Assembly (NCBI RefSeq): GCF_039904985.1
Contig: NZ_CP157005.1
Span: 2,976,001 to 3,040,000 of the forward strand
Source: Methylomonas sp. AM2-LC
GTDB lineage: Bacteria; Pseudomonadota; Gammaproteobacteria; Methylococcales; Methylomonadaceae
Direction of reading: 5' to 3'
Length of the DNA: 64,000 nucleotides
Of the stretch, positions 1 to 64,000 are shown piece after piece. Numbering within the stretch: the first letter of the stretch is position 1; each line of letters starts with the position of its first letter. The translations under genes were made by a program, and so were the position numbers. Under the pieces are notes generated by a model. It was not told the origin of the DNA and ran no database searches. It was given only the letters and a program-made list of their open reading frames with translations.

Positions 1-2
1 CA

Positions 3-566
3 TCATACTTTTCCTGAATTAAACCATTTTAGTTCCAGGCATTCTCGTAAACCCAGCCTAGCCCGGTGCAGATATACGCGGCAGGCGCTATGGCTAATAT
101 CCATATCCACGCATATTTCCTCGGCTTCAAGACCAACCATTTCGCGTAACATAAAAGCTCGTGCGTGTGGTGCCGGTAAGTTTTTTTGGCACCACTCAAA
201 AATCAGCCAAAACTGATTTTGCTCTAAAGCATGATCAGGTTCTTTCCAGGAACTGGGTGTACCTATCCAATGACCGGCTGCGTTAAATAACAGTTTTTCA
301 ATAGCTTGGTCAGGATTATCTTCATCGACTTGTATGTCTATGCAATCCAGTTTCTGAACTGCACGATAATGGTCGGCAATTTTATGTTTAAGGATGCCGA
401 TTAACCAAGTCTTAACTGCGGATTCGTTTCGAAAATTGCTCTCTGCTTGCAGAGCTGCCAATAGAGTTTCCTGGACAGCATCTTCTGCGATAGCCTCATT
501 CTGCACTTGTAATAGAGCGTAACGGACTAGCATTTCCCGATAGTTTTTTATTTGGGCTTTATCCAT
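3..566 (-). CDS. ECF-type RNA polymerase sigma factor closing the copper-RiPP operon
   Basis: A 187-aa sigma-70 family factor of ECF size. Region 2 lies at about residues 10-75 (IAEDAVQETLLAAL, then SWLIGILKHKIADHYR). Region 4 HTH is at about 130-180 (LREMVGLEAEEICVDMDIS, then ACRVYLHRARLGLRECL). Its start overlaps the end of the DoxX gene by 19 bp, so it is translationally coupled to the RiPP genes. Known: many bufferin/gig operons are controlled by an ECF factor with a membrane anti-sigma. Inference: this factor drives the operon from the candidate promoter upstream of the precursor gene, an autogenous loop. The anti-sigma gene is not seen and would lie beyond the window edge. The stop codon is at 3-5, so the gene is complete. 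Confidence 0.88.
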   Translation of the reverse strand: MDKAQIKNYREMLVRYALLQVQNEAIAEDAVQETLLAALQAESNFRNESAVKTWLIGILKHKIADHYRAVQKLDCIDIQVDEDNPDQAIEKLLFNAAGHWIGTPSSWKEPDHALEQNQFWLIFEWCQKNLPAPHARAFMLREMVGLEAEEICVDMDISHSACRVYLHRARLGLRECLELKWFNSGKV

Positions 567-1108
567 TTAGTGGCTGGCTCATTACGGTAAAAAAGCCACG
601 CATCCAAACTTAATTTTCCTGCGCCGCTAAATACTAATGATACTAGCATGAAAACATAGATCAACGGCAATTTATAGTTTCCGTAGCCCTGATCGGTAAA
701 CACATAGCCTTTCCATAATTCCTGCAGGGTATGCCATTCAGTTGGCCAATGCACCGTTGCAATGGCGATAAGGGTTAATACAATTAAAGCTAAACTAAAA
801 AAACGGGTGGCTAAACCTAGTATCAAGGTAATAGGCCCAATTATTTCTAAGCCCGTGGAAAGCATCCAATTCATATCGGCTGATAATAAATTGAATGGGA
901 ACGGAAACACCAATTCAGAGAACCAGTTTTCGCCCGATAACTTTTCTAATCCGGCTTCTAAAAATTCATAAGCTAAGAATAATCTAAGTGCTAGTGGTGC
1001 ATAGGTGTTGCCCTCATAGTTTAGCCAACATTGGATGCATTTAGGGAACACTAGAAATGGTGCTAAAGAACCACGCTTGCATGTAGATGAATTGCTGCTA
1101 GGATTCAT
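548..1108 (-). CDS. hvfX: DoxX-family membrane protein (HvfX/GigT-like)
   Basis: An integral membrane protein of about 186 aa with DoxX signatures: RLFLAYEFLEAGLEKLSGENWF region near residue 45, then hydrophobic segments at about 85-120 and 150-170. DoxX members are a standard component of MNIO/DUF2063 copper-RiPP operons, where they are called GigT or HvfX; their biochemical role is unsettled, possibly redox or copper-linked. The gene sits between the DUF2063 gene and the sigma-factor gene with overlaps on both sides. A GTG at 1118-1120 overlaps the upstream stop as GTGA. I prefer the ATG at 1106-1108 because an AAGTGAG sequence lies a suitable distance upstream. The family call is firm; the symbol is by context. 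Confidence 0.85.
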   Translation of the reverse strand: MNPSSNSSTCKRGSLAPFLVFPKCIQCWLNYEGNTYAPLALRLFLAYEFLEAGLEKLSGENWFSELVFPFPFNLLSADMNWMLSTGLEIIGPITLILGLATRFFSLALIVLTLIAIATVHWPTEWHTLQELWKGYVFTDQGYGNYKLPLIYVFMLVSLVFSGAGKLSLDAWLFYRNEPATKWIKPK

Positions 1109-1116
1109 AAATTGAC

Positions 1117-1860
1117 TCACTTGATAGTTGCGCCCAGAATGGCGCCTTGTTGTATTAAATTGTTTAAGGTATCAATACCATAACTTAACAGTACAGCAGG
1201 ATCACTTTGTTCCAGTTCCTGTGCAATTTGTGCAATGGCACTGACTAGCGTACCGCCGCTTTTGTGTAAAATTTCCAGTAAACGACAAGTTGCCTGTTGA
1301 CATTCGATAAACTGCACATTTTCATCTCTATCTCTAAAACCCAATATATGGATTGGCTCTGTAGATGGGTGAGTAAATTGATAGTTGGCGTCGATACAAT
1401 GAACCGGATAATCGTAATGCAATATCACAAAAACGGGCGCAAAAATCGGGCTGGCTACCTGCCAGTCCAGTGCAGCCGTCTCTGTTTCAATGTTTACCGT
1501 ATCAGCCTCCGCAATGGCTAACACCAGCTCTACCCATTCAAAATGGGCTAATTCGAATAAATAGGGTTGGATGGGTTTAGTTTGTAAAAACCCTATAAAC
1601 TCATCTGGTAACTGCCGATACAATGGCGATTGACAACGATGTTCGGCAATAAACGCTTTCAGCAAATGTTGCCATGCGCTCTCCCCCAACAGGGAATGGG
1701 TAACTGGAAAGCAGCGTTGTAAACTGTCATTAAATCTATTATTCAGTAACTCTCTATAAATATTGCTACGTTCAGCATCATAACCAGCTGGTAAAGCTGC
1801 ACAGTTGGGATTACGTAAATGCGCTAAAAACTGTTGTTGTTCGCGTTTAAACTCTGCCAT
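1117..1860 (-). CDS. hvfC: DUF2063 partner protein of the MNIO maturase (HvfC/BufC type)
   Basis: About 247 aa of the DUF2063 family, which accompanies DUF692 enzymes and is thought to present the precursor peptide to the maturase. The N-terminal helix region (FKREQQQFLAHLRNPN) followed by YRELLNNRFNDSLQRCFPVT is typical of the family. The longest frame begins at 1902, but the ATG at 1858-1860 is preceded by GGAGG with a 5-nt spacer, so I use that start; it overlaps the end of the maturase gene by 14 bp. Operon order (precursor, maturase, partner, DoxX, sigma) supports the function. Contribution to catalysis is inferred from the family only. Confidence 0.9.
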   Translation of the reverse strand: MAEFKREQQQFLAHLRNPNCAALPAGYDAERSNIYRELLNNRFNDSLQRCFPVTHSLLGESAWQHLLKAFIAEHRCQSPLYRQLPDEFIGFLQTKPIQPYLFELAHFEWVELVLAIAEADTVNIETETAALDWQVASPIFAPVFVILHYDYPVHCIDANYQFTHPSTEPIHILGFRDRDENVQFIECQQATCRLLEILHKSGGTLVSAIAQIAQELEQSDPAVLLSYGIDTLNNLIQQGAILGATIK

Positions 1861-2689
1861 GCATCCCTCCGTTATTGCGTTGTAAGCTAGCAATATGCTC
1901 AATTTCTGTTAACAATTCCACCAAGGGTGGTAGATTAAAATCGCGTTCTAACAGACAGGGAAACACCCCAAATTTTTTATAGGCCAAATCCAATAGCGCC
2001 CATACTGGAACACAAGTTGCCTGACCATGTGTATCGATAATGACACCAGACTTATCCAGCTCGTGTCCAGCCACGTGTCCGTAAACCACGCGTTCGCTCG
2101 GTAAACTATTTATAAACTGTGTAGCATCGTAATGATGATTCAGGCTGTTGACATAGACATTGTTAATATCAAGATGCAAAGCACAATCTGTTTCGTCAAG
2201 CACCGCATTAATAAACGCCAGCTCGTCCATATCCGCCCAAACAGGCTTTACATAATAAGATGGGTTTTCCAGCGCAATCGGCCGCTCCAGTATGTCTTGT
2301 GCGATACGCATGCGCTCGGCAACATGCCGCACTGCCTCTTCTGTAAACGGGATGGGAAAAAGATCATACAGATGCCCTTCATCGCTGCAATAACTTAAAT
2401 GTTCGCTATACAATGCCATGTGATGAGTATCTAAAAACGCTTTTAGCCGCTGTAAAAAGGCGACATCCAACTCTGCAGGCCCGCCAATCGATAACGACAA
2501 GCCGTGCGCAACGAAAGAATACTCCTCTGTCAGCTGCCGAAAAATTTTGCCTTGTTTGCCACCAATATCTATCCAATTTTCAGGGGAAACTTCAAAAAAA
2601 TTGATGCAGTCTGGAACATCCGCTTCAAAAGCAGATAACAGCTCACGGCGCAAACCTAAGCCTGCACCAGATAGTGTAATGTGTTTCAT
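1847..2689 (-). CDS. hvfB: DUF692/MNIO multinuclear iron oxidase, RiPP maturase
   Basis: A 280-aa DUF692 protein (multinuclear non-haem iron oxidases, TIM-barrel). Candidate metal ligands in the usual order are visible: VAHGLSLSIGG, SEHLSYC, ENPSYY, LHLDINNVYVN, YGHVAGHE, IDTHGQ and LLERD. Known members (MbnB, TglH, BufB, HvfB) oxidise cysteine residues of peptide precursors, giving oxazolone/thioamide or thiooxazole groups that bind copper. The peptide encoded immediately upstream carries five cysteine motifs and is the obvious substrate. The C-terminus overlaps the DUF2063 gene. A GGGG sequence about 13 nt upstream of the ATG is a weak ribosome site, consistent with lower expression than the precursor. 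Confidence 0.95.
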   Translation of the reverse strand: MKHITLSGAGLGLRRELLSAFEADVPDCINFFEVSPENWIDIGGKQGKIFRQLTEEYSFVAHGLSLSIGGPAELDVAFLQRLKAFLDTHHMALYSEHLSYCSDEGHLYDLFPIPFTEEAVRHVAERMRIAQDILERPIALENPSYYVKPVWADMDELAFINAVLDETDCALHLDINNVYVNSLNHHYDATQFINSLPSERVVYGHVAGHELDKSGVIIDTHGQATCVPVWALLDLAYKKFGVFPCLLERDFNLPPLVELLTEIEHIASLQRNNGGMHGRV

Positions 2690-2844
2690 CAGTAAGCTAC
2701 CCCGCTAAAACCGAAGGATGGCACATGAATGGCACGCACAACGATCTATGTATTAACGGTGTATGTGGATGGTGAGTTATGCTGAACTTACTTTGAAATT
2801 TGCAAATCGTAGACATTTTAAACTCCGCTACGGATCGAAATAAA

Positions 2845-2869
2845 ATCGCCGATAATCACTATCGGCGAT
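2845..2869 (-). terminator. Intergenic hairpin/terminator between precursor and maturase genes
   Basis: A perfect 10-bp inverted repeat, ATCGCCGATA (2845-2854) and TATCGGCGAT (2860-2869), with a 5-nt loop. Read on the minus strand it is followed by TTTTATTT, the layout of a Rho-independent terminator. It lies just after the precursor stop codon and before the maturase start. Leaky termination here would give much more precursor transcript than enzyme transcript; that consequence is inference. Confidence 0.75.
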
Positions 2870-2889
2870 ACCTAACAGCGTTTTTACCT

Positions 2890-3219
2890 TTATTTAGGCG
2901 CTTCGCTAGAGTCAGTTTCTTTCGTTTTATCAGCACCACATTTGGCTTCTGACATTTTTGCTTTATCGGCACCACATTTAGCTTCTTTCATTTTTGCTTT
3001 GTCAGCACCACATTTTGCCTCTTTCATTTTTTCTTTATTAGCACCACATTTAGCTTCACCACATTTGCCTTCTTTGACTTTATCAGCTTCTGCAAACATC
3101 TGCGGTGCGTTGATTTTTTGCATACCAAACGGATTTTGTTGAGCATGTAATAATGGGCTGGCGGTTAACAGAGTTGCCATGGTACCGCCAAGTGTCAATG
3201 CTAAGTTTCTTTTGTTCAT
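2890..3219 (-). CDS. hvfA: Copper-RiPP precursor (bufferin/HvfA-like) with five E(G/A)KCG motifs
   Basis: A 109-aa exported precursor. Residues 1-27 form a Sec signal peptide ending near LLHAQ. The mature part holds exactly five cysteines, C53, C58, C70, C82 and C94: one EGKCG followed by four EAKCG. From residue 55 the sequence is a 12-residue tandem repeat with unit EAKCGADKAKMK and a lysine/alanine-rich linker; the tail is acidic. Known: EGKCG cysteines in HvfA/bufferin peptides are oxidised by DUF692 enzymes and then bind copper in the periplasm. The maturase genes lie directly downstream. AGAGG precedes the ATG by about 10 nt. The EAKCG variant and the regular spacing distinguish it from the plain EGKCG type. 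Modification chemistry is inferred. Confidence 0.9.
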   Translation of the reverse strand: MNKRNLALTLGGTMATLLTASPLLHAQQNPFGMQKINAPQMFAEADKVKEGKCGEAKCGANKEKMKEAKCGADKAKMKEAKCGADKAKMSEAKCGADKTKETDSSEAPK

Positions 3220-3287
3220 AATGATAAGCCTCTTAAAGTAAATAAATAGAAGATTAGAAAAGCAATTTTTGCTTCCCTGACTTATCA

Positions 3288-3313
3288 GTCGGAATAATCG
3301 TTATTTTGTTACA
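3288..3313 (-). promoter_or_regulatory. Candidate ECF-sigma promoter of the copper-RiPP operon
   Basis: On the minus strand GTAAC (within TGTAAC) is followed after 16 nt by CGAC, about 70 bp upstream of the precursor start. This resembles the GTAAC-N16-CGAA layout reported for SigF-type ECF promoters. The sigma gene at the end of the operon is the natural candidate regulator. No second copy was confirmed, so the assignment rests on one site. Confidence 0.4.
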
Positions 3314-3940
3314 AATAAAATGAATTTTTTGTGATTTATTTTTATGGGGTGCAACTACGGGTGTAAGCCAAGTGAGTCACTCCTTGCTTTTGATCGCTTT
3401 TGGTTTGACATTTCTTGTGTTGTGCAAACCCATTGCGAGCTTCGTCGCTATCGCTGTTTTATGAAGACAAACAACTCAATAAGTGAATAGTGGTGAACCA
3501 ATCTGAACAAAAATAGGTAGTCGCTAAATAAGGCTATGGTTGTTACGATACATTATGAAGCTAGTCAAACCAGGCGTTGCTCATGCCCTTCTATCCCACA
3601 CGACATTCTATTTATAAAGAATAACAGACAGACCACTTTTTAATCCGAAGTTGCCTCTAATCGATACCTAGGCCAGAGAAAAGGCTCTTAGCAAAATAGC
3701 AGCAGAATACACACTAGACCAAAACAATAGTACGGAAGAGATATACTTATAATCGATGTTAAATTGTTTTTTTAGCCAATACATGCTTGTAAGACTTTTA
3801 TATTTACTCGTTTTCAACAGCATCTGTAATTGCCATAAATCGTTAATGATTAATATTAATTAACTGACAACTTTAATGTAAAAAAAGCCGGTGTTACCCG
3901 GCTGTCAGTTATCAGGCAAAAGGTAAATTGCACTTTTAAG
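3314..3940. other. Intergenic region without a recognised gene
   Basis: AT-rich DNA upstream of the copper-RiPP operon. No open frame with a convincing ribosome site or family resemblance was found. The only feature seen is the minus-strand terminator at 3880-3903 that ends the neighbouring small gene. Confidence 0.5.
3880..3903 (-). terminator. Rho-independent terminator after the 71-aa gene
   Basis: AGCCGG (3886-3891) and CCGGCT (3898-3903) form a GC-rich stem with a 6-nt loop. Reading on the minus strand it is followed by a run of seven T. It lies 37 bp after the stop of the 71-aa gene on the same strand. Confidence 0.75.
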
Positions 3941-4156
3941 TTATTGAAAGCCGGTACTGTTTTTATATCCAAACACCACCAATTCAATGCTCATCTCACG
4001 ATTATCCAGAGTATCGTCCAGTTCCTCAAAGCCAACACTTAACCATGACTTGTGTTTACCCTTGGCAAGTTTAAATTTAGCCACTGACTTTCCTTTCCCG
4101 TCTGGGAGTGGATCACCTGTCATTTCTGGATGGTATCGGTGTTTCTTTGCAGACAT
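3941..4156 (-). CDS. Small hypothetical protein, 71 aa
   Basis: A 71-aa protein, lysine-rich in the N-terminal half (MSAKKHRYHPE, KGKSVAKFKLAKGKHK) and acidic in the middle (FEELDDTLDN). No signal peptide or membrane segment is visible. AAGGAG lies 8 nt upstream of the ATG and a good terminator follows the stop, so expression is likely. I do not recognise the family. An 11-bp palindrome lies about 65 bp upstream in the region shared with the divergent exported-protein gene. Confidence 0.7.
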   Translation of the reverse strand: MSAKKHRYHPEMTGDPLPDGKGKSVAKFKLAKGKHKSWLSVGFEELDDTLDNREMSIELVVFGYKNSTGFQ

Positions 4157-4220
4157 AAACCCTACTCCTTAAAAAGCGCAGATATAGGTTATCAAAGCAT
4201 ACAGACTATTTTCTATTCGT

Positions 4221-4248
4221 ATAAACACCTAATCAGATAGGTGTTTAT
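4221..4248. promoter_or_regulatory. Perfect 11-bp inverted repeat between divergent small genes
   Basis: ATAAACACCTA (4221-4231) and TAGGTGTTTAT (4238-4248) form a perfect inverted repeat with a 6-nt centre. It sits in the 289-bp region between two divergent genes, and neither side has a T-run, so an operator is likelier than a terminator. The bound factor is unknown. Confidence 0.45.
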
Positions 4249-4445
4249 AATCTAAGTCTGCATCGAAACTAACCCATTGCGACGATTTTTCTGCAACCCG
4301 ATGCATTGCGTGGTGCTAACTGCTATTACTCATTATTAATAGTCATGCTCTATGTGTGGTTGCATACAGACGAAGAATTCAAAAGCAACGATCATATTGT
4401 GACCGGGAATTGACCGGCAATAACTATTTAACTGAGGTTCATTTT

Positions 4446-4763
4446 ATGAATAAAATTATCTATCGAAATACGATATGTGCCGCTTTACTGTCATTTGCTA
4501 CAGTAGCTGCGTCGGCAAGTGATGATGTCTCGGTTACTGAGTCCGAGGTAAATCAATCTGCTGAAATTAAAGATCAAAACGCTGAAAACGTCGTCCTTAG
4601 ACAACATATCGCTTATCGTAGAGGATTAGCTCAGCAGGAAAGATCAACCGCAGCTAATTATCTGGCTAACGGCAAATCGATATTACAAAACAAACATCTG
4701 GCAATAGCCGCTCACCAGGATGCAATGGCGGACGCCTATGAAAAAGCCGTTGTTGTAAAATAA
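4446..4763 (+). CDS. Small exported hypothetical protein
   Basis: A 105-aa protein with a clear Sec signal peptide (MNKIIYRNTICAALLSF, cleavage near ASA-SDD). The mature part is about 80 residues, predicted helical and alanine/glutamine-rich (RGLAQQERSTAANYLANG). The open frame extends 30 codons further upstream, but the ATG at 4446 has GAGG 8 nt before it and begins the signal peptide, so it is preferred. No cysteine is present in the mature part. Family not recognised; the periplasmic location is inferred from the signal sequence. Confidence 0.65.
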   Translation: MNKIIYRNTICAALLSFATVAASASDDVSVTESEVNQSAEIKDQNAENVVLRQHIAYRRGLAQQERSTAANYLANGKSILQNKHLAIAAHQDAMADAYEKAVVVK

Positions 4764-5141
4764 ACTTATACCAAATAGTCAACGTGTTATCGCACGCTAC
4801 AGGGACATGCAAAAGATATGCGTTGATTACTCTTACTATGGGTTAGACACTACTTGTACATCGTAATCCACCACCTAGGGTTGGCACATCCAGAGTTCGA
4901 ATCAAGATCAGAAACTCCAAGTAACCAACAGTTAGTGATCCGAAGGGATGCTTGGTTTCGAAAAACAGCCATACCATCAAAATGATTAAATCCGCAACCC
5001 AACCTATTTGTAATCTCCCACAATGATTGAGACAGAAACTCAGCTCAGGTTATGAGTAACATTTAAGTAAGCATTTATGCCATACTAAAACCTAACTTTC
5101 TGTCAGAATAGCCAATTTCTCATACACTCTAAGCCCGCTGC
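4764..5141. other. Intergenic region without a recognised gene
   Basis: About 380 bp before the PAS-LuxR gene. I see no gene, hairpin terminator or repeat here. A stretch resembling a tRNA T-arm near 4893-4903 has no cloverleaf around it. Confidence 0.45.
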
Positions 5142-6953
5142 ATGCTAGAAAAATCTATTGGCGAATCATCCGCAATCTTAAATAGCAACTTCATAGCCAT
5201 CGTGATAGTCAAGGACATGCATATTGTATGGGCCAATTCAGTCATGCATTTGATCTTTGATTACGAGCCTGATGAATTGGTAGGACACCCTATCCGTAAG
5301 CTATTTTTCGATCAGGACAGCTACGCAGCGTTCGATAAGGACGTTTATTCAGCCATCCAGAAAAATACAATCTATTCTGGAATCCTTCCGTTGAAACGCA
5401 AGGATAATACTAAGGGAATATATGAATTCAATTTCTCACGCTTCGTGGATGACGCCGATAAGGTGGTGGGGGTAATCGCTGACAGAACTGCAAGCCATTA
5501 TAGTGTTCAGCAACTAGAAGTAAGCGAATTACGCTATCGATCTGTCGTGGAAAACCAGACCGAGATCATCTCCCGGTTTTTGCCGGATGGCACCTTCGTG
5601 TTCGTCAATGATGTCTTTTGCCGACTATTCGGAAAATCAGCCGATGAACTGATAGGCCATCGTTGGCATCCAGTAGCCTATCCCGAGGATATTCCTATCA
5701 TCGAGGCCAGTCTAAGCAAGATGACACCCGACAACCCAGTTGTGACTATTGAAAATAGGGTATTCGTGGCCAATGGCGAAATTCTTTGGATGCAATTCTT
5801 TAATCGGGGGTTCTTCGATGCCGCCGGAACCCTAATGGAAACTCAATCGGTCGGTCGCGATATTACCAAGCTAAAGAATACCCAATTAAACCTGCGTGAA
5901 AGTGAGGAAGCATTGCAACGTGCCCAGTCGGTAGGACGAATCGGCAGTTTCTTGATGAGTAATGATACTGAAACCTTCAAGATCACAAAAGAAACAGCCA
6001 GACTGTTTGATCTTGAAGATAACGGCGTAACAACATTCGCTGAATGGTTTTCACGTGTACACCCCGATGACCAATGCCAAGTCGATACTACATGGCGAGC
6101 TGCTTTGCAGGGTTCTGCGTATGACATGACCTACCGCATTGTGGTTAAAGACCAGATCCGCTGGATCCGGGCCATAGCTGAACTGCAGTTCGATGGTAAT
6201 GGGCGACTGAGCAAAGCTGTCGGAACGGTGCAAGATATCTCCGACCTTAAGCAAATCGAGTCTAACCTTCGCGAAAGCGATGAACGACTTGAACTGGCAT
6301 TGTCGGGATCGGGACTGGTCTTATGGGACTGGAACATTCTAGAACGTAAGGTAACGGCAGGCAATCGCTGGTTCGAAATGCTCGGTTATACGAACGAGGA
6401 ACTGGGCAACGAAGAAGATGAATGGATGAATTTAATCAATCCCAAGGACTTTGATCGCTTCAAACAGAAAATTTCAGCTCATTTGAAGGGCGAAACCGCA
6501 AGCTTTTATAGCGAACACCAATTGCGGCACAAGTCTGGCCATTGGGTGTCTGTTGAAGCAAAAGGCAAGGTAACCCGTCGAGACAAAGACAACACGCCGT
6601 TGCGCATGGTAGGTACAATACTGGATATCACACAGCTCAAACGCCTGAATGAAGAAGGCATGGACTTGTTAAAGCAGATCGAGTCACTCATACGCGAGGG
6701 TTCATCACGCTTGCCAGTTTATGCAGCGAAAGATAATTCCGCCGAAAGCCTGACAAAACGCCAGCGACAAATTATTGGGATGATTGCTAACGGGATGACG
6801 TCGGTTGAAATCGGTAAGAAGCTGCACTTAGCCACACCAACCATCATCTCGCATCGGCGTAACCTGATGGCAAAGTTAGAACTTCATAGCACTGCTGAAG
6901 TCACGCGTTTCGCAATTGATCACGGTCTGCTTACAAGCAAAGAGCTCAGCTAA
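5142..6953 (+). CDS. Four-PAS sensor with LuxR-type DNA-binding domain
   Basis: A 603-aa cytoplasmic protein. Four PAS/PAC repeats lie at about residues 8-118, 127-245, 257-375 and 377-505. The C-terminal LuxR/GerE HTH is at about 538-600 (LTKRQRQIIGMIANGMTSVEIGKKL region). There is no histidine kinase, receiver, GGDEF or membrane segment. The protein therefore looks like a one-component regulator coupling a PAS-sensed signal (ligand, redox or partner protein) directly to transcription. The start ATG lacks a strong ribosome site. It precedes a PAS kinase block on the same strand, which makes a joint signalling role plausible but unproven. Target genes cannot be named. Confidence 0.88.
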   Translation: MLEKSIGESSAILNSNFIAIVIVKDMHIVWANSVMHLIFDYEPDELVGHPIRKLFFDQDSYAAFDKDVYSAIQKNTIYSGILPLKRKDNTKGIYEFNFSRFVDDADKVVGVIADRTASHYSVQQLEVSELRYRSVVENQTEIISRFLPDGTFVFVNDVFCRLFGKSADELIGHRWHPVAYPEDIPIIEASLSKMTPDNPVVTIENRVFVANGEILWMQFFNRGFFDAAGTLMETQSVGRDITKLKNTQLNLRESEEALQRAQSVGRIGSFLMSNDTETFKITKETARLFDLEDNGVTTFAEWFSRVHPDDQCQVDTTWRAALQGSAYDMTYRIVVKDQIRWIRAIAELQFDGNGRLSKAVGTVQDISDLKQIESNLRESDERLELALSGSGLVLWDWNILERKVTAGNRWFEMLGYTNEELGNEEDEWMNLINPKDFDRFKQKISAHLKGETASFYSEHQLRHKSGHWVSVEAKGKVTRRDKDNTPLRMVGTILDITQLKRLNEEGMDLLKQIESLIREGSSRLPVYAAKDNSAESLTKRQRQIIGMIANGMTSVEIGKKLHLATPTIISHRRNLMAKLELHSTAEVTRFAIDHGLLTSKELS

Positions 6954-7076
6954 GATCAAAGCATAAGTTAATTTGGCATATATATGCTAAACAATTACCT
7001 CATAGAGGTCATTATTTTTTTGTTTCATTATCGTAGACTGGGTATATCTTATAAGATATACCAAAAGTTATTTATC

Positions 7077-7364
7077 ATGAAAACAATAGTTCTGAGTGAT
7101 AGTTGCCCACTTAAACTGTATTTGAAAGAAGTTTCAATGTTAGATGGCGTTAATATCAAGGCAAAGTTAGCAGGCGCTTTGTTTTACGAACTAAACAATC
7201 TCAGCTTACACCAGCAGTTACCAGACATTATTTCCACGACAAAATTGGTTAAGCAAATAATGGCGGACAGGAAAACTACTCTTTTGACTGAGTCAGCAGC
7301 GAGGTGTGTGGATTGCCCTCACTCAAACAGTTGTGCTGTAGGGTCTCTATTTAAAACCGTTTAG
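7077..7364 (+). CDS. Small protein with C-terminal CxxC-x5-C cluster
   Basis: A 95-aa frame starting MKTIVLSDSC. A C-terminal cysteine cluster, CVDCPHSNSC, could bind a metal or take part in redox chemistry. The open frame can be extended 31 codons upstream to 6984 with a hydrophobic, AT-rich leader; neither start has a good ribosome site. No family recognised. Codon usage looks coding in the second half. It is likely a real but uncharacterised gene following the PAS-LuxR gene. Confidence 0.5.
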   Translation: MKTIVLSDSCPLKLYLKEVSMLDGVNIKAKLAGALFYELNNLSLHQQLPDIISTTKLVKQIMADRKTTLLTESAARCVDCPHSNSCAVGSLFKTV

Positions 7365-7613
7365 AGAAAGCATCGCAACCCATCCACCGAAGTCCTTACT
7401 TCGCAGGGAAAAGCTCTATAGTAAATGCACAAGCAGATAGTTCACTCCCTATTCAATATTTGTCATTATTGACATAAATACGTAAGAGTCTATTACACTG
7501 ATTATATTGAATGTACTAGTAAAAATCATTTAAAACCATCAATTCCTAAAACTGATTAGAAATTTGAAATTCTATATCGAGTTCCTTAAAAAAAATAGGC
7601 TACACTTAATCAA

Positions 7614-9188
7614 GTGACGATTAGTTTTCATGAAAAGATGGTAACAATGCAGCCAAAAATCACTTATCGGCGAATTACAATATTCGTTATTGCCGTCATA
7701 ATACCGGTTATTGCAACCATGCTGCAATTATGGTTGATGCACTTTATTCCCCACACAACTTGGTTGCTACTGTATCCAGCAGTGTTCATCAGCGCATGGC
7801 TGGGTGGAGTTTGGGGGGGCATCGTTGCCAGCATTTTCGCCGCTCTACTAGGCGTTTACTTTTTTATTCCCCCTTTCCACTCATTTCAGTTGTCTGACCC
7901 TAACTACGCTTATTCGATTGTTTTATTCATCGTGATGGGTGTATTTTTTGGGTTGATTTTCGAAAAACTCAAACGCAGTGAAAACGCCCTGCAAAAATTA
8001 GCTGCAATACAAATAAAATCAGACCAAGAACGCTTGGCTATGGTGTTGGCATCATCGCAAGCCGGTCTATGGGAATGGTCGTTGGCGGACAATCGGGTTA
8101 CCTGGTCCGATACACTACGCAAGTTGTATGGGCTAGATATGACCACACCGTCCAGCTACGACAATTGGCTAGCCACTATCTACGCAGAGGATCAGGCCTC
8201 TGTGGAGCAAGAATTGTTGGATGCAGTCAATAAAGGCCATGAATTTAGCCTGGAATGGCGAGTCGCTAATCGACCCGAAAACCAGCAACAATGGTTAATG
8301 TCCAATGGCAAACCGGTGCGCGATAAAAAGGACAACATCCTTTTCTATCGCGGCATCGTCCTGGATATTACCCAGCGCCGCCGTCAAGAGCTAGCCATTA
8401 GCAACAGCGAACGAGAGTTCCGCTTGCTGGCCGATGCAATGCCGCAAATTGTCTGGATCGCCGATACCAATGGCTTAAATACTTTTTTCAACCAACAATG
8501 GGTCGATTATACCGGTTTGTCATTTGAGGAAAGTTTTGGTCATGGTTGGAATATTCCGTTTCACCCCGAGGATCAGCAATTGGCATGGGAGGCTTGGCAA
8601 AAGGCTGTACATAGTCATGCCGTCTATTCGCGTGAATGCCGTTTGCGCCGATTTGACGGTGAGTATCGCTGGTGGTTAATTCGCGGCGTGCCCATTAAGA
8701 ATGAAGAGGGTCAGATAGGAAAATGGTTTGGTACCTGCACTGATATTCACGACCTCAAGTTGACACAGGCAAGCTTAAAAAAATCTGAAAACCGTTATCG
8801 GCAGTTGTTTGAGGCCAATCCTCTGCCGTTGTGGATTTATGACACTGAAACTCTGGCTTTCTTGGATGTTAACGTGGCGGCCATTGCCAACTATGGATAC
8901 AGCCGGAATGAGTTTTTGGCGATGACCATCACAGATATTGATCAGCAAAAAGTAGTCGATTTAGAGAAAAAGGCTGATGACGGCGCATCCTCAATGTCTA
9001 ACGTGCAATTGGATGGCAAAACCGTGGTTTGTCGTCAGCGGCGAAAAGACGGCGGTTATTTCTGGGCAGAACTTACCGGTCACCACTTGCCGCTCGAAGA
9101 GAGTCCGGCGGCGATCGTTTTAGCTCGCGATCTAACCGAGCAACGACAGGTCGAGCAAAAATTACAAGACAGCGAAGCCCGCTGGTAA
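7614..9188 (+). CDS. N-terminal part of a PAS hybrid histidine kinase, ended by in-frame TAA
   Basis: Encodes a DUF4118/KdpD-like membrane sensor (four hydrophobic segments, about residues 20-125, with LLYPAVFISAWLGGVWGG) and PAS domains at about 140-265, 268-390 and 395-515. It stops at TAA (9186-9188) right after SEARW. The next codons in the same frame read FALEGSEQGVWDWDI, the usual opening of the next PAS domain, and the frame runs on uninterrupted to 12998. A CAA to TAA change at 9186 (Gln to stop) would explain the break. Start is uncertain: GTG at 7614, or ATG at 7638 or 7647. Without the downstream kinase part this fragment has no output domain. A sequencing error is also possible. 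Confidence 0.75.
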   Translation: MTISFHEKMVTMQPKITYRRITIFVIAVIIPVIATMLQLWLMHFIPHTTWLLLYPAVFISAWLGGVWGGIVASIFAALLGVYFFIPPFHSFQLSDPNYAYSIVLFIVMGVFFGLIFEKLKRSENALQKLAAIQIKSDQERLAMVLASSQAGLWEWSLADNRVTWSDTLRKLYGLDMTTPSSYDNWLATIYAEDQASVEQELLDAVNKGHEFSLEWRVANRPENQQQWLMSNGKPVRDKKDNILFYRGIVLDITQRRRQELAISNSEREFRLLADAMPQIVWIADTNGLNTFFNQQWVDYTGLSFEESFGHGWNIPFHPEDQQLAWEAWQKAVHSHAVYSRECRLRRFDGEYRWWLIRGVPIKNEEGQIGKWFGTCTDIHDLKLTQASLKKSENRYRQLFEANPLPLWIYDTETLAFLDVNVAAIANYGYSRNEFLAMTITDIDQQKVVDLEKKADDGASSMSNVQLDGKTVVCRQRRKDGGYFWAELTGHHLPLEESPAAIVLARDLTEQRQVEQKLQDSEARW

Positions 9189-9272
9189 TTTGCGCTGGAA
9201 GGCAGCGAGCAAGGCGTTTGGGACTGGGATATTACTGGTAATTGCGTATTTTTTTCAAAAGTCTGGAAATCC

Positions 9273-12200
9273 ATGCTCGGTTTTAACGATGAGGAAATAG
9301 CCAATCGATTTGAAGAGTGGTCAGAACGCGTGCATCCCGATGACCTGAATACAGCGATGGAGGCCGTACACAGACATTTTCGCAGCGAAACCCCTTATTA
9401 TCAAAGCGAGATCAGGCTGAGACACCGCTCTGGCGATTACATTTGGATACTTGCGCGCGGCATCGTAATCGGGCGCGACAAAGACGGCAGCCCAAACCGC
9501 ATGATAGGTATTCATCAAGACGTTACGGCACGTAAGAAAATCGAGAAAGACTTACTCGAAAACCAAGCCAAATTAAGCCTGTTTATTCAACATGCGCCAG
9601 CTGCGTTGGCGATGTTCGATGCCGACATGTGCTACCTAGCTGCAAGCGAACGCTGGATTGAAGACTATCATCTCCAAGGACAAGTGATCCTTGGCCGCTG
9701 CCATTACGAGGTATTTCCAGACATCAGTGAAGCTTGGAAAACAGTGCATCGACGGGGACTGGCCGGTGAAGTGATTAAAGCCGATCAGGATTGTTTCGTT
9801 CGCACTAACGGCGAACAGCAGTGGTTGCGCTGGGAAGTCAGACCATGGCTGACCAAAGAAAACGCGGTGGGCGGCATCGCGATCTTTGCCGAGGACATCA
9901 CCCAGCAAAAACTAATGGAAAGTGAACGACAACGCTGGGCCGACGCCTTTTACCATTGTGCGCAAGGGATTGTCATCGGCAATCCCAACAACAATGTCAT
10001 CGAATATTGTAATCAAGCCTTTGCAGCTTTGCTAGGTTATGTTTCTCCTAATGAATTAAAAGGCCATCTCATTAAAGACTTGTATGCTGTTGACAATACC
10101 GATACGGTTATCAAGCACTTGCAAGACGCAGATCGGCTAGGGCAAACCCGTTATGAATCCGTGTATCGGCATGTCGATGGCTCCTGCTTTGAGGTACAAG
10201 TCGATATTGTTAGCGTCAAAAACAAGGACGGCTCCCTACTCTATCGCGTGGCGACCGTTCAGGATATCAGTCAGCGCAAGCGTGACGCTCAAACACTGCA
10301 ATTACAAAGCAGCGCCCTAAAGGCAGCCGCCAACGCCATTATGATCACCGATCCAAACGGCATTATTGAATGGATTAATCCGGCCTTCACGAGGATGACA
10401 GGCTACAGTGTCGAGGAAGCCATCGGCTACGATGTCGATCAACTTATAAATTCCAATCAACAAAACCAACCCAATTTTATTGAAAAGCTGCAGTCGATTA
10501 CCCTGGACAAAATATGGCAAGGCGAATTGATTAATCGGCGCAAGGACGGTAGTTTTTATACGGAAGAACAGCTCATTACGCCGGTTTTTGATGATCAAAT
10601 GATCATCCGGCATTTTATTGCCATCAAACAGGACATCAGCCTTCGCAAGCAAAACAATCAAGAACTCATGCAACATCGTAATCATTTAGAACAACTTGTT
10701 CGTGAGCGCACTATTGAACTGGAACAGGCGCGTCAAGAAGCCGAACGCTTATCTAAAATTAAATCACACTTTTTGGCGAATATGAGCCACGAAATTCGTA
10801 CACCTATGAACGCGGTGCTAGGCTTTTGCTATTTATTGGCACAGCGTTCTCTGGATAGAGAAAGCCTGGACTTAGTTCGAAAAATTCATAATGCAGGAGA
10901 TTCATTGCTGAGCATCATCAATGACATTCTCGATTTTTCTAAAATTGAGGCGGGGCGTATGAACATCGAAAACGAACCTTTCCGCCTATCTGTACTGTTA
11001 GACGAATTGGCTTCCTTAATGTCGACCCTCGCGGGCAGAAAAAATTTGGAATTAGTTATCACCCCACTCTATTCTGTCGACCGATTGCAGGGAGATAAAC
11101 AACACCTTCAGCAAGTATTAGTAAATTTACTCGGCAATGCCATCAAATTTACCGAACAAGGTGAAGTGGAGTTACGTATCGAATCGATTCAAACACCCGA
11201 TAATCAGGAAGCACTGCGTTTCTTGGTCAGGGATACCGGTATTGGTATTAGTAGGGAACAACTGGCAGAAATTTTCTCGGCTTTTAGTCAGGCTGATACC
11301 TCCATTAGTCGCCGCTTCGGTGGTACAGGCTTAGGCTTGGCTATCTGTCAACGTCTGGTGGCATTAATGGGAGGAAATCTTGATGTAACCAGCCAAGAGG
11401 GTATCGGCAGCGAGTTTAGTTTCCAATTACCCATACAGAGCGCGGACCCAATAGCAATAACCGCTAAGCATCTGGAGCACATGAATTTGTTGGTAGCCGA
11501 TGACAGCGCTTCGTCGCGCGAGGCTCTATCTACTACCATTAAAAGTCTAGGCTGGCGAGTCGATACGGTAGACTCCGGCAATGCTGCACTTCGCCAAGTG
11601 CTGATGCGTTGGCAGGAACATAACCCGTATGACATGTTATTGCTGGATTGGCAAATGCCGGAAATGGGTGGGTTGGCGACCGCTAGGGCTATTCATACCG
11701 CATTATCTAGCCGCTTTGGCGAACAGAGAAAACTGCCAATTGTCTATATGGTGACGGCTTATGATCGCGAATTAATAGCGGCGCAACCCGGCATCGAAAA
11801 TGTACACAGTTTGCTGAGCAAGCCAGTAACGGCATCGGTGTTATACAGCACCATTGCAGAACTGATGGAACGACGAAAAGATTCCACTAAAATAAACGAC
11901 CTTATCCCCTCAACTAACGTAGACCAACATCTGCAAGGTGTGCTGGCTTTGCTGGTAGATGACAGCGAAATCAATATTCAAGTTGCTCAGTTGATACTGG
12001 AAAGCTACGGAGCCATTGTATATACCGCCTTCAATGGTCAGGACGCGGTGGATTGGTTGCATGCGCACCCCGAAGAAGTTGATATTGTGTTAATGGATGT
12101 CCAGATGCCAGTCATGGATGGCTATTCGGCTACTCATTTGATTAGGCAAGACTCGCGCTGGCATAATTTACCGATCGTTGCGCTCTCCGCCGGCGTTCTA

Positions 12201-12998
12201 AAAGATGAACAAGAACAAGCGATTGCGGCAGGTATGAACGGTTTTGTTTCTAAACCTATAGACGTCGAGTATATCCTGGCAACCATTCAACTTTTGACCA
12301 GTTCCCAGACGTCGCCGACAAATTTTCAGGTGCAAATACAACATGGGACGGCATCAGACGTAGGAGGTTCCCTATTCGATGGCTACAGTCATGCTGATAC
12401 ATTACCCGACATTGATTTTGATGAGGGCATTCGACAATGGCGTAATATTGAAGTCTATCAAACTTATTTACACAAATTTGTTGAGAGCTATGCAACCAGT
12501 GGACACATTCTAGCTGATTTACTAGCCGCGCATAACAAGGCCGCCGCATCAGCTTTGGTACATAAGCTCAAAGGCGTTGCCGGTAATCTGGCTTTGAAAA
12601 AAATCGCGGCTCAAGCTGAAGCATTTGAAGCAAATTTAAAAGCCGAAATTGTTTTAAATTCAACATTAAAATCGCTACAAATTGCTATTGATCAAGCCTG
12701 CACAGCCATCGCGACCTGGGCTCCAAATCATGAATCTCCTTCTGAAATTAGCCTTTCAACGCATAATCCGATTAATCCGGGAGAACTGATCGAACTTCTG
12801 GAACAATTTTTACAAACACTTGACAGAGACAATCCAGCCCTTTCAGAACCTGTGCTGTTACAATTAAAGAGTAAACTGCCGAAACCAGAATTCTCTGAAA
12901 TTCAATCGAAACTATCGATGTTCGATTTTCGCTCGGCGGAGCGTCTGACACTAGCAATATTAAGTAAAATGAAGATGCATAATAATAAGAAAAAGTGA
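9273..12998 (+). CDS. C-terminal part of the interrupted PAS hybrid histidine kinase
   Basis: Same frame as the preceding fragment, with 1241 aa from the first ATG after the stop. That ATG lies inside a PAS domain and has only a weak GGAA before it, so it may not be a true start. Domains in order are the remainder of a PAS, then PAS domains near residues 100, 220 and 345; HisKA with H-box NMSHEIRTPMNAV near 505; HATPase with DTGIGI near 654 and GGTGLGLAI near 683. Two receivers follow, with phospho-Asp in LLLDWQMP near 791 and VLMDVQMP near 940, and an HPt domain with HKLKGVAGNL near 1096. This is a full phosphorelay chain. The response regulator gene follows after 10 bp. Confidence 0.8.
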   Translation: MLGFNDEEIANRFEEWSERVHPDDLNTAMEAVHRHFRSETPYYQSEIRLRHRSGDYIWILARGIVIGRDKDGSPNRMIGIHQDVTARKKIEKDLLENQAKLSLFIQHAPAALAMFDADMCYLAASERWIEDYHLQGQVILGRCHYEVFPDISEAWKTVHRRGLAGEVIKADQDCFVRTNGEQQWLRWEVRPWLTKENAVGGIAIFAEDITQQKLMESERQRWADAFYHCAQGIVIGNPNNNVIEYCNQAFAALLGYVSPNELKGHLIKDLYAVDNTDTVIKHLQDADRLGQTRYESVYRHVDGSCFEVQVDIVSVKNKDGSLLYRVATVQDISQRKRDAQTLQLQSSALKAAANAIMITDPNGIIEWINPAFTRMTGYSVEEAIGYDVDQLINSNQQNQPNFIEKLQSITLDKIWQGELINRRKDGSFYTEEQLITPVFDDQMIIRHFIAIKQDISLRKQNNQELMQHRNHLEQLVRERTIELEQARQEAERLSKIKSHFLANMSHEIRTPMNAVLGFCYLLAQRSLDRESLDLVRKIHNAGDSLLSIINDILDFSKIEAGRMNIENEPFRLSVLLDELASLMSTLAGRKNLELVITPLYSVDRLQGDKQHLQQVLVNLLGNAIKFTEQGEVELRIESIQTPDNQEALRFLVRDTGIGISREQLAEIFSAFSQADTSISRRFGGTGLGLAICQRLVALMGGNLDVTSQEGIGSEFSFQLPIQSADPIAITAKHLEHMNLLVADDSASSREALSTTIKSLGWRVDTVDSGNAALRQVLMRWQEHNPYDMLLLDWQMPEMGGLATARAIHTALSSRFGEQRKLPIVYMVTAYDRELIAAQPGIENVHSLLSKPVTASVLYSTIAELMERRKDSTKINDLIPSTNVDQHLQGVLALLVDDSEINIQVAQLILESYGAIVYTAFNGQDAVDWLHAHPEEVDIVLMDVQMPVMDGYSATHLIRQDSRWHNLPIVALSAGVLKDEQEQAIAAGMNGFVSKPIDVEYILATIQLLTSSQTSPTNFQVQIQHGTASDVGGSLFDGYSHADTLPDIDFDEGIRQWRNIEVYQTYLHKFVESYATSGHILADLLAAHNKAAASALVHKLKGVAGNLALKKIAAQAEAFEANLKAEIVLNSTLKSLQIAIDQACTAIATWAPNHESPSEISLSTHNPINPGELIELLEQFLQTLDRDNPALSEPVLLQLKSKLPKPEFSEIQSKLSMFDFRSAERLTLAILSKMKMHNNKKK

Positions 12999-13008
12999 GT
13001 TGTACAAA

Positions 13009-14001
13009 ATGGCAAACAATCCTATTTTGATAGTCGATGATGAACCCATTAATTTGGCTAAACTGCGCCAAATTCTCGAACCCAACTATGCTCTGGTATT
13101 TGCCCATAACGGGGCCGAGGCCCTCAATGCCGTTGCCAAGCATAGTCCCTCTCTGATATTGCTCGACATCCAAATGCCAGATATGGATGGCTATACAGTC
13201 TGCAGAACTTTAAAAGCTAACCCAACCTATGACAGCATACCGATTATTTTTGTTACCTCGTTAGGCGAGATGGGTAACGAAAAAGAGGGATTTTCCGCAG
13301 GGTGTGTCGATTATCTGATCAAACCAGTCTGCCCAGATATTGTGCAAGCGAGGGTCAAAACTCATTTATCGCTGGTTCGCGCCTCGCAATTAGAAAAGAG
13401 TTACCGAAATGCCGTTTTCATGTTAGGCAAAGCCGGTCATTACAATGATAACGATACGGGCGTCCATATTTGGCGTATGGCGGCCTATTCGCGGGCACTA
13501 GCCAACTATCATGGTTGGAGTGAGCTGGACTGCGAACTCATTGAAATGGCAGCGGCAATGCATGACACCGGCAAAATCGGTATACCTGACGCTATTTTAC
13601 GCAAACCAGACAAACTGGATGCCGATGAATGGCAAATTATGCAAAGCCATACCCGAATCGGCTACGAGATTCTGTCCCAAAACGATGCGCCATTATTCAA
13701 AATGGCAGCCGATATTGCCTTGCATCATCACGAAAAATGGGATGGCAGCGGCTATCCCGATGGATTGGCGGGAAAAGTCATTCCGGAATCAGCTCGGATT
13801 GTGGCTATTGCCGATGTATTCGATGCTTTATCCATGCGCCGCCCCTATAAAGAACCATGGCCCATGGACAAAATCTTGGCTTATATGTATGAAGGGTCTG
13901 GTCAGCATTTCGATCCCGATTTGCTGGAACAATTTATGACTATTCTGCCAACCATTATCGAGATCAAGTCCGAATGGGCTGATCGAGATGCAGAAGAATG
14001 A
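13009..14001 (+). CDS. Response regulator with HD-GYP cyclic-di-GMP phosphodiesterase domain
   Basis: About 330 aa. An N-terminal receiver (residues 1-120: LIVDDEPIN, phospho-Asp in LLDIQMPDMDGY) is joined to an HD-GYP domain with MHDTGKIGIPDAIL and HHHEKWDGSGYPDGL. All hallmark metal-binding and GYP residues are present, so c-di-GMP hydrolysis is expected. It starts 10 bp after the hybrid kinase, which ends in an HPt domain, so it is the likely final phosphoacceptor of that relay. A TTG at 13000 is in frame, but ATG at 13009 is preferred. If the kinase gene is truly broken, this regulator may have lost its main input. Confidence 0.9.
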   Translation: MANNPILIVDDEPINLAKLRQILEPNYALVFAHNGAEALNAVAKHSPSLILLDIQMPDMDGYTVCRTLKANPTYDSIPIIFVTSLGEMGNEKEGFSAGCVDYLIKPVCPDIVQARVKTHLSLVRASQLEKSYRNAVFMLGKAGHYNDNDTGVHIWRMAAYSRALANYHGWSELDCELIEMAAAMHDTGKIGIPDAILRKPDKLDADEWQIMQSHTRIGYEILSQNDAPLFKMAADIALHHHEKWDGSGYPDGLAGKVIPESARIVAIADVFDALSMRRPYKEPWPMDKILAYMYEGSGQHFDPDLLEQFMTILPTIIEIKSEWADRDAEE

Positions 14002-14019
14002 CGCTATTGGAGTTTCAAC

Positions 14020-14211
14020 ATGCCTAACACTCAAGTTTTGGTTGTCGAAGGCGAAGAAATCTGTATAGGTTTTATCGAACATACTCTGGCAGAAAAGGGA
14101 TGTAAAATTGCCGTTGCTAAAGTCATAAGCTTTGATGCCTTGACCTATCTTGGCAACGGCAATATAGCGGAGGTAACAATCAATACCAGTTGGAAAAATA
14201 TTGCGTGTTAA
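14020..14211 (+). pseudogene. Truncated receiver-domain remnant
   Basis: A 63-aa frame with a GGAG ribosome site. The opening (VLVVEGEEICIGFIEHTLAEKGCKI region) resembles the first beta-alpha unit of a response regulator, but the acidic pocket is altered (VVEGEE instead of VVDDE). The frame ends before any phosphoacceptor aspartate. It is probably the decayed start of a response regulator belonging to this cluster. It could still be a short expressed peptide. Confidence 0.45.
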
Positions 14212-14217
14212 CCCACT

Positions 14218-15024
14218 ATGAAATCTTTTGACCCTTTACTCAAAAATGCAGTAAAAGTGACAGGAAAGTTTGATGCGCAACAAACTTTGCTTTTCATTCA
14301 TGGCTTTGGCACTGATCAGACAGCTTGGCACAACATTGCAGAGGCGTTTGCAAATGAATATCGTTTGGTGGTTTTTGATAATACCGGCACAGGGCGGTCA
14401 ATTCCTGAAGCTTTCGTACAAGCAAAATATCTGAATTTGAATACTTACGCCGAAGATGTTCTTGATATTTGCCATGCTCTGGAGCAGAGGAATATCATCT
14501 TGGTGGGACATTCGGTCGGCAGTATGATTGCGATCCTTGCCGCCATCAAACAACCTGATTTATTCTCAAAGGTAATACTAATTGGTGCATCACCTCGTTA
14601 CCTAAATGATTTTGGCTACTTTGGCGGCTTCAGTGACTACGACTTGAATGATATTTACCAAGCAATCACCATTGATTTCAATAATTGGCTCGATCAGTTT
14701 TCAAAACAGGCCATGGCCAATCTGCACAAACCGAGTCTAGCTCAAAATTTTTCTAAGTCGATTCAAACCATTCCTCAAGAACAAATTCTTACCTCGCTTT
14801 GTGCAATATTTCAGAGTGATCATCGAGCTGACGTAGAAAAGTTGACTAAGCCTGCCTTAATCATTCAAACAAAGGACGATCCCTTTGTGCCGATTGAAGT
14901 AGCTCAATACTTAAATACAGCTATCAAAGGTAGTCGGCTTGCAATCATAGATGGGTCGGGCCATTTACCGCATATCAGTCACCCTGCGGCAGTCATTACA
15001 GCTATAAATAGCTTTCTCGGCTGA
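14218..15024 (+). CDS. RsbQ-type alpha/beta hydrolase
   Basis: A 268-aa hydrolase of the RsbQ/KAI2/D14 type. The oxyanion-hole segment FIHGFGTDQTAW is at about residues 26-37. The nucleophile is Ser99 in GHSVGS, the acid is in TKDDPFVP (Asp220 or 221), and the His is in SGHLPH (His249). Spacing closely matches Bacillus RsbQ. Known: RsbQ acts with the PAS domain of RsbP, and hydrolase genes of this class are often paired with PAS proteins having varied outputs. Here it follows a PAS hybrid kinase and an HD-GYP regulator on the same strand, so it probably prepares a small-molecule ligand for one of those PAS domains. The ligand is unknown. No strong ribosome site; the start is close to the REC remnant. 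Confidence 0.85.
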   Translation: MKSFDPLLKNAVKVTGKFDAQQTLLFIHGFGTDQTAWHNIAEAFANEYRLVVFDNTGTGRSIPEAFVQAKYLNLNTYAEDVLDICHALEQRNIILVGHSVGSMIAILAAIKQPDLFSKVILIGASPRYLNDFGYFGGFSDYDLNDIYQAITIDFNNWLDQFSKQAMANLHKPSLAQNFSKSIQTIPQEQILTSLCAIFQSDHRADVEKLTKPALIIQTKDDPFVPIEVAQYLNTAIKGSRLAIIDGSGHLPHISHPAAVITAINSFLG

Positions 15025-15169
15025 AAATCAACCAGACGACAAGAGAACAGTTTGATTGTAAATACTTTTTGTTACAAATTTACCTACTTATTTTTGAATT
15101 TTTACGTTTTTACACAGCCTGGGACCGACTTTGCCCATCAAAGTTAGAGCAGATCTGAGCATCTAGCTA

Positions 15170-16108
15170 TTATTTACTCTTTTTAAAACTGTTATACGTA
15201 GCTACCAATTTTTTGGTTTCGAACAAATTGTCAACGGTGGCTCTTTCTGCCTTATCGACTTTAAGTAAATCAAATAATTGCCGCCCTCTGGCGAGGGTAT
15301 TCATCATAAGCACTTTTTCAATGACTCGCTCCCTAAATTCTGCTGGCGTACTTTTACTAAAAAAACCAATAGCTTGTTGAATATTATCTCTATGATCAAT
15401 AATTTGCAGCTGTTCGTTAAGTTGCGGATTTAAATCAACCGCAATTTTGTAAAAATTATGATAAACGCATACCACATCGGTTTGCTTAAAAAATAGTTTT
15501 AAGATGGACTGAACCGATTTGCTTTCCTGATTACTGACTTTAAAAACAGTTTTGTAGTGTTTTTTAAAGTTCTGCATCGCTAACACATCCATATAAGCAT
15601 CGATAATCTGATTATTTTCTAGCAAGGTTAGGCGTTTACCTTGTAAAGATTTTACCTCATCCATGCCTGCGTTTTTTCGGGTTAACACAATAAGACTGTC
15701 ATAATAACTATCCGACTTATTTAACTTGAATCCCTCTGCAAATTCATTTTCATCAAAGTAATTAACCAAAACAAAAGAGTTAGACAGTATAAAATTAATA
15801 TTGCCATCGGCCAGAGCTTGTTTCATTACATCTAAATTATCAAATTCGATAACAGAAGTTTCGATGCCAATTTGTTTACCAATCTCCTCAACCATAAAGT
15901 GTGCGGCTACTTGTAAGTCCTCATATTTATGATCTGGATAAGACTTTAAATAGTAGCCTAAACGAAAGGTTTGCTCGGTACTGGCTTCTTGCGCAAAAAC
16001 ACAAACATTACATAACATAATGAGCAAACCCACCCACACTTTTTGCATAGGCAACCGTCTAGGGGGACGTGGTTTGTCATTATTGAAAGTAATTGTTTGT
16101 ATTTTCAT
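15170..16108 (-). CDS. PhnD-like periplasmic substrate-binding protein
   Basis: About 312 aa resembling the phosphate/phosphite/phosphonate-binding (PhnD-like) fold: FRLGYYLKSYPDHKYEDLQ after a signal sequence, then MKQALADGNINFILSNS and LQGKRLTLLENNQ. The signal peptide (VWVGLLIMLCNVCVFAQ) starts at a methionine at 16048. In-frame ATGs at 16108 and 16048 are both possible and neither has a clear ribosome site; I keep the longer one. No ABC permease or ATPase gene is adjacent. Orphan members often serve as ligand-binding partners of sensor kinases, so the substrate may not be phosphonate. It is convergent with the hydrolase gene. Confidence 0.75.
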   Translation of the reverse strand: MKIQTITFNNDKPRPPRRLPMQKVWVGLLIMLCNVCVFAQEASTEQTFRLGYYLKSYPDHKYEDLQVAAHFMVEEIGKQIGIETSVIEFDNLDVMKQALADGNINFILSNSFVLVNYFDENEFAEGFKLNKSDSYYDSLIVLTRKNAGMDEVKSLQGKRLTLLENNQIIDAYMDVLAMQNFKKHYKTVFKVSNQESKSVQSILKLFFKQTDVVCVYHNFYKIAVDLNPQLNEQLQIIDHRDNIQQAIGFFSKSTPAEFRERVIEKVLMMNTLARGRQLFDLLKVDKAERATVDNLFETKKLVATYNSFKKSK

Positions 16109-16241
16109 ATATTTGACTACAAGGAAACTTGAAAAAACGCACGTTGACACTGGCTTTTAGAAACCAAGATAGAGTTTTTGAAAAACATAGGAATCAAACT
16201 AACATAGGTTAGCGTAGAGGTAAGCCTGCTCATATCGGGTA

Positions 16242-17228
16242 TTAAATAACAACCACTGGAAATGGGCCTTCTGATGCAGCCTTTCCAATCGGGTTTTTAC
16301 CAGAATGCTCGCTAATATCTTTAAGAACTTGCTGTTCTTTAGTTGATGGATTACCAAAAAAACGTCCTTTATCATACTCTTGGTAATATAAACCTACGCT
16401 AATTTTACTTTTAAGAGAATAAAGTACTTCAACCCTTTCATCAGTAAACTTTGTCCATGCCTGCCCATAAATAAATGACTCACCACCTATGATGATTGGA
16501 GTCATGGGAACTTCTAAATCCCATTCAAATATAGCGAAACCTGATTTTTTTAACGCGTCTAATAAACTATTTCTAAAATCCAAATCCCCGTTATAAACAT
16601 TGGTAAAATAGGGACAATCTGCTCGGGTTTGAGTGACACAATCAAACGCTTTTTTCGATGCATGACTATTTTTATAATCTGGCTTTGCTGGTTCAGCAGG
16701 TATTTCGAGTGTTTTTAAAGCGCCACTCTCATACACAAGCGGTGTTTTTAGTCCCGCAACCTGGAGAACCAATTTATTATCTTGCATGCTAATTCTATTA
16801 ACTACAGCGCATTCACCCCCCGGAACTTCCAATAGATTTGATTGGCCATTTTTATTAAAATAAAAAACAGATACATAACCACCATCACAAGCATTACCAC
16901 CTTTGGCTCTTGATATGCCTGCCATTAATTCGCCTTCAATATCAACTACGACAACTTTATTGCTCACGCCCTTCGGTGGATCGAATGACTCTACGCCATT
17001 ACCTAATTCCGTTATAAAACTGGGAGTAAACTCTCCTAAATTTTTATAATCGACTATGGGCTTATCATCTAATTTAATAACCCAAGTATCGTCAACTTCT
17101 GATTTTAAATCTTTTTTTGATATCGATAGAACACCCAAGCTGGTTTTTAATTGAGTAATATCTTCGGCATTAGTTGTCACAGCAATAGATATTAACCACA
17201 TAAATATTAGCTTTCTAAGTATTTTCAT
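16242..17228 (-). CDS. Exported hypothetical protein, 328 aa
   Basis: Starts MKILRKLIFMWLISIAVTTNA, a signal peptide, at ATG 17228; a TTG six bases earlier is in frame but less likely. The mature part is mixed alpha/beta with no membrane segment. It includes four cysteines (in GGNACDGGY, GGECAVV and DCVTQTRADCPYF) that could pair as disulfides in the periplasm. I do not recognise a family. It lies in the same orientation as the PhnD-like gene, 134 bp upstream of it, and could be cotranscribed. The next 640 bp upstream are gene-poor and contain repeats. Confidence 0.65.
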   Translation of the reverse strand: MKILRKLIFMWLISIAVTTNAEDITQLKTSLGVLSISKKDLKSEVDDTWVIKLDDKPIVDYKNLGEFTPSFITELGNGVESFDPPKGVSNKVVVVDIEGELMAGISRAKGGNACDGGYVSVFYFNKNGQSNLLEVPGGECAVVNRISMQDNKLVLQVAGLKTPLVYESGALKTLEIPAEPAKPDYKNSHASKKAFDCVTQTRADCPYFTNVYNGDLDFRNSLLDALKKSGFAIFEWDLEVPMTPIIIGGESFIYGQAWTKFTDERVEVLYSLKSKISVGLYYQEYDKGRFFGNPSTKEQQVLKDISEHSGKNPIGKAASEGPFPVVVI

Positions 17229-17419
17229 CAGCAATTCATTTAATTAAATGTGTTTATTACCTTATATTTAATACCTTTATTTATACAAAAACATGGGTTC
17301 AGTTCACAAATTAAAAAATAATGAGTCTGTGTTAATGCATGCAGTGTAAAAATCCGAAAGAAGTTAACTCTCTAACCCTCTAGGCGACAACTAGTCTAAA
17401 AATTTCCCCTACAAAGTCA

Positions 17420-17770
17420 TTTGCAAGGCGATTCCGAAGCTATTAATGAAATTCTCAAGACTCAACGATGCCCCCATGCTGAATCATGGCTGTTCGATAA
17501 AAATCATTATGCTGATAGTTAAGGAAACTTCGAAAAACTACCCTTCAATAAAGCTCTACTGAGTTGTATCGAAGGGCTCAGGGCGAACGGTGTCTCAATG
17601 TATCAATAGCTTACCGTTCGTGCCGAGCCTATCGAAGCACAAAAGCCAGGTTTTTCGAAGTTCCCTAAAGAAGAAATGAGAGTTGCCTTCAAAACTGGCG
17701 AATATACTTTACAGTAAATAGCCACTGTTTTTGGTGTACATTACTCAACAGTAAATCGGGCTTTAAAATA
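17420..17770 (+). pseudogene. Degenerate transposase tail interrupted by a MITE-like repeat
   Basis: After the repeat the frame reads EEMRVAFKTGEYTLQ, stop, IATVFGVHYSTVNRALK, stop. This matches the C-terminal HTH tail commonly seen on Y1/REP-associated transposases (FGVHYSTVSRAV type). A possible coding piece before the repeat (QGDSEAINEILKTQ onward) ends where the repeat begins. Internal stops and the insertion make the element dead. The assignment of the first piece is uncertain. Confidence 0.5.
17519..17669. repeat. MITE-like element with 20-bp terminal inverted repeats
   Basis: The ends, 17519-17538 and 17650-17669, are inverted repeats with 18 of 20 matching positions (core ACTTCGAAAAAC). 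The interior carries GAAGGGCTCAGGGCGAACGG and an imperfect inverted counterpart ACCGTTCGTGCCGAGCC. With a length of about 151 bp and no coding capacity, it fits a non-autonomous mobile element. Confidence 0.65.
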
Positions 17771-17873
17771 AATTAACTAAAGGTATTATGGAAACACCTG
17801 CCCTCTTGAACTTAATCCCGCAGTGAAAGTCTTGCCTAACTGAGTGTTCTAACTTTTAATCATCTACATATCC

Positions 17874-19109
17874 ATGAATCAACCACCACACGACGCAATT
17901 TCCAGTTCTGATAAAGCGTTTAACTGGCAGCGGCTAATCGGTATTCTGCTTATCATCGTCATTGTTACCGCCGCCGTCTATTATTTTCGTCAACCCTCAG
18001 CCCCCAACGGTGCGGCTAAAACTGGCAGGAGTGATAATCAGGTTGTCAGTGTGGGGGTGGCAACCAGTCTACAGGGCGATATGCCCATTTATCTTAACGG
18101 CCTGGGCACCGTCACTGCCTTGCGTACCGTTACAGTGCATTCCAGGGTAGATGGCGAACTAATTAAAGTGGCGTTTACCGAAGGTCAAATAGTTAAACAA
18201 GGCGATTTGCTGGCCGAAATTGATCCGCGCCCTTTTCAAGTACAATTAAAACAGGCAGAAGGTCAGTTACTACGCGATCAGGCACTCCTTAAAAATGCGC
18301 ACATTGATCTGGATCGCTACCAAACTTTGCAGGAACAGGATTCTATTGCCGCACAACAAACAGCCACGCAACAGGCTTTGGTCAAACAGTACGAAGGCAC
18401 GGTAGAAATGGATCAGGGCTTGGTGGATAACGCCAGGCTACAATTAACCTATGCACATATTACCGCCCCTATCAGTGGTCGTATTGGTCTAAGATTGGTC
18501 GATCAGGGTAATATTGTGCATGCCAGTGATGCCGGCGGCATGCTGGTAATCACCCTCACGCAACCCATCTCCGTCATCTTCACTTTACCGGAAGATGTAG
18601 TACCCGCCATTATGAAACGCTGGCATGCAGAACCTAATATCATTGTCGAAGCTTATGATCGGGCTGGTAACCATAAATTGGCAACCGGTAAAGTACTGGC
18701 TGTGGATAATCAGATAGATACCACTACCGGCACCCTAAAATTGAAAGCGCAATTTGATAACGAAGATCGCAGCTTATTTGCTAATCAGTTTGTTAACATC
18801 AAAATGCATTTGGACACGCTTAAGGCAGCCACTCTAGCAGCAAATGCAGCCATACAACGCGGTGTAGATGGCACTTTTGTGTATGTAGTTAAAGAGGATA
18901 ATACTGTCAGCGTGCGCCCTATTAAAACCGGTGCCACCCAAGGTGACAATATTGCCGTATTGAGCGGCCTAAGCCCTGGTGAAAAACTTGTAGTGGATGG
19001 TGCAGACAAACTGCGGGAAGGAATGACGGTAAATATCGTCAAACTGGATAACCAAGCTGTGAATGCGCCACCATCCGCTTCAAAACCTACGGACAAACCT
19101 CATTCTTGA
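17874..19109 (+). CDS. mdtA: MdtA-type RND periplasmic adaptor
   Basis: A 411-aa membrane fusion protein. An N-terminal signal anchor lies at about residues 20-43. The lipoyl half-motifs are around [20 protein letters not shown] and [20 protein letters not shown], with an alpha-hairpin between them. The signature [15 protein letters not shown] is typical of MdtA. It links the inner-membrane pumps encoded next to an outer-membrane channel. Its stop codon is 2 bp before the mdtB start. No dedicated TolC gene follows mdtC, so a shared channel is expected. The 640 bp upstream show no clear promoter. Confidence 0.93.
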
Positions 19110-19111
19110 CT

Positions 19112-22100
19112 ATGAACAACTCTGAGCAAGCAGCGGCCGGCTTTAATCCGTCACGCATTTTTATCCTGCGTCCGGTTGCCACTTCTTTACTGATGGTGGC
19201 CTTGTTACTGGTGGGGGTTCTCGCCTATCGTATCCTACCTATCTCCGCCCTACCCCAGGTGGATTATCCAACCATACAGGTTACCACCTTGTATCCGGGA
19301 GCCAGTCCAGAAGTCATGGCAGCGGTAGTCACCGCTCCACTAGAACGCCAGTTTGGGCAAATGCCTGGACTGAAGCAAATGTCATCCAGCAGTTCAGGTG
19401 GCGCATCCATGATTACACTGCAATTTAATCTTAAACTTAGTTTAGATGTAGCAGAACAGACTGTACAGGCTGCGATTAATGCCGCAAACAGCTTTTTGCC
19501 TACCGATCTGCCTATGCCGCCCATCTACAACAAGGTTAATCCGGCCGATCCCCCCATACTGACGTTGGCGATTAGTTCCAGCAGTATTCCGTTGGCTAAA
19601 ATTGAAGATATGGTGGATACCCGTTTAGCCCAGAAAATTGCACAAATCCCCGGCGTAGGCATGGTCAACATTAGTGGTGGACAACGGCCAGCGGTTCGCA
19701 TTCAGGCCAATGATAAGGCGTTAGCTGCTTATGGACTTAGCCTCGAGGATTTACGAACAGCCATTACCGCCGCCAACGTCAATCTACCGAAAGGTATGTT
19801 CGACGGCCCTTTGCGCTCTGCCATTATTGATAATAATGATCAATTACGTACTGCAGCGGAATACAAGGACTTGGTAGTTGCCTATCGGAATAATGCCCCA
19901 GTACGACTACTTGATGTAGCCAAAGCAGTGGATGCGGCAGAAAATGTAAAACTGGCTGCCTGGGCCAATAATACGCCTGCAGTTATTGTTAATATTCAAC
20001 GTCAACCTGGGGCCAATGTTATTCAGGTGGTTGATCGCATTAAACAGCGTTTACCGCAATTACAAGCCAGTTTACCGGCGGCGATTGACGTTGTGGTATT
20101 AACCGACCGTACCGCCACCATACGCGCTTCGGTTGAGGATGTGCAATTTGAATTAATGCTTGCCGTCGCCTTGGTCATTATGGTGATATTCCTGTTTTTA
20201 CGTAGTGTACCGGCCACTATTATTCCTGGTATTGCCGTACCTCTATCGTTAATTGGTACCTTTGCTGTCATGTACTTGGCCGGATTTAGTATCAACAATT
20301 TAACCTTAATGGCATTAACCATCGCCAGTGGCTTTGTGGTGGACGATGCGATTGTGGTAATAGAAAATATTTCCCGCTATATTGAACGTGGTGATCCACC
20401 CTTAAAAGCGGCTCTTAAAGGTTCTGAACAAATTGGTTTTACCATTATTTCGCTGACCTTTTCGTTGGTTGCCGTATTAATTCCTTTATTGTTTATGGCC
20501 GATGTGGTGGGTCGCTTATTTCGGGAATTTGCTATTACCCTGGCGGTGGCTATTCTGATTTCTGCCATAGTTTCACTCACGCTCACACCCATGATGTGCG
20601 CAAAAATGCTGCGTCCGCTCAGGCATTCTATCGCTGATGAACAACTGCCGGGATCTGGTCAAGGTTTTTTTAATGCGATTATCGCCCGCTATGGTCGCAG
20701 TTTGCAGTGGGTATTTCGTCATCAAACTCTGGTGTTATGCTTGGCTATGGCCACCATGGTGATGACGGTCATGTTGTACCTGATTATTCCTAAAGGTTTT
20801 TTTCCAGTACAAGACACAGGACTTATTCAGGGTATTTCTGAAGCGCCACCCAGTATTTCCTTTGCCGCCATGGCTAATCGACAAACTGCACTGTCAAGTA
20901 AAATTCTGGAAGATCCGGCAGTCGCCAGTTTGTCGTCGTTTATTGGCGTGGATGGCAGCAATTCCACGCTCAACAGTGGCCGACTATTAATCAATCTAAA
21001 ACCCTTGTCAGAACGCCACGAAAGTGCCGAAGCCATCATCCAACGTTTACGTTCCAACCTCAATTCGGTGTCCGGCATTAGTGTATTTTTACAGCCTGTG
21101 CAGGATATGACGCTGGAAAATCGTATTAGCCGTACACAGTTTCAGTTTACTCTGCAAACGGTGAATTATGCAGAACTGGCCGAATGGACGCAGCGTTTGG
21201 TCGAGCATATGCGCCATATTCCATTTATTGTTGATGTGGCAAGTGATTTACAAAATCAGGGTTTACAGGCTTATATTACCATCGACAGAGCCACCGCCAG
21301 CCGTCTTGGAGTAACCACCAGTGCCATTGATAATGCTTTGTATAATGCTTATGGGCAGCGACTGGTATCGACTATATTTACCCAATCCAATCAGTATCGG
21401 GTGATTCTAGAGGTCAATCCCGCCGCGCAGGTTGGGCCAGAAGAGCTTTATCGCCTGCGCATTCCGTCAACCAATGGTACGCAGGTATTATTATCCGAAA
21501 TCTCAGAGGTTTCTGAGCGGCAAACTGCACTGTCTATTAACCATCTCGATCAATTTCCATCAACCACCATTTCTTTTAATCTGCAACCGGGTGCCGCTTT
21601 GGGCGATGCCATTACTGCCATAGAGCAGATTAAAACCGAGATTGATTTACCCTTAAGCGTACAAACAGACTATCAGGGGGCTGCGTTAGCGTTTAATGCC
21701 TCGCTGGATACGACTTTATGGTTAATTTTAGCGGCGATAGTCACGGTATATATTGTGTTGGGGGTGTTGTACGAAAGCTATATCCATCCGCTGACCATTC
21801 TGTCCACATTGCCATCAGCTGGTGTCGGTGCCTTACTGGCGTTGATGATGTCAGGCAATGATCTGGGCATTATTGGTATCATCGGCATTGTGCTGTTAAT
21901 CGGTATTGTGAAAAAAAATGCCATCATGATGATAGACTTTGCTCTGGATGCTGAACGCAAACAGGGTATGCCGCCGCTGGAGGCTATTTATCAGGCGTGT
22001 TTGCTACGCTTTCGCCCTATATTGATGACAACGCTAGCGGCTTTGTTGGGGGCTTTACCGTTAATGCTGGGTAGCGGTGTCGGCTCCGAACTCCGTCACC

Positions 22101-22339
22101 CGCTAGGCATTACTATGGTTGGCGGTTTAATTTTTAGTCAATTGTTAACCTTATATACCACGCCGGTTATTTATCTGGCATTGGATAGATTAGCTCGGCG
22201 CTTTGGTCCTACAGGCCCTAGTGATCCTGATGTGCTACACAGCTTAGACGGACAGGACCCTCATGTTGATGATGGCGGATTACATAGCCTGGCAACACAG
22301 GGGATGAGTACACAGCAGAACTCAGGTTTACTCAAGTGA
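19112..22339 (+). CDS. mdtB: MdtB-type RND multidrug efflux pump subunit
   Basis: About 1075 aa with the HAE-RND plan: [20 protein letters not shown] at the N-terminus, large periplasmic loops after TM1 and TM7, proton-relay aspartates in [14 protein letters not shown], and the conserved lysine in [15 protein letters not shown]. The ATG at 19112 follows the mdtA stop by 2 bp; an in-frame TTG at 19106 would overlap mdtA. It forms a heteromultimeric pump with the MdtC-like subunit. The C-terminus has an extra polar tail of about 45 residues ([12 protein letters not shown] onward). Confidence 0.93.
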
Positions 22340-25300
22340 ATCTTTCGGCATTATTTATAAATCGGCCTGTTGCCACTTCCTTGCTAACACTGGCTATTGC
22401 ACTGGCTGGAGTGATGGGCTTTTTACAACTGCCGGTGGCTCCACTGCCACAGGTGGATTTCCCCACTATCGCTGTCGGTGCCAACATGCCGGGTTCCAGT
22501 CCGGAAACCATGGCCGCAACCATTGCTACGCCACTAGAACGCTCATTGGGTCGCATCGCAGGCATCACTGAAATGACTTCTAGCAGTTCATTGGGTTCAA
22601 CGTCCATTACCCTGCAGTTTGATCTTGATCGTGATATTGATGGCGCGGCGCGGGATGTGCAAGCGGCTATTAATGCTTCCAGCAGTTTACTGCCCTTTAA
22701 TCTACCCATCCGCCCCAGCTATCGCAAAGTCAATCCTGCCGATTCGCCAATCTTAGTACTCGCACTGACTTCGGACACACAGAGCCGTGGGCAAATGTAT
22801 GATGCGGCATCCACTATTCTGGCGCAAAAAATTGCGCAACTACCCGGTATCGGTCAAGTCTCGGTGGGCGGTAGCTCTTTACCTGCGGTGCGTGTGGAAT
22901 TAAATCCAGCCTCCTTGGCTAAATACAGTATTAGTCTGGAAGATGTGCGTACTGCCATCACCACTAACAATGTTAATTCTCCCAAAGGTGCGTTAGAAGT
23001 TGATGAACGACACTGGCAAATTCAGGCTAACGATCAAGCGGAACATGCTGTAGATTACTTACCGATCATTGTGGCCTATCGTAATAATGCACCAGTTCGT
23101 ATTTCCGATCTGGGCACGGTGGTTGACTCCGTTGAAGACTTACGCAATGCCGGCTTAAAAGATGGCAAATCGGCGGTGCTGTTAATTCTGAGCAAACAAC
23201 CCGGTGCCAATATTATAGAGACGACGACATTAGTCAAAAATATGCTTCCGCAATTACGAGCCATGATACCCGCAGCCATTGATTTATCGGTGGTGATAGA
23301 TCGTTCCGTCTCCATCAATGCCTCTGTGCATGAAGTGGAGCGCAGTTTGATCATCGCGATTGGTCTGGTAATTTTGGTAGTACTGTTATTTTTACGTAAA
23401 TTACGTTCAAGTTTAATACCTATTATTGCAGTACCCGTTTCGTTGATCGGTGCCTGCGCCATCATGTACTTGTTTGATTACAGTATTGATAATCTGTCTT
23501 TAATGGCACTTACCATTGCCACGGGTTTTGTAGTAGATGATGCCATCGTGGTGTTGGAAAACATCAGCCGTCATATTGAAAAAGGTGTTCCGCCCTTTCA
23601 AGCCGCCATCAAAGGGGCGGGTGAGGTGGGTTTTACGGTGTTAGCCATGAGTCTGTCTCTCATTGCTGTATTTATTCCCATCCTGCTGATGGGTGGAGTG
23701 GTTGGACGTTTGTTTCGCGAATTTGCAGTGACACTGTCTGCATCTGTACTAGTATCGCTAGTCATCTCTTTAACCGTAACGCCTATGTTATGTGCGCGCT
23801 GGCTAAAATCCCCTACCGAAGAAAAACATCCGCCACCGTTATTGGCGCGTCTGTTAGAGAACGGTTTTCAACGCCTGCAAAATGGTTACAAATGCAGTCT
23901 GCGCTGGGCTTTACGTCATGAACGCATCATGCTGCTGGTATTTTTTGCTTGTATTGGTCTCAATGTGTATTTATACATTATTGTGCCAAAAGGTTTATTT
24001 CCGGTTCAGGACACCGGACGCTTATTTGGCACCATTCAAGCCGATCAAAGTATCTCTTTTCAAGCCATGAAGAACAAATTACAGGAATTTGCTGGCATTC
24101 TACAAGAAGATCCGGCCGTGGTGAATGTGGTAGGTTTTGCTGGCGGTGGACAAAACACCAATGCAGGCCGAATGTTTGCTGTGTTAAAGCCACCTGAACA
24201 ACGTGAGCAAACCATTGCCGAAATCAGTAACCGATTACGTAAAAAACTCAGCAATGTCTCGGGAGCCAGTTTATTTCTGCAACCGGTTCAAGATCTGCGC
24301 ATTGGCGGCCGTATGTCGGCAGCGTTGTTTGAATATACCTTACAAGCGGAACATTTGGCAGATTTACGCGAATGGACCCCCAAACTGGTAACTGCCTTAC
24401 AAAATGTGCCGGATCTGACCGATGTGAATACCGATCAGCAAGACAGAGGTCAGCAAGTGTCATTAGTGGTAGATCGCGCCAATGCCTCACGTTACGGAAT
24501 CAACCAGAGTGCGGTGGATAACACCCTGAACGATGCCTTTGGCCAGCGTCAGGTTTCGGTCATTTATAAAACCTTAAATCAATACCATGTGGTCATGGAA
24601 CTGGCCCCCCAATACTGGAATGATCCACAAACCTTAAAACAACTATATATAGGCTCAACCGCTACCGCAAGCGCCTCAACCCAGCAAATACCGCTGGCCT
24701 CGGTAGCCGAATTTAAACCAACCAATACAGCGTTAACCGTTAACCACCAAGGACAATTTGCTGCAGCAACCATTTCATTTAACCTCAAAGCAGGTAAATC
24801 GCTATCGGATGCTACCAAAATTATTGAAGATACTATGGTGAAAATTGGTGTGCCTAGCTCTGTCAGAGGCAGCTTTCAAGGCTCAGCCAAAGCCTTTCAG
24901 GATTCACTCAGTAGCCAGCCCTGGCTAATATTGGCAGCACTGTTCAGTATTTATATTGTGCTGGGGGTTCTTTATGAAAGCTATATACACCCCATAACTA
25001 TACTCTCCACCCTGCCCTCCGCTGGCGTAGGTGCTTTAGTGGCTCTGCTGGTATGTGGCACCGAATTTAGTATTATTGCTTTAATCGGCGTAATTTTGTT
25101 AATTGGCATTGTGAAAAAAAATGCCATTATGATGATCGATTTTGCTTTGCATGCCGAGCGTGAACAAAATCTGAGTCCAGAAGAAGCCATCTTCACGGCT
25201 TGCATACAACGCTTTCGCCCCATTACCATGACCACCATGGCTGCCCTGCTCGGCGCTTTGCCTCTGGCTTTAGGTTCCGGTTATGGAGCCGAATTGCGTC

Positions 25301-25449
25301 AACCTTTGGGTATATCGATAGTTGGCGGTTTAATGGTCAGTCAGTTATTGACACTCTATACCACCCCAGTTGTGTATTTACACCTGGACAGATTGAGTAT
25401 GTGGAACAGCCGCTTCTGGGCAGCCAGAAAGGAAAAATCTGTGGCATAA
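22336..25449 (+). CDS. mdtC: MdtC-type RND multidrug efflux pump subunit
   Basis: A 1037-aa RND pump starting [20 protein letters not shown], close to MdtC. The GTG start overlaps the mdtB stop (GTGA), showing translational coupling. Key residues are [14 protein letters not shown] for proton relay and [35 protein letters not shown] is typical of the subfamily. Together with MdtA and MdtB it should export amphipathic drugs or bile-salt-like compounds; actual substrates cannot be read from the sequence. No BaeSR-type two-component genes are adjacent. Confidence 0.93.
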
Positions 25450-25486
25450 AAGTGCCCATCCCGATTTTATGGGGTTTGAGCAAGTA

Positions 25487-26029
25487 TTAAAGCGTATCTG
25501 TACAGATGGAATCCTGTAACCCGGCTATAAAGGTTAAAAAGTCAGTAGCAGCTTCATGTCGACCATCACATTCTAGCGATGGGTATTCAATTGACGGTTT
25601 GCTAGCACTGACAAGCATAAAACTGGTAAAGTCGTTATCTTCATCTTTTACTGGCTCTCTTTCCGGTAGGCTGTCTACATTGGAATCAGTCACAAAAAGG
25701 CCGTATTGCGCCCCAAACATTGATGATAGCGGCACATCCCCAAATGCATTAGACAAAATATAGCCTTCATTCGAAGAATGTGTCTCTAGATAAAAATCAA
25801 ACTGCACCATGCATAAGGCATCACACTCCCAGGTGGTATGGTGCAGTTTGCCAATATCCTCACTCAATTTTTCATAATATTGTGCGTAATAATCAGTATA
25901 AGGATCTTTAGTCATCTCATAGCTGTATTTAAGTAGTAGCGCTATTGAAATAACACCCAAATAGAAAAACTTTCTTAAAAAACTGATTTTTCGTAAATAT
26001 CTAAACTTTTTTCTTCTTTTTCCTGCCAT
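25487..26029 (-). CDS. Membrane-anchored hypothetical protein, 180 aa
   Basis: Starts MAGKRRKKFRYLRK, a very basic N-terminus, followed by one hydrophobic segment (FFYLGVISIALLLKY, residues 20-35) and a periplasmic domain of about 140 residues with four cysteines. AGGA lies 6 nt before the ATG at 26029. It is convergent with mdtC. No family recognised. The positive-inside rule puts the C-terminal domain outside the cytoplasm. Confidence 0.6.
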   Translation of the reverse strand: MAGKRRKKFRYLRKISFLRKFFYLGVISIALLLKYSYEMTKDPYTDYYAQYYEKLSEDIGKLHHTTWECDALCMVQFDFYLETHSSNEGYILSNAFGDVPLSSMFGAQYGLFVTDSNVDSLPEREPVKDEDNDFTSFMLVSASKPSIEYPSLECDGRHEAATDFLTFIAGLQDSICTDTL

Positions 26030-26684
26030 GCACAATCCTAGTTTTATCGATAAATTATATCGTCATCCTTTTCCGTGTGGAAAGTCTATACGTAAATACC
26101 TTTTCATTTTTGCTTGGCGAGTAACATATTGCTCGGCAATAGCGTTATGAATTTGTTCCTACCTGAGTTATGTACAACAAAAAAAGCTGTTAATTCATAC
26201 ACAATTTAGCAGGTTTTTCTAATAATGAGTGATGTGTTACGAAATTGCCAATAGCATATTATTTTGATTTTTCCCCGTAAAATAAGCAGTTAAGTGCATA
26301 TAAACCGGGATAGCGGTTTATATAAACCACAAAAGTAAAAGTATATTCTAAATTTAAGCATTTTAAAACACTCACACTTGATGTTTTTGTCTAAACTTAA
26401 AAGGCTTAATTAAATTTTCTACACCACAATAGATAACACATACCCACCTAATATTCATGACTTTAATTCTGCCAGCCAGTCGTTTATGAAAAGCCAAATT
26501 CGCCCTTTACTAGTATAATGAACTTTCTGACTCTATAATTAGGCACGATTTATGCTAATTTTTACTGTAAGTTTTAACTTTAGCTGCTTTTTAATGGTAA
26601 GTAGCGGTTGGCTAATGTATGCAGGCCATAAAAACAAGAAACACCCCTCTGCATACCAGTAAGCACCGTATGGTTTAGATAGTC
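26030..26684. other. Intergenic region upstream of the heavy-metal efflux operon
   Basis: About 650 bp of AT-rich DNA. A consensus TATAAT occurs at 26534-26539 without a matching -35. A 36-codon frame at 26552-26662 has a plausible AGG ribosome site but no other support. No terminator or repeat was recognised. Confidence 0.4.
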
Positions 26685-26744
26685 ATGTTAGGTTGTGTCA
26701 TTTTACTTCCGGTTGGCATCACTTTTACAGGGTATGATTACAAA

Positions 26745-28091
26745 ATGCGAAATAGATTTATTAAGTCAATATTACTTAGCCTGCTGTTCTGCTTACTAAC
26801 CAGTTTTCAAGCCCATGCACAAATTGTAGAAATATCTGCAGATGAAGCACTGGCTATTTTTTATCAACGTAATCTGGACTTGATCATCGCTCAATACAAT
26901 ATTGATCAGTCGCTGGCAGACGAAGTCATTGCATCAGCCATACCCAACCCTACTCTTGGCGTTCAGATTAGCGAACTAGCCAACAAAGCCAATATGGGTT
27001 CTTCCGCAAAAGGATGCAACCCTAGTCCTACAAGTTCGTGTGGTGTTGCTGAGTATTATTCTTTTAGCCAATTGATTGAAGTTGCCGGCAAACGTGGTCT
27101 GCGCATGGAAAGCAGCGGCTTTGCTACCCAAGCAGCACAAAGTGATTTTCACGATGCTGTACGTATTTTTTCAAATATGGTCAGGGATAGTTACTTTCAA
27201 TTGCTGCAAATGCAGAAAAACCAGTGGCTGGCTCAGGAAATTGTCGATCATTATAAAGACATTATCACTGCCAATACGCTTAGGCTCAAAAAAGGCGATA
27301 TTGCAGAGTCTGATTATTTACGGGTAAAAATGGAAGCCATGCGTGCAGAATCCGATCTTGATAATGCCAAGGCGGCCGTGCTACAAGCCCAAGCAGCGTT
27401 AGCCGTTATTTTGCGCTGGCCAGACAACAGCCTGCAATTTCAGGCTAAAGATGAGTGGCCCATGCTGGCAGAAATTGGTCAATCTCTGCCCGTTGAAGAT
27501 TTAATTAATAAAGCCTTATTGCAACGTCCCGATTTACAGGGTGACAAACTGCGTGCGATACAGACAGAAAAACTATTGGAATTAGCACGTCGCTTAAAAT
27601 ATCCTGATGTTACCGTTAATGCTGGCTATGCCCACGATCCCAGTAACAATAATCTGAATTCGTTTTTTGTTGGTCTAAATGTGCCGGTGCCTTTGTTTTA
27701 CCAATATCAGGGCGAGGCTGACAAAGCAACAGTTAGTTTGAATAATAGCCTTGTAGCGGTAGAGCAAACCGAACTGAGTATACGCAGCGATGTGGTGAAT
27801 GCGATGGCAACCTGGAAAAGTGCCGATAAAATAGTGCAACGTTTTAAAGATGGCTTATTGGACGATGCGCTGACAGTCAGAAACAGTTCAGAACTCGCGT
27901 ATAGTAAAGGGGCCACCAGCGTACTTGATTTTATTGAAGCACAGCGCAGCTATAAAGCAGTGATGCGTGATTATTATGAGGCGATGATCAATCGCACCAA
28001 TGCCTATTTCGATTTTGCAAAATCATTAGGCGTTGAGCCGGATGTCAGCAAAAATAAAGAAAACCTAATTAACCCAACACCGACTCAATAA
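26745..28091 (+). CDS. czcC: CzcC-type outer-membrane channel of a heavy-metal efflux system
   Basis: About 448 aa, TolC superfamily. A signal peptide (MRNRFIKSILLSLLFCLLTS) starts at the ATG at 26745; the frame continues 20 codons upstream. Two repeated coiled-coil halves typical of the family are seen, with AIPNPTLGVQIS in the first and LKYPDVTVNAGY in the second. The short spacer region with CNPSPTSSCGVAEY may form a disulfide. It is the first gene of a czcCBA-like order and should supply the outer-membrane exit duct for the RND pump encoded downstream. Confidence 0.88.
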   Translation: MRNRFIKSILLSLLFCLLTSFQAHAQIVEISADEALAIFYQRNLDLIIAQYNIDQSLADEVIASAIPNPTLGVQISELANKANMGSSAKGCNPSPTSSCGVAEYYSFSQLIEVAGKRGLRMESSGFATQAAQSDFHDAVRIFSNMVRDSYFQLLQMQKNQWLAQEIVDHYKDIITANTLRLKKGDIAESDYLRVKMEAMRAESDLDNAKAAVLQAQAALAVILRWPDNSLQFQAKDEWPMLAEIGQSLPVEDLINKALLQRPDLQGDKLRAIQTEKLLELARRLKYPDVTVNAGYAHDPSNNNLNSFFVGLNVPVPLFYQYQGEADKATVSLNNSLVAVEQTELSIRSDVVNAMATWKSADKIVQRFKDGLLDDALTVRNSSELAYSKGATSVLDFIEAQRSYKAVMRDYYEAMINRTNAYFDFAKSLGVEPDVSKNKENLINPTPTQ

Positions 28092-28144
28092 CAACGGGAA
28101 GATTTTTCCTGTCGACTTAATGGATAACACAGCCGATAGCAAAT

Positions 28145-29314
28145 ATGATTATTCAGACGCCTTACTTAAGAAAGACTTTAATCCAATGTTGTGTACTGTT
28201 TACAGTGGGCATAATGGCTTGTACTCCAACCACGGAAAATAACGAACCAAAAACAAAGCCTGTCGTTGTTCCTGGCGAAGTACATCTTGCACCAAACTCG
28301 CCAAAGAAAGCCTATGTAAAAACCACCACGCTAACCATGTCCCAGCACCCATTGCTCGTCCCCCTAGCTGGAAAAATTGTCTATAACGAAAGCCTGACAT
28401 CAAGAATCAGTTCGCCAGTTGCCGGCCGGGTTGTTAACACACCGATAGTCTTGGGTAAGCCTGTAAAAATCGGCGACACTTTATTAGAATTGGATAGCCC
28501 TGAAGTGGCTGATGCTGAAGCTTCTTACGTTAAAGCCGATGCCGATTTGACCAAAGCGCGTAAAGCCTTAGCGCGTCAGCAGGAACTGTATGCAGGAAAA
28601 GCGATTGCCCAAAAAGATTTGGAACAGGCGCAAAACGATTTTAATGACGCACATAGTGAACTACAGCGCGTATTGGATCGATTAAAAAACCTGCACATAA
28701 GCACTCAACAAACCGATGGCCGCTTTTCGTTACGTGCGCCGATAGCAGGCACTGTCGTTGAAAGGAATGTTAATCCCGGTATTGAAGTACGTTCGGACCG
28801 TGACACGCCTTTATTTGTCATTTCGGATATCAAAAAACTTACGGTGTTGATGGATGTTTATGAGGTTAACCTAAGTAAAATCAGACAGGGCCAAAGGTTA
28901 TCGATTTCCGTTCCTGCCTATGCAGACGACGTTTTTCCTGCCACAGTGACCTATATCGGCCAAATACTGAACGAAAATACCCGTACTGTGCAGGTTCGTT
29001 GCGATATACCCAATCCTGACGGTCGATTACTACCGGGCATGTTTGCGACCATTAATGTAGAAAGTGACCCAAGCGATCAGGCTATCGTCATTCCACTAAC
29101 GGCTGTATTTACTGAAGATGAAGCCGATTTCGTGTTTATAGCCCTAGACGAAAATCACTATTTACAACGTCAGGTTGAAATTGGTTTACGTTTAAAAGAT
29201 AAAGCTGTGATCACCAAGGGTTTACAGGCAAACGAACAATTAGTATCCGAAGGTGCGTTAATGTTACGCGGCGAGGAAGAAGTTGAAAGTGATCCAGATA
29301 ACAACAAGCAATAG
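28145..29314 (+). CDS. czcB: CzcB-type periplasmic adaptor, lipoprotein
   Basis: A 389-aa membrane fusion protein. The N-terminus ends in a lipobox-like TVGIMAC, so it is probably lipid-anchored. Lipoyl-type segments (RISSPVAGRVVNTPIVLGK and FSLRAPIAGTVVERNVNPG) flank a coiled-coil hairpin. There is no extra N-terminal His-rich metal-binding domain. It sits between the channel gene and the pump gene, 53 bp and 21 bp away respectively, and joins them into a tripartite exporter. Confidence 0.9.
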   Translation: MIIQTPYLRKTLIQCCVLFTVGIMACTPTTENNEPKTKPVVVPGEVHLAPNSPKKAYVKTTTLTMSQHPLLVPLAGKIVYNESLTSRISSPVAGRVVNTPIVLGKPVKIGDTLLELDSPEVADAEASYVKADADLTKARKALARQQELYAGKAIAQKDLEQAQNDFNDAHSELQRVLDRLKNLHISTQQTDGRFSLRAPIAGTVVERNVNPGIEVRSDRDTPLFVISDIKKLTVLMDVYEVNLSKIRQGQRLSISVPAYADDVFPATVTYIGQILNENTRTVQVRCDIPNPDGRLLPGMFATINVESDPSDQAIVIPLTAVFTEDEADFVFIALDENHYLQRQVEIGLRLKDKAVITKGLQANEQLVSEGALMLRGEEEVESDPDNNKQ

Positions 29315-29335
29315 TAGGACCCAAAGGATACTAAG

Positions 29336-32300
29336 ATGATTGAACGAATTATTGCTTTTTGTTTACAACAACGCCTGATGGTGATTGGCATGACGCTGGC
29401 AATTGCGGTTTCCGGTATTATTGCTTTTGAAAATTTACCGGTACAAGCATTTCCAGATGTACAAAATGTTTTTGTACAAGTGGTCACACAATATCCGGGG
29501 CAAGCGCCAGAGGAAGTCGAAAAACAAATTTCATTACCGATTGAAAGAGTAATGAACGGCTTACCGCATCTGATGAATATGCGATCCGTATCAATCTTTG
29601 GCTTGTCAGTGGTGACGCTAACCTTTGATGATAGTGCCGAAGATTACTTTTCCAGACAACAAGTGCTGGAACGTCTACAAAATGCCGATATTCCCAACGA
29701 CAGTAAGCCACAGCTGGGCCCTTTATCAACAGGTGTGGGCGAAATTTTACGTTATGTCGTTGACGCCAAGCATTTACCACTCACTGAACAGCGTGCCATA
29801 CAAGACTGGGTTATAGAACCGAAAATACGCTCGGTACAAGGTGTTGCTGATGTTGTGGGCTTCGGCGGCGGCATTAAAGAATATAAGGTGTCGGTAAAAC
29901 CGGATCGTCTCAAAAATTTTAATATCGATCTTAATCAGGTATTTAGTGCTATATCCGCCAACAATACCAATACTGGCGGTGGTTATATTGAACATGGCGA
30001 CGAAGCTTTAGTGGTAAGGGGTATTGGCTTATTAAAATCAGCTGAAGAAATCGGCGAAATTGTGGTGGTTACCAATAATAGTGTACCGGTTCTCATCAAA
30101 GATGTCGCCGATGTCAGCATTGGCCCGCAGCCGCGTACAGGTATTATTGGTATGAACCAACGCGACGATGTCGTAGAGGGCATCGTTTTATTAATTAAAG
30201 GTCGTGATGCAGTCAATGTACTAAACGATGTTAAACAGAAAATTCAGGAACTGAATGATTTTGGCCTGCCGCCGGGCGTTAAGATTAAACCCATCTATGA
30301 TAGAACTGAATTAGTAGGCCATACCATACACACTGTTGAACACAACATGATAGAAGGTGCGGTTTTGATCATGGTCATTTTGATGGTGTTTCTGCAAAGT
30401 TATCTGGCTGCAATACTGGTGACACTAATTATTCCCTTGTCCTTATTGTTTGCGTTTATCTTAGTCGACCTGAATGGTATATCCGCCAATCTCATTTCCT
30501 TGGGTGCAATCGATTTCGGCATTATCGTCGATAGCACTGTGGTGTTAGTTGAAGCAGTCATGGTACAGATTACTTTAGATTTAAAAAATGGCGCAGATCT
30601 TCGTCACTTAAGGCAATCATTATTAAGTACTGCCGCTGAAATGGGGCGACCGATATTATTCTCAAAAGCCATTATTATTATTGCCTTTTTGCCGATATTC
30701 ACCTTTCAACGGGTAGAAGCTAAAATTTTCTCACCCATGGCTTACACGCTTAGTTTCGCCCTGGTTGCCTCCATGCTGTTCAGTCTGACATTTGTACCGT
30801 CAATGCTAACCTATATGCTCGGCCCTAATATTGCTGAACGGCATAATAGCTTAGTACAAGGTATGGAGTATCACTACCGAAGAATTTTAGAATGGGTACT
30901 TAGACATTCACGAATCGTCTTTTTCTCAGCAGTCGCAGCCTTGGTATTAAGTTTTATGTCAGTGCGATTTATTGGCACAGAATTCATGCCCAAGCTTGAT
31001 GAAGGCAATATTTGGCTCACCATTACCTTACCAACTCCGGTGTCATTAACGACGGCTAAAGGGCTAGAGCAACAGGTGCGTGAAAAATTAGAAAATTTTT
31101 CTGAAGTCAAAATGTTATTAACCCAACTTGGCAGACCGGAAGATGGCACAGACCCTAAGGGTTTTAACAATCTTGAGGTATTGATCGACCTAAACCCCAA
31201 AGATACCTGGCGTTATAAGAAAAAAGACCAGCTTGTGCAGGCCATGGATAAAGAGTTGTCCATCTTTCCAGGCATTCTCACCAATTTTTCGCAAGTCATT
31301 CAAGATAACGTGGAAGAAGCCATTTCCGGGGTTAAGGGGGAAATAGCCATTAAGGTTTTTGGTTCTGACCTGAATATTTTGCAAAATAGAGCAGACAAAA
31401 TCACCCACATTCTGGCTTCGATACAAGGAGCAACCGATGTGGCAGCAGAACAGCAAGCCGGGTTAGCACAAGCCATTATAGAAATTGATCGTGCTAAAGT
31501 TTCACGCTATGGTATTAATGTGGCGGATGTTGAACAGGTTATTGAAATTGGTATGGGCGGCAAAGCGGCCTCTAAATTTCTAGAAGGTGAACGTCGATTT
31601 GATATCACCCTGCGTAATGAAGAAAACTCTCGCAATTCTGTCGCCAGCTTGGATAACTTAATGGTGCAAACACCTAACGGCCAATTTATTCCATTATCGG
31701 AACTGGCGACTATTAAAATTAACCAAGGTGCCTCTAGAATTAGCCGTGAAGATAATATGCGTAGAATCGCCATCAAATGCAATTTGATTGATCGTGATCA
31801 GGGTAGTTTTGTCGCAGAGGCACAACAAAAAGTGGCAGAGCAAGTCGATTTACCAACAGGTTACCATATAGTCTGGAGTGGACAATTCGAAAACCAGCAA
31901 CGCGCAATGAAACGCTTGTCGGTGATTGTACCTATTAGTTTGGGTTTAATTTTTGTGCTTTTATTCTGGGCATTTATGTCCATAAAAAATGCATTACTGA
32001 TTGTGATGAATGTGCCGTTTGCAATGATAGGCGGTCTATTGATCCTATTAGCCACCGGCATAAATCTGAGTGTTTCCGCCGCCGTGGGATTTATAGCTTT
32101 GTTTGGAATTGCCGTGCAAAATGGCGTTATACTGGTTTCACAATTGAATAAATTACGTAGGGAAGGTCAACCACTGCACGAAGCAATCGTAAATGGCTCT
32201 GTAAGCCGCCTTAGACCAGTGGTGATGACGGCATTAATGGCAATGCTTGGCCTTTTTCCAGCCGCATTATCGACCAGTGTTGGCTCTGAAACGGCAAAGC

Positions 32301-32404
32301 CTTTTGCGGTTGTCATTATAGGCGGATTGATTACAGCGACAATTTTAACCTTGACGCTATTGCCGGCCTTGTATCGTCACTTTTCTGAAGCTTATGAATC
32401 TTAA
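29336..32404 (+). CDS. czcA: CzcA-type heavy-metal RND efflux pump
   Basis: A 1022-aa HME-RND protein. The N-terminus IERIIAFCLQQRLMVIGMTL and PDVQNVFVQVVTQYPGQAPE are typical of the family. The TM4 motif DFGIIVDSTVVLVEAV has the Asp/Asp/Glu pattern of divalent-cation (Co/Zn/Cd/Ni) pumps and not the CusA-type motif of monovalent copper/silver pumps. AAAGGA precedes the ATG. The exact metal is inferred from the motif only. A PII-like gene follows within 10 bp, an arrangement known for a PII subgroup linked to such pumps. Confidence 0.92.
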   Translation: MIERIIAFCLQQRLMVIGMTLAIAVSGIIAFENLPVQAFPDVQNVFVQVVTQYPGQAPEEVEKQISLPIERVMNGLPHLMNMRSVSIFGLSVVTLTFDDSAEDYFSRQQVLERLQNADIPNDSKPQLGPLSTGVGEILRYVVDAKHLPLTEQRAIQDWVIEPKIRSVQGVADVVGFGGGIKEYKVSVKPDRLKNFNIDLNQVFSAISANNTNTGGGYIEHGDEALVVRGIGLLKSAEEIGEIVVVTNNSVPVLIKDVADVSIGPQPRTGIIGMNQRDDVVEGIVLLIKGRDAVNVLNDVKQKIQELNDFGLPPGVKIKPIYDRTELVGHTIHTVEHNMIEGAVLIMVILMVFLQSYLAAILVTLIIPLSLLFAFILVDLNGISANLISLGAIDFGIIVDSTVVLVEAVMVQITLDLKNGADLRHLRQSLLSTAAEMGRPILFSKAIIIIAFLPIFTFQRVEAKIFSPMAYTLSFALVASMLFSLTFVPSMLTYMLGPNIAERHNSLVQGMEYHYRRILEWVLRHSRIVFFSAVAALVLSFMSVRFIGTEFMPKLDEGNIWLTITLPTPVSLTTAKGLEQQVREKLENFSEVKMLLTQLGRPEDGTDPKGFNNLEVLIDLNPKDTWRYKKKDQLVQAMDKELSIFPGILTNFSQVIQDNVEEAISGVKGEIAIKVFGSDLNILQNRADKITHILASIQGATDVAAEQQAGLAQAIIEIDRAKVSRYGINVADVEQVIEIGMGGKAASKFLEGERRFDITLRNEENSRNSVASLDNLMVQTPNGQFIPLSELATIKINQGASRISREDNMRRIAIKCNLIDRDQGSFVAEAQQKVAEQVDLPTGYHIVWSGQFENQQRAMKRLSVIVPISLGLIFVLLFWAFMSIKNALLIVMNVPFAMIGGLLILLATGINLSVSAAVGFIALFGIAVQNGVILVSQLNKLRREGQPLHEAIVNGSVSRLRPVVMTALMAMLGLFPAALSTSVGSETAKPFAVVIIGGLITATILTLTLLPALYRHFSEAYES

Positions 32405-32413
32405 AGGAATACC

Positions 32414-32740
32414 ATGAAAGAGATACGCGCTTATATACAACCACACAAAATAAATCAGTTGACGATGGCCTTAACTAATATACCGGGTTTTCCTGGCATG
32501 TCTGTCAGCGATTGTAGTGGTTTCGGTCGTAATCGCACAGATCAAAGCCAAGATTACAAGCCATTTATTGCTAAAAAACGCATTGAAATATTTGCCCCGG
32601 ATGAGATGGTGGATGTCATTTTTGAAACCATTATGAAAGTTGCGCAAAGCAAACATCATGGCGATGGCAAAGTTTTTATAATCAACACACTTGAGGGTGG
32701 CCGCATCAGTACCGGCGAAAGAGGCCCTGAAGTTGTGTAA
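32414..32740 (+). CDS. PII-like signalling protein of the metal-efflux-linked (PII-NG) type
   Basis: A 108-aa GlnB/PII superfamily member: MKEIRAYIQPHKINQLTMAL, then a T-loop region without the usual uridylylated tyrosine, and a B-loop-like GDGKVFIINTLEGGRISTGE. It starts 10 bp after czcA with AAAGGA as ribosome site, so it belongs to the operon. Known: a distinct PII group is encoded beside CzcABC/CusABC operons. Role as a regulator of the pump or a metal/nucleotide sensor is inference. It is not the nitrogen regulator itself. Confidence 0.85.
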   Translation: MKEIRAYIQPHKINQLTMALTNIPGFPGMSVSDCSGFGRNRTDQSQDYKPFIAKKRIEIFAPDEMVDVIFETIMKVAQSKHHGDGKVFIINTLEGGRISTGERGPEVV

Positions 32741-32962
32741 TAGCGCTACCCAGTGTTAACAAACTGCTTAGTAAATAGCAGCCTTTCTAACCTTAATAGA
32801 CACGGATTGCTACAACCAACATCAGGGAATAACTGATTACTATACTCATTGTATTGAAAAACCCGAGCTTAAATACGTGCAGGCTGATGCAGCTAAAATC
32901 CAACTTATTAACCCGGTTAAACGCCACCCTACCTTGTTAATTTCTGTATCAATCAAATGATA

Positions 32963-33232
32963 CTAAACAATTGAATGATCATCGTCCAATTTCTTAACAG
33001 AATGGACAATTCCATCAATAATCATGGGTATTAGATATAACGCTAAGACCAATAACAATGTATTCAGCAAAGATTCTTGATAAGTAGTGGTTTCAACCAA
33101 GTACAAGGCCAATCCACCGCTCAATAGATATAGCCAGTTTATGGATTTTTTTCTCACCGCTACATTGCGAATAAGCAATATACTTACACCGCAAAATAAA
33201 ACCAGCATCAATGTTAAAAAGCTTGTATTCAT
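32963..33232 (-). CDS. Small membrane protein with three hydrophobic segments
   Basis: 89 aa. Hydrophobic segments lie at about residues 4-22, 33-45 and 56-75 (LLLVLALYLIPMIIDG), with a polar acidic tail (KKLDDDHSIV). GGGG is 8 nt before the ATG. No family recognised; probably an inner-membrane protein. It is convergent with the metal-efflux operon and separated from it by 222 bp. Confidence 0.6.
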   Translation of the reverse strand: MNTSFLTLMLVLFCGVSILLIRNVAVRKKSINWLYLLSGGLALYLVETTTYQESLLNTLLLVLALYLIPMIIDGIVHSVKKLDDDHSIV

Positions 33233-33799
33233 CTGTAATACCCCATTGAAAATTGAATAATCAAAAATTTACCGCTACTGCGTATAAATTGTTGATGCTT
33301 AATGTACTCGTTTCCCTACAAAAAATTCATAAAAACGGGACTTTTATCTGTATAAAAATTATAAAAATTCCACCGTTCTCATCATTTTTTTAACACTAAA
33401 CACTACAATTTTTAATAAAAGCACTAATTATGCCAAAAAATATTATCTTTACAAATCAATACCTACACCCATAACTCAGCACCAAACTCATGTATCAGCA
33501 TGGTGCAACAGCACTTAGCTGGTGCGAAATGCATCACAAAACACTCAAAAACCGCAATACACCTTTAAACTAGACTTAAACACTAGTAACCAATTGTTAC
33601 TAAAACGTTTTTTTTACATTTTACGACTCACGAGCTTCTAAAGTCAGAGTAAAAATTGCGGTATTCATCAATTTTTTGACCTGCATGACTTTACAACGCC
33701 AATTAGTGACAATGAAGTCTACCATTAAGTTCCATTATTAATCGTTTTTTATATAACGTCCTCTACAACCTTTTGGCACATATCATCATAGTGATAGCC
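33233..33799. other. Intergenic region with a small palindrome
   Basis: AT-rich, no gene recognised. AGTAAC (33585-33590) and GTTACT (33596-33601) form a short inverted repeat around CAATT that could be an operator; nothing else supports it. Confidence 0.35.
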
Positions 33800-35317
33800 C
33801 TATTTCTTAAACGCGCTGACCGTATAACGATGCTTAACCCCTACTGGAAAATACTCCGGATCGCCAAAACGATGCAAACTAACTTGAGGTAGTTGCCGCT
33901 CCATGGGCAAATAATTGGCAAACTCGCTATTCAAGCGTAATAGTTGGGTGCGAATCGAATTAGCAATCACAAAAGGCATTAAATCAGTGGCTAGCACATT
34001 GGGTAATAATTCGACGGCAATGTGCAGAACCGAATTTCCTTCCTGATTTTCTCGCACACCCAACACAAATTTGCCTGTTACCCAATCCATAATTTTGGCT
34101 TGTTCCAGACCAACGGCAATATTCTCAGGAAAGATATTGGCACCGTAATAGGAAACGGTGAAGTCAATACGTCCAAATACAAACACAAAGGGCAACTGAC
34201 GTGCTTGATAGTTATAAGGTAAACCTAGCTGATTGAACGTGGTAATACCGTAATTCCCCAAAAACACCCACATGTCCTCATAACTAATCAAGCCACCTTT
34301 ATCGGCAATGCCATAACGAATTAATGGCACACTATTGAATGCCGAAATAACCAGCATACCCTCCTGCACTTCAAAATAGCGACTATGCGGATCATACTGC
34401 ACCAAAGTAGGTAGCCGAGATTCGCCAAACAGACTATGCGCAGCCTGTGGATGTTGAGCAAGCCAACGACGAATAGCAATACTCAACGGCGTTTCATTGC
34501 CCAATACCCCACCATCGGCAGTACCATACAGAGAAGCGGTATCAAAACAAGGCTGGGTAGAACCCACACGTTGCGCCACCAAGGAGCGCCATTCTTCGCT
34601 AAAAACTTCACCTGCAAACACCAGCTTGGTATTGAAGGCCGCCCAATTGATACCTTCTGCCAAGCCAGCATCGATAACATCTTTCAAGAAAGGCGGGTAT
34701 CCCAATAATACGGTTTGTGCGTAATGCGGGGCTAGTTCTTGTACCACTCTAAAAATTTCAGCTTTCTGATTACCTGGGGTTGCCACCATCAGCGTATAGC
34801 CTTTAGTCGCCAAATGCCAACAACACGATGTGGTAAACAAACCACCCACCCAATTACCCAAAGCAAAACACACCACTGCCAGTGTTGTTTGCTGATCAGC
34901 ATGAAAACTATCAACAAACACCTGTTCGAAACGTACCGCCACATCCAATTCAAATTTGGCCGACCTGGGCCAGAAGGTAGGCTGGCCGGTCGACCCCGAA
35001 GATACCGCTATCCTATCCGCACAGTTTAGATGTCCATCCAAACAGCGAGCGGGCAATGAATAAACCTGCATGTAATTGCTCTTACTGATCAGGGGTAAGC
35101 TCTGAAACGCCAGGTAATTTGTAATTTGGTCTGGATTAACCTGATGCAAGGCCAAAAACTGTTTATACGCGGGTACCTGTTGTGCGCAGTACTGAAACAG
35201 GCTCAGTAGTTGTTCTTCAGCGCTCTCCGCGTGTTGTCCAGCCAGTAAATCATCTAACGAAGTATTGATAAAATCAATCAAAACATCAAGGGTGGATGAT
35301 TTTTGCAAGTTGGACAT
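33800..35317 (-). CDS. PaaK-like adenylate-forming enzyme (AMP-dependent ligase)
   Basis: About 505 aa resembling phenylacetate-CoA ligase-type adenylate-forming enzymes. The phosphate-binding loop is SSGSTGQPTFWPRS at about residues 105-118 and SLYGTADGG fits the A5-like motif. The C-terminal region (FVFGRIDFTVSYYGANIFPE) matches the GRxDD-like hinge region and Y-G-x-x-I/V motif. ATG at 35317 has GGAGAG just upstream; five more codons precede it in frame. The substrate acid is unknown. It is followed by no carrier protein or thioesterase gene. Similar stand-alone enzymes occur in lipid and secondary metabolism. Confidence 0.75.
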   Translation of the reverse strand: MSNLQKSSTLDVLIDFINTSLDDLLAGQHAESAEEQLLSLFQYCAQQVPAYKQFLALHQVNPDQITNYLAFQSLPLISKSNYMQVYSLPARCLDGHLNCADRIAVSSGSTGQPTFWPRSAKFELDVAVRFEQVFVDSFHADQQTTLAVVCFALGNWVGGLFTTSCCWHLATKGYTLMVATPGNQKAEIFRVVQELAPHYAQTVLLGYPPFLKDVIDAGLAEGINWAAFNTKLVFAGEVFSEEWRSLVAQRVGSTQPCFDTASLYGTADGGVLGNETPLSIAIRRWLAQHPQAAHSLFGESRLPTLVQYDPHSRYFEVQEGMLVISAFNSVPLIRYGIADKGGLISYEDMWVFLGNYGITTFNQLGLPYNYQARQLPFVFVFGRIDFTVSYYGANIFPENIAVGLEQAKIMDWVTGKFVLGVRENQEGNSVLHIAVELLPNVLATDLMPFVIANSIRTQLLRLNSEFANYLPMERQLPQVSLHRFGDPEYFPVGVKHRYTVSAFKK

Positions 35318-35347
35318 TATTCTCTCCGGCAATAGTTATAATCCAGG

Positions 35348-36280
35348 TTATTTTCTAAATAAACGGATGCCTAAGCAACTGGTAAAAAATAACCAAAATG
35401 CGGATGGCAAAGCTATAGGCACAAGTTGATAGCCCAAAGCCTGCATAACCGTATAATCAGTCTTATTTAAGGTATTAAACTGACCAGAATTACTAAAAGC
35501 ATTGAAGGGATCGCTCACTACCGACCCATCAAAATCGCCCAAATCATTACCCGGTATGGCATTTAAGCTGGCCAAACTGGTTTTTCCACCATCCAGCGAT
35601 AAATAATAAGAATTACTAACAGCCGTCGAGAAATCGAGTACACCTGTTGGGGCGCTGCCGGTATATCGGAGTAAATCTAAAGGCATAATGCGCGAATCAA
35701 TAACAGAGAGTCCTGAAATTCGGCCTAACACTTCAGATATCTCGTGTTCGGCAACCCCCACCAAATCAAACTCATCAGCGGGAACAGAGCCATTACTCCC
35801 TGTATTCCATGCGTAATAAGAACTTAGAGTAATAGCACCATCCAAACCGCTATCATTGGCCGCGATGAGACCTAACGCTTTAGCATTTGCCAGGGTAATA
35901 TCCAAATAATCTGCATTGCCTACTTGCGCGGCTATATGACTAACACCGGGTAAAATAAGATTAGTATTGGCAGCCGTTAAGGCATTGGCAATGGTTGTAT
36001 AATTGCTGATGTTATTATTATATTGTAATAAATAACTGGTTGTTTGCCCCAAAAAGGCAGAGCTATTTGCCATGTTTACATTAATATTGACCGTAATGTC
36101 ATTTACGAATTGCCGATCAAATAGTTGAATAGCCTCATTAAACGCATTAATCTCCTGCGTTGTGACACTATCATCATAGTTGGCTTGAATAGTCATGGCA
36201 TGGGAGTCACTCATAGTAAACATTAAAATACCAGCAACTAGCGTGTTTATATAGACAACATTAAATGCGCATTTTTTCAC
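35348..36280 (-). CDS. Exported NF038122-like metalloprotease with PEP-CTERM-type tail
   Basis: 310 aa. A signal peptide ends near SDSHA. A segment GVAEHEISEVLGR carries a HExxE-x-x-x-R arrangement reminiscent of zinc metalloproteases, with Glu where HExxH enzymes have the second His; this looks typical of a PEP-CTERM-linked family. The C-terminus VPIALPSAFWLFFTSCLGIR plus a basic end is a PEP-CTERM/VPLPA-type sorting signal: short motif, hydrophobic helix, arginines. The start is GTG. Exosortase processing is inferred, and no exosortase gene lies in the window. Proteolytic activity is not certain. Confidence 0.75.
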   Translation of the reverse strand: MKKCAFNVVYINTLVAGILMFTMSDSHAMTIQANYDDSVTTQEINAFNEAIQLFDRQFVNDITVNINVNMANSSAFLGQTTSYLLQYNNNISNYTTIANALTAANTNLILPGVSHIAAQVGNADYLDITLANAKALGLIAANDSGLDGAITLSSYYAWNTGSNGSVPADEFDLVGVAEHEISEVLGRISGLSVIDSRIMPLDLLRYTGSAPTGVLDFSTAVSNSYYLSLDGGKTSLASLNAIPGNDLGDFDGSVVSDPFNAFSNSGQFNTLNKTDYTVMQALGYQLVPIALPSAFWLFFTSCLGIRLFRK

Positions 36281-36918
36281 TTAACCGTATCCGTTATATT
36301 CACGAACATGCAATTATCTTTTAACTGTCTTGGCTGTAAGTAAAGCTGTTTATTTATAGTGTGAAACTGGGTATATTCTCTGTAAAATCTCATTAGGTAC
36401 AGTCATGTGTGGCTAGTAATCGGTACGACGGGCATCATCATACTATATACTAGCCAATAGCGACTACCCCCCTTGTTAATAATTTATAAAACTATGAATG
36501 TACCTGTGTTTGTATTACTGCGTGCTTAGCCAGTAGTAGGAATTGTTGATTCTATTTTGTACGACTATCCTCTAACCAGCTACGATATAATGCTATATTA
36601 GCAATATATTTTTAACCCTAGGGCAATAAGTGAAAAGCGCGTCTGTCGCAGTGTCAGCTACAGTTTTGATCATGTCCTAGAGAAGTAGCAAGCATCATTG
36701 AAGTTAATATTAGCCTTTGTGATGCGGTTCGTGCCTCACCACATCCTACATCAATGTGGGTAATTGGATGCGCTGAAAAAGTGAAGCTCATCTGTCGCCA
36801 TTAATGCTACTTCTAATGCTGATAAATCCTATATAAAATTTAACTTTACAATGAGTAGTGACAATTAATCTTCAGCTTTTGCCACACACCACCCGGATAT
36901 CCAAAAATTGATTAACGA
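36281..36918. other. Intergenic region upstream of the CysB-like regulator
   Basis: About 640 bp without a recognised gene. It contains one REP-like palindrome at 36721-36749. The 5' parts of the divergently transcribed metalloprotease and LysR genes must have their promoters here, but none could be fixed. Confidence 0.4.
36721..36749 (-). repeat. REP-like palindrome, family shared with 61582-61613
   Basis: GATGCGGT and ACCACATC are near-perfect inverted arms around TCGTGCCTC. The reverse complement (GTAGGATGTGGTGAGGCACG onward) resembles the element at 61582-61613, which carries GGTGTGGTGAG and ACGAACCGCACC. Both copies are intergenic. Confidence 0.6.
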
Positions 36919-37818
36919 ATGAATTTAAACCAGCTTGAATTACTAAGAACCCTACTCGAAACTGATTTTAACCTGAGCAAAGCAGCGGAAAAAATGCATG
37001 TTGTACAATCAGCAGCCAGCCGTCAATTGCAGCTTCTGGAAACCGAATTAGGTTTACCGTTATTCGAACGTCAAGGCAAAAAGCTTACAGCCTTAACACC
37101 ACTCGGTATTGAAATTATGAGTGAGGTTGAACAAATTAATGAGGCACGTAAGAATATTAAACTGCTGGCTGATGATTTTATCGATAACCGTAATGGCAGT
37201 TTACATATTGCCACCACGCACACTCAGGCTAAGTATTTATTACCCGGACCGGTACAGAATTTTCGTCAAAAATTCCCGGATATTAAAATTTATATGCTGC
37301 AATCCTCGCCAGAGAATCTAATCAATCTTCTCTATCAAAACAAAGCAGATGTGGCAATATGCACAGAAAAAATGCAAGATAACGAAAAACTCATTATGCG
37401 CCCCTGCCTGGAATGGCATCATGTGGCTATCGTCCCCAAACAACATGCTTTAGCCTCGCAAAACATCAGCTTAGAACTATTGGCTAAACAAGCTATTTTA
37501 ACTTATTCTGTTGGATTTACCGGGCGATCGACCTTAGAAACAGCCTTTAGCCATGCGGGATTAAGCATGGATATTACTTTATCCGCCAGTGATTCGGATG
37601 TCATTAAAACCTATGTACGTCTGGGTATGGGGGTGGGCATTATTGCTGCAACGGCATACGAACCCGACAAAGATCAGGATTTAATAGCACTCAGTCTGGC
37701 CCACTTAATTCCAACATCTGTCACCAAAATTGCTTACCTAAAACATTTGTATCTACCCAACTACTGTCGATATTTTATCGAACAAGTGCTTAATGCCTCT
37801 GCATTGAAAGCTGTTTAG
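36919..37818 (+). CDS. cysB: CysB-family LysR-type regulator
   Basis: A 299-aa LTTR. N-terminal winged HTH (NLSKAAEKMHVVQSAASRQL), then a co-inducer domain with ATTHTQAKYLLPGPVQNFR, the motif that marks the CysB/Cbl branch. CysB activates sulfate assimilation genes with N-acetylserine as inducer; the shorter length compared with E. coli CysB (324 aa) and the lack of nearby cys genes leave room for a Cbl-like role. Convergent with bamE; a 9-bp inverted repeat (37825-37833 / 37854-37862) lies between them. Confidence 0.85.
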   Translation: MNLNQLELLRTLLETDFNLSKAAEKMHVVQSAASRQLQLLETELGLPLFERQGKKLTALTPLGIEIMSEVEQINEARKNIKLLADDFIDNRNGSLHIATTHTQAKYLLPGPVQNFRQKFPDIKIYMLQSSPENLINLLYQNKADVAICTEKMQDNEKLIMRPCLEWHHVAIVPKQHALASQNISLELLAKQAILTYSVGFTGRSTLETAFSHAGLSMDITLSASDSDVIKTYVRLGMGVGIIAATAYEPDKDQDLIALSLAHLIPTSVTKIAYLKHLYLPNYCRYFIEQVLNASALKAV

Positions 37819-37824
37819 GTAAGC

Positions 37825-37862
37825 GCATCAACACAAAAACACAGTGTAATGTATGTTGATGC
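37825..37862. repeat. Inverted repeat between convergent cysB and bamE
   Basis: GCATCAACA and TGTTGATGC are perfect 9-bp arms separated by 20 nt. With no T-run the structure is a weak candidate for a bidirectional transcript end or a repeat remnant. Confidence 0.35.
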
Positions 37863-37890
37863 AGAATCTTAGTTAATAGGCCACATACCG

Positions 37891-38406
37891 TTAACGAGAC
37901 TTACCAGACTTGGCGGATTGAGGCGATGAATTTGGCGTAACGCCATCATCGGTATCAACACCAGGATCAAAGCCAAACAAATCCGCCATTTTTTGCCACA
38001 TAGATTTTTCTAATTCGCGTTTGGGCAGATCAATACTGGTTTCAGTAGAGGGTTTGGGTACTGGCATGGAACTGGGCCGAAAATCACCTTGTATGGTCTG
38101 TAAATTATCGCCTTTAAAATACAGAGATACGCGTTTTTGCACGCGATCTTCACCTGCCTCTTCTTTAGAGTAGATATAGTCCCAGCGCTGCTCATGGAAA
38201 GTATCCACAACCATAGGCGAACCCATAATAAACTGTACCTGCCGTTTAGTCATATTGGGGCGAAGTTGATCTATCATACTTTGATCAATCATATTGCCTT
38301 GTTCAATATCCAGCTTATAGACACCGGGGATATTACTGAGCACAGTGGTACAAGCAGTGCACGTCAAGCTGGCTATTAAGCCCAGCCAAAATACAGATTT
38401 GTTCAT
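37891..38406 (-). CDS. bamE: BamE outer-membrane assembly lipoprotein
   Basis: About 171 aa. The lipobox LTCTAC follows a short signal sequence starting [10 protein letters not shown]. The SmpA/OmlA core is present: [34 protein letters not shown] and [14 protein letters not shown]. BamE supports BamA/BamD in beta-barrel insertion. The C-terminal 60 residues are polar and less conserved. Divergent from fur with 112 bp between, an arrangement found in many gammaproteobacteria. A TTG nine codons earlier is in frame; ATG at 38406 fits the signal peptide. Confidence 0.93.
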
Positions 38407-38518
38407 GAGGTAGAACGTAGTGAGAAAATTCAATGCAGATTATGCCATAATTCTATAAACAACTTCAGCCAAAAAACGATACAATAGCAATAATCAATAG
38501 TTGAGCGGAGACAGACTT

Positions 38519-38932
38519 TTGGAATCACAGGATTTACGTAACGCTGGTTTAAAGGTCACTTTACCCAGAGTCAAGATTTTAGAAATTCTGGAAAAACAAC
38601 AGGATGATCGGCACATGTCTGCCGAAAAGGTTTACAAAATCTTATTAAGCGAAGGCGAAGAAATAGGCTTGGCCACCGTTTATCGGGTGCTGACTCAATT
38701 CGAAGCCGCAGGATTGGTTAACCGGCATCACTTTGAAGGCGGAAACTCTATTTTTGAAGTAAACAAAGGCACCCATCACGACCATGTTGTCTGCATGAAA
38801 TGCGGAAAAGTCGATGAATTTACCGATGACATTATAGAAAAACGCCAGGACGAAATCGCCAGAAATTTAGGTTATAAATTAACGGATCACAGTCTTTATC
38901 TCTACGGCTATTGCAACGACTGCCAGCCCTAA
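38519..38932 (+). CDS. fur: Fur ferric uptake regulator
   Basis: 137 aa. An N-terminal winged helix (LKVTLPRVKILEIL, GLATVYRVLTQFEAAGLV) is followed by a dimerisation/metal domain with HHDHVVCMKCGKVDEF and the C-terminal CNDC. Fur represses iron acquisition genes when Fe(II)-loaded. The start appears to be TTG at 38519: GCGGAG lies 8 nt upstream and the resulting [12 protein letters not shown] matches the usual N-terminus. A TTG at 38501 is also in frame but overlaps the ribosome site. It overlaps no neighbour; lolC begins 11 bp later. Confidence 0.95.
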   Translation: MESQDLRNAGLKVTLPRVKILEILEKQQDDRHMSAEKVYKILLSEGEEIGLATVYRVLTQFEAAGLVNRHHFEGGNSIFEVNKGTHHDHVVCMKCGKVDEFTDDIIEKRQDEIARNLGYKLTDHSLYLYGYCNDCQP

Positions 38933-38943
38933 CTTCCCTACAC

Positions 38944-40191
38944 ATGTTCAGACCACTCATATTTTACATAGGCTTGCGCTATACGCGCGCCAAACGTCGT
39001 ACCCAGTTTATTTCCTTTATCACCCTCACCTCTGTGCTAGGCATAGCGTTGGGTGTTACGGCACTGATTACCGTACTTTCAGTCATGAATGGTTTTGAAG
39101 CCGAATTGCGCGAACGCATACTGGGCATGACAGCGCACAGTACCATTACTGGCTACAACGGCCAGCTTGAAGACTGGCGCACGCTGGCAGACCGTACCGA
39201 AAAAATGCCGCACGTTCAGGCAGTGGCCCCCTTTATTCACGGTCAAGTGATGGTTAATGCTGATCGCCAAGTGAGCGGTACTTTACTGCAAGGTATTATG
39301 CCCGACTACGAAGCCAAGGTATCCGAAGTGGCATCGCACATGAAGTATGGCAGCCTTACCGATCTACAACCCGGTGAATTTGGCATTGTACTGGGTGTAG
39401 AGTTAGCCAATTATCTGGGTGTGATGCGCGGTGATAAAGTTACCATTATCACTCCACAAGTTACTGCAACGCCAGCTGGTATTTTGCCACGTTTAAAACG
39501 CTTTACAGTGGTTGGGGTTTTTCAGGTAGGCATGTTTGAATATGACCGCAATATGGCCATGATACATATAGACGATGCCGCTAAATTATTCCGTATCGAA
39601 CCCGCAGTCACCGGTCTACGCCTAAAACTGGACGACTTATTCGATGCCCCACAAATCACTCAGGGTTTAGCCAACACGCTAGGCGATGATTACCGTGTCA
39701 GCGACTGGACCAAAGCACATAACAACTTTTTCCGCGCCGTGCAAACCGAAAAACGCGCCATGTTTATTATTTTATTACTGATTGTGGCCGTTGCGGCATT
39801 CAACATTGTCTCCACGCTGGTGATGGTGGTTACCGATAAACGCGGCGATATTGCCATACTAAAAACCCAAGGTTTATCCAATGCTTCGGTAATGGGTATT
39901 TTTATTGTACTTGGTTGCATTATAGGTAGCATTGGCACATTGCTGGGTACTGTATTTGGTGTATTACTGGCGCTGAATGTAGAAAGCATCGTGCCATTTA
40001 TAGAAAATTTGTTTGGCGTACATTTTATGGCAGCGGATGTTTACTATATTAGCGAAGTACCTTCCAAACTGGTGTGGAGCGATGTTTACTGGATAGCATT
40101 TACAGCCTTTGTGCTATCGCTACTAGCAACTATCTATCCTGCCTGGCAGGCATCGCGCATTAATCCAGCCGAGGTGTTACGTTATGAGTAA
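38944..40191 (+). CDS. lolC: LolC/LolE lipoprotein-releasing ABC permease
   Basis: About 415 aa. N-terminal [20 protein letters not shown] and the first TM, a large periplasmic domain, then three TM segments with [20 protein letters not shown] and the terminal [17 protein letters not shown]. With LolD it extracts lipoproteins from the inner membrane and passes them to LolA. Only one permease gene is present before lolD, so the complex may be LolF-type homodimeric as in several gammaproteobacteria. The lolD start overlaps its end (ATGAG within the last codons). ATG at 38944 is preferred over upstream TTG. Confidence 0.94.
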
Positions 40192-40894
40192 GCAACTCAC
40201 AGATACCCCGGTTATTTTACAATGTGAACAACTCACCAAACGCTATGAACAAGGTGATTTGAATGTAGATGTTTTAAAAGGCGTCAACCTGGAAGTCTAC
40301 GCCGGGCAACGCGTGGCTATCATGGGCGCCTCTGGTTCGGGTAAAAGTACCCTGCTGCATTTGTTGGGTGGCCTGGAAAAACCCACCTCTGGCAAAGTGA
40401 TACTGGATGGTGTCGATTTACAGCAGGTACGCTCTAGAAAACTAAGTGCATTGCGTAATCGTTCACTGGGTTTTATTTACCAGTTTCATCATCTATTGGG
40501 TGAATTTACGCTCTTAGAAAACGTGGCCATGCCCCTGCTGATTGGCGATCACTCGCTAAAAGAAGCGGAGCAAAAAGCCATCGCTATTTTAAAACGGGTA
40601 GGATTAGGGCATCGTATCCAGCACAAACCAGGCGAATTATCAGGCGGCGAAAGACAACGTGCCGCAGTTGCCAGAGCCTTAATTCACCAACCCAAATGCG
40701 TTTTAGCCGACGAACCTACCGGCAATCTGGACAGTAAAACCGCAGAACAGATTTATCAACTCATGCTGGAATTAAATCAGGAACTGCAAGTCAGCTTTCT
40801 AGTCGTCACTCACGACCCTGATTTAGCCGCACGTATGGATCATGTACTGCACATGGAAGACGGATTGATTGTTGACATTAATCAAGCAATCTAA
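40184..40894 (+). CDS. lolD: LolD lipoprotein-releasing ABC ATPase
   Basis: 236 aa. Walker [11 protein letters not shown]-loop region [18 protein letters not shown], signature [15 protein letters not shown], Walker [13 protein letters not shown] and switch HDP. The FHHLLPEF-like segment (here FHHLLGEF) distinguishes LolD from other FtsE/MacB-like ATPases. Overlaps lolC by 8 bp. Energises lipoprotein release at the inner membrane. Confidence 0.96.
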
Positions 40895-40904
40895 AATCGG
40901 CCGT

Positions 40905-41855
40905 TTATTTTTGCTTGCGTAACAGCACTTCTGCGCGCGCGCCCAAATAAACATAAACACCCAGGCACAGTAATAAAAAAGCGGCGGCTATAACCACCCA
41001 CACCGCTTCAATAATAAACTGGCCTGAATTCTGTAAGGCCGATTTAAAGATCATTAGTAAGGCTTCAATCGACAATGCAATAATAATGGCGGCAATAAAG
41101 CGCGTGATGGTACGCCGGGTAGAACTGTGTTTGAGTATATCTTTATACAACAGCACTTCTTCTTCCAGCGTAGTTTTAGCCAAATCAAAGATAGCTAGTG
41201 CCAGTGTCAGGTAAATCACCATACTAAACGGGATTAATTTCGTATCCTGTTGCGTGGCGGCTTTATAGATAACCTGTATGCATTCATTGGCAGCGGAATA
41301 CAACAAAATAGCTGCCACCGTAAACAAACCAAACACTATCAACGAATACACGCCTTTTAGACCTGGCTCAAAATTAGCGCGCATGGTTTCGCCACTGAGA
41401 AAATTTAAAGTGGTGGGCAAATCAACATCCAGCACTATATAGCCTTTAACCTGAGCCTCGTTGTCAAAAACCTGACAACACACCGACAAACACAGTTCAT
41501 TTTTGACACTAGACAGGTAAGGTTCTGTAACCACCACCTGGTCTGTCTGCTGTGCAGCAATAAAATACGGCCGCTTACTTCTATCGGCACCATCCCCAAT
41601 ATTCGGGCGGTCGTTATAAAAACGTCCAGGGATATTCGTGCTAATTTGTACACCATCTGCACCAAGAAGGTACAATAAACTCACAAATGGATAATAACTG
41701 CACAAAGAATTAAGACTTTCGCTTAACTCAGCCTGAGATTGCTCAAATAAATTACCATCTGCAAAACAAGTCAATATAGATTGCAACAGGCGTTGAATAG
41801 CTAATCGATGTTCTTCGTAACGCTCTATGACAACAATGGGGCTCATTTTAGACAT
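40905..41855 (-). CDS. PDC/Cache sensor-like membrane protein
   Basis: 316 aa. The N-terminal part (about 20-150) resembles a PDC/Cache sensor half (GADGVQISTNIPG, then SKRPYFIAAQQTDQVVVTEPYLS). It is followed by four hydrophobic segments near 170-190, 215-232, 258-275 and 288-306. Unlike usual Cache receptors there is no N-terminal membrane anchor and no output domain, so the sensor domain may be cytoplasmic or secreted by an unusual route. The TM half with LAKTTLEEEVLLY resembles PsiE-like membrane domains. Function unknown. Convergent with lolD, 10 bp apart. Confidence 0.65.
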   Translation of the reverse strand: MSKMSPIVVIERYEEHRLAIQRLLQSILTCFADGNLFEQSQAELSESLNSLCSYYPFVSLLYLLGADGVQISTNIPGRFYNDRPNIGDGADRSKRPYFIAAQQTDQVVVTEPYLSSVKNELCLSVCCQVFDNEAQVKGYIVLDVDLPTTLNFLSGETMRANFEPGLKGVYSLIVFGLFTVAAILLYSAANECIQVIYKAATQQDTKLIPFSMVIYLTLALAIFDLAKTTLEEEVLLYKDILKHSSTRRTITRFIAAIIIALSIEALLMIFKSALQNSGQFIIEAVWVVIAAAFLLLCLGVYVYLGARAEVLLRKQK

Positions 41856-42071
41856 AAGACTTTTATTAGTAGCTGTGTATACTAAACATTAAGCAATTTC
41901 TACGCCAAATAATCTCAAGCAAGCATCTACTCTAATCAGGTATTGTAGCCTGTAGTAGGGTAACGTACAGCAGTGGTTGCTAATTTTATTACGACTTAAA
42001 ATTTCAGCAATCATCATTTTAGAAAAAATACACTGATAAAACCCTTTGTATTTTAAAGTCTGCCACCATCG

Positions 42072-42102
42072 AAGCTGGCTTGCATTCTCATTCAGCCAGC
42101 TT
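42072..42102. repeat. 9-bp inverted repeat downstream of the OmpA-like gene
   Basis: AAGCTGGCT (42072-42080) and AGCCAGCTT (42094-42102) are perfect arms with a 13-nt loop. No T-run follows on either strand. It could be a transcript-end hairpin of the OmpA-like gene or a repeat remnant. Confidence 0.35.
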
Positions 42103-42142
42103 ACTAGTGCTACACTCTTAATATAACCAGGCCAATAAGCGT

Positions 42143-42754
42143 CTAATCGCTTAACAGCACAATCCGCACTCTGCGATTAACTTCACTAGTTGGGTCTTCA
42201 CTATTGGCTAGGTTTTTCTTACCTTTACCCTGAATTTTCATAGCGTCTTCTGGCAATCCGTATTCAGACACCAGAAAGTTCTTCACGGCCTCTGCGCGCC
42301 GACGAGATAACTCAATATTATAGGCATCGCCACCGACAATATCGGTATGCCCTTCTATTCTATAATGCTTACCTTGTAAGTCGTTGGTGGCTAATGCCGA
42401 ACCGATAGGGCGTAACTGTTCTTTACCTGCGTCAGTCAGCTGCGAAGAGTTGTAGTCAAAAAGAATTTCCATGGAAATGGCTTTTTCACTGCTTTTAGGC
42501 GAAGGCGTAATCGGTTTGTGCTTAAGGGTACGATTATCGTCTTTAGTCACAAAGTTTAAACTTCTACTTTTAGATTTGCTGGTATCAACACTATCGCCAG
42601 ACGTATCCACATCTTTAGAGTTAGATTTTAAATAATCCAAAACCTGCTCAGTACTGGGAATTTTTTTTCCGAAATTAGCTTCCTCAGCATAAACATCACT
42701 GATTAAAGCAGTTGTTATTAAAATAATGGGCAAAATTCGTAGTCGATATATCAT
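42143..42754 (-). CDS. OmpA-family peptidoglycan-binding protein
   Basis: 203 aa. A signal peptide ends near ISDVYA; a low-complexity Ser/Lys/Asp linker follows (about 40-90). The C-terminal OmpA domain (95-203) has ILFDYNSSQLTDAGKEQL, RIEGHTDIVGGDAYNIELS and RRRAEAVKNFL, ending NRRVRIVLL. The domain binds meso-DAP in peptidoglycan. There is no beta-barrel or lipobox, so it is a soluble periplasmic or loosely attached protein. GGAGG with a 5-nt spacer precedes the ATG. Confidence 0.85.
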   Translation of the reverse strand: MIYRLRILPIILITTALISDVYAEEANFGKKIPSTEQVLDYLKSNSKDVDTSGDSVDTSKSKSRSLNFVTKDDNRTLKHKPITPSPKSSEKAISMEILFDYNSSQLTDAGKEQLRPIGSALATNDLQGKHYRIEGHTDIVGGDAYNIELSRRRAEAVKNFLVSEYGLPEDAMKIQGKGKKNLANSEDPTSEVNRRVRIVLLSD

Positions 42755-42881
42755 GACAACCTCCAGATAGTTAAGTTAAAACAATCATCACACTCAATCA
42801 TACTAGCCTGATAGATTAAAGCTAAGATTATACAGCGAGACATGCTTAAATACACCCAAAACCAGAGTGGTCACTTAAAGC

Positions 42882-43220
42882 TTAGTCGGCTTGATAGACA
42901 GCAATAACGGTGCGATAAAACCAGAGTGGTCTTAACAAAATAATGACAAAGGCAATGACAGGCGTAACAGGAACCGGGGCAATATCAATAATAAATAATG
43001 TCAACAAACTTAGAAAGCACTTTACACGGACATGAGAGGAAGGCGGCCTTGCAGGCAACGCGGGCGGATTATTGTACACATGACTAGCCAACTGCAAAAA
43101 CCAGCTTGGCCGCTTAAGCACAATATACATACCGATTAGACAGCCGGGCGATACAGGCCCAAAACCAATGATTGCAAACAGACTGAAGACTGCAAGGCAT
43201 TTAAGCTGGGCGGAATTCAT
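42882..43220 (-). CDS. Small membrane protein with internal duplication
   Basis: 112 aa with two hydrophobic halves of similar sequence. Half one has FAIIGFGPVSPGCLIGMYIVLKR... and ends SWFLQLASHVY. Half two has FIIDIAPVPVTPVIAFVIILL and ends LWFYRTVIAVY. The shared pattern is a P-V-x-P hairpin, then R-P-x-W-F. Each half could form a re-entrant or short helical hairpin. No family recognised. AGGT precedes the ATG. Located upstream of the OmpA-like gene on the same strand, 127 bp away. Confidence 0.6.
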   Translation of the reverse strand: MNSAQLKCLAVFSLFAIIGFGPVSPGCLIGMYIVLKRPSWFLQLASHVYNNPPALPARPPSSHVRVKCFLSLLTLFIIDIAPVPVTPVIAFVIILLRPLWFYRTVIAVYQAD

Positions 43221-43387
43221 GTTGTATAACCTATCGTCCTAAAAACTAAATCCATTGCAGTTTAGCATACTGCTATACAAATAAAAACCTGCACTTTGCT
43301 ATATACACTCGTGTTAATGCTTGCTCTGTCTTTATGCACCTACACAAAATTGTGTCGAACACAGGCAGGATTTTATGTGTTTTTAGT

Positions 43388-43501
43388 TTATGCTAAACGT
43401 CCGTTAGCTTCTTTTTTTTCTTTCTTAACGGCTTTCTTTTCCTTTGGGGACAGCGCCGGTTGTTTTTTTACTTCTTTATTACTTTTTTTCTCTTTACTCA
43501 A
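43388..43501 (-). CDS. Very short lysine-rich protein, 37 aa, TTG start
   Basis: The minus-strand frame starts at TTG (43499-43501) and reads MSKEKKSNKEVKKQPALSPK, continuing with KKAVKK and ending GRLA. GGAG lies 6 nt before the TTG. About 40 percent of residues are Lys, with the central motif QPALSPKEKK. Composition suggests a nucleic-acid- or ribosome-associated peptide, but no family can be named. The opposite-strand frame at 43296-43517 is a hydrophobic shadow. Confidence 0.6.
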   Translation of the reverse strand: MSKEKKSNKEVKKQPALSPKEKKAVKKEKKEANGRLA

Positions 43502-43785
43502 GATACTCTCCAAATAATTAGCTGGGGCGGTTAAGTTGCAAGACTCACGATTATAACCATCATGACTACCAACTATAAAACGTCGCGGACTTAGTTATAC
43601 ACCTTTACCCTCTAGCGGGTTGAAGTATTTTATTGGTGACAGGCACAAGTCAACGATAAATATATTATGTTTTAAAAATGAATGACATGCAGAGAGCTTA
43701 CCAGCAGCCTATAGCCGCCTTACGCTGTGGAACGTGACAAACTGACAGGAAATTTGCAAAAAACAGATATTGACGCTTACAAATT

Positions 43786-43938
43786 TTAGTTACTTGCAGC
43801 TTTATTGTTATTGTTTGGGGTTTTCTTTTTCTTAGCCAACTGCTCTAGAAAATAAATATCATAATTCCATTCTGTACGTGGTTGTGGGGCTCTTTGAGTA
43901 AATGGTTTTGTTAGTGTTTTCATAGTCAATGTTGACAT
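43786..43938 (-). CDS. Short hypothetical protein, 50 aa
   Basis: ATG at 43936-43938 with AAGGA 6 nt upstream. The protein reads MSTLTMKTLTKPFTQRAPQP, then RTEWNYDIYFLEQLAKKKKT and an Asn/Ala-rich tail. The pattern of an aromatic patch followed by basic and Asn-rich residues is compatible with a small cytosolic protein. No membrane segment. Not recognised; predicted from ribosome site and coding-like composition. Confidence 0.5.
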   Translation of the reverse strand: MSTLTMKTLTKPFTQRAPQPRTEWNYDIYFLEQLAKKKKTPNNNNKAASN

Positions 43939-44755
43939 GATGAATCCTTGGAAAAGTTAAATAGTTAGCCTTGGAGAAGGCGAGTTATGCTGATAAATGT
44001 AGGGATCACGGAATGAAGATCAAGTCGAATAACTGTAAAAGAGACATCGAAGCGGTAAACATGGGTAAAGCTTATTTTTCTAGCTGGAAGCTATTCTATG
44101 CTGATTATTAAAAATATCAATATTTTTCGTATTTATTTACAAAAAAGTGCGTAACTCGCCGATCTGCCTTTGGAAAATCTCCTGTATTTTTTTATAGCTA
44201 TACCAGTATTTATGGGATGAAGGCACGCATCACACAAACAAACAAGGTTGAGGAGAAGTCCACAAAACCAGCATATACCATAGTACTGCATTAAAGTAAT
44301 TCACAAGCTCTCTTAAAATAAAGCAGTTATCCACAAAAGCTGTGGATAACATTGTGACCAACAGGTGACAACAACATGTAAGTGACTGGTTTTTGGTGAC
44401 TGACGTTAGATTGACCAATAATTGGACACCTGCCCTGCACACGCTGCCAGCACCGAATCCCAACCTCCAGATACTGTGAAATTCCCTACTCTATGCGCAT
44501 TAATCCGAGCACTCACTCTACTCAGCCATTATCAGCTCTCTTTTCAGTACCAGTACTTTTGTACTGCTTGTTATTGAGTGAAATGTCATTTATGGTTACG
44601 TAAATCTGCGTATGGTTCGATCTACCTATTGATCACCACGCACAGAAAGCCTATAGAAGGATGTACGGAGACGAAAACGCAACCCTTGAGGGTATTTACC
44701 GCGACAGAAAGACGAGTTTGCCAGTAGGTTATTAACTAAGTACAGGATACCGACT
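43939..44755. other. Intergenic region with DnaA-box-like pair
   Basis: About 800 bp upstream of the di-haem oxidoreductase gene. It holds the inverted DnaA-box pair at 44327-44349 and, about 200 bp before it, an AT-rich stretch near 44104-44150. No convincing gene was found on either strand. Confidence 0.45.
44327..44349. promoter_or_regulatory. Inverted pair of consensus DnaA boxes
   Basis: TTATCCACA (44327-44335) and TGTGGATAA (44341-44349) both match the DnaA box exactly and face each other across 5 nt. One flanking base on each side extends the palindrome to 10-bp arms. Near matches TAATTCACA (about 44297) and TGTGACCAA (about 44354) lie close by. It may be a DnaA-binding locus or a regulator palindrome; origin function is not shown. 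Confidence 0.5.
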
Positions 44756-46240
44756 ATGAAAAACGAATTTTGCATTCCACGCGCACTATTGGCTACTGCT
44801 CTGATGACATTAACACTAGCAGGCTGCGACTCAAACACGACAAGCACTACAGTAAAATTACCCACCTCCACGCCTGGCGCGATTAAATTGCATGATCCTG
44901 GCGTGCGCCTGAGCGAATCAGCAGTTGGTGCAGCACTGACTGGCCTGGATGCCAATTACCAGAAACTGTTTAAAGCCGGACTGGAAGAATTTAACAAACA
45001 GGAAAACGTCAGTGACGATGGCCTGGGGCCTACATTTAATTTTAACAGTTGCGGTGGCTGCCACGCTTATCCTGATGTGGGTGGCTCATCGCCCGGACCG
45101 ACCAAAAATAATCTGAAAGCGATCAACCCTCAATATATTTTTTGGCAGACCAATCTGAGCAAAACCAATAAAATTCCATCATTTATAGCCGGTAGCGACC
45201 CAGAAAACCCTGGCTTAACGCCAATGCGTGAAGCGCGGTTTGTACATCTTGAGACTGATCACACTATCCTTGATGGTGGCGTACATGCCCTGTTTACCAT
45301 TGAGGGATTACCTGGCGCAGAAACCTGCACTGGCTTACCACAGCCCAATTTTGAAAAAGCGGTAGCCGAACAAAACATTATTTTCCGTATCCCCACCCCC
45401 GTGTTTGGTAGTGGCTTAATTGAACAAATCCCCGATACGGCCATTGAAGAAAATCGGCAACATGAAGCCAGCCAAAAACAAACTTTTGGCATCAGTGGCA
45501 GATCGAATATTACCCTAAGCGGACATACCAGAACGGCACTTGCCAACCGTAATGGTAATGACGGCACCATTGCCCGCTTTGGTTGGAAAGCACAAAACAA
45601 GTCTTTACTGGTATTTGCGGGCGAAGCCTATAACGTGGAGATGGGCGTATCCAACGAGCTGTTTCCAACTGAACGTAATGAGACCTCAGCTTGTCAGACC
45701 ATGAATACACCGAATGACCGTACTCATCCTGAAAAATCTGACCCCATGGATGTATTAAGCGACATTGAAAAATTTGCCGCCTATATGCGTTTACTGGCTC
45801 CGCCCACGCCTTCAACCAGTCAACCGGGTGGTTCCGCTTCTATCGAGAAAGGCAGGAATTTGTTTAAAGCGGTTGGATGCGCGTATTGTCATACCCCACA
45901 GTTTACTACGGGTAAATCCGATATACCGCAGCTGGATAGAAAACCAGTCAATCTATATTCCGACTTACTGATACACAATATGGGACCAAAGCTGGCAGAT
46001 GGTGTTACACAAGGTCAGGCCAGTGGTGATGAGTTTCGTACCGCACCATTATGGGGGCTAGGACAACGCATTTGGTTTTTACACGATGGTCGTACGTCCG
46101 ATTTGATCCAGGCGATTGATGAACATCACAGTAGTGATGAAGGACAAAATAATTCAGAAGCCAACTACAGTGTAGAAAAATATAATCAGCTAACGACAGA
46201 GAGCAAACAGGATTTGCTTAATTTCTTGCGTTCATTGTAA
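44756..46240 (+). CDS. Di-haem oxidoreductase family (DUF1111) cytochrome
   Basis: 494 aa. The signal sequence ends in a lipobox-like TLAGC, suggesting an outer- or inner-membrane lipoprotein facing the periplasm. Two c-type haem sites are present: CGGCH near residue 102 and CAYCH near 378. Segments such as PTFNFNSCGGCHAYPDVGG and GLGQRIWFLHDGRTSDL are characteristic of the DHOR (thiol-oxidoreductase-like) family. The natural substrate of this family is poorly known. A REP-like palindrome lies just after its stop; no partner gene is adjacent. Confidence 0.88.
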   Translation: MKNEFCIPRALLATALMTLTLAGCDSNTTSTTVKLPTSTPGAIKLHDPGVRLSESAVGAALTGLDANYQKLFKAGLEEFNKQENVSDDGLGPTFNFNSCGGCHAYPDVGGSSPGPTKNNLKAINPQYIFWQTNLSKTNKIPSFIAGSDPENPGLTPMREARFVHLETDHTILDGGVHALFTIEGLPGAETCTGLPQPNFEKAVAEQNIIFRIPTPVFGSGLIEQIPDTAIEENRQHEASQKQTFGISGRSNITLSGHTRTALANRNGNDGTIARFGWKAQNKSLLVFAGEAYNVEMGVSNELFPTERNETSACQTMNTPNDRTHPEKSDPMDVLSDIEKFAAYMRLLAPPTPSTSQPGGSASIEKGRNLFKAVGCAYCHTPQFTTGKSDIPQLDRKPVNLYSDLLIHNMGPKLADGVTQGQASGDEFRTAPLWGLGQRIWFLHDGRTSDLIQAIDEHHSSDEGQNNSEANYSVEKYNQLTTESKQDLLNFLRSL

Positions 46241-46250
46241 AAAGTTTAGA

Positions 46251-46278
46251 TTGGGTTACAGCATGCGCCGTAACCCAA
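46251..46278. repeat. REP-like palindrome after the DHOR gene
   Basis: TTGGGTTAC and GTAACCCAA are perfect 9-bp arms around AGCATGCGCC. The GGGTTAC/GTAACCC type is a common intergenic repeat in proteobacteria. It lacks a T-run. Confidence 0.6.
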
Positions 46279-46357
46279 CTGATCAGCCTATATTTTCAAC
46301 ATGGCAATAGAGGTCAGCCACAGCAAAATGCTCCACATAACCACAAACCGCGCTAAC

Positions 46358-46981
46358 TTACTTCTTAGCTATTGTACTCCAGGCCACCAACCAGACCTGA
46401 TTCTGGTAATTATCCTTACAAGGCGGCAAACTATCCGTTAATAACATACTCAGCGTGTGCTGAATAATGCCAAAGAAATAATTGTAGGCTAGCAAGGCAT
46501 CAATGTTTTTGATTTCGCCTTCCTTAATGCCCACCTGAATAATACGTCGCAGTTTATTAAACGCCGCTATATCAAATAAAGGTTTAGGTTCGGGTAAAAA
46601 ATCACTGGTTTTGATAAACAGTAAAAACTGAATAATTTCCGGTGCTTCTTCGGTCAGCTTAAACAACAAATCCACTACTTCGCGTAATTGTTCGGACGCT
46701 TTACGATTGCGACGGCGAATATCATCAATAGAGATACTGAAACTATCCAGTATCTGCTCATGCAAAGCCAAAGCAATGGCTTGCTTGGTTTTGAAAAATT
46801 GATAAAGTCCACTGGTCGATTTTAAGCCAACTGCATCTTTTATATCGATTAAAGAGGTATTGTAATAGCCCTTTTGTGCGAATAATTTTAATGCCGCTTG
46901 TAAAACCTCGTCCTGGCTAATCAGCTTAGCGGGTGTTTGTTCTTGTGCTACTTCTATTTCAATTGCTAATTCTTGTTCCAT
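46358..46981 (-). CDS. TetR/AcrR-family transcriptional regulator
   Basis: 207 aa. The HTH lies at about residues 22-70 (VLQAALKLFAQKGYYNTSL, DIKDAVGLKSTSGLYQFFK), after an acidic N-terminal extension of about 20 residues. The C-terminal ligand/dimer domain contains LLFKLTEEAPEIIQFLLF. Ligand and targets are not evident. It is convergent with the di-haem oxidoreductase gene. Confidence 0.88.
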   Translation of the reverse strand: MEQELAIEIEVAQEQTPAKLISQDEVLQAALKLFAQKGYYNTSLIDIKDAVGLKSTSGLYQFFKTKQAIALALHEQILDSFSISIDDIRRRNRKASEQLREVVDLLFKLTEEAPEIIQFLLFIKTSDFLPEPKPLFDIAAFNKLRRIIQVGIKEGEIKNIDALLAYNYFFGIIQHTLSMLLTDSLPPCKDNYQNQVWLVAWSTIAKK

Positions 46982-47049
46982 GTTCTTTATACAGCTTTAC
47001 CTGCTGTCATCTCTCTGTTATTGCGCAGTATGTAACGCTGCACTTATTG

Positions 47050-47610
47050 TTATTCTCTCAAGGTTGAAAAAGCAGCCATCAGGTAATTGATCATTGACCA
47101 CAAGGTTAAAATGGCTGATATATATAGCAACCAATAGCCCATGGTATTAATGGGCAAACCTAGCAGATCATCACGATACAGCAACAAACTGACAGCTGTC
47201 ATTTGCGCGGTGGTTTTCCATTTACCCAATTGCGAGACCTTAACTTTGGCCCGCTGACCTATTTCTGCCATCCACTCTCTTAACGAGGCTATAGTAATTT
47301 CACGACCGATAATTACGGCTGCAGGTATAGCAAGATAAGGACTTGCCTCGGCCTGCACCACTAAAACCAACACAAAAGCCACCATTAATTTATCAGCAAC
47401 CGGATCTAAGAACGCGCCGAAATCGGTTTCCAGCTGCATCTTGCGCGCCAGATAACCATCCAGCCAGTCGGTAAAACCAGCAAATAAAAAAATTAAGGTG
47501 CAGGCGAGTTTTGAGTATTCCCAAGGCAAATAAAACACAACTGCCAATAAGGGTATTAAGGCAATGCGTAAAAATGTCAAATAGGTTGGTAAGGTAAATT
47601 TAACTGCCAT
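47050..47610 (-). CDS. pgsA: PgsA, CDP-diacylglycerol-glycerol-3-phosphate 3-phosphatidyltransferase
   Basis: About 186 aa, several TM helices. The CDP-alcohol phosphotransferase motif DG-x2-AR-x8-G-x3-D-x3-D is intact in DWLDGYLARKMQLETDFG and the following AFLDPVADK. It makes phosphatidylglycerophosphate, the committed step to phosphatidylglycerol. The frame extends upstream inside uvrC, but ATG at 47610 gives the standard N-terminus (FTLPTYLTFLRIALIP); it overlaps uvrC by 11 bp. uvrC-pgsA order is conserved in gammaproteobacteria. Confidence 0.95.
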   Translation of the reverse strand: MAVKFTLPTYLTFLRIALIPLLAVVFYLPWEYSKLACTLIFLFAGFTDWLDGYLARKMQLETDFGAFLDPVADKLMVAFVLVLVVQAEASPYLAIPAAVIIGREITIASLREWMAEIGQRAKVKVSQLGKWKTTAQMTAVSLLLYRDDLLGLPINTMGYWLLYISAILTLWSMINYLMAAFSTLRE

Positions 47611-49441
47611 CTTGGTGGTGAAACAAATCATAAATGCGTTGTGCCAATTGCCGGCTGATGCCATCAATACCTGCCAGGGCATCCACTCCAGCATTGGATA
47701 CACCTTGCAGACCACCAAATTGTTTTAACAAAATTTGGCGGCGTTTCTGGCCGAGCCCAGCAATATTTTCCAGTACCGACTTAGTTTTAATTTTAGCGCG
47801 GCGCTGGCGGTGTCCGGTGATAGCAAAACGATGAGCTTCATCCCTAATATGCTGAATCAGTAATAAAGCACTGGCACCTGGTGTCACATTCAAAGGTAAA
47901 TCCTGATCGGGCAGTATAATTTTTTCCATGCCTGCTTTTCGATCTGGACCTTTCGACACTCCGACTATCATAACATTGTTTATGTCTAATTCCGCCAACG
48001 CCTTTTTAGCTTCCCCCACCTGACCTTTGCCACCATCAATAAACAATACCTCTGGCGCAGTATGTTCACCTTGTTTTAATCGTTTATAACGACGAAATAC
48101 CGCCTGATAAATAGCAGCATAATCATCACCGGGAGTAATTCCTTCAATATTAAAGCGCCGATAATCAGATTTTACCGGCCCTTCCCGATCAAAAACCACA
48201 CAAGAAGCCACAGTTTGCTCACCTTGGGTATGACTAATATCAAAACATTCCAATCTTTTCGGAATATCGACGCAACTTAATTCCTGTTGCAAACTCACAA
48301 AACGGGCAAACAGGTTTTGTTTATCGGCCAGTTTACTGCGTAAACTGTTTTCAGCATTTGTCACCGCCAACTGCAACCATTTGGCACGTTCGCCACGTAC
48401 CTGACTGGCAATATTCACCACATGTTTGGCCTGACTACTCAGCACTTCGCTGACCAGTTCCGTTTCCGGTAAGGTGTGGCTGATGATTAAATCGTGCGGG
48501 ATGGTTTTATCCAGATAATATTGACTGATAAAGGCTTGTAACACTTCTTCAGCCTGATGATGATCCACCATTTTTGGAAAAAACTGGCGATTACCTAAAT
48601 TTTGACCATTACGGATAAAAAACACCTGAATACAGGCCACTTCTGCTGTTACCGCACAGGCAATAATATCTACATCGCCTTTTTCGCCCTGCACAAAATG
48701 TTTTTCCAATACAGCGCGCAAGCGAAAAATTTGATCGCGATAACTAGCAGCCAGTTCAAAATTCAGCGTGGCAGCGGCATTTTCCATCTTGGTAACCAGG
48801 CTATCGATCAGCAACCCGCCCTGCCCTTCTAAAAACAATACCGTACTATCCACATCCATCCGATACGCTTCTTTACTAATTAAACCCACACAAGGTGCAG
48901 TGCAGCGTTCTATCTGATGTTGTAGACAGGGGCGTGAGCGGCTATTGTAAAAACTGTCTTCGCACTGGCGCACCGGAAAAATTTTCTGCAATAGCTTTAA
49001 AGTTTCTTTAACCGCGCTGGCACTCGGATAAGGGCCAAAATATTTACCTTGACGTTTTTTAGCGCCCCGATGAAAACTAAGTTGTGGAAAATCGTGCAAG
49101 GTGGAAATAAACACATAAGGGTAGGATTTATCATCGCGTAAATCGATGTTGTAACGCGGTTGATGGCGCTTGATTAACTGGCTTTCCAGCAATAGGGCTT
49201 CGCCCTCGGTATGAGTAACCGTCACCTCAATAGCGGCTATTCTGGCCACCATAGCCAGTTGCTTGGGTGCTGCCGCCTGCGTTCTAAAATAACTGGAAAC
49301 GCGGTTTTTAAGATTTTTAGCTTTACCAATATATATAATAGTGGCATTAGCATCCAGCATTTTGTAAATACCGGGGCGTTGCGTCAGGTTTTTTAAAAAC
49401 GCCTTGGCATCAAAGCCCGCCTGTGCTGGTGACTCTGTCAC
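47600..49441 (-). CDS. uvrC: UvrC excinuclease subunit
   Basis: 613 aa, full length. The N-terminal GIY-YIG nuclease is at about 22-100 (RPGIYKMLDANATIIYIGKA), then a cysteine-rich region (RPCLQHQIERCTAPCVG), the UvrB-binding UVR motif region, the RNase H-like endonuclease domain (FDISHTQGEQTVASCVVF, DGGKGQ) and C-terminal (HhH)2 (ENIAGLGQKRRQILLKQFGG). It makes both incisions in nucleotide excision repair. The start is GTG at 49441, two bases after the stop of the glycosylase gene. Confidence 0.97.
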   Translation of the reverse strand: MTESPAQAGFDAKAFLKNLTQRPGIYKMLDANATIIYIGKAKNLKNRVSSYFRTQAAAPKQLAMVARIAAIEVTVTHTEGEALLLESQLIKRHQPRYNIDLRDDKSYPYVFISTLHDFPQLSFHRGAKKRQGKYFGPYPSASAVKETLKLLQKIFPVRQCEDSFYNSRSRPCLQHQIERCTAPCVGLISKEAYRMDVDSTVLFLEGQGGLLIDSLVTKMENAAATLNFELAASYRDQIFRLRAVLEKHFVQGEKGDVDIIACAVTAEVACIQVFFIRNGQNLGNRQFFPKMVDHHQAEEVLQAFISQYYLDKTIPHDLIISHTLPETELVSEVLSSQAKHVVNIASQVRGERAKWLQLAVTNAENSLRSKLADKQNLFARFVSLQQELSCVDIPKRLECFDISHTQGEQTVASCVVFDREGPVKSDYRRFNIEGITPGDDYAAIYQAVFRRYKRLKQGEHTAPEVLFIDGGKGQVGEAKKALAELDINNVMIVGVSKGPDRKAGMEKIILPDQDLPLNVTPGASALLLIQHIRDEAHRFAITGHRQRRAKIKTKSVLENIAGLGQKRRQILLKQFGGLQGVSNAGVDALAGIDGISRQLAQRIYDLFHHQDGS

Positions 49442-49443
49442 GC

Positions 49444-50088
49444 TTAAGCGACCAATAATTCCTGAATATTGGCAAACACATCACTCAGCATCTGCATATT
49501 CAAACGTTTGGTTTGTACATTGTAACGACTGCAATGATAAGAACTCACCAAATGATGGCCATTAGGTAAACTATAAACCCGATGATGCCCAAACGGATAA
49601 GCTTTCACTTTTAAACCATAAGCACGCAACACCGCTTGATGAGCAATATTACCCAACACCAAAATCACCGCTTTTTCGGGTAAGGTTTGCAATTCCGCCG
49701 CCAGGTAGCCATTGCATTGCACAATTTCCTCACCCGTCGGTTTGTTTTGCGGTGGCAGACATTTAACAGCATTGGTTATACGGCAATTGCGCAATTCCAG
49801 CCCATCATCCAAAGCCGTAGAATGTAACTGATTACTAAATCCAAAATCGTACAGCGCCTGATACAATAACAACCCCGCATAATCCCCGGTAAACGGCCGA
49901 CCACTGGCATTAGCCCCATGCATCCCCGGTGCCAACCCCACCACCAGCAAACGCGCCTGCAAATCCCCAAACGGTGCCACAGGACGCGCGTGATACTGTG
50001 GATATTTTTGTTTAACATCACACAAAAAATCAGCCAGACGCGGACATTGCTGACAATCAAGATCGAAATATTGGGTTATAGCCGTCAT
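49444..50088 (-). CDS. Family-5 (UDGb-type) uracil-DNA glycosylase
   Basis: About 214 aa. Motif A GLAPGMHGANASGRPFTGD matches the family-5 pattern lacking the catalytic Asp/Asn of family 1. Motif B is in SSYHCSRYNVQTKRL. Cysteines near the N-terminus (LDCQQCPRL) and NAVKCLPP suggest a 4Fe-4S cluster. It removes uracil and possibly other deaminated bases from DNA. The gene sits directly upstream of uvrC on the same strand, forming a DNA-repair pair. The ATG at 50088 is preferred over the GTG one codon earlier. Confidence 0.9.
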   Translation of the reverse strand: MTAITQYFDLDCQQCPRLADFLCDVKQKYPQYHARPVAPFGDLQARLLVVGLAPGMHGANASGRPFTGDYAGLLLYQALYDFGFSNQLHSTALDDGLELRNCRITNAVKCLPPQNKPTGEEIVQCNGYLAAELQTLPEKAVILVLGNIAHQAVLRAYGLKVKAYPFGHHRVYSLPNGHHLVSSYHCSRYNVQTKRLNMQMLSDVFANIQELLVA

Positions 50089-50213
50089 CACAAAGGTAAA
50101 GTATTCAATAAGCTGCTTAGTTTACTATGAATATGCGGATATTTTATTGGAAATAGAATCGCCTATCGCTAACAAGACGCTAAGATACGCCAATTGGATG
50201 CTGCCATTCGAAA

Positions 50214-50253
50214 CTGCGTAGCCACAATTAGCGTCAACGTAATCGTGGGAATG
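50214..50253 (+). repeat. REP-like element, copy 1 of an inverted pair
   Basis: 40 bp (AGCCACAATTAGCGTC core, then AACGTAATCGTGGGAATG) matching the reverse complement of 50410-50449 at 34 of 40 positions. All six differences are transitions. Each copy also folds on itself (ACGATTA/TAATCGT-type arms). Confidence 0.65.
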
Positions 50254-50409
50254 CAGACTCCAAAAACATTTAATAGCCTTTCCCAACGACAAAATTTATT
50301 TTAATCATCGTCACCGATTTCAATATTTAAACCGTTACCCAAACAATTACGCAGCATTAGTTAATGCGTAACCGATTCTAAAAAGCGCCTCTATAACCGG
50401 AAAGCTTTT

Positions 50410-50449
50410 CATTCCTACGATTACGCTGACGTTAATCGTGGCTATGCGG
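50410..50449 (-). repeat. REP-like element, copy 2 of an inverted pair
   Basis: Inverted partner of 50214-50253, about 156 bp away. The inverted arrangement of two REP-like units resembles a BIME. Confidence 0.65.
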
Positions 50450-50472
50450 AATGGGTTAATATATTAGCTACC

Positions 50473-51483
50473 CTAAAAATCCCTGACAGCACGCACCTTG
50501 CATTGATCGTTATTTTTGTAAGATATTTGACCGCCTCCGCCAAAATTTTGTTGCCATGCACAGCCCTCACCCATATGCGTAGAACTCCAATAAAAGTCAT
50601 CAGAGAATCCGCCTACCAACTCTTTTTGTTGGAATAACAGATTCAATTCGTCTTTAAGCGGTAAGCGCCAACCATAACCATAGGCTTGAGCAGCAGTAAT
50701 TGCCGCATGCCAATCTAATGCATTCTCTGCATCTGTGGACTGAGCTTCTAAACCATGAGAGCCGGAATCGTCCACAAAGAACACTATTCCCCCGTTTAAT
50801 CCAACATCACCCAAAGCAAACACACCGCGTTCTGTGCGCGCACGCTCATTGACATGACCGCGCAATTTAGCGATAACCTCTTTAAACGCTTCCAGAGAAT
50901 GTATGTAATGCACTTCTTGGGTTTTTGTGCGGATATGCCATTGCCTAGTACCGCTATCGGTGTTTGTAGCAGAAATTCGATAGCCCAGTTGCGTCAGCTC
51001 AATTAAATAGTGTCCTTCTATATCTTCCAATAATTGCTGTACTCTGTTTTGGATATATCGGGTAGACACTTTGGCTTCATTGCCGTCTGCTTCAACAATG
51101 GCACGCCCCATTATACCCTTATTAATATTTCCCAGGGTTAGCTCTTTGGCGGCAATACCATATAACTCATGTTCGCTATAATGCAGATAATCAATGGCAT
51201 AAAGGGGTTGCTCAGTTTTTTCTGACTTTTCAAATCCGGCATTATTATTCTTAGATTCCTGCGCATCTATCCATTCATCATGTTCGGCTCGACGCGCTGG
51301 GTCGATCAATATGTCGTAAGCATCTTTAATAATCTTGGTGATGCGTAGCGCTTTTTCTTCACTGCCATCGTACTTATCGGGGTGATACTGTTGCATCAAA
51401 ACCTTATACGCTGCCCGGATTAAGGCATCAGGCGCGTTGCGAGTAATCTTTAAATTGTCGTAGTGGGTGCGATATTTAGCCAT
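50473..51483 (-). CDS. J-domain protein fused to a DUF1566/Lcl-like domain
   Basis: 336 aa. The J domain is at residues 1-70 (HYDNLKITRNAPDALIRAAY, HPD in QQYHPDKYDG), expected to stimulate a Hsp70 partner. A middle region (about 95-225) has no recognised family. The C-terminal about 110 residues resemble DUF1566 (GWRLPLKDELNLLFQQ, DFYWSSTH, CKVRAVRDF). DUF1566 domains are usually found on exported proteins, so its fusion to a cytoplasmic J domain is unusual. No signal peptide. Confidence 0.8.
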   Translation of the reverse strand: MAKYRTHYDNLKITRNAPDALIRAAYKVLMQQYHPDKYDGSEEKALRITKIIKDAYDILIDPARRAEHDEWIDAQESKNNNAGFEKSEKTEQPLYAIDYLHYSEHELYGIAAKELTLGNINKGIMGRAIVEADGNEAKVSTRYIQNRVQQLLEDIEGHYLIELTQLGYRISATNTDSGTRQWHIRTKTQEVHYIHSLEAFKEVIAKLRGHVNERARTERGVFALGDVGLNGGIVFFVDDSGSHGLEAQSTDAENALDWHAAITAAQAYGYGWRLPLKDELNLLFQQKELVGGFSDDFYWSSTHMGEGCAWQQNFGGGGQISYKNNDQCKVRAVRDF

Positions 51484-51689
51484 TGCTTAGAGTGAATAGA
51501 ACGGTTGGAGTCAGCTGCTTTAAATTTGCTGCGTGTTAAAAACTTAACTATTTTTTGGGTAAACTACCCATTAATAAGAAATAACAGCCTTAATCACAAA
51601 TAGTAGAACAGGACTGACCAATACAATCGACACAGTATAACAAAAGTCAAAACCACATTGTCTTATACAGCGTTGACGTTAAGATATTC

Positions 51690-52580
51690 CTAACTAGTTG
51701 GCTTGTTTTGTTTAGGCAAATCTTGTTGCCTCCCCCATTCTGCCCATGAACCATCAAACATAGGAACCTGATGACAACCTAATTGATACAGCACCAAAAG
51801 CAATAATGCCGCAGAAACCCCAGAGCCACAGGTGGTTACCATGGATTTGGAAACATCCACACCCGCCGTCACAAACAACTGCTGCAGTTGTGCAATACTG
51901 TATAAAGTATGCTGATCTTGGCTATATAAATGTTGATACGGAATATTGACACTGCCTGGCATATGACCGGTTTGCAGGCCCGCATCTGTTAATACACGTT
52001 GACCATTAAAACTGTCAGCAGAACGCGCATCCAAAATTATACGACTACCCTGCTGTTGAATTTCGCGCATTTGTTGCAAATCTACAAATAATTCTGCATG
52101 GAATGTAGCCGTAAATACTTTAGATGCAGGCTTTGCCGAATTTGATGTTAACGGAAAACCCAGTTGCTTCCAGCGAGATAATCCGCCGTCCAGCACTTTA
52201 ATTTTCTCATGCCCAAATACTCTAAACATCCACCAAACGCGTGCGGCAGCAAAAAAATGGTTATTGTCGTAAACCACCACCCAAGTGGCGTTATCGATAC
52301 CCAACTTTCCTACTTGCTGAGCAAATTGCTCGGCAATCGGCAAGGTATGTGGCAGTGGGCTGTTTTGATCAGCAATGTCATCAATATCAAAAAACTGCGC
52401 ACCAGGTAGATGCTGAGACTGGAACTCGTGTTTGGCAAATCGTTGCTGCCTAGGCAAAAAGAAAGTGGCATCCAGAATAAGTAGATTGGGGTGATGTAGA
52501 TTTTTCTGCAACCATACGCAACTGACTACAGCGTTATGAGCATCAAGATTGATAGTGCCGGAATCGCTAACGAGAACCAC
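51690..52580 (-). CDS. sseA: 3-mercaptopyruvate/thiosulfate sulfurtransferase
   Basis: 296 aa, two rhodanese domains. The active-site loop in the second is CGSGVSA (Cys near residue 251), the CG[ST]GV[ST]A form of mercaptopyruvate sulfurtransferases. The first domain has HLPGAQFFDIDDIAD and VWWMFRVFGHEKIKVLDGG. The start is GTG at 52580, 13 bp after the stop of the small membrane-protein gene on the same strand, so the two are likely cotranscribed. Sulfur transfer for thiolation, cyanide detoxification or persulfide formation is expected. Confidence 0.9.
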   Translation of the reverse strand: MVLVSDSGTINLDAHNAVVSCVWLQKNLHHPNLLILDATFFLPRQQRFAKHEFQSQHLPGAQFFDIDDIADQNSPLPHTLPIAEQFAQQVGKLGIDNATWVVVYDNNHFFAAARVWWMFRVFGHEKIKVLDGGLSRWKQLGFPLTSNSAKPASKVFTATFHAELFVDLQQMREIQQQGSRIILDARSADSFNGQRVLTDAGLQTGHMPGSVNIPYQHLYSQDQHTLYSIAQLQQLFVTAGVDVSKSMVTTCGSGVSAALLLLVLYQLGCHQVPMFDGSWAEWGRQQDLPKQNKPTS

Positions 52581-52592
52581 AACAAGAAGGAT

Positions 52593-52772
52593 CTATAAAT
52601 GCGGAAAAAGTACGCCACCTAACAAGCCAGTGGTTAAGCTGAAAATAACCGCTAATATGATAATAGCCGGAATAGATGCCAGCGCCCATTTAACCATCAA
52701 CACCACGATGGAAAAAAAAGGCATTTGCAAATCTACGACTATGACATTCTTTGCATCGTCTGCATCGCTCAT
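52593..52772 (-). CDS. Small single-span membrane protein, 59 aa
   Basis: ATG at 52770-52772 with AGGT about 6 nt before it. The sequence begins MSDADDAKNVIVVDLQMPFF and is followed by MVKWALASIPAIIILAVIF, a transmembrane helix, and a glycine-rich end (LLGGVLFPHL). Acidic N-terminus, hydrophobic C-terminus. It precedes the sulfurtransferase gene by 13 bp. Function unknown; possibly a membrane recruit or regulator of a neighbour. Confidence 0.65.
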   Translation of the reverse strand: MSDADDAKNVIVVDLQMPFFSIVVLMVKWALASIPAIIILAVIFSLTTGLLGGVLFPHL

Positions 52773-53350
52773 GAGTTTACCTGTTGGATAAAAATTAATA
52801 AGAATAACAGCAATTGCCTAGCCCGGCGAGTTTGGGCTTTGTTTACTCGATGAGACTAATAAAATAACATCATCGTCGCATTAATTGGCAAAAGTCACCC
52901 TTAAGTAAAGTACTTTCCTTGCCATTAAATAATTGACATTAGGATAAAAGTAAACCTTATAGGATGCTGCCAAACGCAGAGAGGCGCATCGTTCGAGTGC
53001 ATAGACCCTAAAATCCATTAAAAAAATATGGCGGCAGGATGGTTTTAATAGTGTAACACTCGATCGATACGCCTAATATCAGCCTCCTATAAGCCATCTT
53101 ATGCATTGCGGCTAAACGCTACACGCTATTTTGCCATTGCCCAGCAATGAAAAATATGCCGACCTTAGGCTTGCAGAATTAGGCTGGCTTGAATGATAAT
53201 AAAACCCAGCTTTAAAGCTGATAAACTGATCACTTGAATAAAACAACCGCACTTATTTAATAGTGTTTTCCTGGGGTTTACCTTATTCAAACCAGCCTTC
53301 GGCTCTGCTATTTACCCGCCCCCTTAACGTTAACAAAGGAAACAACAGTC
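52773..53350. other. Intergenic region with one copy of a direct repeat
   Basis: About 580 bp upstream of the AIM24 gene. Contains repeat copy 1 (52959-52990) and a 14-bp palindrome CAGCTTTAAAGCTG at 53207-53220, about 130 bp before the AIM24 start. No gene recognised. Confidence 0.45.
52959..52990 (+). repeat. Direct repeat flanking the AIM24 gene, copy 1
   Basis: Shares AGGATGC, then GCCAAACGCAGAGAGGCGCATC with copy 2 at 54203-54242, one mismatch (T/A). Its right arm is degraded after GCATC. Confidence 0.7.
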
Positions 53351-54130
53351 ATGCGATGCCATGAAGTAGACTACGAATTGTTCGGTAATGACATGCAGAT
53401 CGTCGAGATCGAACTGGACCCCGGTGAAACTGTAATAGCCGAAGCAGGAGCCATGAACTACATGGAAGATGGTATTGTCTTTGAAGCCAAAATGGGAGAC
53501 GGCTCCAAACCAGTAGGCGGCTTATTTGACTCATTGCTACATGTTGGCAAACGTGTCCTCACGGGCGAATCTATTTTTATCACCCATTTTACCAACCAGA
53601 GCCATGGTAAAAAAAAGGTAGCTTTTGCCGCACCTTATCCCGGCAAGATCATTCCTTTGGAGATGGCGCAACTTGGCGAAGAACTCATATGCCAGAAAGA
53701 CGCATTCTTGTGTGCAGCGTTTGGCACATCGATTGAAATTGCATTTCAGCGCAAACTCGGAACCGGTTTTTTCGGTGGTGAAGGGTTTATTCTGCAACGC
53801 CTAAAAGGCGACGGCAAAGCCTTTATACATGTCGGCGGCACTGTTATCAAAAAAGAACTACATGGCGAAACGCTAAGGGTAGATACCGGCTGTATTGCCG
53901 CTTTTACAAAAGGCATTGAATATGACATTGAACGCACCGGCAGCTTAAAATCCATGGTGTTTGGCGGTGAAGGACTTTTCCTAGCCACTCTAAAAGGTCA
54001 CGGTACGGTTTACTTACAAAGTTTGCCATTCTCGCGACTAGCAAACCGTGTGTTGCAAGCGGCTGGCAGTGGCTCTAAAGACGAAGGCTCAATTCTAGGT
54101 GGCTTAGGCGACCTATTTGGCGACAACTGA
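53351..54130 (+). CDS. AIM24/TIGR00266-family protein
   Basis: 259 aa of the TIGR00266/AIM24 family, with [20 protein letters not shown] at the N-terminus and glycine-rich beta strands ([33 protein letters not shown]) of the double-stranded beta-helix fold. Biological role in bacteria is not established; the yeast relative affects mitochondrial inner-membrane organisation. AAGGA lies 10 nt before the ATG. Isolated gene, flanked by the direct repeats. Confidence 0.9.
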
Positions 54131-54202
54131 GGCAACGTTTACTAACATGCTAACTTAGGCGTCATTAGCGAATCATAACGCGCAGAACATGGTAAGCCCG
54201 CC

Positions 54203-54242
54203 TAATAGGATGCAGCCAAACGCAGAGAGGCGCATCCTATTA
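54203..54242 (+). repeat. Direct repeat flanking the AIM24 gene, copy 2 (palindromic)
   Basis: TAATAGGATGC and GCATCCTATTA are perfect 11-bp arms around an 18-nt centre. Located 72 bp after the AIM24 stop; no T-run follows. Same orientation as copy 1. Confidence 0.7.
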
Positions 54243-54435
54243 CCCACGTTATCTAATTAACCTTGGTTAAAAACTGAGCTTTATTGTTAATAAAAGTGAA
54301 TTAAAATAGAATATAGACACTGGTAAATAAGTTTATTTTTAAACAATAGAGCATAGTTGTTTGACTTGCTCTAATGGTATCTATGTAGAATTTTTTATAT
54401 TTAATCTATCAAATTTACAATTAAGGAATAACTGT

Positions 54436-55113
54436 ATGTTTAAACAACTATGCAAACTATTAACACTCACAGCATTACAAATGTTCTGGCTTCCAGCTAC
54501 CTATGCTGATATTGTAAATGGCGACTTTAGTCAAGGTAATTCGGGATTTACCAGTGATTACACTTATGACTTTCCTATTAGAGGACAAACAAAATATTCT
54601 ATTACTTTGGCATCGCAAATCAATGCGCAAACTATTTTGGGAGATTGGCCCTCCATTTCCGCTTTACCAAATGGTCTAGATGGCAATGTGCTTCTTGCGG
54701 ACGGTGCAACTTTTAAAGATTATGCAGTTTGGAAAGAAACAATAACGGTCACTCCATTTACCGACTACAGATTCAGCTTCTATACGGCAGACGTCGATAA
54801 ATCAATATATTCCTCTTTAAATGCAAACATTTCCATTGAATTAAACGGTGCAATCTTGTCAACACTTAATACCACGCAGTCTTGGCAATTGGGGCAAGGT
54901 TTTTTTAATTCTGGTAACCAGACCAGCGTAAACTTAAGTTTGGTCGATGCTAACATATCTGCATCAGGTAACGACTTTGCTATCGCTAATATTAATCTCG
55001 TTGCTGCTCCAGTACCAACTCCAACATCACTTTTACTATTTTTGAGCGGAATCGGAATAATGTTCAACACATCAAAAAGCCGACATATTTTGAGAAAATC
55101 ACTAATAAAGTAA
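54436..55113 (+). CDS. PEP-CTERM-type exported protein
   Basis: 225 aa. A signal peptide (MFKQLCKLLTLTALQMFWLP, ending near TYA) is followed by a beta-rich domain (DIVNGDFSQGNSGFTSDYTY) that looks like a carbohydrate-binding-like fold. The C-terminus VAAPVPTPTSLLLFLSGIG plus basic residues is a PEP-CTERM-type sorting signal. ATG at 54436 has AAGGA upstream; the frame could begin 25 codons earlier but that part lacks a signal peptide. Surface or exopolysaccharide-associated role is inferred. No exosortase gene nearby. Confidence 0.78.
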   Translation: MFKQLCKLLTLTALQMFWLPATYADIVNGDFSQGNSGFTSDYTYDFPIRGQTKYSITLASQINAQTILGDWPSISALPNGLDGNVLLADGATFKDYAVWKETITVTPFTDYRFSFYTADVDKSIYSSLNANISIELNGAILSTLNTTQSWQLGQGFFNSGNQTSVNLSLVDANISASGNDFAIANINLVAAPVPTPTSLLLFLSGIGIMFNTSKSRHILRKSLIK

Positions 55114-55146
55114 TAACACGCATAGTCAATAGAGAAACACTTCCAC

Positions 55147-55172
55147 CCTCGGTTACGCTCCACTAACCGAGG
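55147..55172. repeat. REP-like palindrome between convergent genes
   Basis: CCTCGGTTA and TAACCGAGG are perfect 9-bp arms around CGCTCCAC. The CCTCGGTTA type is a recurrent intergenic palindrome; here it sits between the PEP-CTERM gene and the ABC permease gene and could also end transcripts. Confidence 0.6.
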
Positions 55173-55191
55173 CTACCCCCCAATCATCACC

Positions 55192-55953
55192 TCAATTTCT
55201 AATCTTATACCCCGTCTTAAACACCCACCATACAAAAATCAGGCAGAGGATGAGAAAGCCAAAAGTTATGCCAATACTCATACCAATATGCACATCGGCC
55301 ACACCATAAAAACTCCAGCGAAAACAGCTGATTAAGTACACCACAGGATTAAACAGGCTAATGGTCTGCCACAAAGGTGGCAACATATTGATCGAGTAGA
55401 ACGCGCCACCCAGGAAAGTAAGTGGCGTGATGACCAACATAGGAATGACTTGCAATTTCTGAAAACTATCTGCCCATAGCCCAATAATAAAACCAAATAG
55501 ACTGAAGGTAATAGAAGTCAGTAACAGAAAAGCGATCATCCAGCCTGGATGGGCAATCTGGTACGGTACGAAAATGCGGGCGGTGCCTAGTATAAGTAGC
55601 CCCAATATAACCGATTTGGTTGCTGCCGCCCCAACATAGCCCAGCAGTATTTCCACCCACGACACGGGTGCAGAGAGCAACTCATAAATGGTACCCGACC
55701 ACTTAGGCATGTAAATACCAAAAGAAGCATTGGATATGCTCTCACTTAGTAAATTTAGCATCACCAACCCAGGGATGATAAAAGCGCCGTAATCGACGTT
55801 ATCAATCTCGCCCATACGCGAACCAATGGCTTTGCCAAACACAATAAAGTATAAAGAGGTGGTTAGCACCGGTGCGGCGATGCTTTCCCATAGTGTGCGA
55901 AAAGTACGCTCCATTTCAAAATGGTAAATAGCACGAATGCCATAGATGTTCAT
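55192..55953 (-). CDS. ABC-2 type permease (YadH-like)
   Basis: 253 aa with six hydrophobic segments. [20 protein letters not shown] and [20 protein letters not shown] match the YadH/ABC-2 permease group, and [20 protein letters not shown] is the typical C-terminal loop. It forms an exporter with the ATPase gene immediately upstream, whose stop overlaps this ATG (ATGA). Substrate unknown. Confidence 0.92.
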
Positions 55954-56927
55954 GCCTGTACCTGCTTAGGTTGATGCACCAAACTGACGAAAATATCCTC
56001 CAGAGAGCTTTCTCTTGAGCGCAAATCTTTAAATTCAATATGATGTTCACCCAGGATTTGCAGCAGCTCGGCAATACCATTTTCTTCTTCGTGGGTGTCA
56101 AAATCATACACCAGGGCGTTTCCGTACTCGGCCAGTGTCAACGGCCAAGCGCTCAGCGCTACCGGAATATGAGTCATGGGCTGTCGCAATGTTAAGGTCA
56201 ACTGCTTTTTGCCGAATTTGCGCATCAGCACTTCTTTGTTTTCTACCACTATCAATTCACCGTTGCTGATAACGCCAATACGGTCTGCCATGTCTTCAGC
56301 TTCTTCAATGTAATGTGTGGTTAAAATAATGGTAGTGCCCTGTGCACGCAGCTCGCGCACCATGCGCCACATGTCGTGACGTAATTCCACATCCACACCC
56401 GCACTTGGCTCATCCAGAAACAATATGGCTGGCTCATGCGCAAGCGCTTTGGCAATCAGCACGCGGCGTTTCATACCGCCAGAGAGCGTCATAATTTTAG
56501 CGTTGCGCTTATCCCATAGCGACAAATCGCGCAGTATTTTTTCCAGGTAAGTAGGGTTGGGAGCCTTACCGAACAATCCACGACTAAATTTTAGGGTGGC
56601 CAATACCGATTCAAAGGCATCGGTTTGCAATTCCTGAGGCACCAGCCCGATGCTTGAGCGCGCCGCACGGTAATTTCGCACAGTGTCAAAACCATCGGCG
56701 ATGATACTGCCCGATGTAGGGCTGACTATGCCGCAAATAATGCTGATCAGTGTGGTTTTACCCGCCCCATTCGGCCCGAGTAATGCAAATATCTCGCCAC
56801 GTTTTATGTGAAGATTAATGTTTTTGAGCGCTCGAAAACCGCTGGCATAGGTCTTGTTAATGCCGTTTACAGAAATGATGGGAGCGGTATTGTCGGTTGT
56901 CATTGCCAATATAGGCATTGTATTCAT
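55950..56927 (-). CDS. ABC transporter ATPase (YadG-like)
   Basis: 325 aa. Walker [12 protein letters not shown], signature [15 protein letters not shown], Walker [14 protein letters not shown], switch TTHYIEE. A C-terminal domain of about 80 residues after the NBD ends with [16 protein letters not shown], typical of this group. Translation coupled to the permease gene. The start could be ATG at 56927 or one of two in-frame ATGs shortly downstream; none has a clear ribosome site. Confidence 0.93.
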
Positions 56928-57109
56928 GGGCGAATGCCCCTTGTGTTTAAAAGTATTTTAAAAATAAAAACCAACTAATTTCATCAGTTATTATATGCAC
57001 TGCATTATACAACACACATTGCCACTCTCTTGTCTTGTAATGACCTTGCATGACTACAGCAAAACCATTATGTCGCATTTTACTGATAGCGTGTAGAGCG
57101 TTATACGCA

Positions 57110-57916
57110 TTAATTACGTTCTTTTAAAGAACAGCATCGTATTGGGTCCTGTCTATAATAAAGCTGTAATTGCCGATAGACACCTGGAAAATGTTGTTCA
57201 AGTAACGCCGGCGAGGAAAAGAAATACTCGCTAACCACTGCAAAAAACTCAGCTGGATTGGTTGCTGCATACGGATTGATACAGCTATTATTGTGCTCTT
57301 GCACTTGTTGAATCAGTGTTTCATAGGCTGCCGTTAATTCAGCCGTCCATTGCGGAACCGACATATGATAATGCAAGGGCGGACACCCGTTTGCATGACC
57401 ATTTAGCCCATCAAGCTTATGAGCAATCTCGTGAATAATGACATTTCTACCGGTATGGCCTGTCTTTTGATCTTGCACTATATCAGCCCATGACAGTATG
57501 ACGGGGCCGCTAGACCAACATTCACCACTTAAAATGTTTTCCTGATGGTGTAACACGCCGGCACTATCAACAATATCGCGGTTGACTCGAAAAGCATCTG
57601 GATAAACAATAATATCTGTCCAACCTGATAAGCAGTCAAACCCTAATGCAAGTACCGGTAAACACGCTTGACTGGCAATCATCACGCGCATACTGTCGGT
57701 GACTAACAAGTCTTGGACAGCCACTATGTTTTTTTCAACCAAAAACAAACTTGCCAGTTCCCGCAGATGTGCTTTCTCTACGGCAGTTAGCCCCTGAAGT
57801 AGCGGCAAATTTTCTGTACAGTTTAACCAATAGGCGTGCGGAATTGCATGTCGATGCAGGATATAACGTATCCTTGCGCGTTTAAAAAAACTCAACACAA
57901 AACCTAAGCCCGACAA
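57110..57916 (-). CDS. mtfA: MtfA-family zinc peptidase
   Basis: 268 aa. Zinc-binding HEIAHKLDGLNG at about residue 170 with downstream acidic ligand in NPAEFFAVVSEYFF; ENLPLLQGLTAVEKAHLREL and IIVYPDAFRV are family signatures. In E. coli MtfA binds Mlc and links to glucose PTS control; here no mlc gene is nearby. The first available start is TTG at 57916 after a stop; a GTG six codons later is an alternative. Confidence 0.88.
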   Translation of the reverse strand: MSGLGFVLSFFKRARIRYILHRHAIPHAYWLNCTENLPLLQGLTAVEKAHLRELASLFLVEKNIVAVQDLLVTDSMRVMIASQACLPVLALGFDCLSGWTDIIVYPDAFRVNRDIVDSAGVLHHQENILSGECWSSGPVILSWADIVQDQKTGHTGRNVIIHEIAHKLDGLNGHANGCPPLHYHMSVPQWTAELTAAYETLIQQVQEHNNSCINPYAATNPAEFFAVVSEYFFSSPALLEQHFPGVYRQLQLYYRQDPIRCCSLKERN

Positions 57917-58021
57917 TAATGCCGATCATGTAGATAGTGTTAACGCCATGGCGTTGCAGTTAAAGTCCACTCAAAAGATTTCCATTGATTTTATTGGCTT
58001 TACTATGGCTGACTAGAATGC

Positions 58022-59194
58022 TTATTCAGACACAATACGTTTTTTCATTAAATATTCGGCCAGTATGGGAAACAAAAACACAGAAATCATACCTGCGGAT
58101 ACCAAAACCATACCTCTATCAGGAGCCATAAGACCCGAAGTAACCCCTAATTCGGAAATGATTACAATGATTGGCAGGCCGGTTGCTGAATATAGAGCAA
58201 ACGGTAATATTTCTTCTTTAGTTAAAATAGGCTTGTAAAGCAACACTGGCACCCCTCTTACTATAATCAAAAGTCCTAATAAAATGATAATCTGTAAAGG
58301 AATCAAAGGTGACGACCATAGCGCATGTATATCAAATTTCATTCCGGCGACAATAAAGAAGAAGGGAATTAGAAAACCATAACCAATTGAATCTAGCTTC
58401 TGGCGCAACATCACACCACCTTCGCCTTTTGAAGCCAAGCTGACAACCATACCCGCTGCAAATGCACCAATGACGACATTAAACCCAAAGTTTGCGGCAA
58501 GTACAACCAATAACGCCTGTAAAGCAATACAAATTCTTACGGGTAATTGACCACTGCTTTGCATGGTTTTGGTCAATAAATCGATTACTTTTGAAGAATG
58601 CACATGGGTTGCCATGTAGGCTGACAATAAAGTGATACCGACAAAAACAATGATGAAAAGCGTATTGATAACAGGTGAATGTGCAGGAATAATAAAAAAT
58701 GAAATTGCCAATAATGGGCCTAGCTCACCCATTACCGCAGCAGATACTAGCAACTTTCCAAATGCTGTTTCCAAAATACCTTGATCGCGCAATATAGGAG
58801 CGAGTACCCCGAGTGCAGTAGTTGATAATGCGACAGCAGCTAATAACGGCGTTTTTATAAGCCCCATTGAATTCGCAACCGACATACACAGCAGAGCAAC
58901 AACAAATGAAAGAAACCAACCAGCAACAGCTAATGTTAGTGGCTTACCCCGGATTTCATTAAAATTGATTTCCAAGCCCACCATAAACAGCAAAAACGTT
59001 AAACCCAGTTCGCCCATTGTTCCCACCAAGCCATCGGTGTTGACCAAATCCAGCATTTGAGGGCCAATAAAAATACCTAACAACAATTCAACAACAACGA
59101 CAGGAAGGCGAAAGCGCGTTGAAAGTTGAGATAAAAATGGCGCAAGTGCCGCTGCCAATGCAATTATAAAAAGCTCTATTCGATATGATTCCAT
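58022..59194 (-). CDS. CPA2-type cation/proton antiporter lacking RCK domain
   Basis: 390 aa with about 12 hydrophobic segments. LPVVVVELLLGIFIGPQML, GELGLTFLLFMVGLEINFNE and FGFNVVIGAFAAGMVVSL match CPA2 (KefB/C-type) exchangers. The protein ends after the membrane domain; the TrkA-N/RCK regulatory domain of KefC is absent. It likely exchanges K+ or Na+ for H+. AGGAG with a 6-nt spacer precedes the ATG. Confidence 0.88.
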   Translation of the reverse strand: MESYRIELFIIALAAALAPFLSQLSTRFRLPVVVVELLLGIFIGPQMLDLVNTDGLVGTMGELGLTFLLFMVGLEINFNEIRGKPLTLAVAGWFLSFVVALLCMSVANSMGLIKTPLLAAVALSTTALGVLAPILRDQGILETAFGKLLVSAAVMGELGPLLAISFFIIPAHSPVINTLFIIVFVGITLLSAYMATHVHSSKVIDLLTKTMQSSGQLPVRICIALQALLVVLAANFGFNVVIGAFAAGMVVSLASKGEGGVMLRQKLDSIGYGFLIPFFFIVAGMKFDIHALWSSPLIPLQIIILLGLLIIVRGVPVLLYKPILTKEEILPFALYSATGLPIIVIISELGVTSGLMAPDRGMVLVSAGMISVFLFPILAEYLMKKRIVSE

Positions 59195-59508
59195 GACAGT
59201 CTCCTAAGTCGAAATAAAAAATATAAATCAGATGTTTAAATGCATTTCAACAGAACAACTAAAAGCAAGGCTAACTGATTGCAAATTGGTATATGCTAGT
59301 ACACCCATATTGCCCTTACTGCTGAGTGTATAAAAGGGTCACTATAGCACCTAACTTTAAATAGAACCGTACATAACCCCACTTAGGCTTAGGCTCAAGA
59401 AAAACCATCCACTGTCATCATTGTTTAATATTCCTTAATTATTATTATCTGTCGTCTGCTAGCACTGCTGGACAATCAATCAATTATTTAGACGGGGATC
59501 TTAATTTT
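59195..59508. other. Divergent promoter region, no gene
   Basis: Between the antiporter and phosphoesterase genes. A Pho-box half-site-like CTGTCAT at 59412-59418 lacks a properly spaced partner. No terminator or repeat recognised. Confidence 0.4.
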
Positions 59509-60789
59509 ATGAAAAAAACCGCTGCCTCTTTGAGCTTGCTGGGCTCTTTATTAGTCAATCCAGTATTAGCCGATACCAGCATACCAAAACTGGATCATGT
59601 ATTCGTCATCATGATGGAAAATCATGCCTACGGACAAATTATTGGTAACCCTAATGCACCTTTTATCAATCAGTTAGCATCGTCTGCTAACCTGGCTAAC
59701 AAATATTTTGCTATTGGCCACCCCAGCTTGACCAACTACCTTGAAGTGGTTGGTGGTTCTAACTTTGGCGTGCAAAGCGATCATTACCCCGACTGGCACT
59801 CAACAAGCTGTGTAGCCAACATCGTTTCAGGTCAAACCAATTTCGACAACCCAGCACCTGCCAACGCTAATGTATGCCCAATTCCTGCGGTTATCGGAGC
59901 TGATGCAGCCACCAACGCTACCGACACCATCAATGAAACCCAATCGGGCACCATCAACAATATCGATGGCGTTCTTTCAATACCTGCTTCTCATAAAATT
60001 GTGGGAAAAACTATTGCCGATCAATTGGTTGCAGCAGGCCTTAGCTGGAAAACCTATCAAGAAAGCATTCCTTTAACGGGTGTAGACGGCGTTAACGTCA
60101 GTGACGGCACTTATAGCAACCTGACTGATTTCAGCAGCTTATCGCAAGAAGATCCAGAAGTCACATCTGCGGGTCTGGTTTATCTGTATGCCGTTAAACA
60201 CAATCCCTTTGCCTACTTCAAATCAGTACAAGAAGGTACAAACCCTGCCCTTAGCTTAAAAAAGGTCGCTCCTTTTGATGGCGGAAACGGTTTATATGCT
60301 GATTTAAGCACAGGTCACGTTCCTGCGTTTTCGTTCATTGCCCCAAACCAATGTAATGATCAACATGGTCGTGGCAACGCTGGCCCATTCTGCAATTACG
60401 ATCCAAGCTCAACAGGTACACAAGTTGGCTTAAACCCAGCGTTAATTCAACAAGGTGATAACACAGTAGCCAAAATTGTAACCGCCATTAAAAAATCACC
60501 CGCCTGGGACGATGGCCACAATGCTATCGTCGTCATGTGGGATGAAAATGACTATAGCGATGCACCTAATATCAATCAGGTTGCTGTAATTGTCGATACC
60601 AACTACGGTAATCACGGTGTCACCAGCAGCAAATATTACAACCACTTTTCATTGTTAAAAACATTGGATGTGGGCTTCGGTTTACCCTGTTTGAATCACG
60701 CTTGTGACGCAAATGTAGATGTAATGACCGATTTGTTTGGCAAATCGTCACACCACAAAGACGGACACTCAGATTACGACAGCCATTAA
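59509..60789 (+). CDS. Exported phosphoesterase-family protein
   Basis: 426 aa. A signal peptide (MKKTAASLSLLGSLLVNPVLA) is followed by a phosphoesterase (PF04185-like) domain: DHVFVIMMENHAYGQIIGN near residue 29, HPSLTNYLEVVGG, and VVMWDENDYSD and NYGNHGV near the end. The metal/nucleophile region resembles acid phosphatases and phospholipase C-like enzymes. Four cysteines may form disulfides. A strong terminator follows. Substrate (phosphate ester or phospholipid) unknown. The C-terminal tail is His/Asp-rich (SSHHKDGHSDYDSH). Confidence 0.9.
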   Translation: MKKTAASLSLLGSLLVNPVLADTSIPKLDHVFVIMMENHAYGQIIGNPNAPFINQLASSANLANKYFAIGHPSLTNYLEVVGGSNFGVQSDHYPDWHSTSCVANIVSGQTNFDNPAPANANVCPIPAVIGADAATNATDTINETQSGTINNIDGVLSIPASHKIVGKTIADQLVAAGLSWKTYQESIPLTGVDGVNVSDGTYSNLTDFSSLSQEDPEVTSAGLVYLYAVKHNPFAYFKSVQEGTNPALSLKKVAPFDGGNGLYADLSTGHVPAFSFIAPNQCNDQHGRGNAGPFCNYDPSSTGTQVGLNPALIQQGDNTVAKIVTAIKKSPAWDDGHNAIVVMWDENDYSDAPNINQVAVIVDTNYGNHGVTSSKYYNHFSLLKTLDVGFGLPCLNHACDANVDVMTDLFGKSSHHKDGHSDYDSH

Positions 60790-61127
60790 TCAATGCGCGT
60801 ATAGCGGCTAGTCATTATTAAAAGGGGGCGTTATGCCCCCTTTTTTTATGTGCATACTCTTGGCCGTTAAAAAACAGTATTACCTCAGCAATTAAGAATG
60901 TTAATATTATAAAAGTACTTAACACAATTAATAGCGTAGTGTTATGCGTGTGGTAACTAGAATGTTAATGACAATCGGTATACCTACTGGCAAAATTCCC
61001 ATTAGCAATTGTGTAATGCGGCGCATCATTAAACACCCACAGGCTGCAAAACACAGTATCGATGCATATCAGATTAGCGCATTTATTCGTGTCATTAAGC
61101 ATCACTAAAACTGACAGCGAGACTCCT
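60790..61127. other. Intergenic region after the phosphoesterase gene
   Basis: Contains the terminator at 60820-60847 and nothing else I recognise before the DUF4124 gene. Confidence 0.5.
60820..60847 (+). terminator. Strong Rho-independent terminator after the phosphoesterase
   Basis: AAAAGGGGGC (60820-60829) pairs with GCCCCCTTTT (60835-60844) around GTTAT, followed by more T. It lies 31 bp after the stop codon and is nearly symmetric in both directions. Confidence 0.92.
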
Positions 61128-61511
61128 ATGAAACAGCTATGTATTTTAGTATTACTGTGTTTTTCCGGCCTAAGCCAGGCGGAAGTATTCAAGTGTACGG
61201 AGCCCTCAGGTAAAATTATTTATCAGGCCTCGCCATGTACTGGCAATGAAAAAAGTAAAGAACTGGATATTAAAGCCGATCCAAAAACCGACGCAGAAGC
61301 GAAACAAAAGTTTGATGCCCTGCAAGCTGAACGTGCCGTACAAATTCGACTGAAGAACCAAGCCAATCAAGATGCTGCACGACAAACACAGCAGTATCAA
61401 AATCAAAATTTAGACGAAGAACTACGCAACGCCGCAGCACAACATCAACAGGCAATTGAGCAGGAAAAAGAAGCAGAGCGTATTCGCTTGTATAACCGAT
61501 TGTTATTTTAA
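61128..61511 (+). CDS. DUF4124-containing exported protein
   Basis: 127 aa. A signal peptide ends near GLSQA. The DUF4124 core is EVFKCTEPSGKIIYQASPC, with a cysteine pair, followed by a long glutamine/glutamate-rich coiled coil (about residues 60-120). ATG at 61128 is preceded by GCGAG. Role unknown; such proteins are periplasmic. Confidence 0.82.
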   Translation: MKQLCILVLLCFSGLSQAEVFKCTEPSGKIIYQASPCTGNEKSKELDIKADPKTDAEAKQKFDALQAERAVQIRLKNQANQDAARQTQQYQNQNLDEELRNAAAQHQQAIEQEKEAERIRLYNRLLF

Positions 61512-61581
61512 AACGGATTGATAGCGTTTTTTGATGAGGGCCTTAAGCGGGATTGCACAATCTTTCATTTTACGCTTAGGC

Positions 61582-61613
61582 GTAGGGTGTGGTGAGTTTA
61601 CGAACCGCACCCA
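61582..61613 (+). repeat. REP-like palindrome, family shared with 36721-36749
   Basis: GGGTGTGGT and ACCGCACCC are inverted arms with one mismatch around GAGTTTACGA. Related to the element at 36721-36749. Lies between two convergent genes. Confidence 0.6.
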
Positions 61614-61683
61614 TTAGAAACAATGAGCTTCACGCATGTTTTAGTTTATAGATACAATAACTCTCGTTATTACAGCTTAACAG

Positions 61684-64000
61684 CTAAGAAACTACAGGTT
61701 TAGAAATAGAACTTGATAAGTTTTCAAGCAACTGCACATAATGGCCCAACGCCTTTTTGATAGCAACAATATCAAAACAATCTATGTATTGTTGTAATTC
61801 AGTGGCATAGTCAACCACCACTTTTAGCGCATACTGATTACCTATCGCTAATACGGCATCAGCAAATTGACTAATTTCGGACATATTGTTGTTTCTTGAA
61901 ATTAAATGACACATGTTAGTCAACGCTTCCAGCTCAAGCAATGCTGTAGGTAAAACTTGCAATTCTGCTTGGCTAAACACAGGCGTTTGCAGTGTGGGTT
62001 CTTGATTTTCGATAAGCTCATACGGTAAAAAACGCATAAGTTCGGCGACTAAATCGGCTTTTAATACCGGCTTGCGTAAATAACCATCAAAATTTTCGCT
62101 TTTGGTGCGCTCATATTCATCCTGCATGACCGAGGCCGTTAAGGCCAAAATTGGCACACTTGAAAAAGATTTAATCACTTTCGATGCTTGATATCCATCC
62201 ATAACCGGCATGCGAATATCCATTAACACCAGATCAATTTTTTCGGTCTGCATTTTATCAATGGCTTGCTGACCATTTTCTGCCTCAATAAGCGTTAATT
62301 CCGTTTCAGCAAAGCATTCTCTAAGCAATCCGCGATTATCTTCAATATCATCAACCACTAATAGGGTTGCGGCATAAAATCTTACCGGGGTCATTATTTC
62401 AGGAACATCAGCTTCAACGGCCAGCGAGGCAATGGCCACATCCTTTAAACAAAGGGTAAATGTAGAACCTATCCCAGGAGCACTGCGCAATGAAATCTCC
62501 CCACCCATCATTTCTGTTAATCGCTTGCTAATGGCTAACCCCAAACCAGTACCACCATACTTACGTACATCTTGACCTTCCAATTGCTCAAATTCGTTGA
62601 AAATCAAAGTTTGTTGATCTAAGGGAATACCAATACCGGTATCCTCTACATCTATATATAAATCCAGTTTACTGCCAATCGGATCTTCATTGGCTGTTCT
62701 AGCTTTTAAACAAATATGCCCTTGCTCAGTAAATTTAACTGCATTACCAATTAGATTAAACAGAATTTGCCGTAAGCGGGTAGCATCCAGTATCAAGTTT
62801 TCTGGAATTTTTGGATCAATTTCAAGAATAAAATCCAAGTTTCTTTCCCGAATTTTCATCATATAAATTTGCCCTAATTCGCTAAATAAATGATGCGGAT
62901 TACAGGTTTTTTTATCAATACGCAGCTTCCCTGCTTCAATTTTGGATAAATCTAAAATATCGTTTATTAACAACAATAAGGTATGTCCAGCGTTCTGTAT
63001 GGTTTTAACAAACGATTTAAGGCGACCGTCTTTTACCTGTTCATTCAGCAAATCGGTAAAACCAATAATGGCATTTAACGGCGTACGAATCTCATGACTC
63101 ATGTTAGCAAGAAACTGCGATTTAGCCTGATTGGCATTTTCAGCCTGTAATTTTGCATTCTTCAAGGCGGTTTCTGTTTTTTTACGTTGCGTAATATCCT
63201 GATTGACCCCTGTAATTTTAAGGCATCTATTTTCTCTTTCTACACTACAGGCACCATTGTAAATGGTGCGGATTTTGCCATCACTGCGAATAATTCGATA
63301 TTCGATATGCTCTTCTCCTTGCGTGGATTTAAGCTTGTCAATAAATTGATGAACAATAGGAAGATCATCCCAATGCACAAAGCTCAGCCATTCCTCATAG
63401 GTAGGTTGTGTTTTAGAGCTAATCCCATAGATTTCAAACATTTTATCGTCAAACAGAATTTGCGGAGGCTCGGTCAATTTCAATTCCCATACGCCAAGTG
63501 ATGCCACCTTAGTAGCTAAGGCAAAGCGTTGATGTAAAGATCTGACTTGTTTCTCACTCTTTTTTCGACGTTTAATTTCATGCACGAGACGACGGTTTCT
63601 GTAAAAAATCACCAATAAAATAAACAAAAACACGCCGATTACTTTAGCCAGCAACCAATAATCGGTTTTAGTGGCAAAACGCTCATTTCCCCAATGATCG
63701 CTGATGCGTTGTTTTTCCATTTGAGGAATAGATGCCAAAGCCCTATCCAGCATAGGCACTAACATGGCGGCATATTCTTTACGCACACCCAGACCCACTT
63801 GGGTGGTAAACTCGGTTTTACCCACAATTCTGACATTATTGATACTTTGACTGCTGATGGTGTAACTGGCTTGTGCCAAAGTACACAGAAGCGCATCAAC
63901 TTCCCCAGTTGAAACAGCCGTCAAACCTTCTTGAACATTATTCGCTTCAAAAAAGTGAATAGAGGGATACGCATTGATGATAGCGGGTGATCCGCCATAA
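61684..64000 (-). CDS. Hybrid histidine kinase with periplasmic SBP_bac_3 sensor (5'-truncated by window edge)
   Basis: The frame is open to the window end, so the gene starts beyond 64000. The edge codons (GGSPAIINAYPSIHFFEANN, then VQEGLTAVSTGEVDALL) belong to a periplasmic amino-acid-binding-type (SBP_bac_3) sensor. A TM helix near nt 63600-63650 follows, then PAS, HisKA (NMSHEIRTPLNAIIGF), HATPase (DTGIGI, GGTGLGLAI) and a receiver (VVDDIEDNR, phospho-Asp in LVLMDIRMPVMDGY). The C-terminal about 110 residues are helical but lack a clear HPt histidine motif. Layout resembles BvgS/EvgS-type kinases. No response regulator gene is visible next to its 3' end. Confidence 0.9.
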   Translation of the reverse strand, partial: YGGSPAIINAYPSIHFFEANNVQEGLTAVSTGEVDALLCTLAQASYTISSQSINNVRIVGKTEFTTQVGLGVRKEYAAMLVPMLDRALASIPQMEKQRISDHWGNERFATKTDYWLLAKVIGVFLFILLVIFYRNRRLVHEIKRRKKSEKQVRSLHQRFALATKVASLGVWELKLTEPPQILFDDKMFEIYGISSKTQPTYEEWLSFVHWDDLPIVHQFIDKLKSTQGEEHIEYRIIRSDGKIRTIYNGACSVERENRCLKITGVNQDITQRKKTETALKNAKLQAENANQAKSQFLANMSHEIRTPLNAIIGFTDLLNEQVKDGRLKSFVKTIQNAGHTLLLLINDILDLSKIEAGKLRIDKKTCNPHHLFSELGQIYMMKIRERNLDFILEIDPKIPENLILDATRLRQILFNLIGNAVKFTEQGHICLKARTANEDPIGSKLDLYIDVEDTGIGIPLDQQTLIFNEFEQLEGQDVRKYGGTGLGLAISKRLTEMMGGEISLRSAPGIGSTFTLCLKDVAIASLAVEADVPEIMTPVRFYAATLLVVDDIEDNRGLLRECFAETELTLIEAENGQQAIDKMQTEKIDLVLMDIRMPVMDGYQASKVIKSFSSVPILALTASVMQDEYERTKSENFDGYLRKPVLKADLVAELMRFLPYELIENQEPTLQTPVFSQAELQVLPTALLELEALTNMCHLISRNNNMSEISQFADAVLAIGNQYALKVVVDYATELQQYIDCFDIVAIKKALGHYVQLLENLSSSISKPVVS

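Follow-up and report, generated by a model that had tools for sequence, protein, structure and literature searches.

A predicted captophorin operon with its own ECF sigma factor and anti-sigma gene in Methylomonas sp. AM2-LC

Operons of the EGKCG type and their chemistry are already published: the cysteines of such peptides are turned into 5-thiooxazole groups, and the peptides bind copper (PMC13097082). In Neisseria, the meningococcal genes NMB2140-2145 are described as cotranscribed under overexpression of sigma-E, which is held by MseR (PMC2893595), and NGO1945 is reported to be a DUF2063 protein (PMC2954202). The locus described here, hvfABCX-ecf-mseR, resembles this autoregulated Neisseria sigma-E operon, a match drawn partly from general knowledge, and its link to a sigma factor is therefore not new; the promoter-like site before its precursor gene is the new detail. 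The other genes of the Neisseria operon presumably encode an MNIO enzyme and an EGKCG precursor, an assumption that the ngoABC work supports (PMC13097082).

The window that we analysed is a 64,000-nt stretch of the Methylomonas sp. AM2-LC chromosome, in which five genes (hvfA, hvfB, hvfC, hvfX and an ECF sigma factor gene), all on the minus strand, span positions 3-3219. A first-pass annotation had already placed these five genes here, and the open reading frames and profile matches agree with it. Its statement that the genes overlap holds for neighbours generally but not for hvfA and hvfB, which are separated by a gap of 200 nt. It had also called the operon complete within the window, wrongly, because the window edge cut off a 61-aa anti-sigma gene that lies almost wholly beyond the left edge (genome C1:2975821-2976006; L003 7821-8006), begins at window base 6, and shares 4 nt with the end of the sigma gene, stop codon included, here as in G023. 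In order of transcription, the features are:

3284..3312, minus strand: predicted ECF promoter GTAAC-N16-CGACTGAT (pattern search, position in genus)
3256..3278, minus strand: hairpin AGGGAAGCAAAAATTGCTTTTCT where the transcript is predicted to begin (folding; terminator-like score too)
2890..3219, minus strand: hvfA-like precursor, 109 aa (motif count; KCG repeat domain NF050137, 44.5 bits, above the cut-off of 19.5)
2845..2869, minus strand: terminator-like hairpin in the hvfA-hvfB gap, perhaps an attenuator (terminator scan, fold z)
1847..2689, minus strand: hvfB, MNIO maturase (formerly DUF692), 280 aa (NF003818, 396.8 bits, above the cut-off of 360; PF05114, 333.4 bits; aligns to PDB 3bww)
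1117..1860, minus strand: hvfC, DUF2063 partner (NF050145, 234.2 bits, above the cut-off of 142; PF09836, PF22106 and PDB 3dee matches; start-codon context)
548..1120, minus strand: hvfX, DoxX-family membrane protein, 190 aa from GTG 1120 (NF050144, 135.5 bits, above the cut-off of 80; PF07681 match)
3..566, minus strand: ECF sigma factor, 187 aa (TIGR02943, 209.6 bits, above the cut-off of 162.2; Sigma70_r2 and r4_2 matches)
1..6, minus strand: anti-sigma gene, codons 1 and 2 only (MseR-like, zf-HC2; remainder outside the window)

The six genes, their order (hvfA-hvfB-hvfC-hvfX-ecf-mseR), their families and the conserved promoter-like site are all read from sequence, by which the locus is an EGKCG-type captophorin/oxazolin operon. 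The family assignment given earlier was borne out for HvfB, HvfC, HvfX and the sigma factor, each of which scored above its curated NCBIfam cut-off. We put at roughly 0.8 the probability that this is an autoregulated, stress-switched captophorin (oxazolin-type) operon, a figure that covers the genes, the class of chemistry and the control by sigma together.

The precursor HvfA begins with a signal-peptide-like N-terminus (MNKRNLALTLGGTMATLLTASPLLHA, read by eye) and, as first noted, carries five E(G/A)KCG motifs, which begin at residues 50, 55, 67, 79 and 91; these form an EGKCGEAKCG pair followed by three EAKCG units at 12-residue spacing. When the residues after position 26 were shuffled 100,000 times, there were never more than two such motifs. 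Against the HvfA equivalog NF050188 the precursor scored 25.9 bits, below the cut-off of 95. The chemistry of this repeat peptide had been called undescribed, which is true of the exact peptide only, since EGKCG peptides are known to carry 5-thiooxazoles. The pair is the likeliest site of full modification, and it is uncertain whether the three lone EAKCG units are modified. It is conceivable, if rather unlikely, that the operon is expressed with its precursor only partly modified, the isolated units serving as spacer or as plain thiol ligands. Such an outcome would fit the behaviour of FonBC, which acted on a two-repeat substrate, left a one-repeat substrate unmodified, and modified an AKCGA double variant once (PMC13097082), and the precursor here has only two of its five motifs paired, the others standing alone at 12-residue spacing; the FonBC results, however, concern another enzyme, and HvfB may suit its own substrate. 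HvfB residues R14-R15 and D250-F251 are taken, by motif and not by alignment to FonB, as candidate equivalents of FonB Arg15/16 and Asp249/Phe250. The residue after ERD in HvfB (F, S or N, with D at a single distant locus) was considered as covarying with the precursor motif, and gave no clean pattern. As for gene starts, the hvfC reading frame extends over 1117-1902 from TTG 1902, and the ATG at 1860, preceded by GGAGGG, is the more likely start; for hvfX, ATG 1108 is possible besides GTG 1120.

Counted from its first base, the predicted promoter lies 93 nt ahead of the hvfA start codon, with a −35 element GTAACAAAA, a spacing of 12 nt and a −10 element CGACTGAT. Across 30 clusters of the genus, drawn from 48 matches, the site was present in 10 of the 12 type-1 (sigma-type) clusters under a strict pattern and in all 12 under a loose one, as compared to 0/18 and 1/18 of the type-2 clusters, respectively. 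In 37 genus genomes, 13 of the 22 pattern matches stand before an hvfA-like gene. Only this placement is informative, because the match numbers were not above those of a reversed control, either in this genome (6 versus 6) or over the genus (22 versus 32, summed rows). A wider sigma regulon was sought with the same genome-wide pattern and abandoned, the counts being no higher than in the reversed control and only the hvfA site convincing. The positionally conserved site supports the earlier proposal that the operon is controlled by its own sigma factor.

The type-2 hvf cluster is near-universal in the genus, and the sigma-type cluster is found additionally in 12 of the 37 genomes. The second hvf cluster of this genome (L004) has HvfB and HvfC above their cut-offs and a Cys-rich precursor. 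It differs from the hvfA operon in that its precursor has 150 aa with mixed G/A/K/T/S-CG sites and falls just below the KCG-domain cut-off (18.5 vs 19.5), and in a DedA-type gene (by eye) between precursor and hvfB; it gave no sigma match, and no ECF site turned up at distances of up to 260 nt from its precursor.

A scan of the genome_contigs set with the sigma factor gave two loci only. The neighbouring anti-sigma protein passed both NF052368 (69.4 bits, cut-off 50) and PF13490 (31.5, cut-off 22.2), and a scan of 29 loci turned up MseR-like C..HxxxCxxC genes in 25, or in 25 of the 28 with the sigma gene, the exceptions being L034, L039 and L057. With a highest 19-residue hydropathy of 0.69 over its 61 aa, the anti-sigma protein appears to be a soluble, small zinc-finger protein. 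The idea of an orphan sigma factor was dropped once the genome beyond the window revealed this gene, as was that of the HvfX N-terminal cysteines, which are not kept in all relatives, as a substitute anti-sigma.

Two hairpins may add a further layer of control. The one where transcription is predicted to start forms in every one of 15 sequences, and folding each sequence singly against shuffles gave p <=0.013 in 11 of 13 (G032, 0.093; G006, 0.167). Covariation in rigid alignments was not significant and not above shuffles, and compensatory changes show up mostly on folding the sequences one by one, a procedure favouring pairing. Terminator-like sites numbered 2, versus 0.8 +/- 0.9 in shuffles; the hvfA-hvfB hairpin has a fold z of −3.65, and at the corresponding position G023 carries a hairpin that differs in sequence (z −4.83). 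An Rfam search of window positions 2500-4000 at E up to 0.1 returned nothing. We tentatively suggest that in this genus the sigma-driven transcript begins with the conserved hairpin, directly behind the ECF −10 element, that this hairpin is an undescribed RNA element, or else an operator or an attenuator, tuning the operon, that the hvfA-hvfB hairpin (here and in G023) keeps the precursor in excess, and that sigma factor and promoter have apparently split into two matched subtypes, GTAACA (here and in G023) versus GTAAGG (the rest).

In the mechanism that we propose, the zinc-finger anti-sigma protein would at rest hold the ECF sigma factor. A cytoplasmic stress that attacks thiols, be it from copper(I), a different soft metal or an oxidant, would disturb the Cys/His zinc site of the anti-sigma protein and free the sigma factor, which would start transcription at the predicted promoter and raise the whole operon, including sigma and its inhibitor. 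HvfB and HvfC would turn the precursor KCG cysteines into 5-thiooxazoles, and the modified peptide, exported by Sec, would bind excess copper in the periplasm, with HvfX as an accessory membrane protein. A copper role for the peptide seems fairly likely. The main enzyme of methanotrophs needs copper; with two AMO/pMMO-family genes in its genome, the host is probably a methanotroph and probably handles much copper.

The same operon, chemistry and switch could instead serve a response to oxidants or other soft metals, with copper binding incidental, a reading that overlaps the main one. Caulobacter sigma-F, which drives MNIO, DUF2063 and DoxX genes, is reported to respond to chromium and cadmium (PMC3511200), gonococcal NGO1947/1948 are reported to rise with peroxide (as given in PMC2893595), and the anti-sigma protein, being apparently soluble, would sense the cytoplasm. 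Since the characterised EGKCG peptides bind copper and the host has its two AMO/pMMO-family genes, we hold this reading to be unlikely as a whole. Counting against the autoregulated, stress-switched operon are the report that peroxide, diamide and singlet oxygen all failed to elicit a response of meningococcal sigma-E (PMC2893595), and the class-wide rarity of the sigma factor next to hvfC. The FonBC result with a one-repeat substrate, the precursor score below the HvfA equivalog cut-off and the promoter match numbers, no higher than those of the reversed control, count against it as well. A methanobactin-like role for the peptide, secreted in order to acquire copper, as the methanotrophic look of the host and the membership of both MbnB and HvfB in the MNIO enzymes might suggest, is highly improbable, with HvfB at 34.1 bits against MbnB TIGR04159 (cut-off 325), control by an anti-sigma stress switch, and no receptor or exporter recognised by eye among the neighbouring ORFs.

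The locus places a sigma-E/MseR-type captophorin operon with its complete set of genes in a probable methanotroph, a non-pathogen host in which the inducing signal of the module can be tested. The near-universal type-2 clusters and the less widespread sigma-type ones offer a natural contrast for what a stress-controlled peptide adds.

Among the known systems, Caulobacter bufferin 1 under sigma-F/NrsF likewise has MNIO, DUF2063 and DoxX genes under an ECF sigma factor, and the sigma-F promoter, given as GTAACC-N16-CGAA, resembles the site found here. Its precursor is described as a DUF2282 protein and NrsF as predicted to have six transmembrane segments, in contrast to the small, apparently soluble zinc-finger anti-sigma protein of this locus. 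A Pfam search with HvfA at E 0.1 gave no match and HvfB scored 256.2 bits against BufB NF050167, below the cut-off of 310; the first-pass label "bufferin-type" is thus loose, the maturase passing the HvfB and not the BufB cut-off and the precursor being of the EGKCG/oxazolin type. With the captophorins, Haemophilus oxazolin HvfABC(X) and fontiphorin FonABC, the locus agrees in that the HvfB, HvfC and HvfX equivalog and KCG domain cut-offs are all passed, whereas here four of the five sites read EAKCG, single motifs are spaced by 12 residues, the precursor lies below the HvfA equivalog cut-off, and sigma and anti-sigma genes are attached. The Neisseria sigma-E operon (NMB2140-2145 / NGO1948-1943, gonophorin) combines a DoxX-like gene, an ECF sigma factor and a ZAS anti-sigma as this locus does, although the DoxX-like gene leads that operon and stands fourth in this one, and the bacterial class differs. 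Its reported promoter (−35 GTMAGBWTT, 12-13 nt, −10 CGTCTAAH) is similar to the one predicted here and fits it in spacing; the −35 departs from it in its second half and the −10 in part. In both, the anti-sigma gene directly follows the sigma gene (PMC2893595), and TIGR02943, NF052368 and the HxxxCxxC motif identify the pair here as an ECF sigma gene followed by a ZAS anti-sigma gene, the arrangement of a Neisseria-type sigma-E/MseR module.

Gene content, gene order and conserved cis elements are plain at this locus, where the operon comprises the following features:

Window 3-3219, minus strand: hvf gene set, in transcription order the precursor (hvfA), MNIO (DUF692) maturase (hvfB), DUF2063 partner (hvfC), DoxX protein (hvfX) and ECF sigma factor (ecf)
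L003 7821-8006 (L003 is the genome around the window; window base 1 is L003 8001): mseR-like anti-sigma gene, 61 aa, with a C..HxxxCxxC signature and a 4-nt overlap with the sigma stop codon

The five-gene minus-strand set proposed in the first-pass annotation was confirmed, with four of the five genes exceeding curated NCBIfam equivalog or hypothetical-equivalog cut-offs: HvfB (396.8 bits, cut-off 360), HvfC (234.2, cut-off 142), HvfX (135.5, cut-off 80) and the sigma factor (TIGR02943, 209.6, cut-off 162.2). The 109-aa precursor passes the NCBIfam KCGExKCG domain model (44.5 bits, cut-off 19.5) and falls below the narrower HvfA equivalog (25.9 bits, cut-off 95). The window had also been said to hold the complete operon, which proved incorrect, as only the first six bases of the anti-sigma gene lie inside it. 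The product of this gene matches zf-HC2 (31.5 bits, cut-off 22.2) and scores 69.4 bits (cut-off 50) against NF052368, an anti-sigma subfamily in NCBIfam, and the full operon is therefore hvfA-hvfB-hvfC-hvfX-ecf-mseR. The most likely start of hvfC is the ATG at 1860, preceded by GGAGGG. Downstream of the anti-sigma gene lies a convergent gene, read by eye as a penicillin-binding protein; divergent from the operon, window 5142-6953 encodes a protein that combines several PAS domains with a DNA-binding end of the LuxR type.

The five E(G/A)KCG cysteine motifs reported for the precursor also held up: 100,000 shuffles reached two at most, and the motif number is not a chance effect of composition. 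Relatives of the precursor numbered 1577 proteins at E ≤0.001, out of 2600 candidates. By analogy with relatives in the literature, its cysteines would undergo 5-thiooxazole chemistry. Modification of the three isolated EAKCG sites is the least certain chemical point, because FonBC, the maturation enzymes of the related fontiphorin system, modified a two-repeat substrate but left a one-repeat substrate unmodified, and modified an AKCGA double variant just once (excerpts of PMC13097082).

The host is probably a methanotroph, since its genome carries two AMO/pMMO-family genes. At least one hvfB was found in 36 of 37 genus genomes, with 48 matches in total (E 1e-60): 12 belong to clusters like the window's (type 1; 65-100% identity) and 36 to a near-universal second type (type 2; 53-60%, one per genome in 36). 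A search for the ECF sigma factor recovered it in 26 of 61 genomes, this one included. Among these 26, it sits at the 3' end of hvfABCX only here and in G023, and a few kilobases from hvf genes in several others; in the remainder, hvf genes were not found in the fetched stretch of up to 13 kb. Class-wide, 65 of 185 genomes encode an HvfC over its cut-off and 19 of 185 a TIGR02943 sigma factor over its own, and by coordinate comparison the two lay ≤5 kb apart in three (G000, G143, G187). G193 has a further pair within 5 kb, with a sub-cut-off HvfC. The host's own second cluster lies at L004 4523-7242, within C1:184000-196000. Its precursor is Cys-rich (150 aa), and alongside HvfB and HvfC it carries a gene that reads by eye as DedA-type; it contains no sigma match.

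A promoter-like GTAAC/G-N16-CGACT site begins 84-93 nt upstream of hvfA in 11 of 12 hvfA loci examined, the exception being G054, of another family; none occurs within 260 nt of the host's type-2 precursor. Across 30 fetched hvfB loci (1500 nt upstream searched), a strict form of the site preceded 10/12 type-1 versus 0/18 type-2 clusters, and a loose form 12/12 versus 1/18. Pattern counts by themselves showed no excess over control. Thirteen of the 22 strict hits in the genus lie upstream of an hvfA-like gene, one of these in a decayed cluster. The element reads GTAACA here and in G023 and GTAAGG at the other sites before hvfA, a divide that runs parallel to one in the sigma factor itself (71% identity between G023 and the host, versus 45-54% for other same-genus matches). 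In G026 (L084, C1:2843031) a pattern match downstream of the sigma gene precedes a possible second regulon member, a small protein whose start is signal-like and which has a single CxxC. The decayed G015 cluster (L076 1501-2215) retains the site and a hairpin, with a precursor reduced to one cysteine and an hvfX from which the usual start region is missing; neither hvfB nor hvfC was matched within this 3-kb locus.

Immediately 3' of the -10 element, 15/15 sequences fold into a hairpin, all of them selected for carrying the promoter-like site; in G006 the lowest-energy fold pairs differently, and the usual hairpin forms in a slightly shorter stretch. Its energies range from -8.8 to -25.7 kcal/mol, and among 286 control 34-mers taken upstream of ORFs, 14% are at least as stable as -8.8 kcal/mol. 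Paired changes include A-U to G-C (G008), A-U to U-A (G022), A-U to C-G (G015) and G-C to A-U (G019, G014); covariation was not significant in rigid-alignment tests. From the Neisseria start-site distance, we infer that the transcript would begin with the first stem base, at window 3278. A terminator scan flagged two sites (0.8 ± 0.9 in shuffles), one between hvfA and hvfB and the other this 5' hairpin, which may therefore, as a further reading, be an attenuator. The hvfA-hvfB hairpin has a fold z of -3.65, and G023 has a hairpin in the corresponding position that differs in sequence (z -4.83). Small ORFs also lie between these genes, at window 2697-2816 (minus strand, 39 aa) and, in G023, at L033 3745-3879 (44 aa, cysteine-rich at its start and containing a hydrophobic segment); they share an MSxxCK start and are otherwise dissimilar.

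Sigma/anti-sigma control of the operon would follow from the literature on relatives, and the sigma factor may feed back positively on the operon. A thiol-reactive metal or oxidant is a candidate inducing signal, and copper the putative cargo of the peptide.

The operon resembles meningococcal NMB2140-2145 in its DoxX-like gene, ECF sigma factor and MseR-type anti-sigma gene directly after the sigma gene. The rest of the Neisseria operon we take to be an MNIO and an EGKCG precursor (gonophorin). Excerpts of PMC13097082 back this identity and report that EGKCG repeats form 5-thiooxazole and bind copper. According to PMC2893595, the meningococcal operon, with mseR directly after rpoE (sigma-E), is cotranscribed under sigma-E overexpression; MseR (Cys4, His30x3Cys34x2Cys37) inhibits sigma-E (PMC2893595; PMC3240639), and the gonococcal counterpart includes a DUF2063 protein, NGO1945 (PMC2954202). 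Sigma and anti-sigma genes are reported for bufferin-1 clusters in PMC12452194, whose text, in the sections consulted and Fig. 3f apart, names none for EGKCG clusters. Among the open-access matches listed, we found no paper on such an operon in methanotrophs; every part of the operon, and their combination, already has precedents in known systems.
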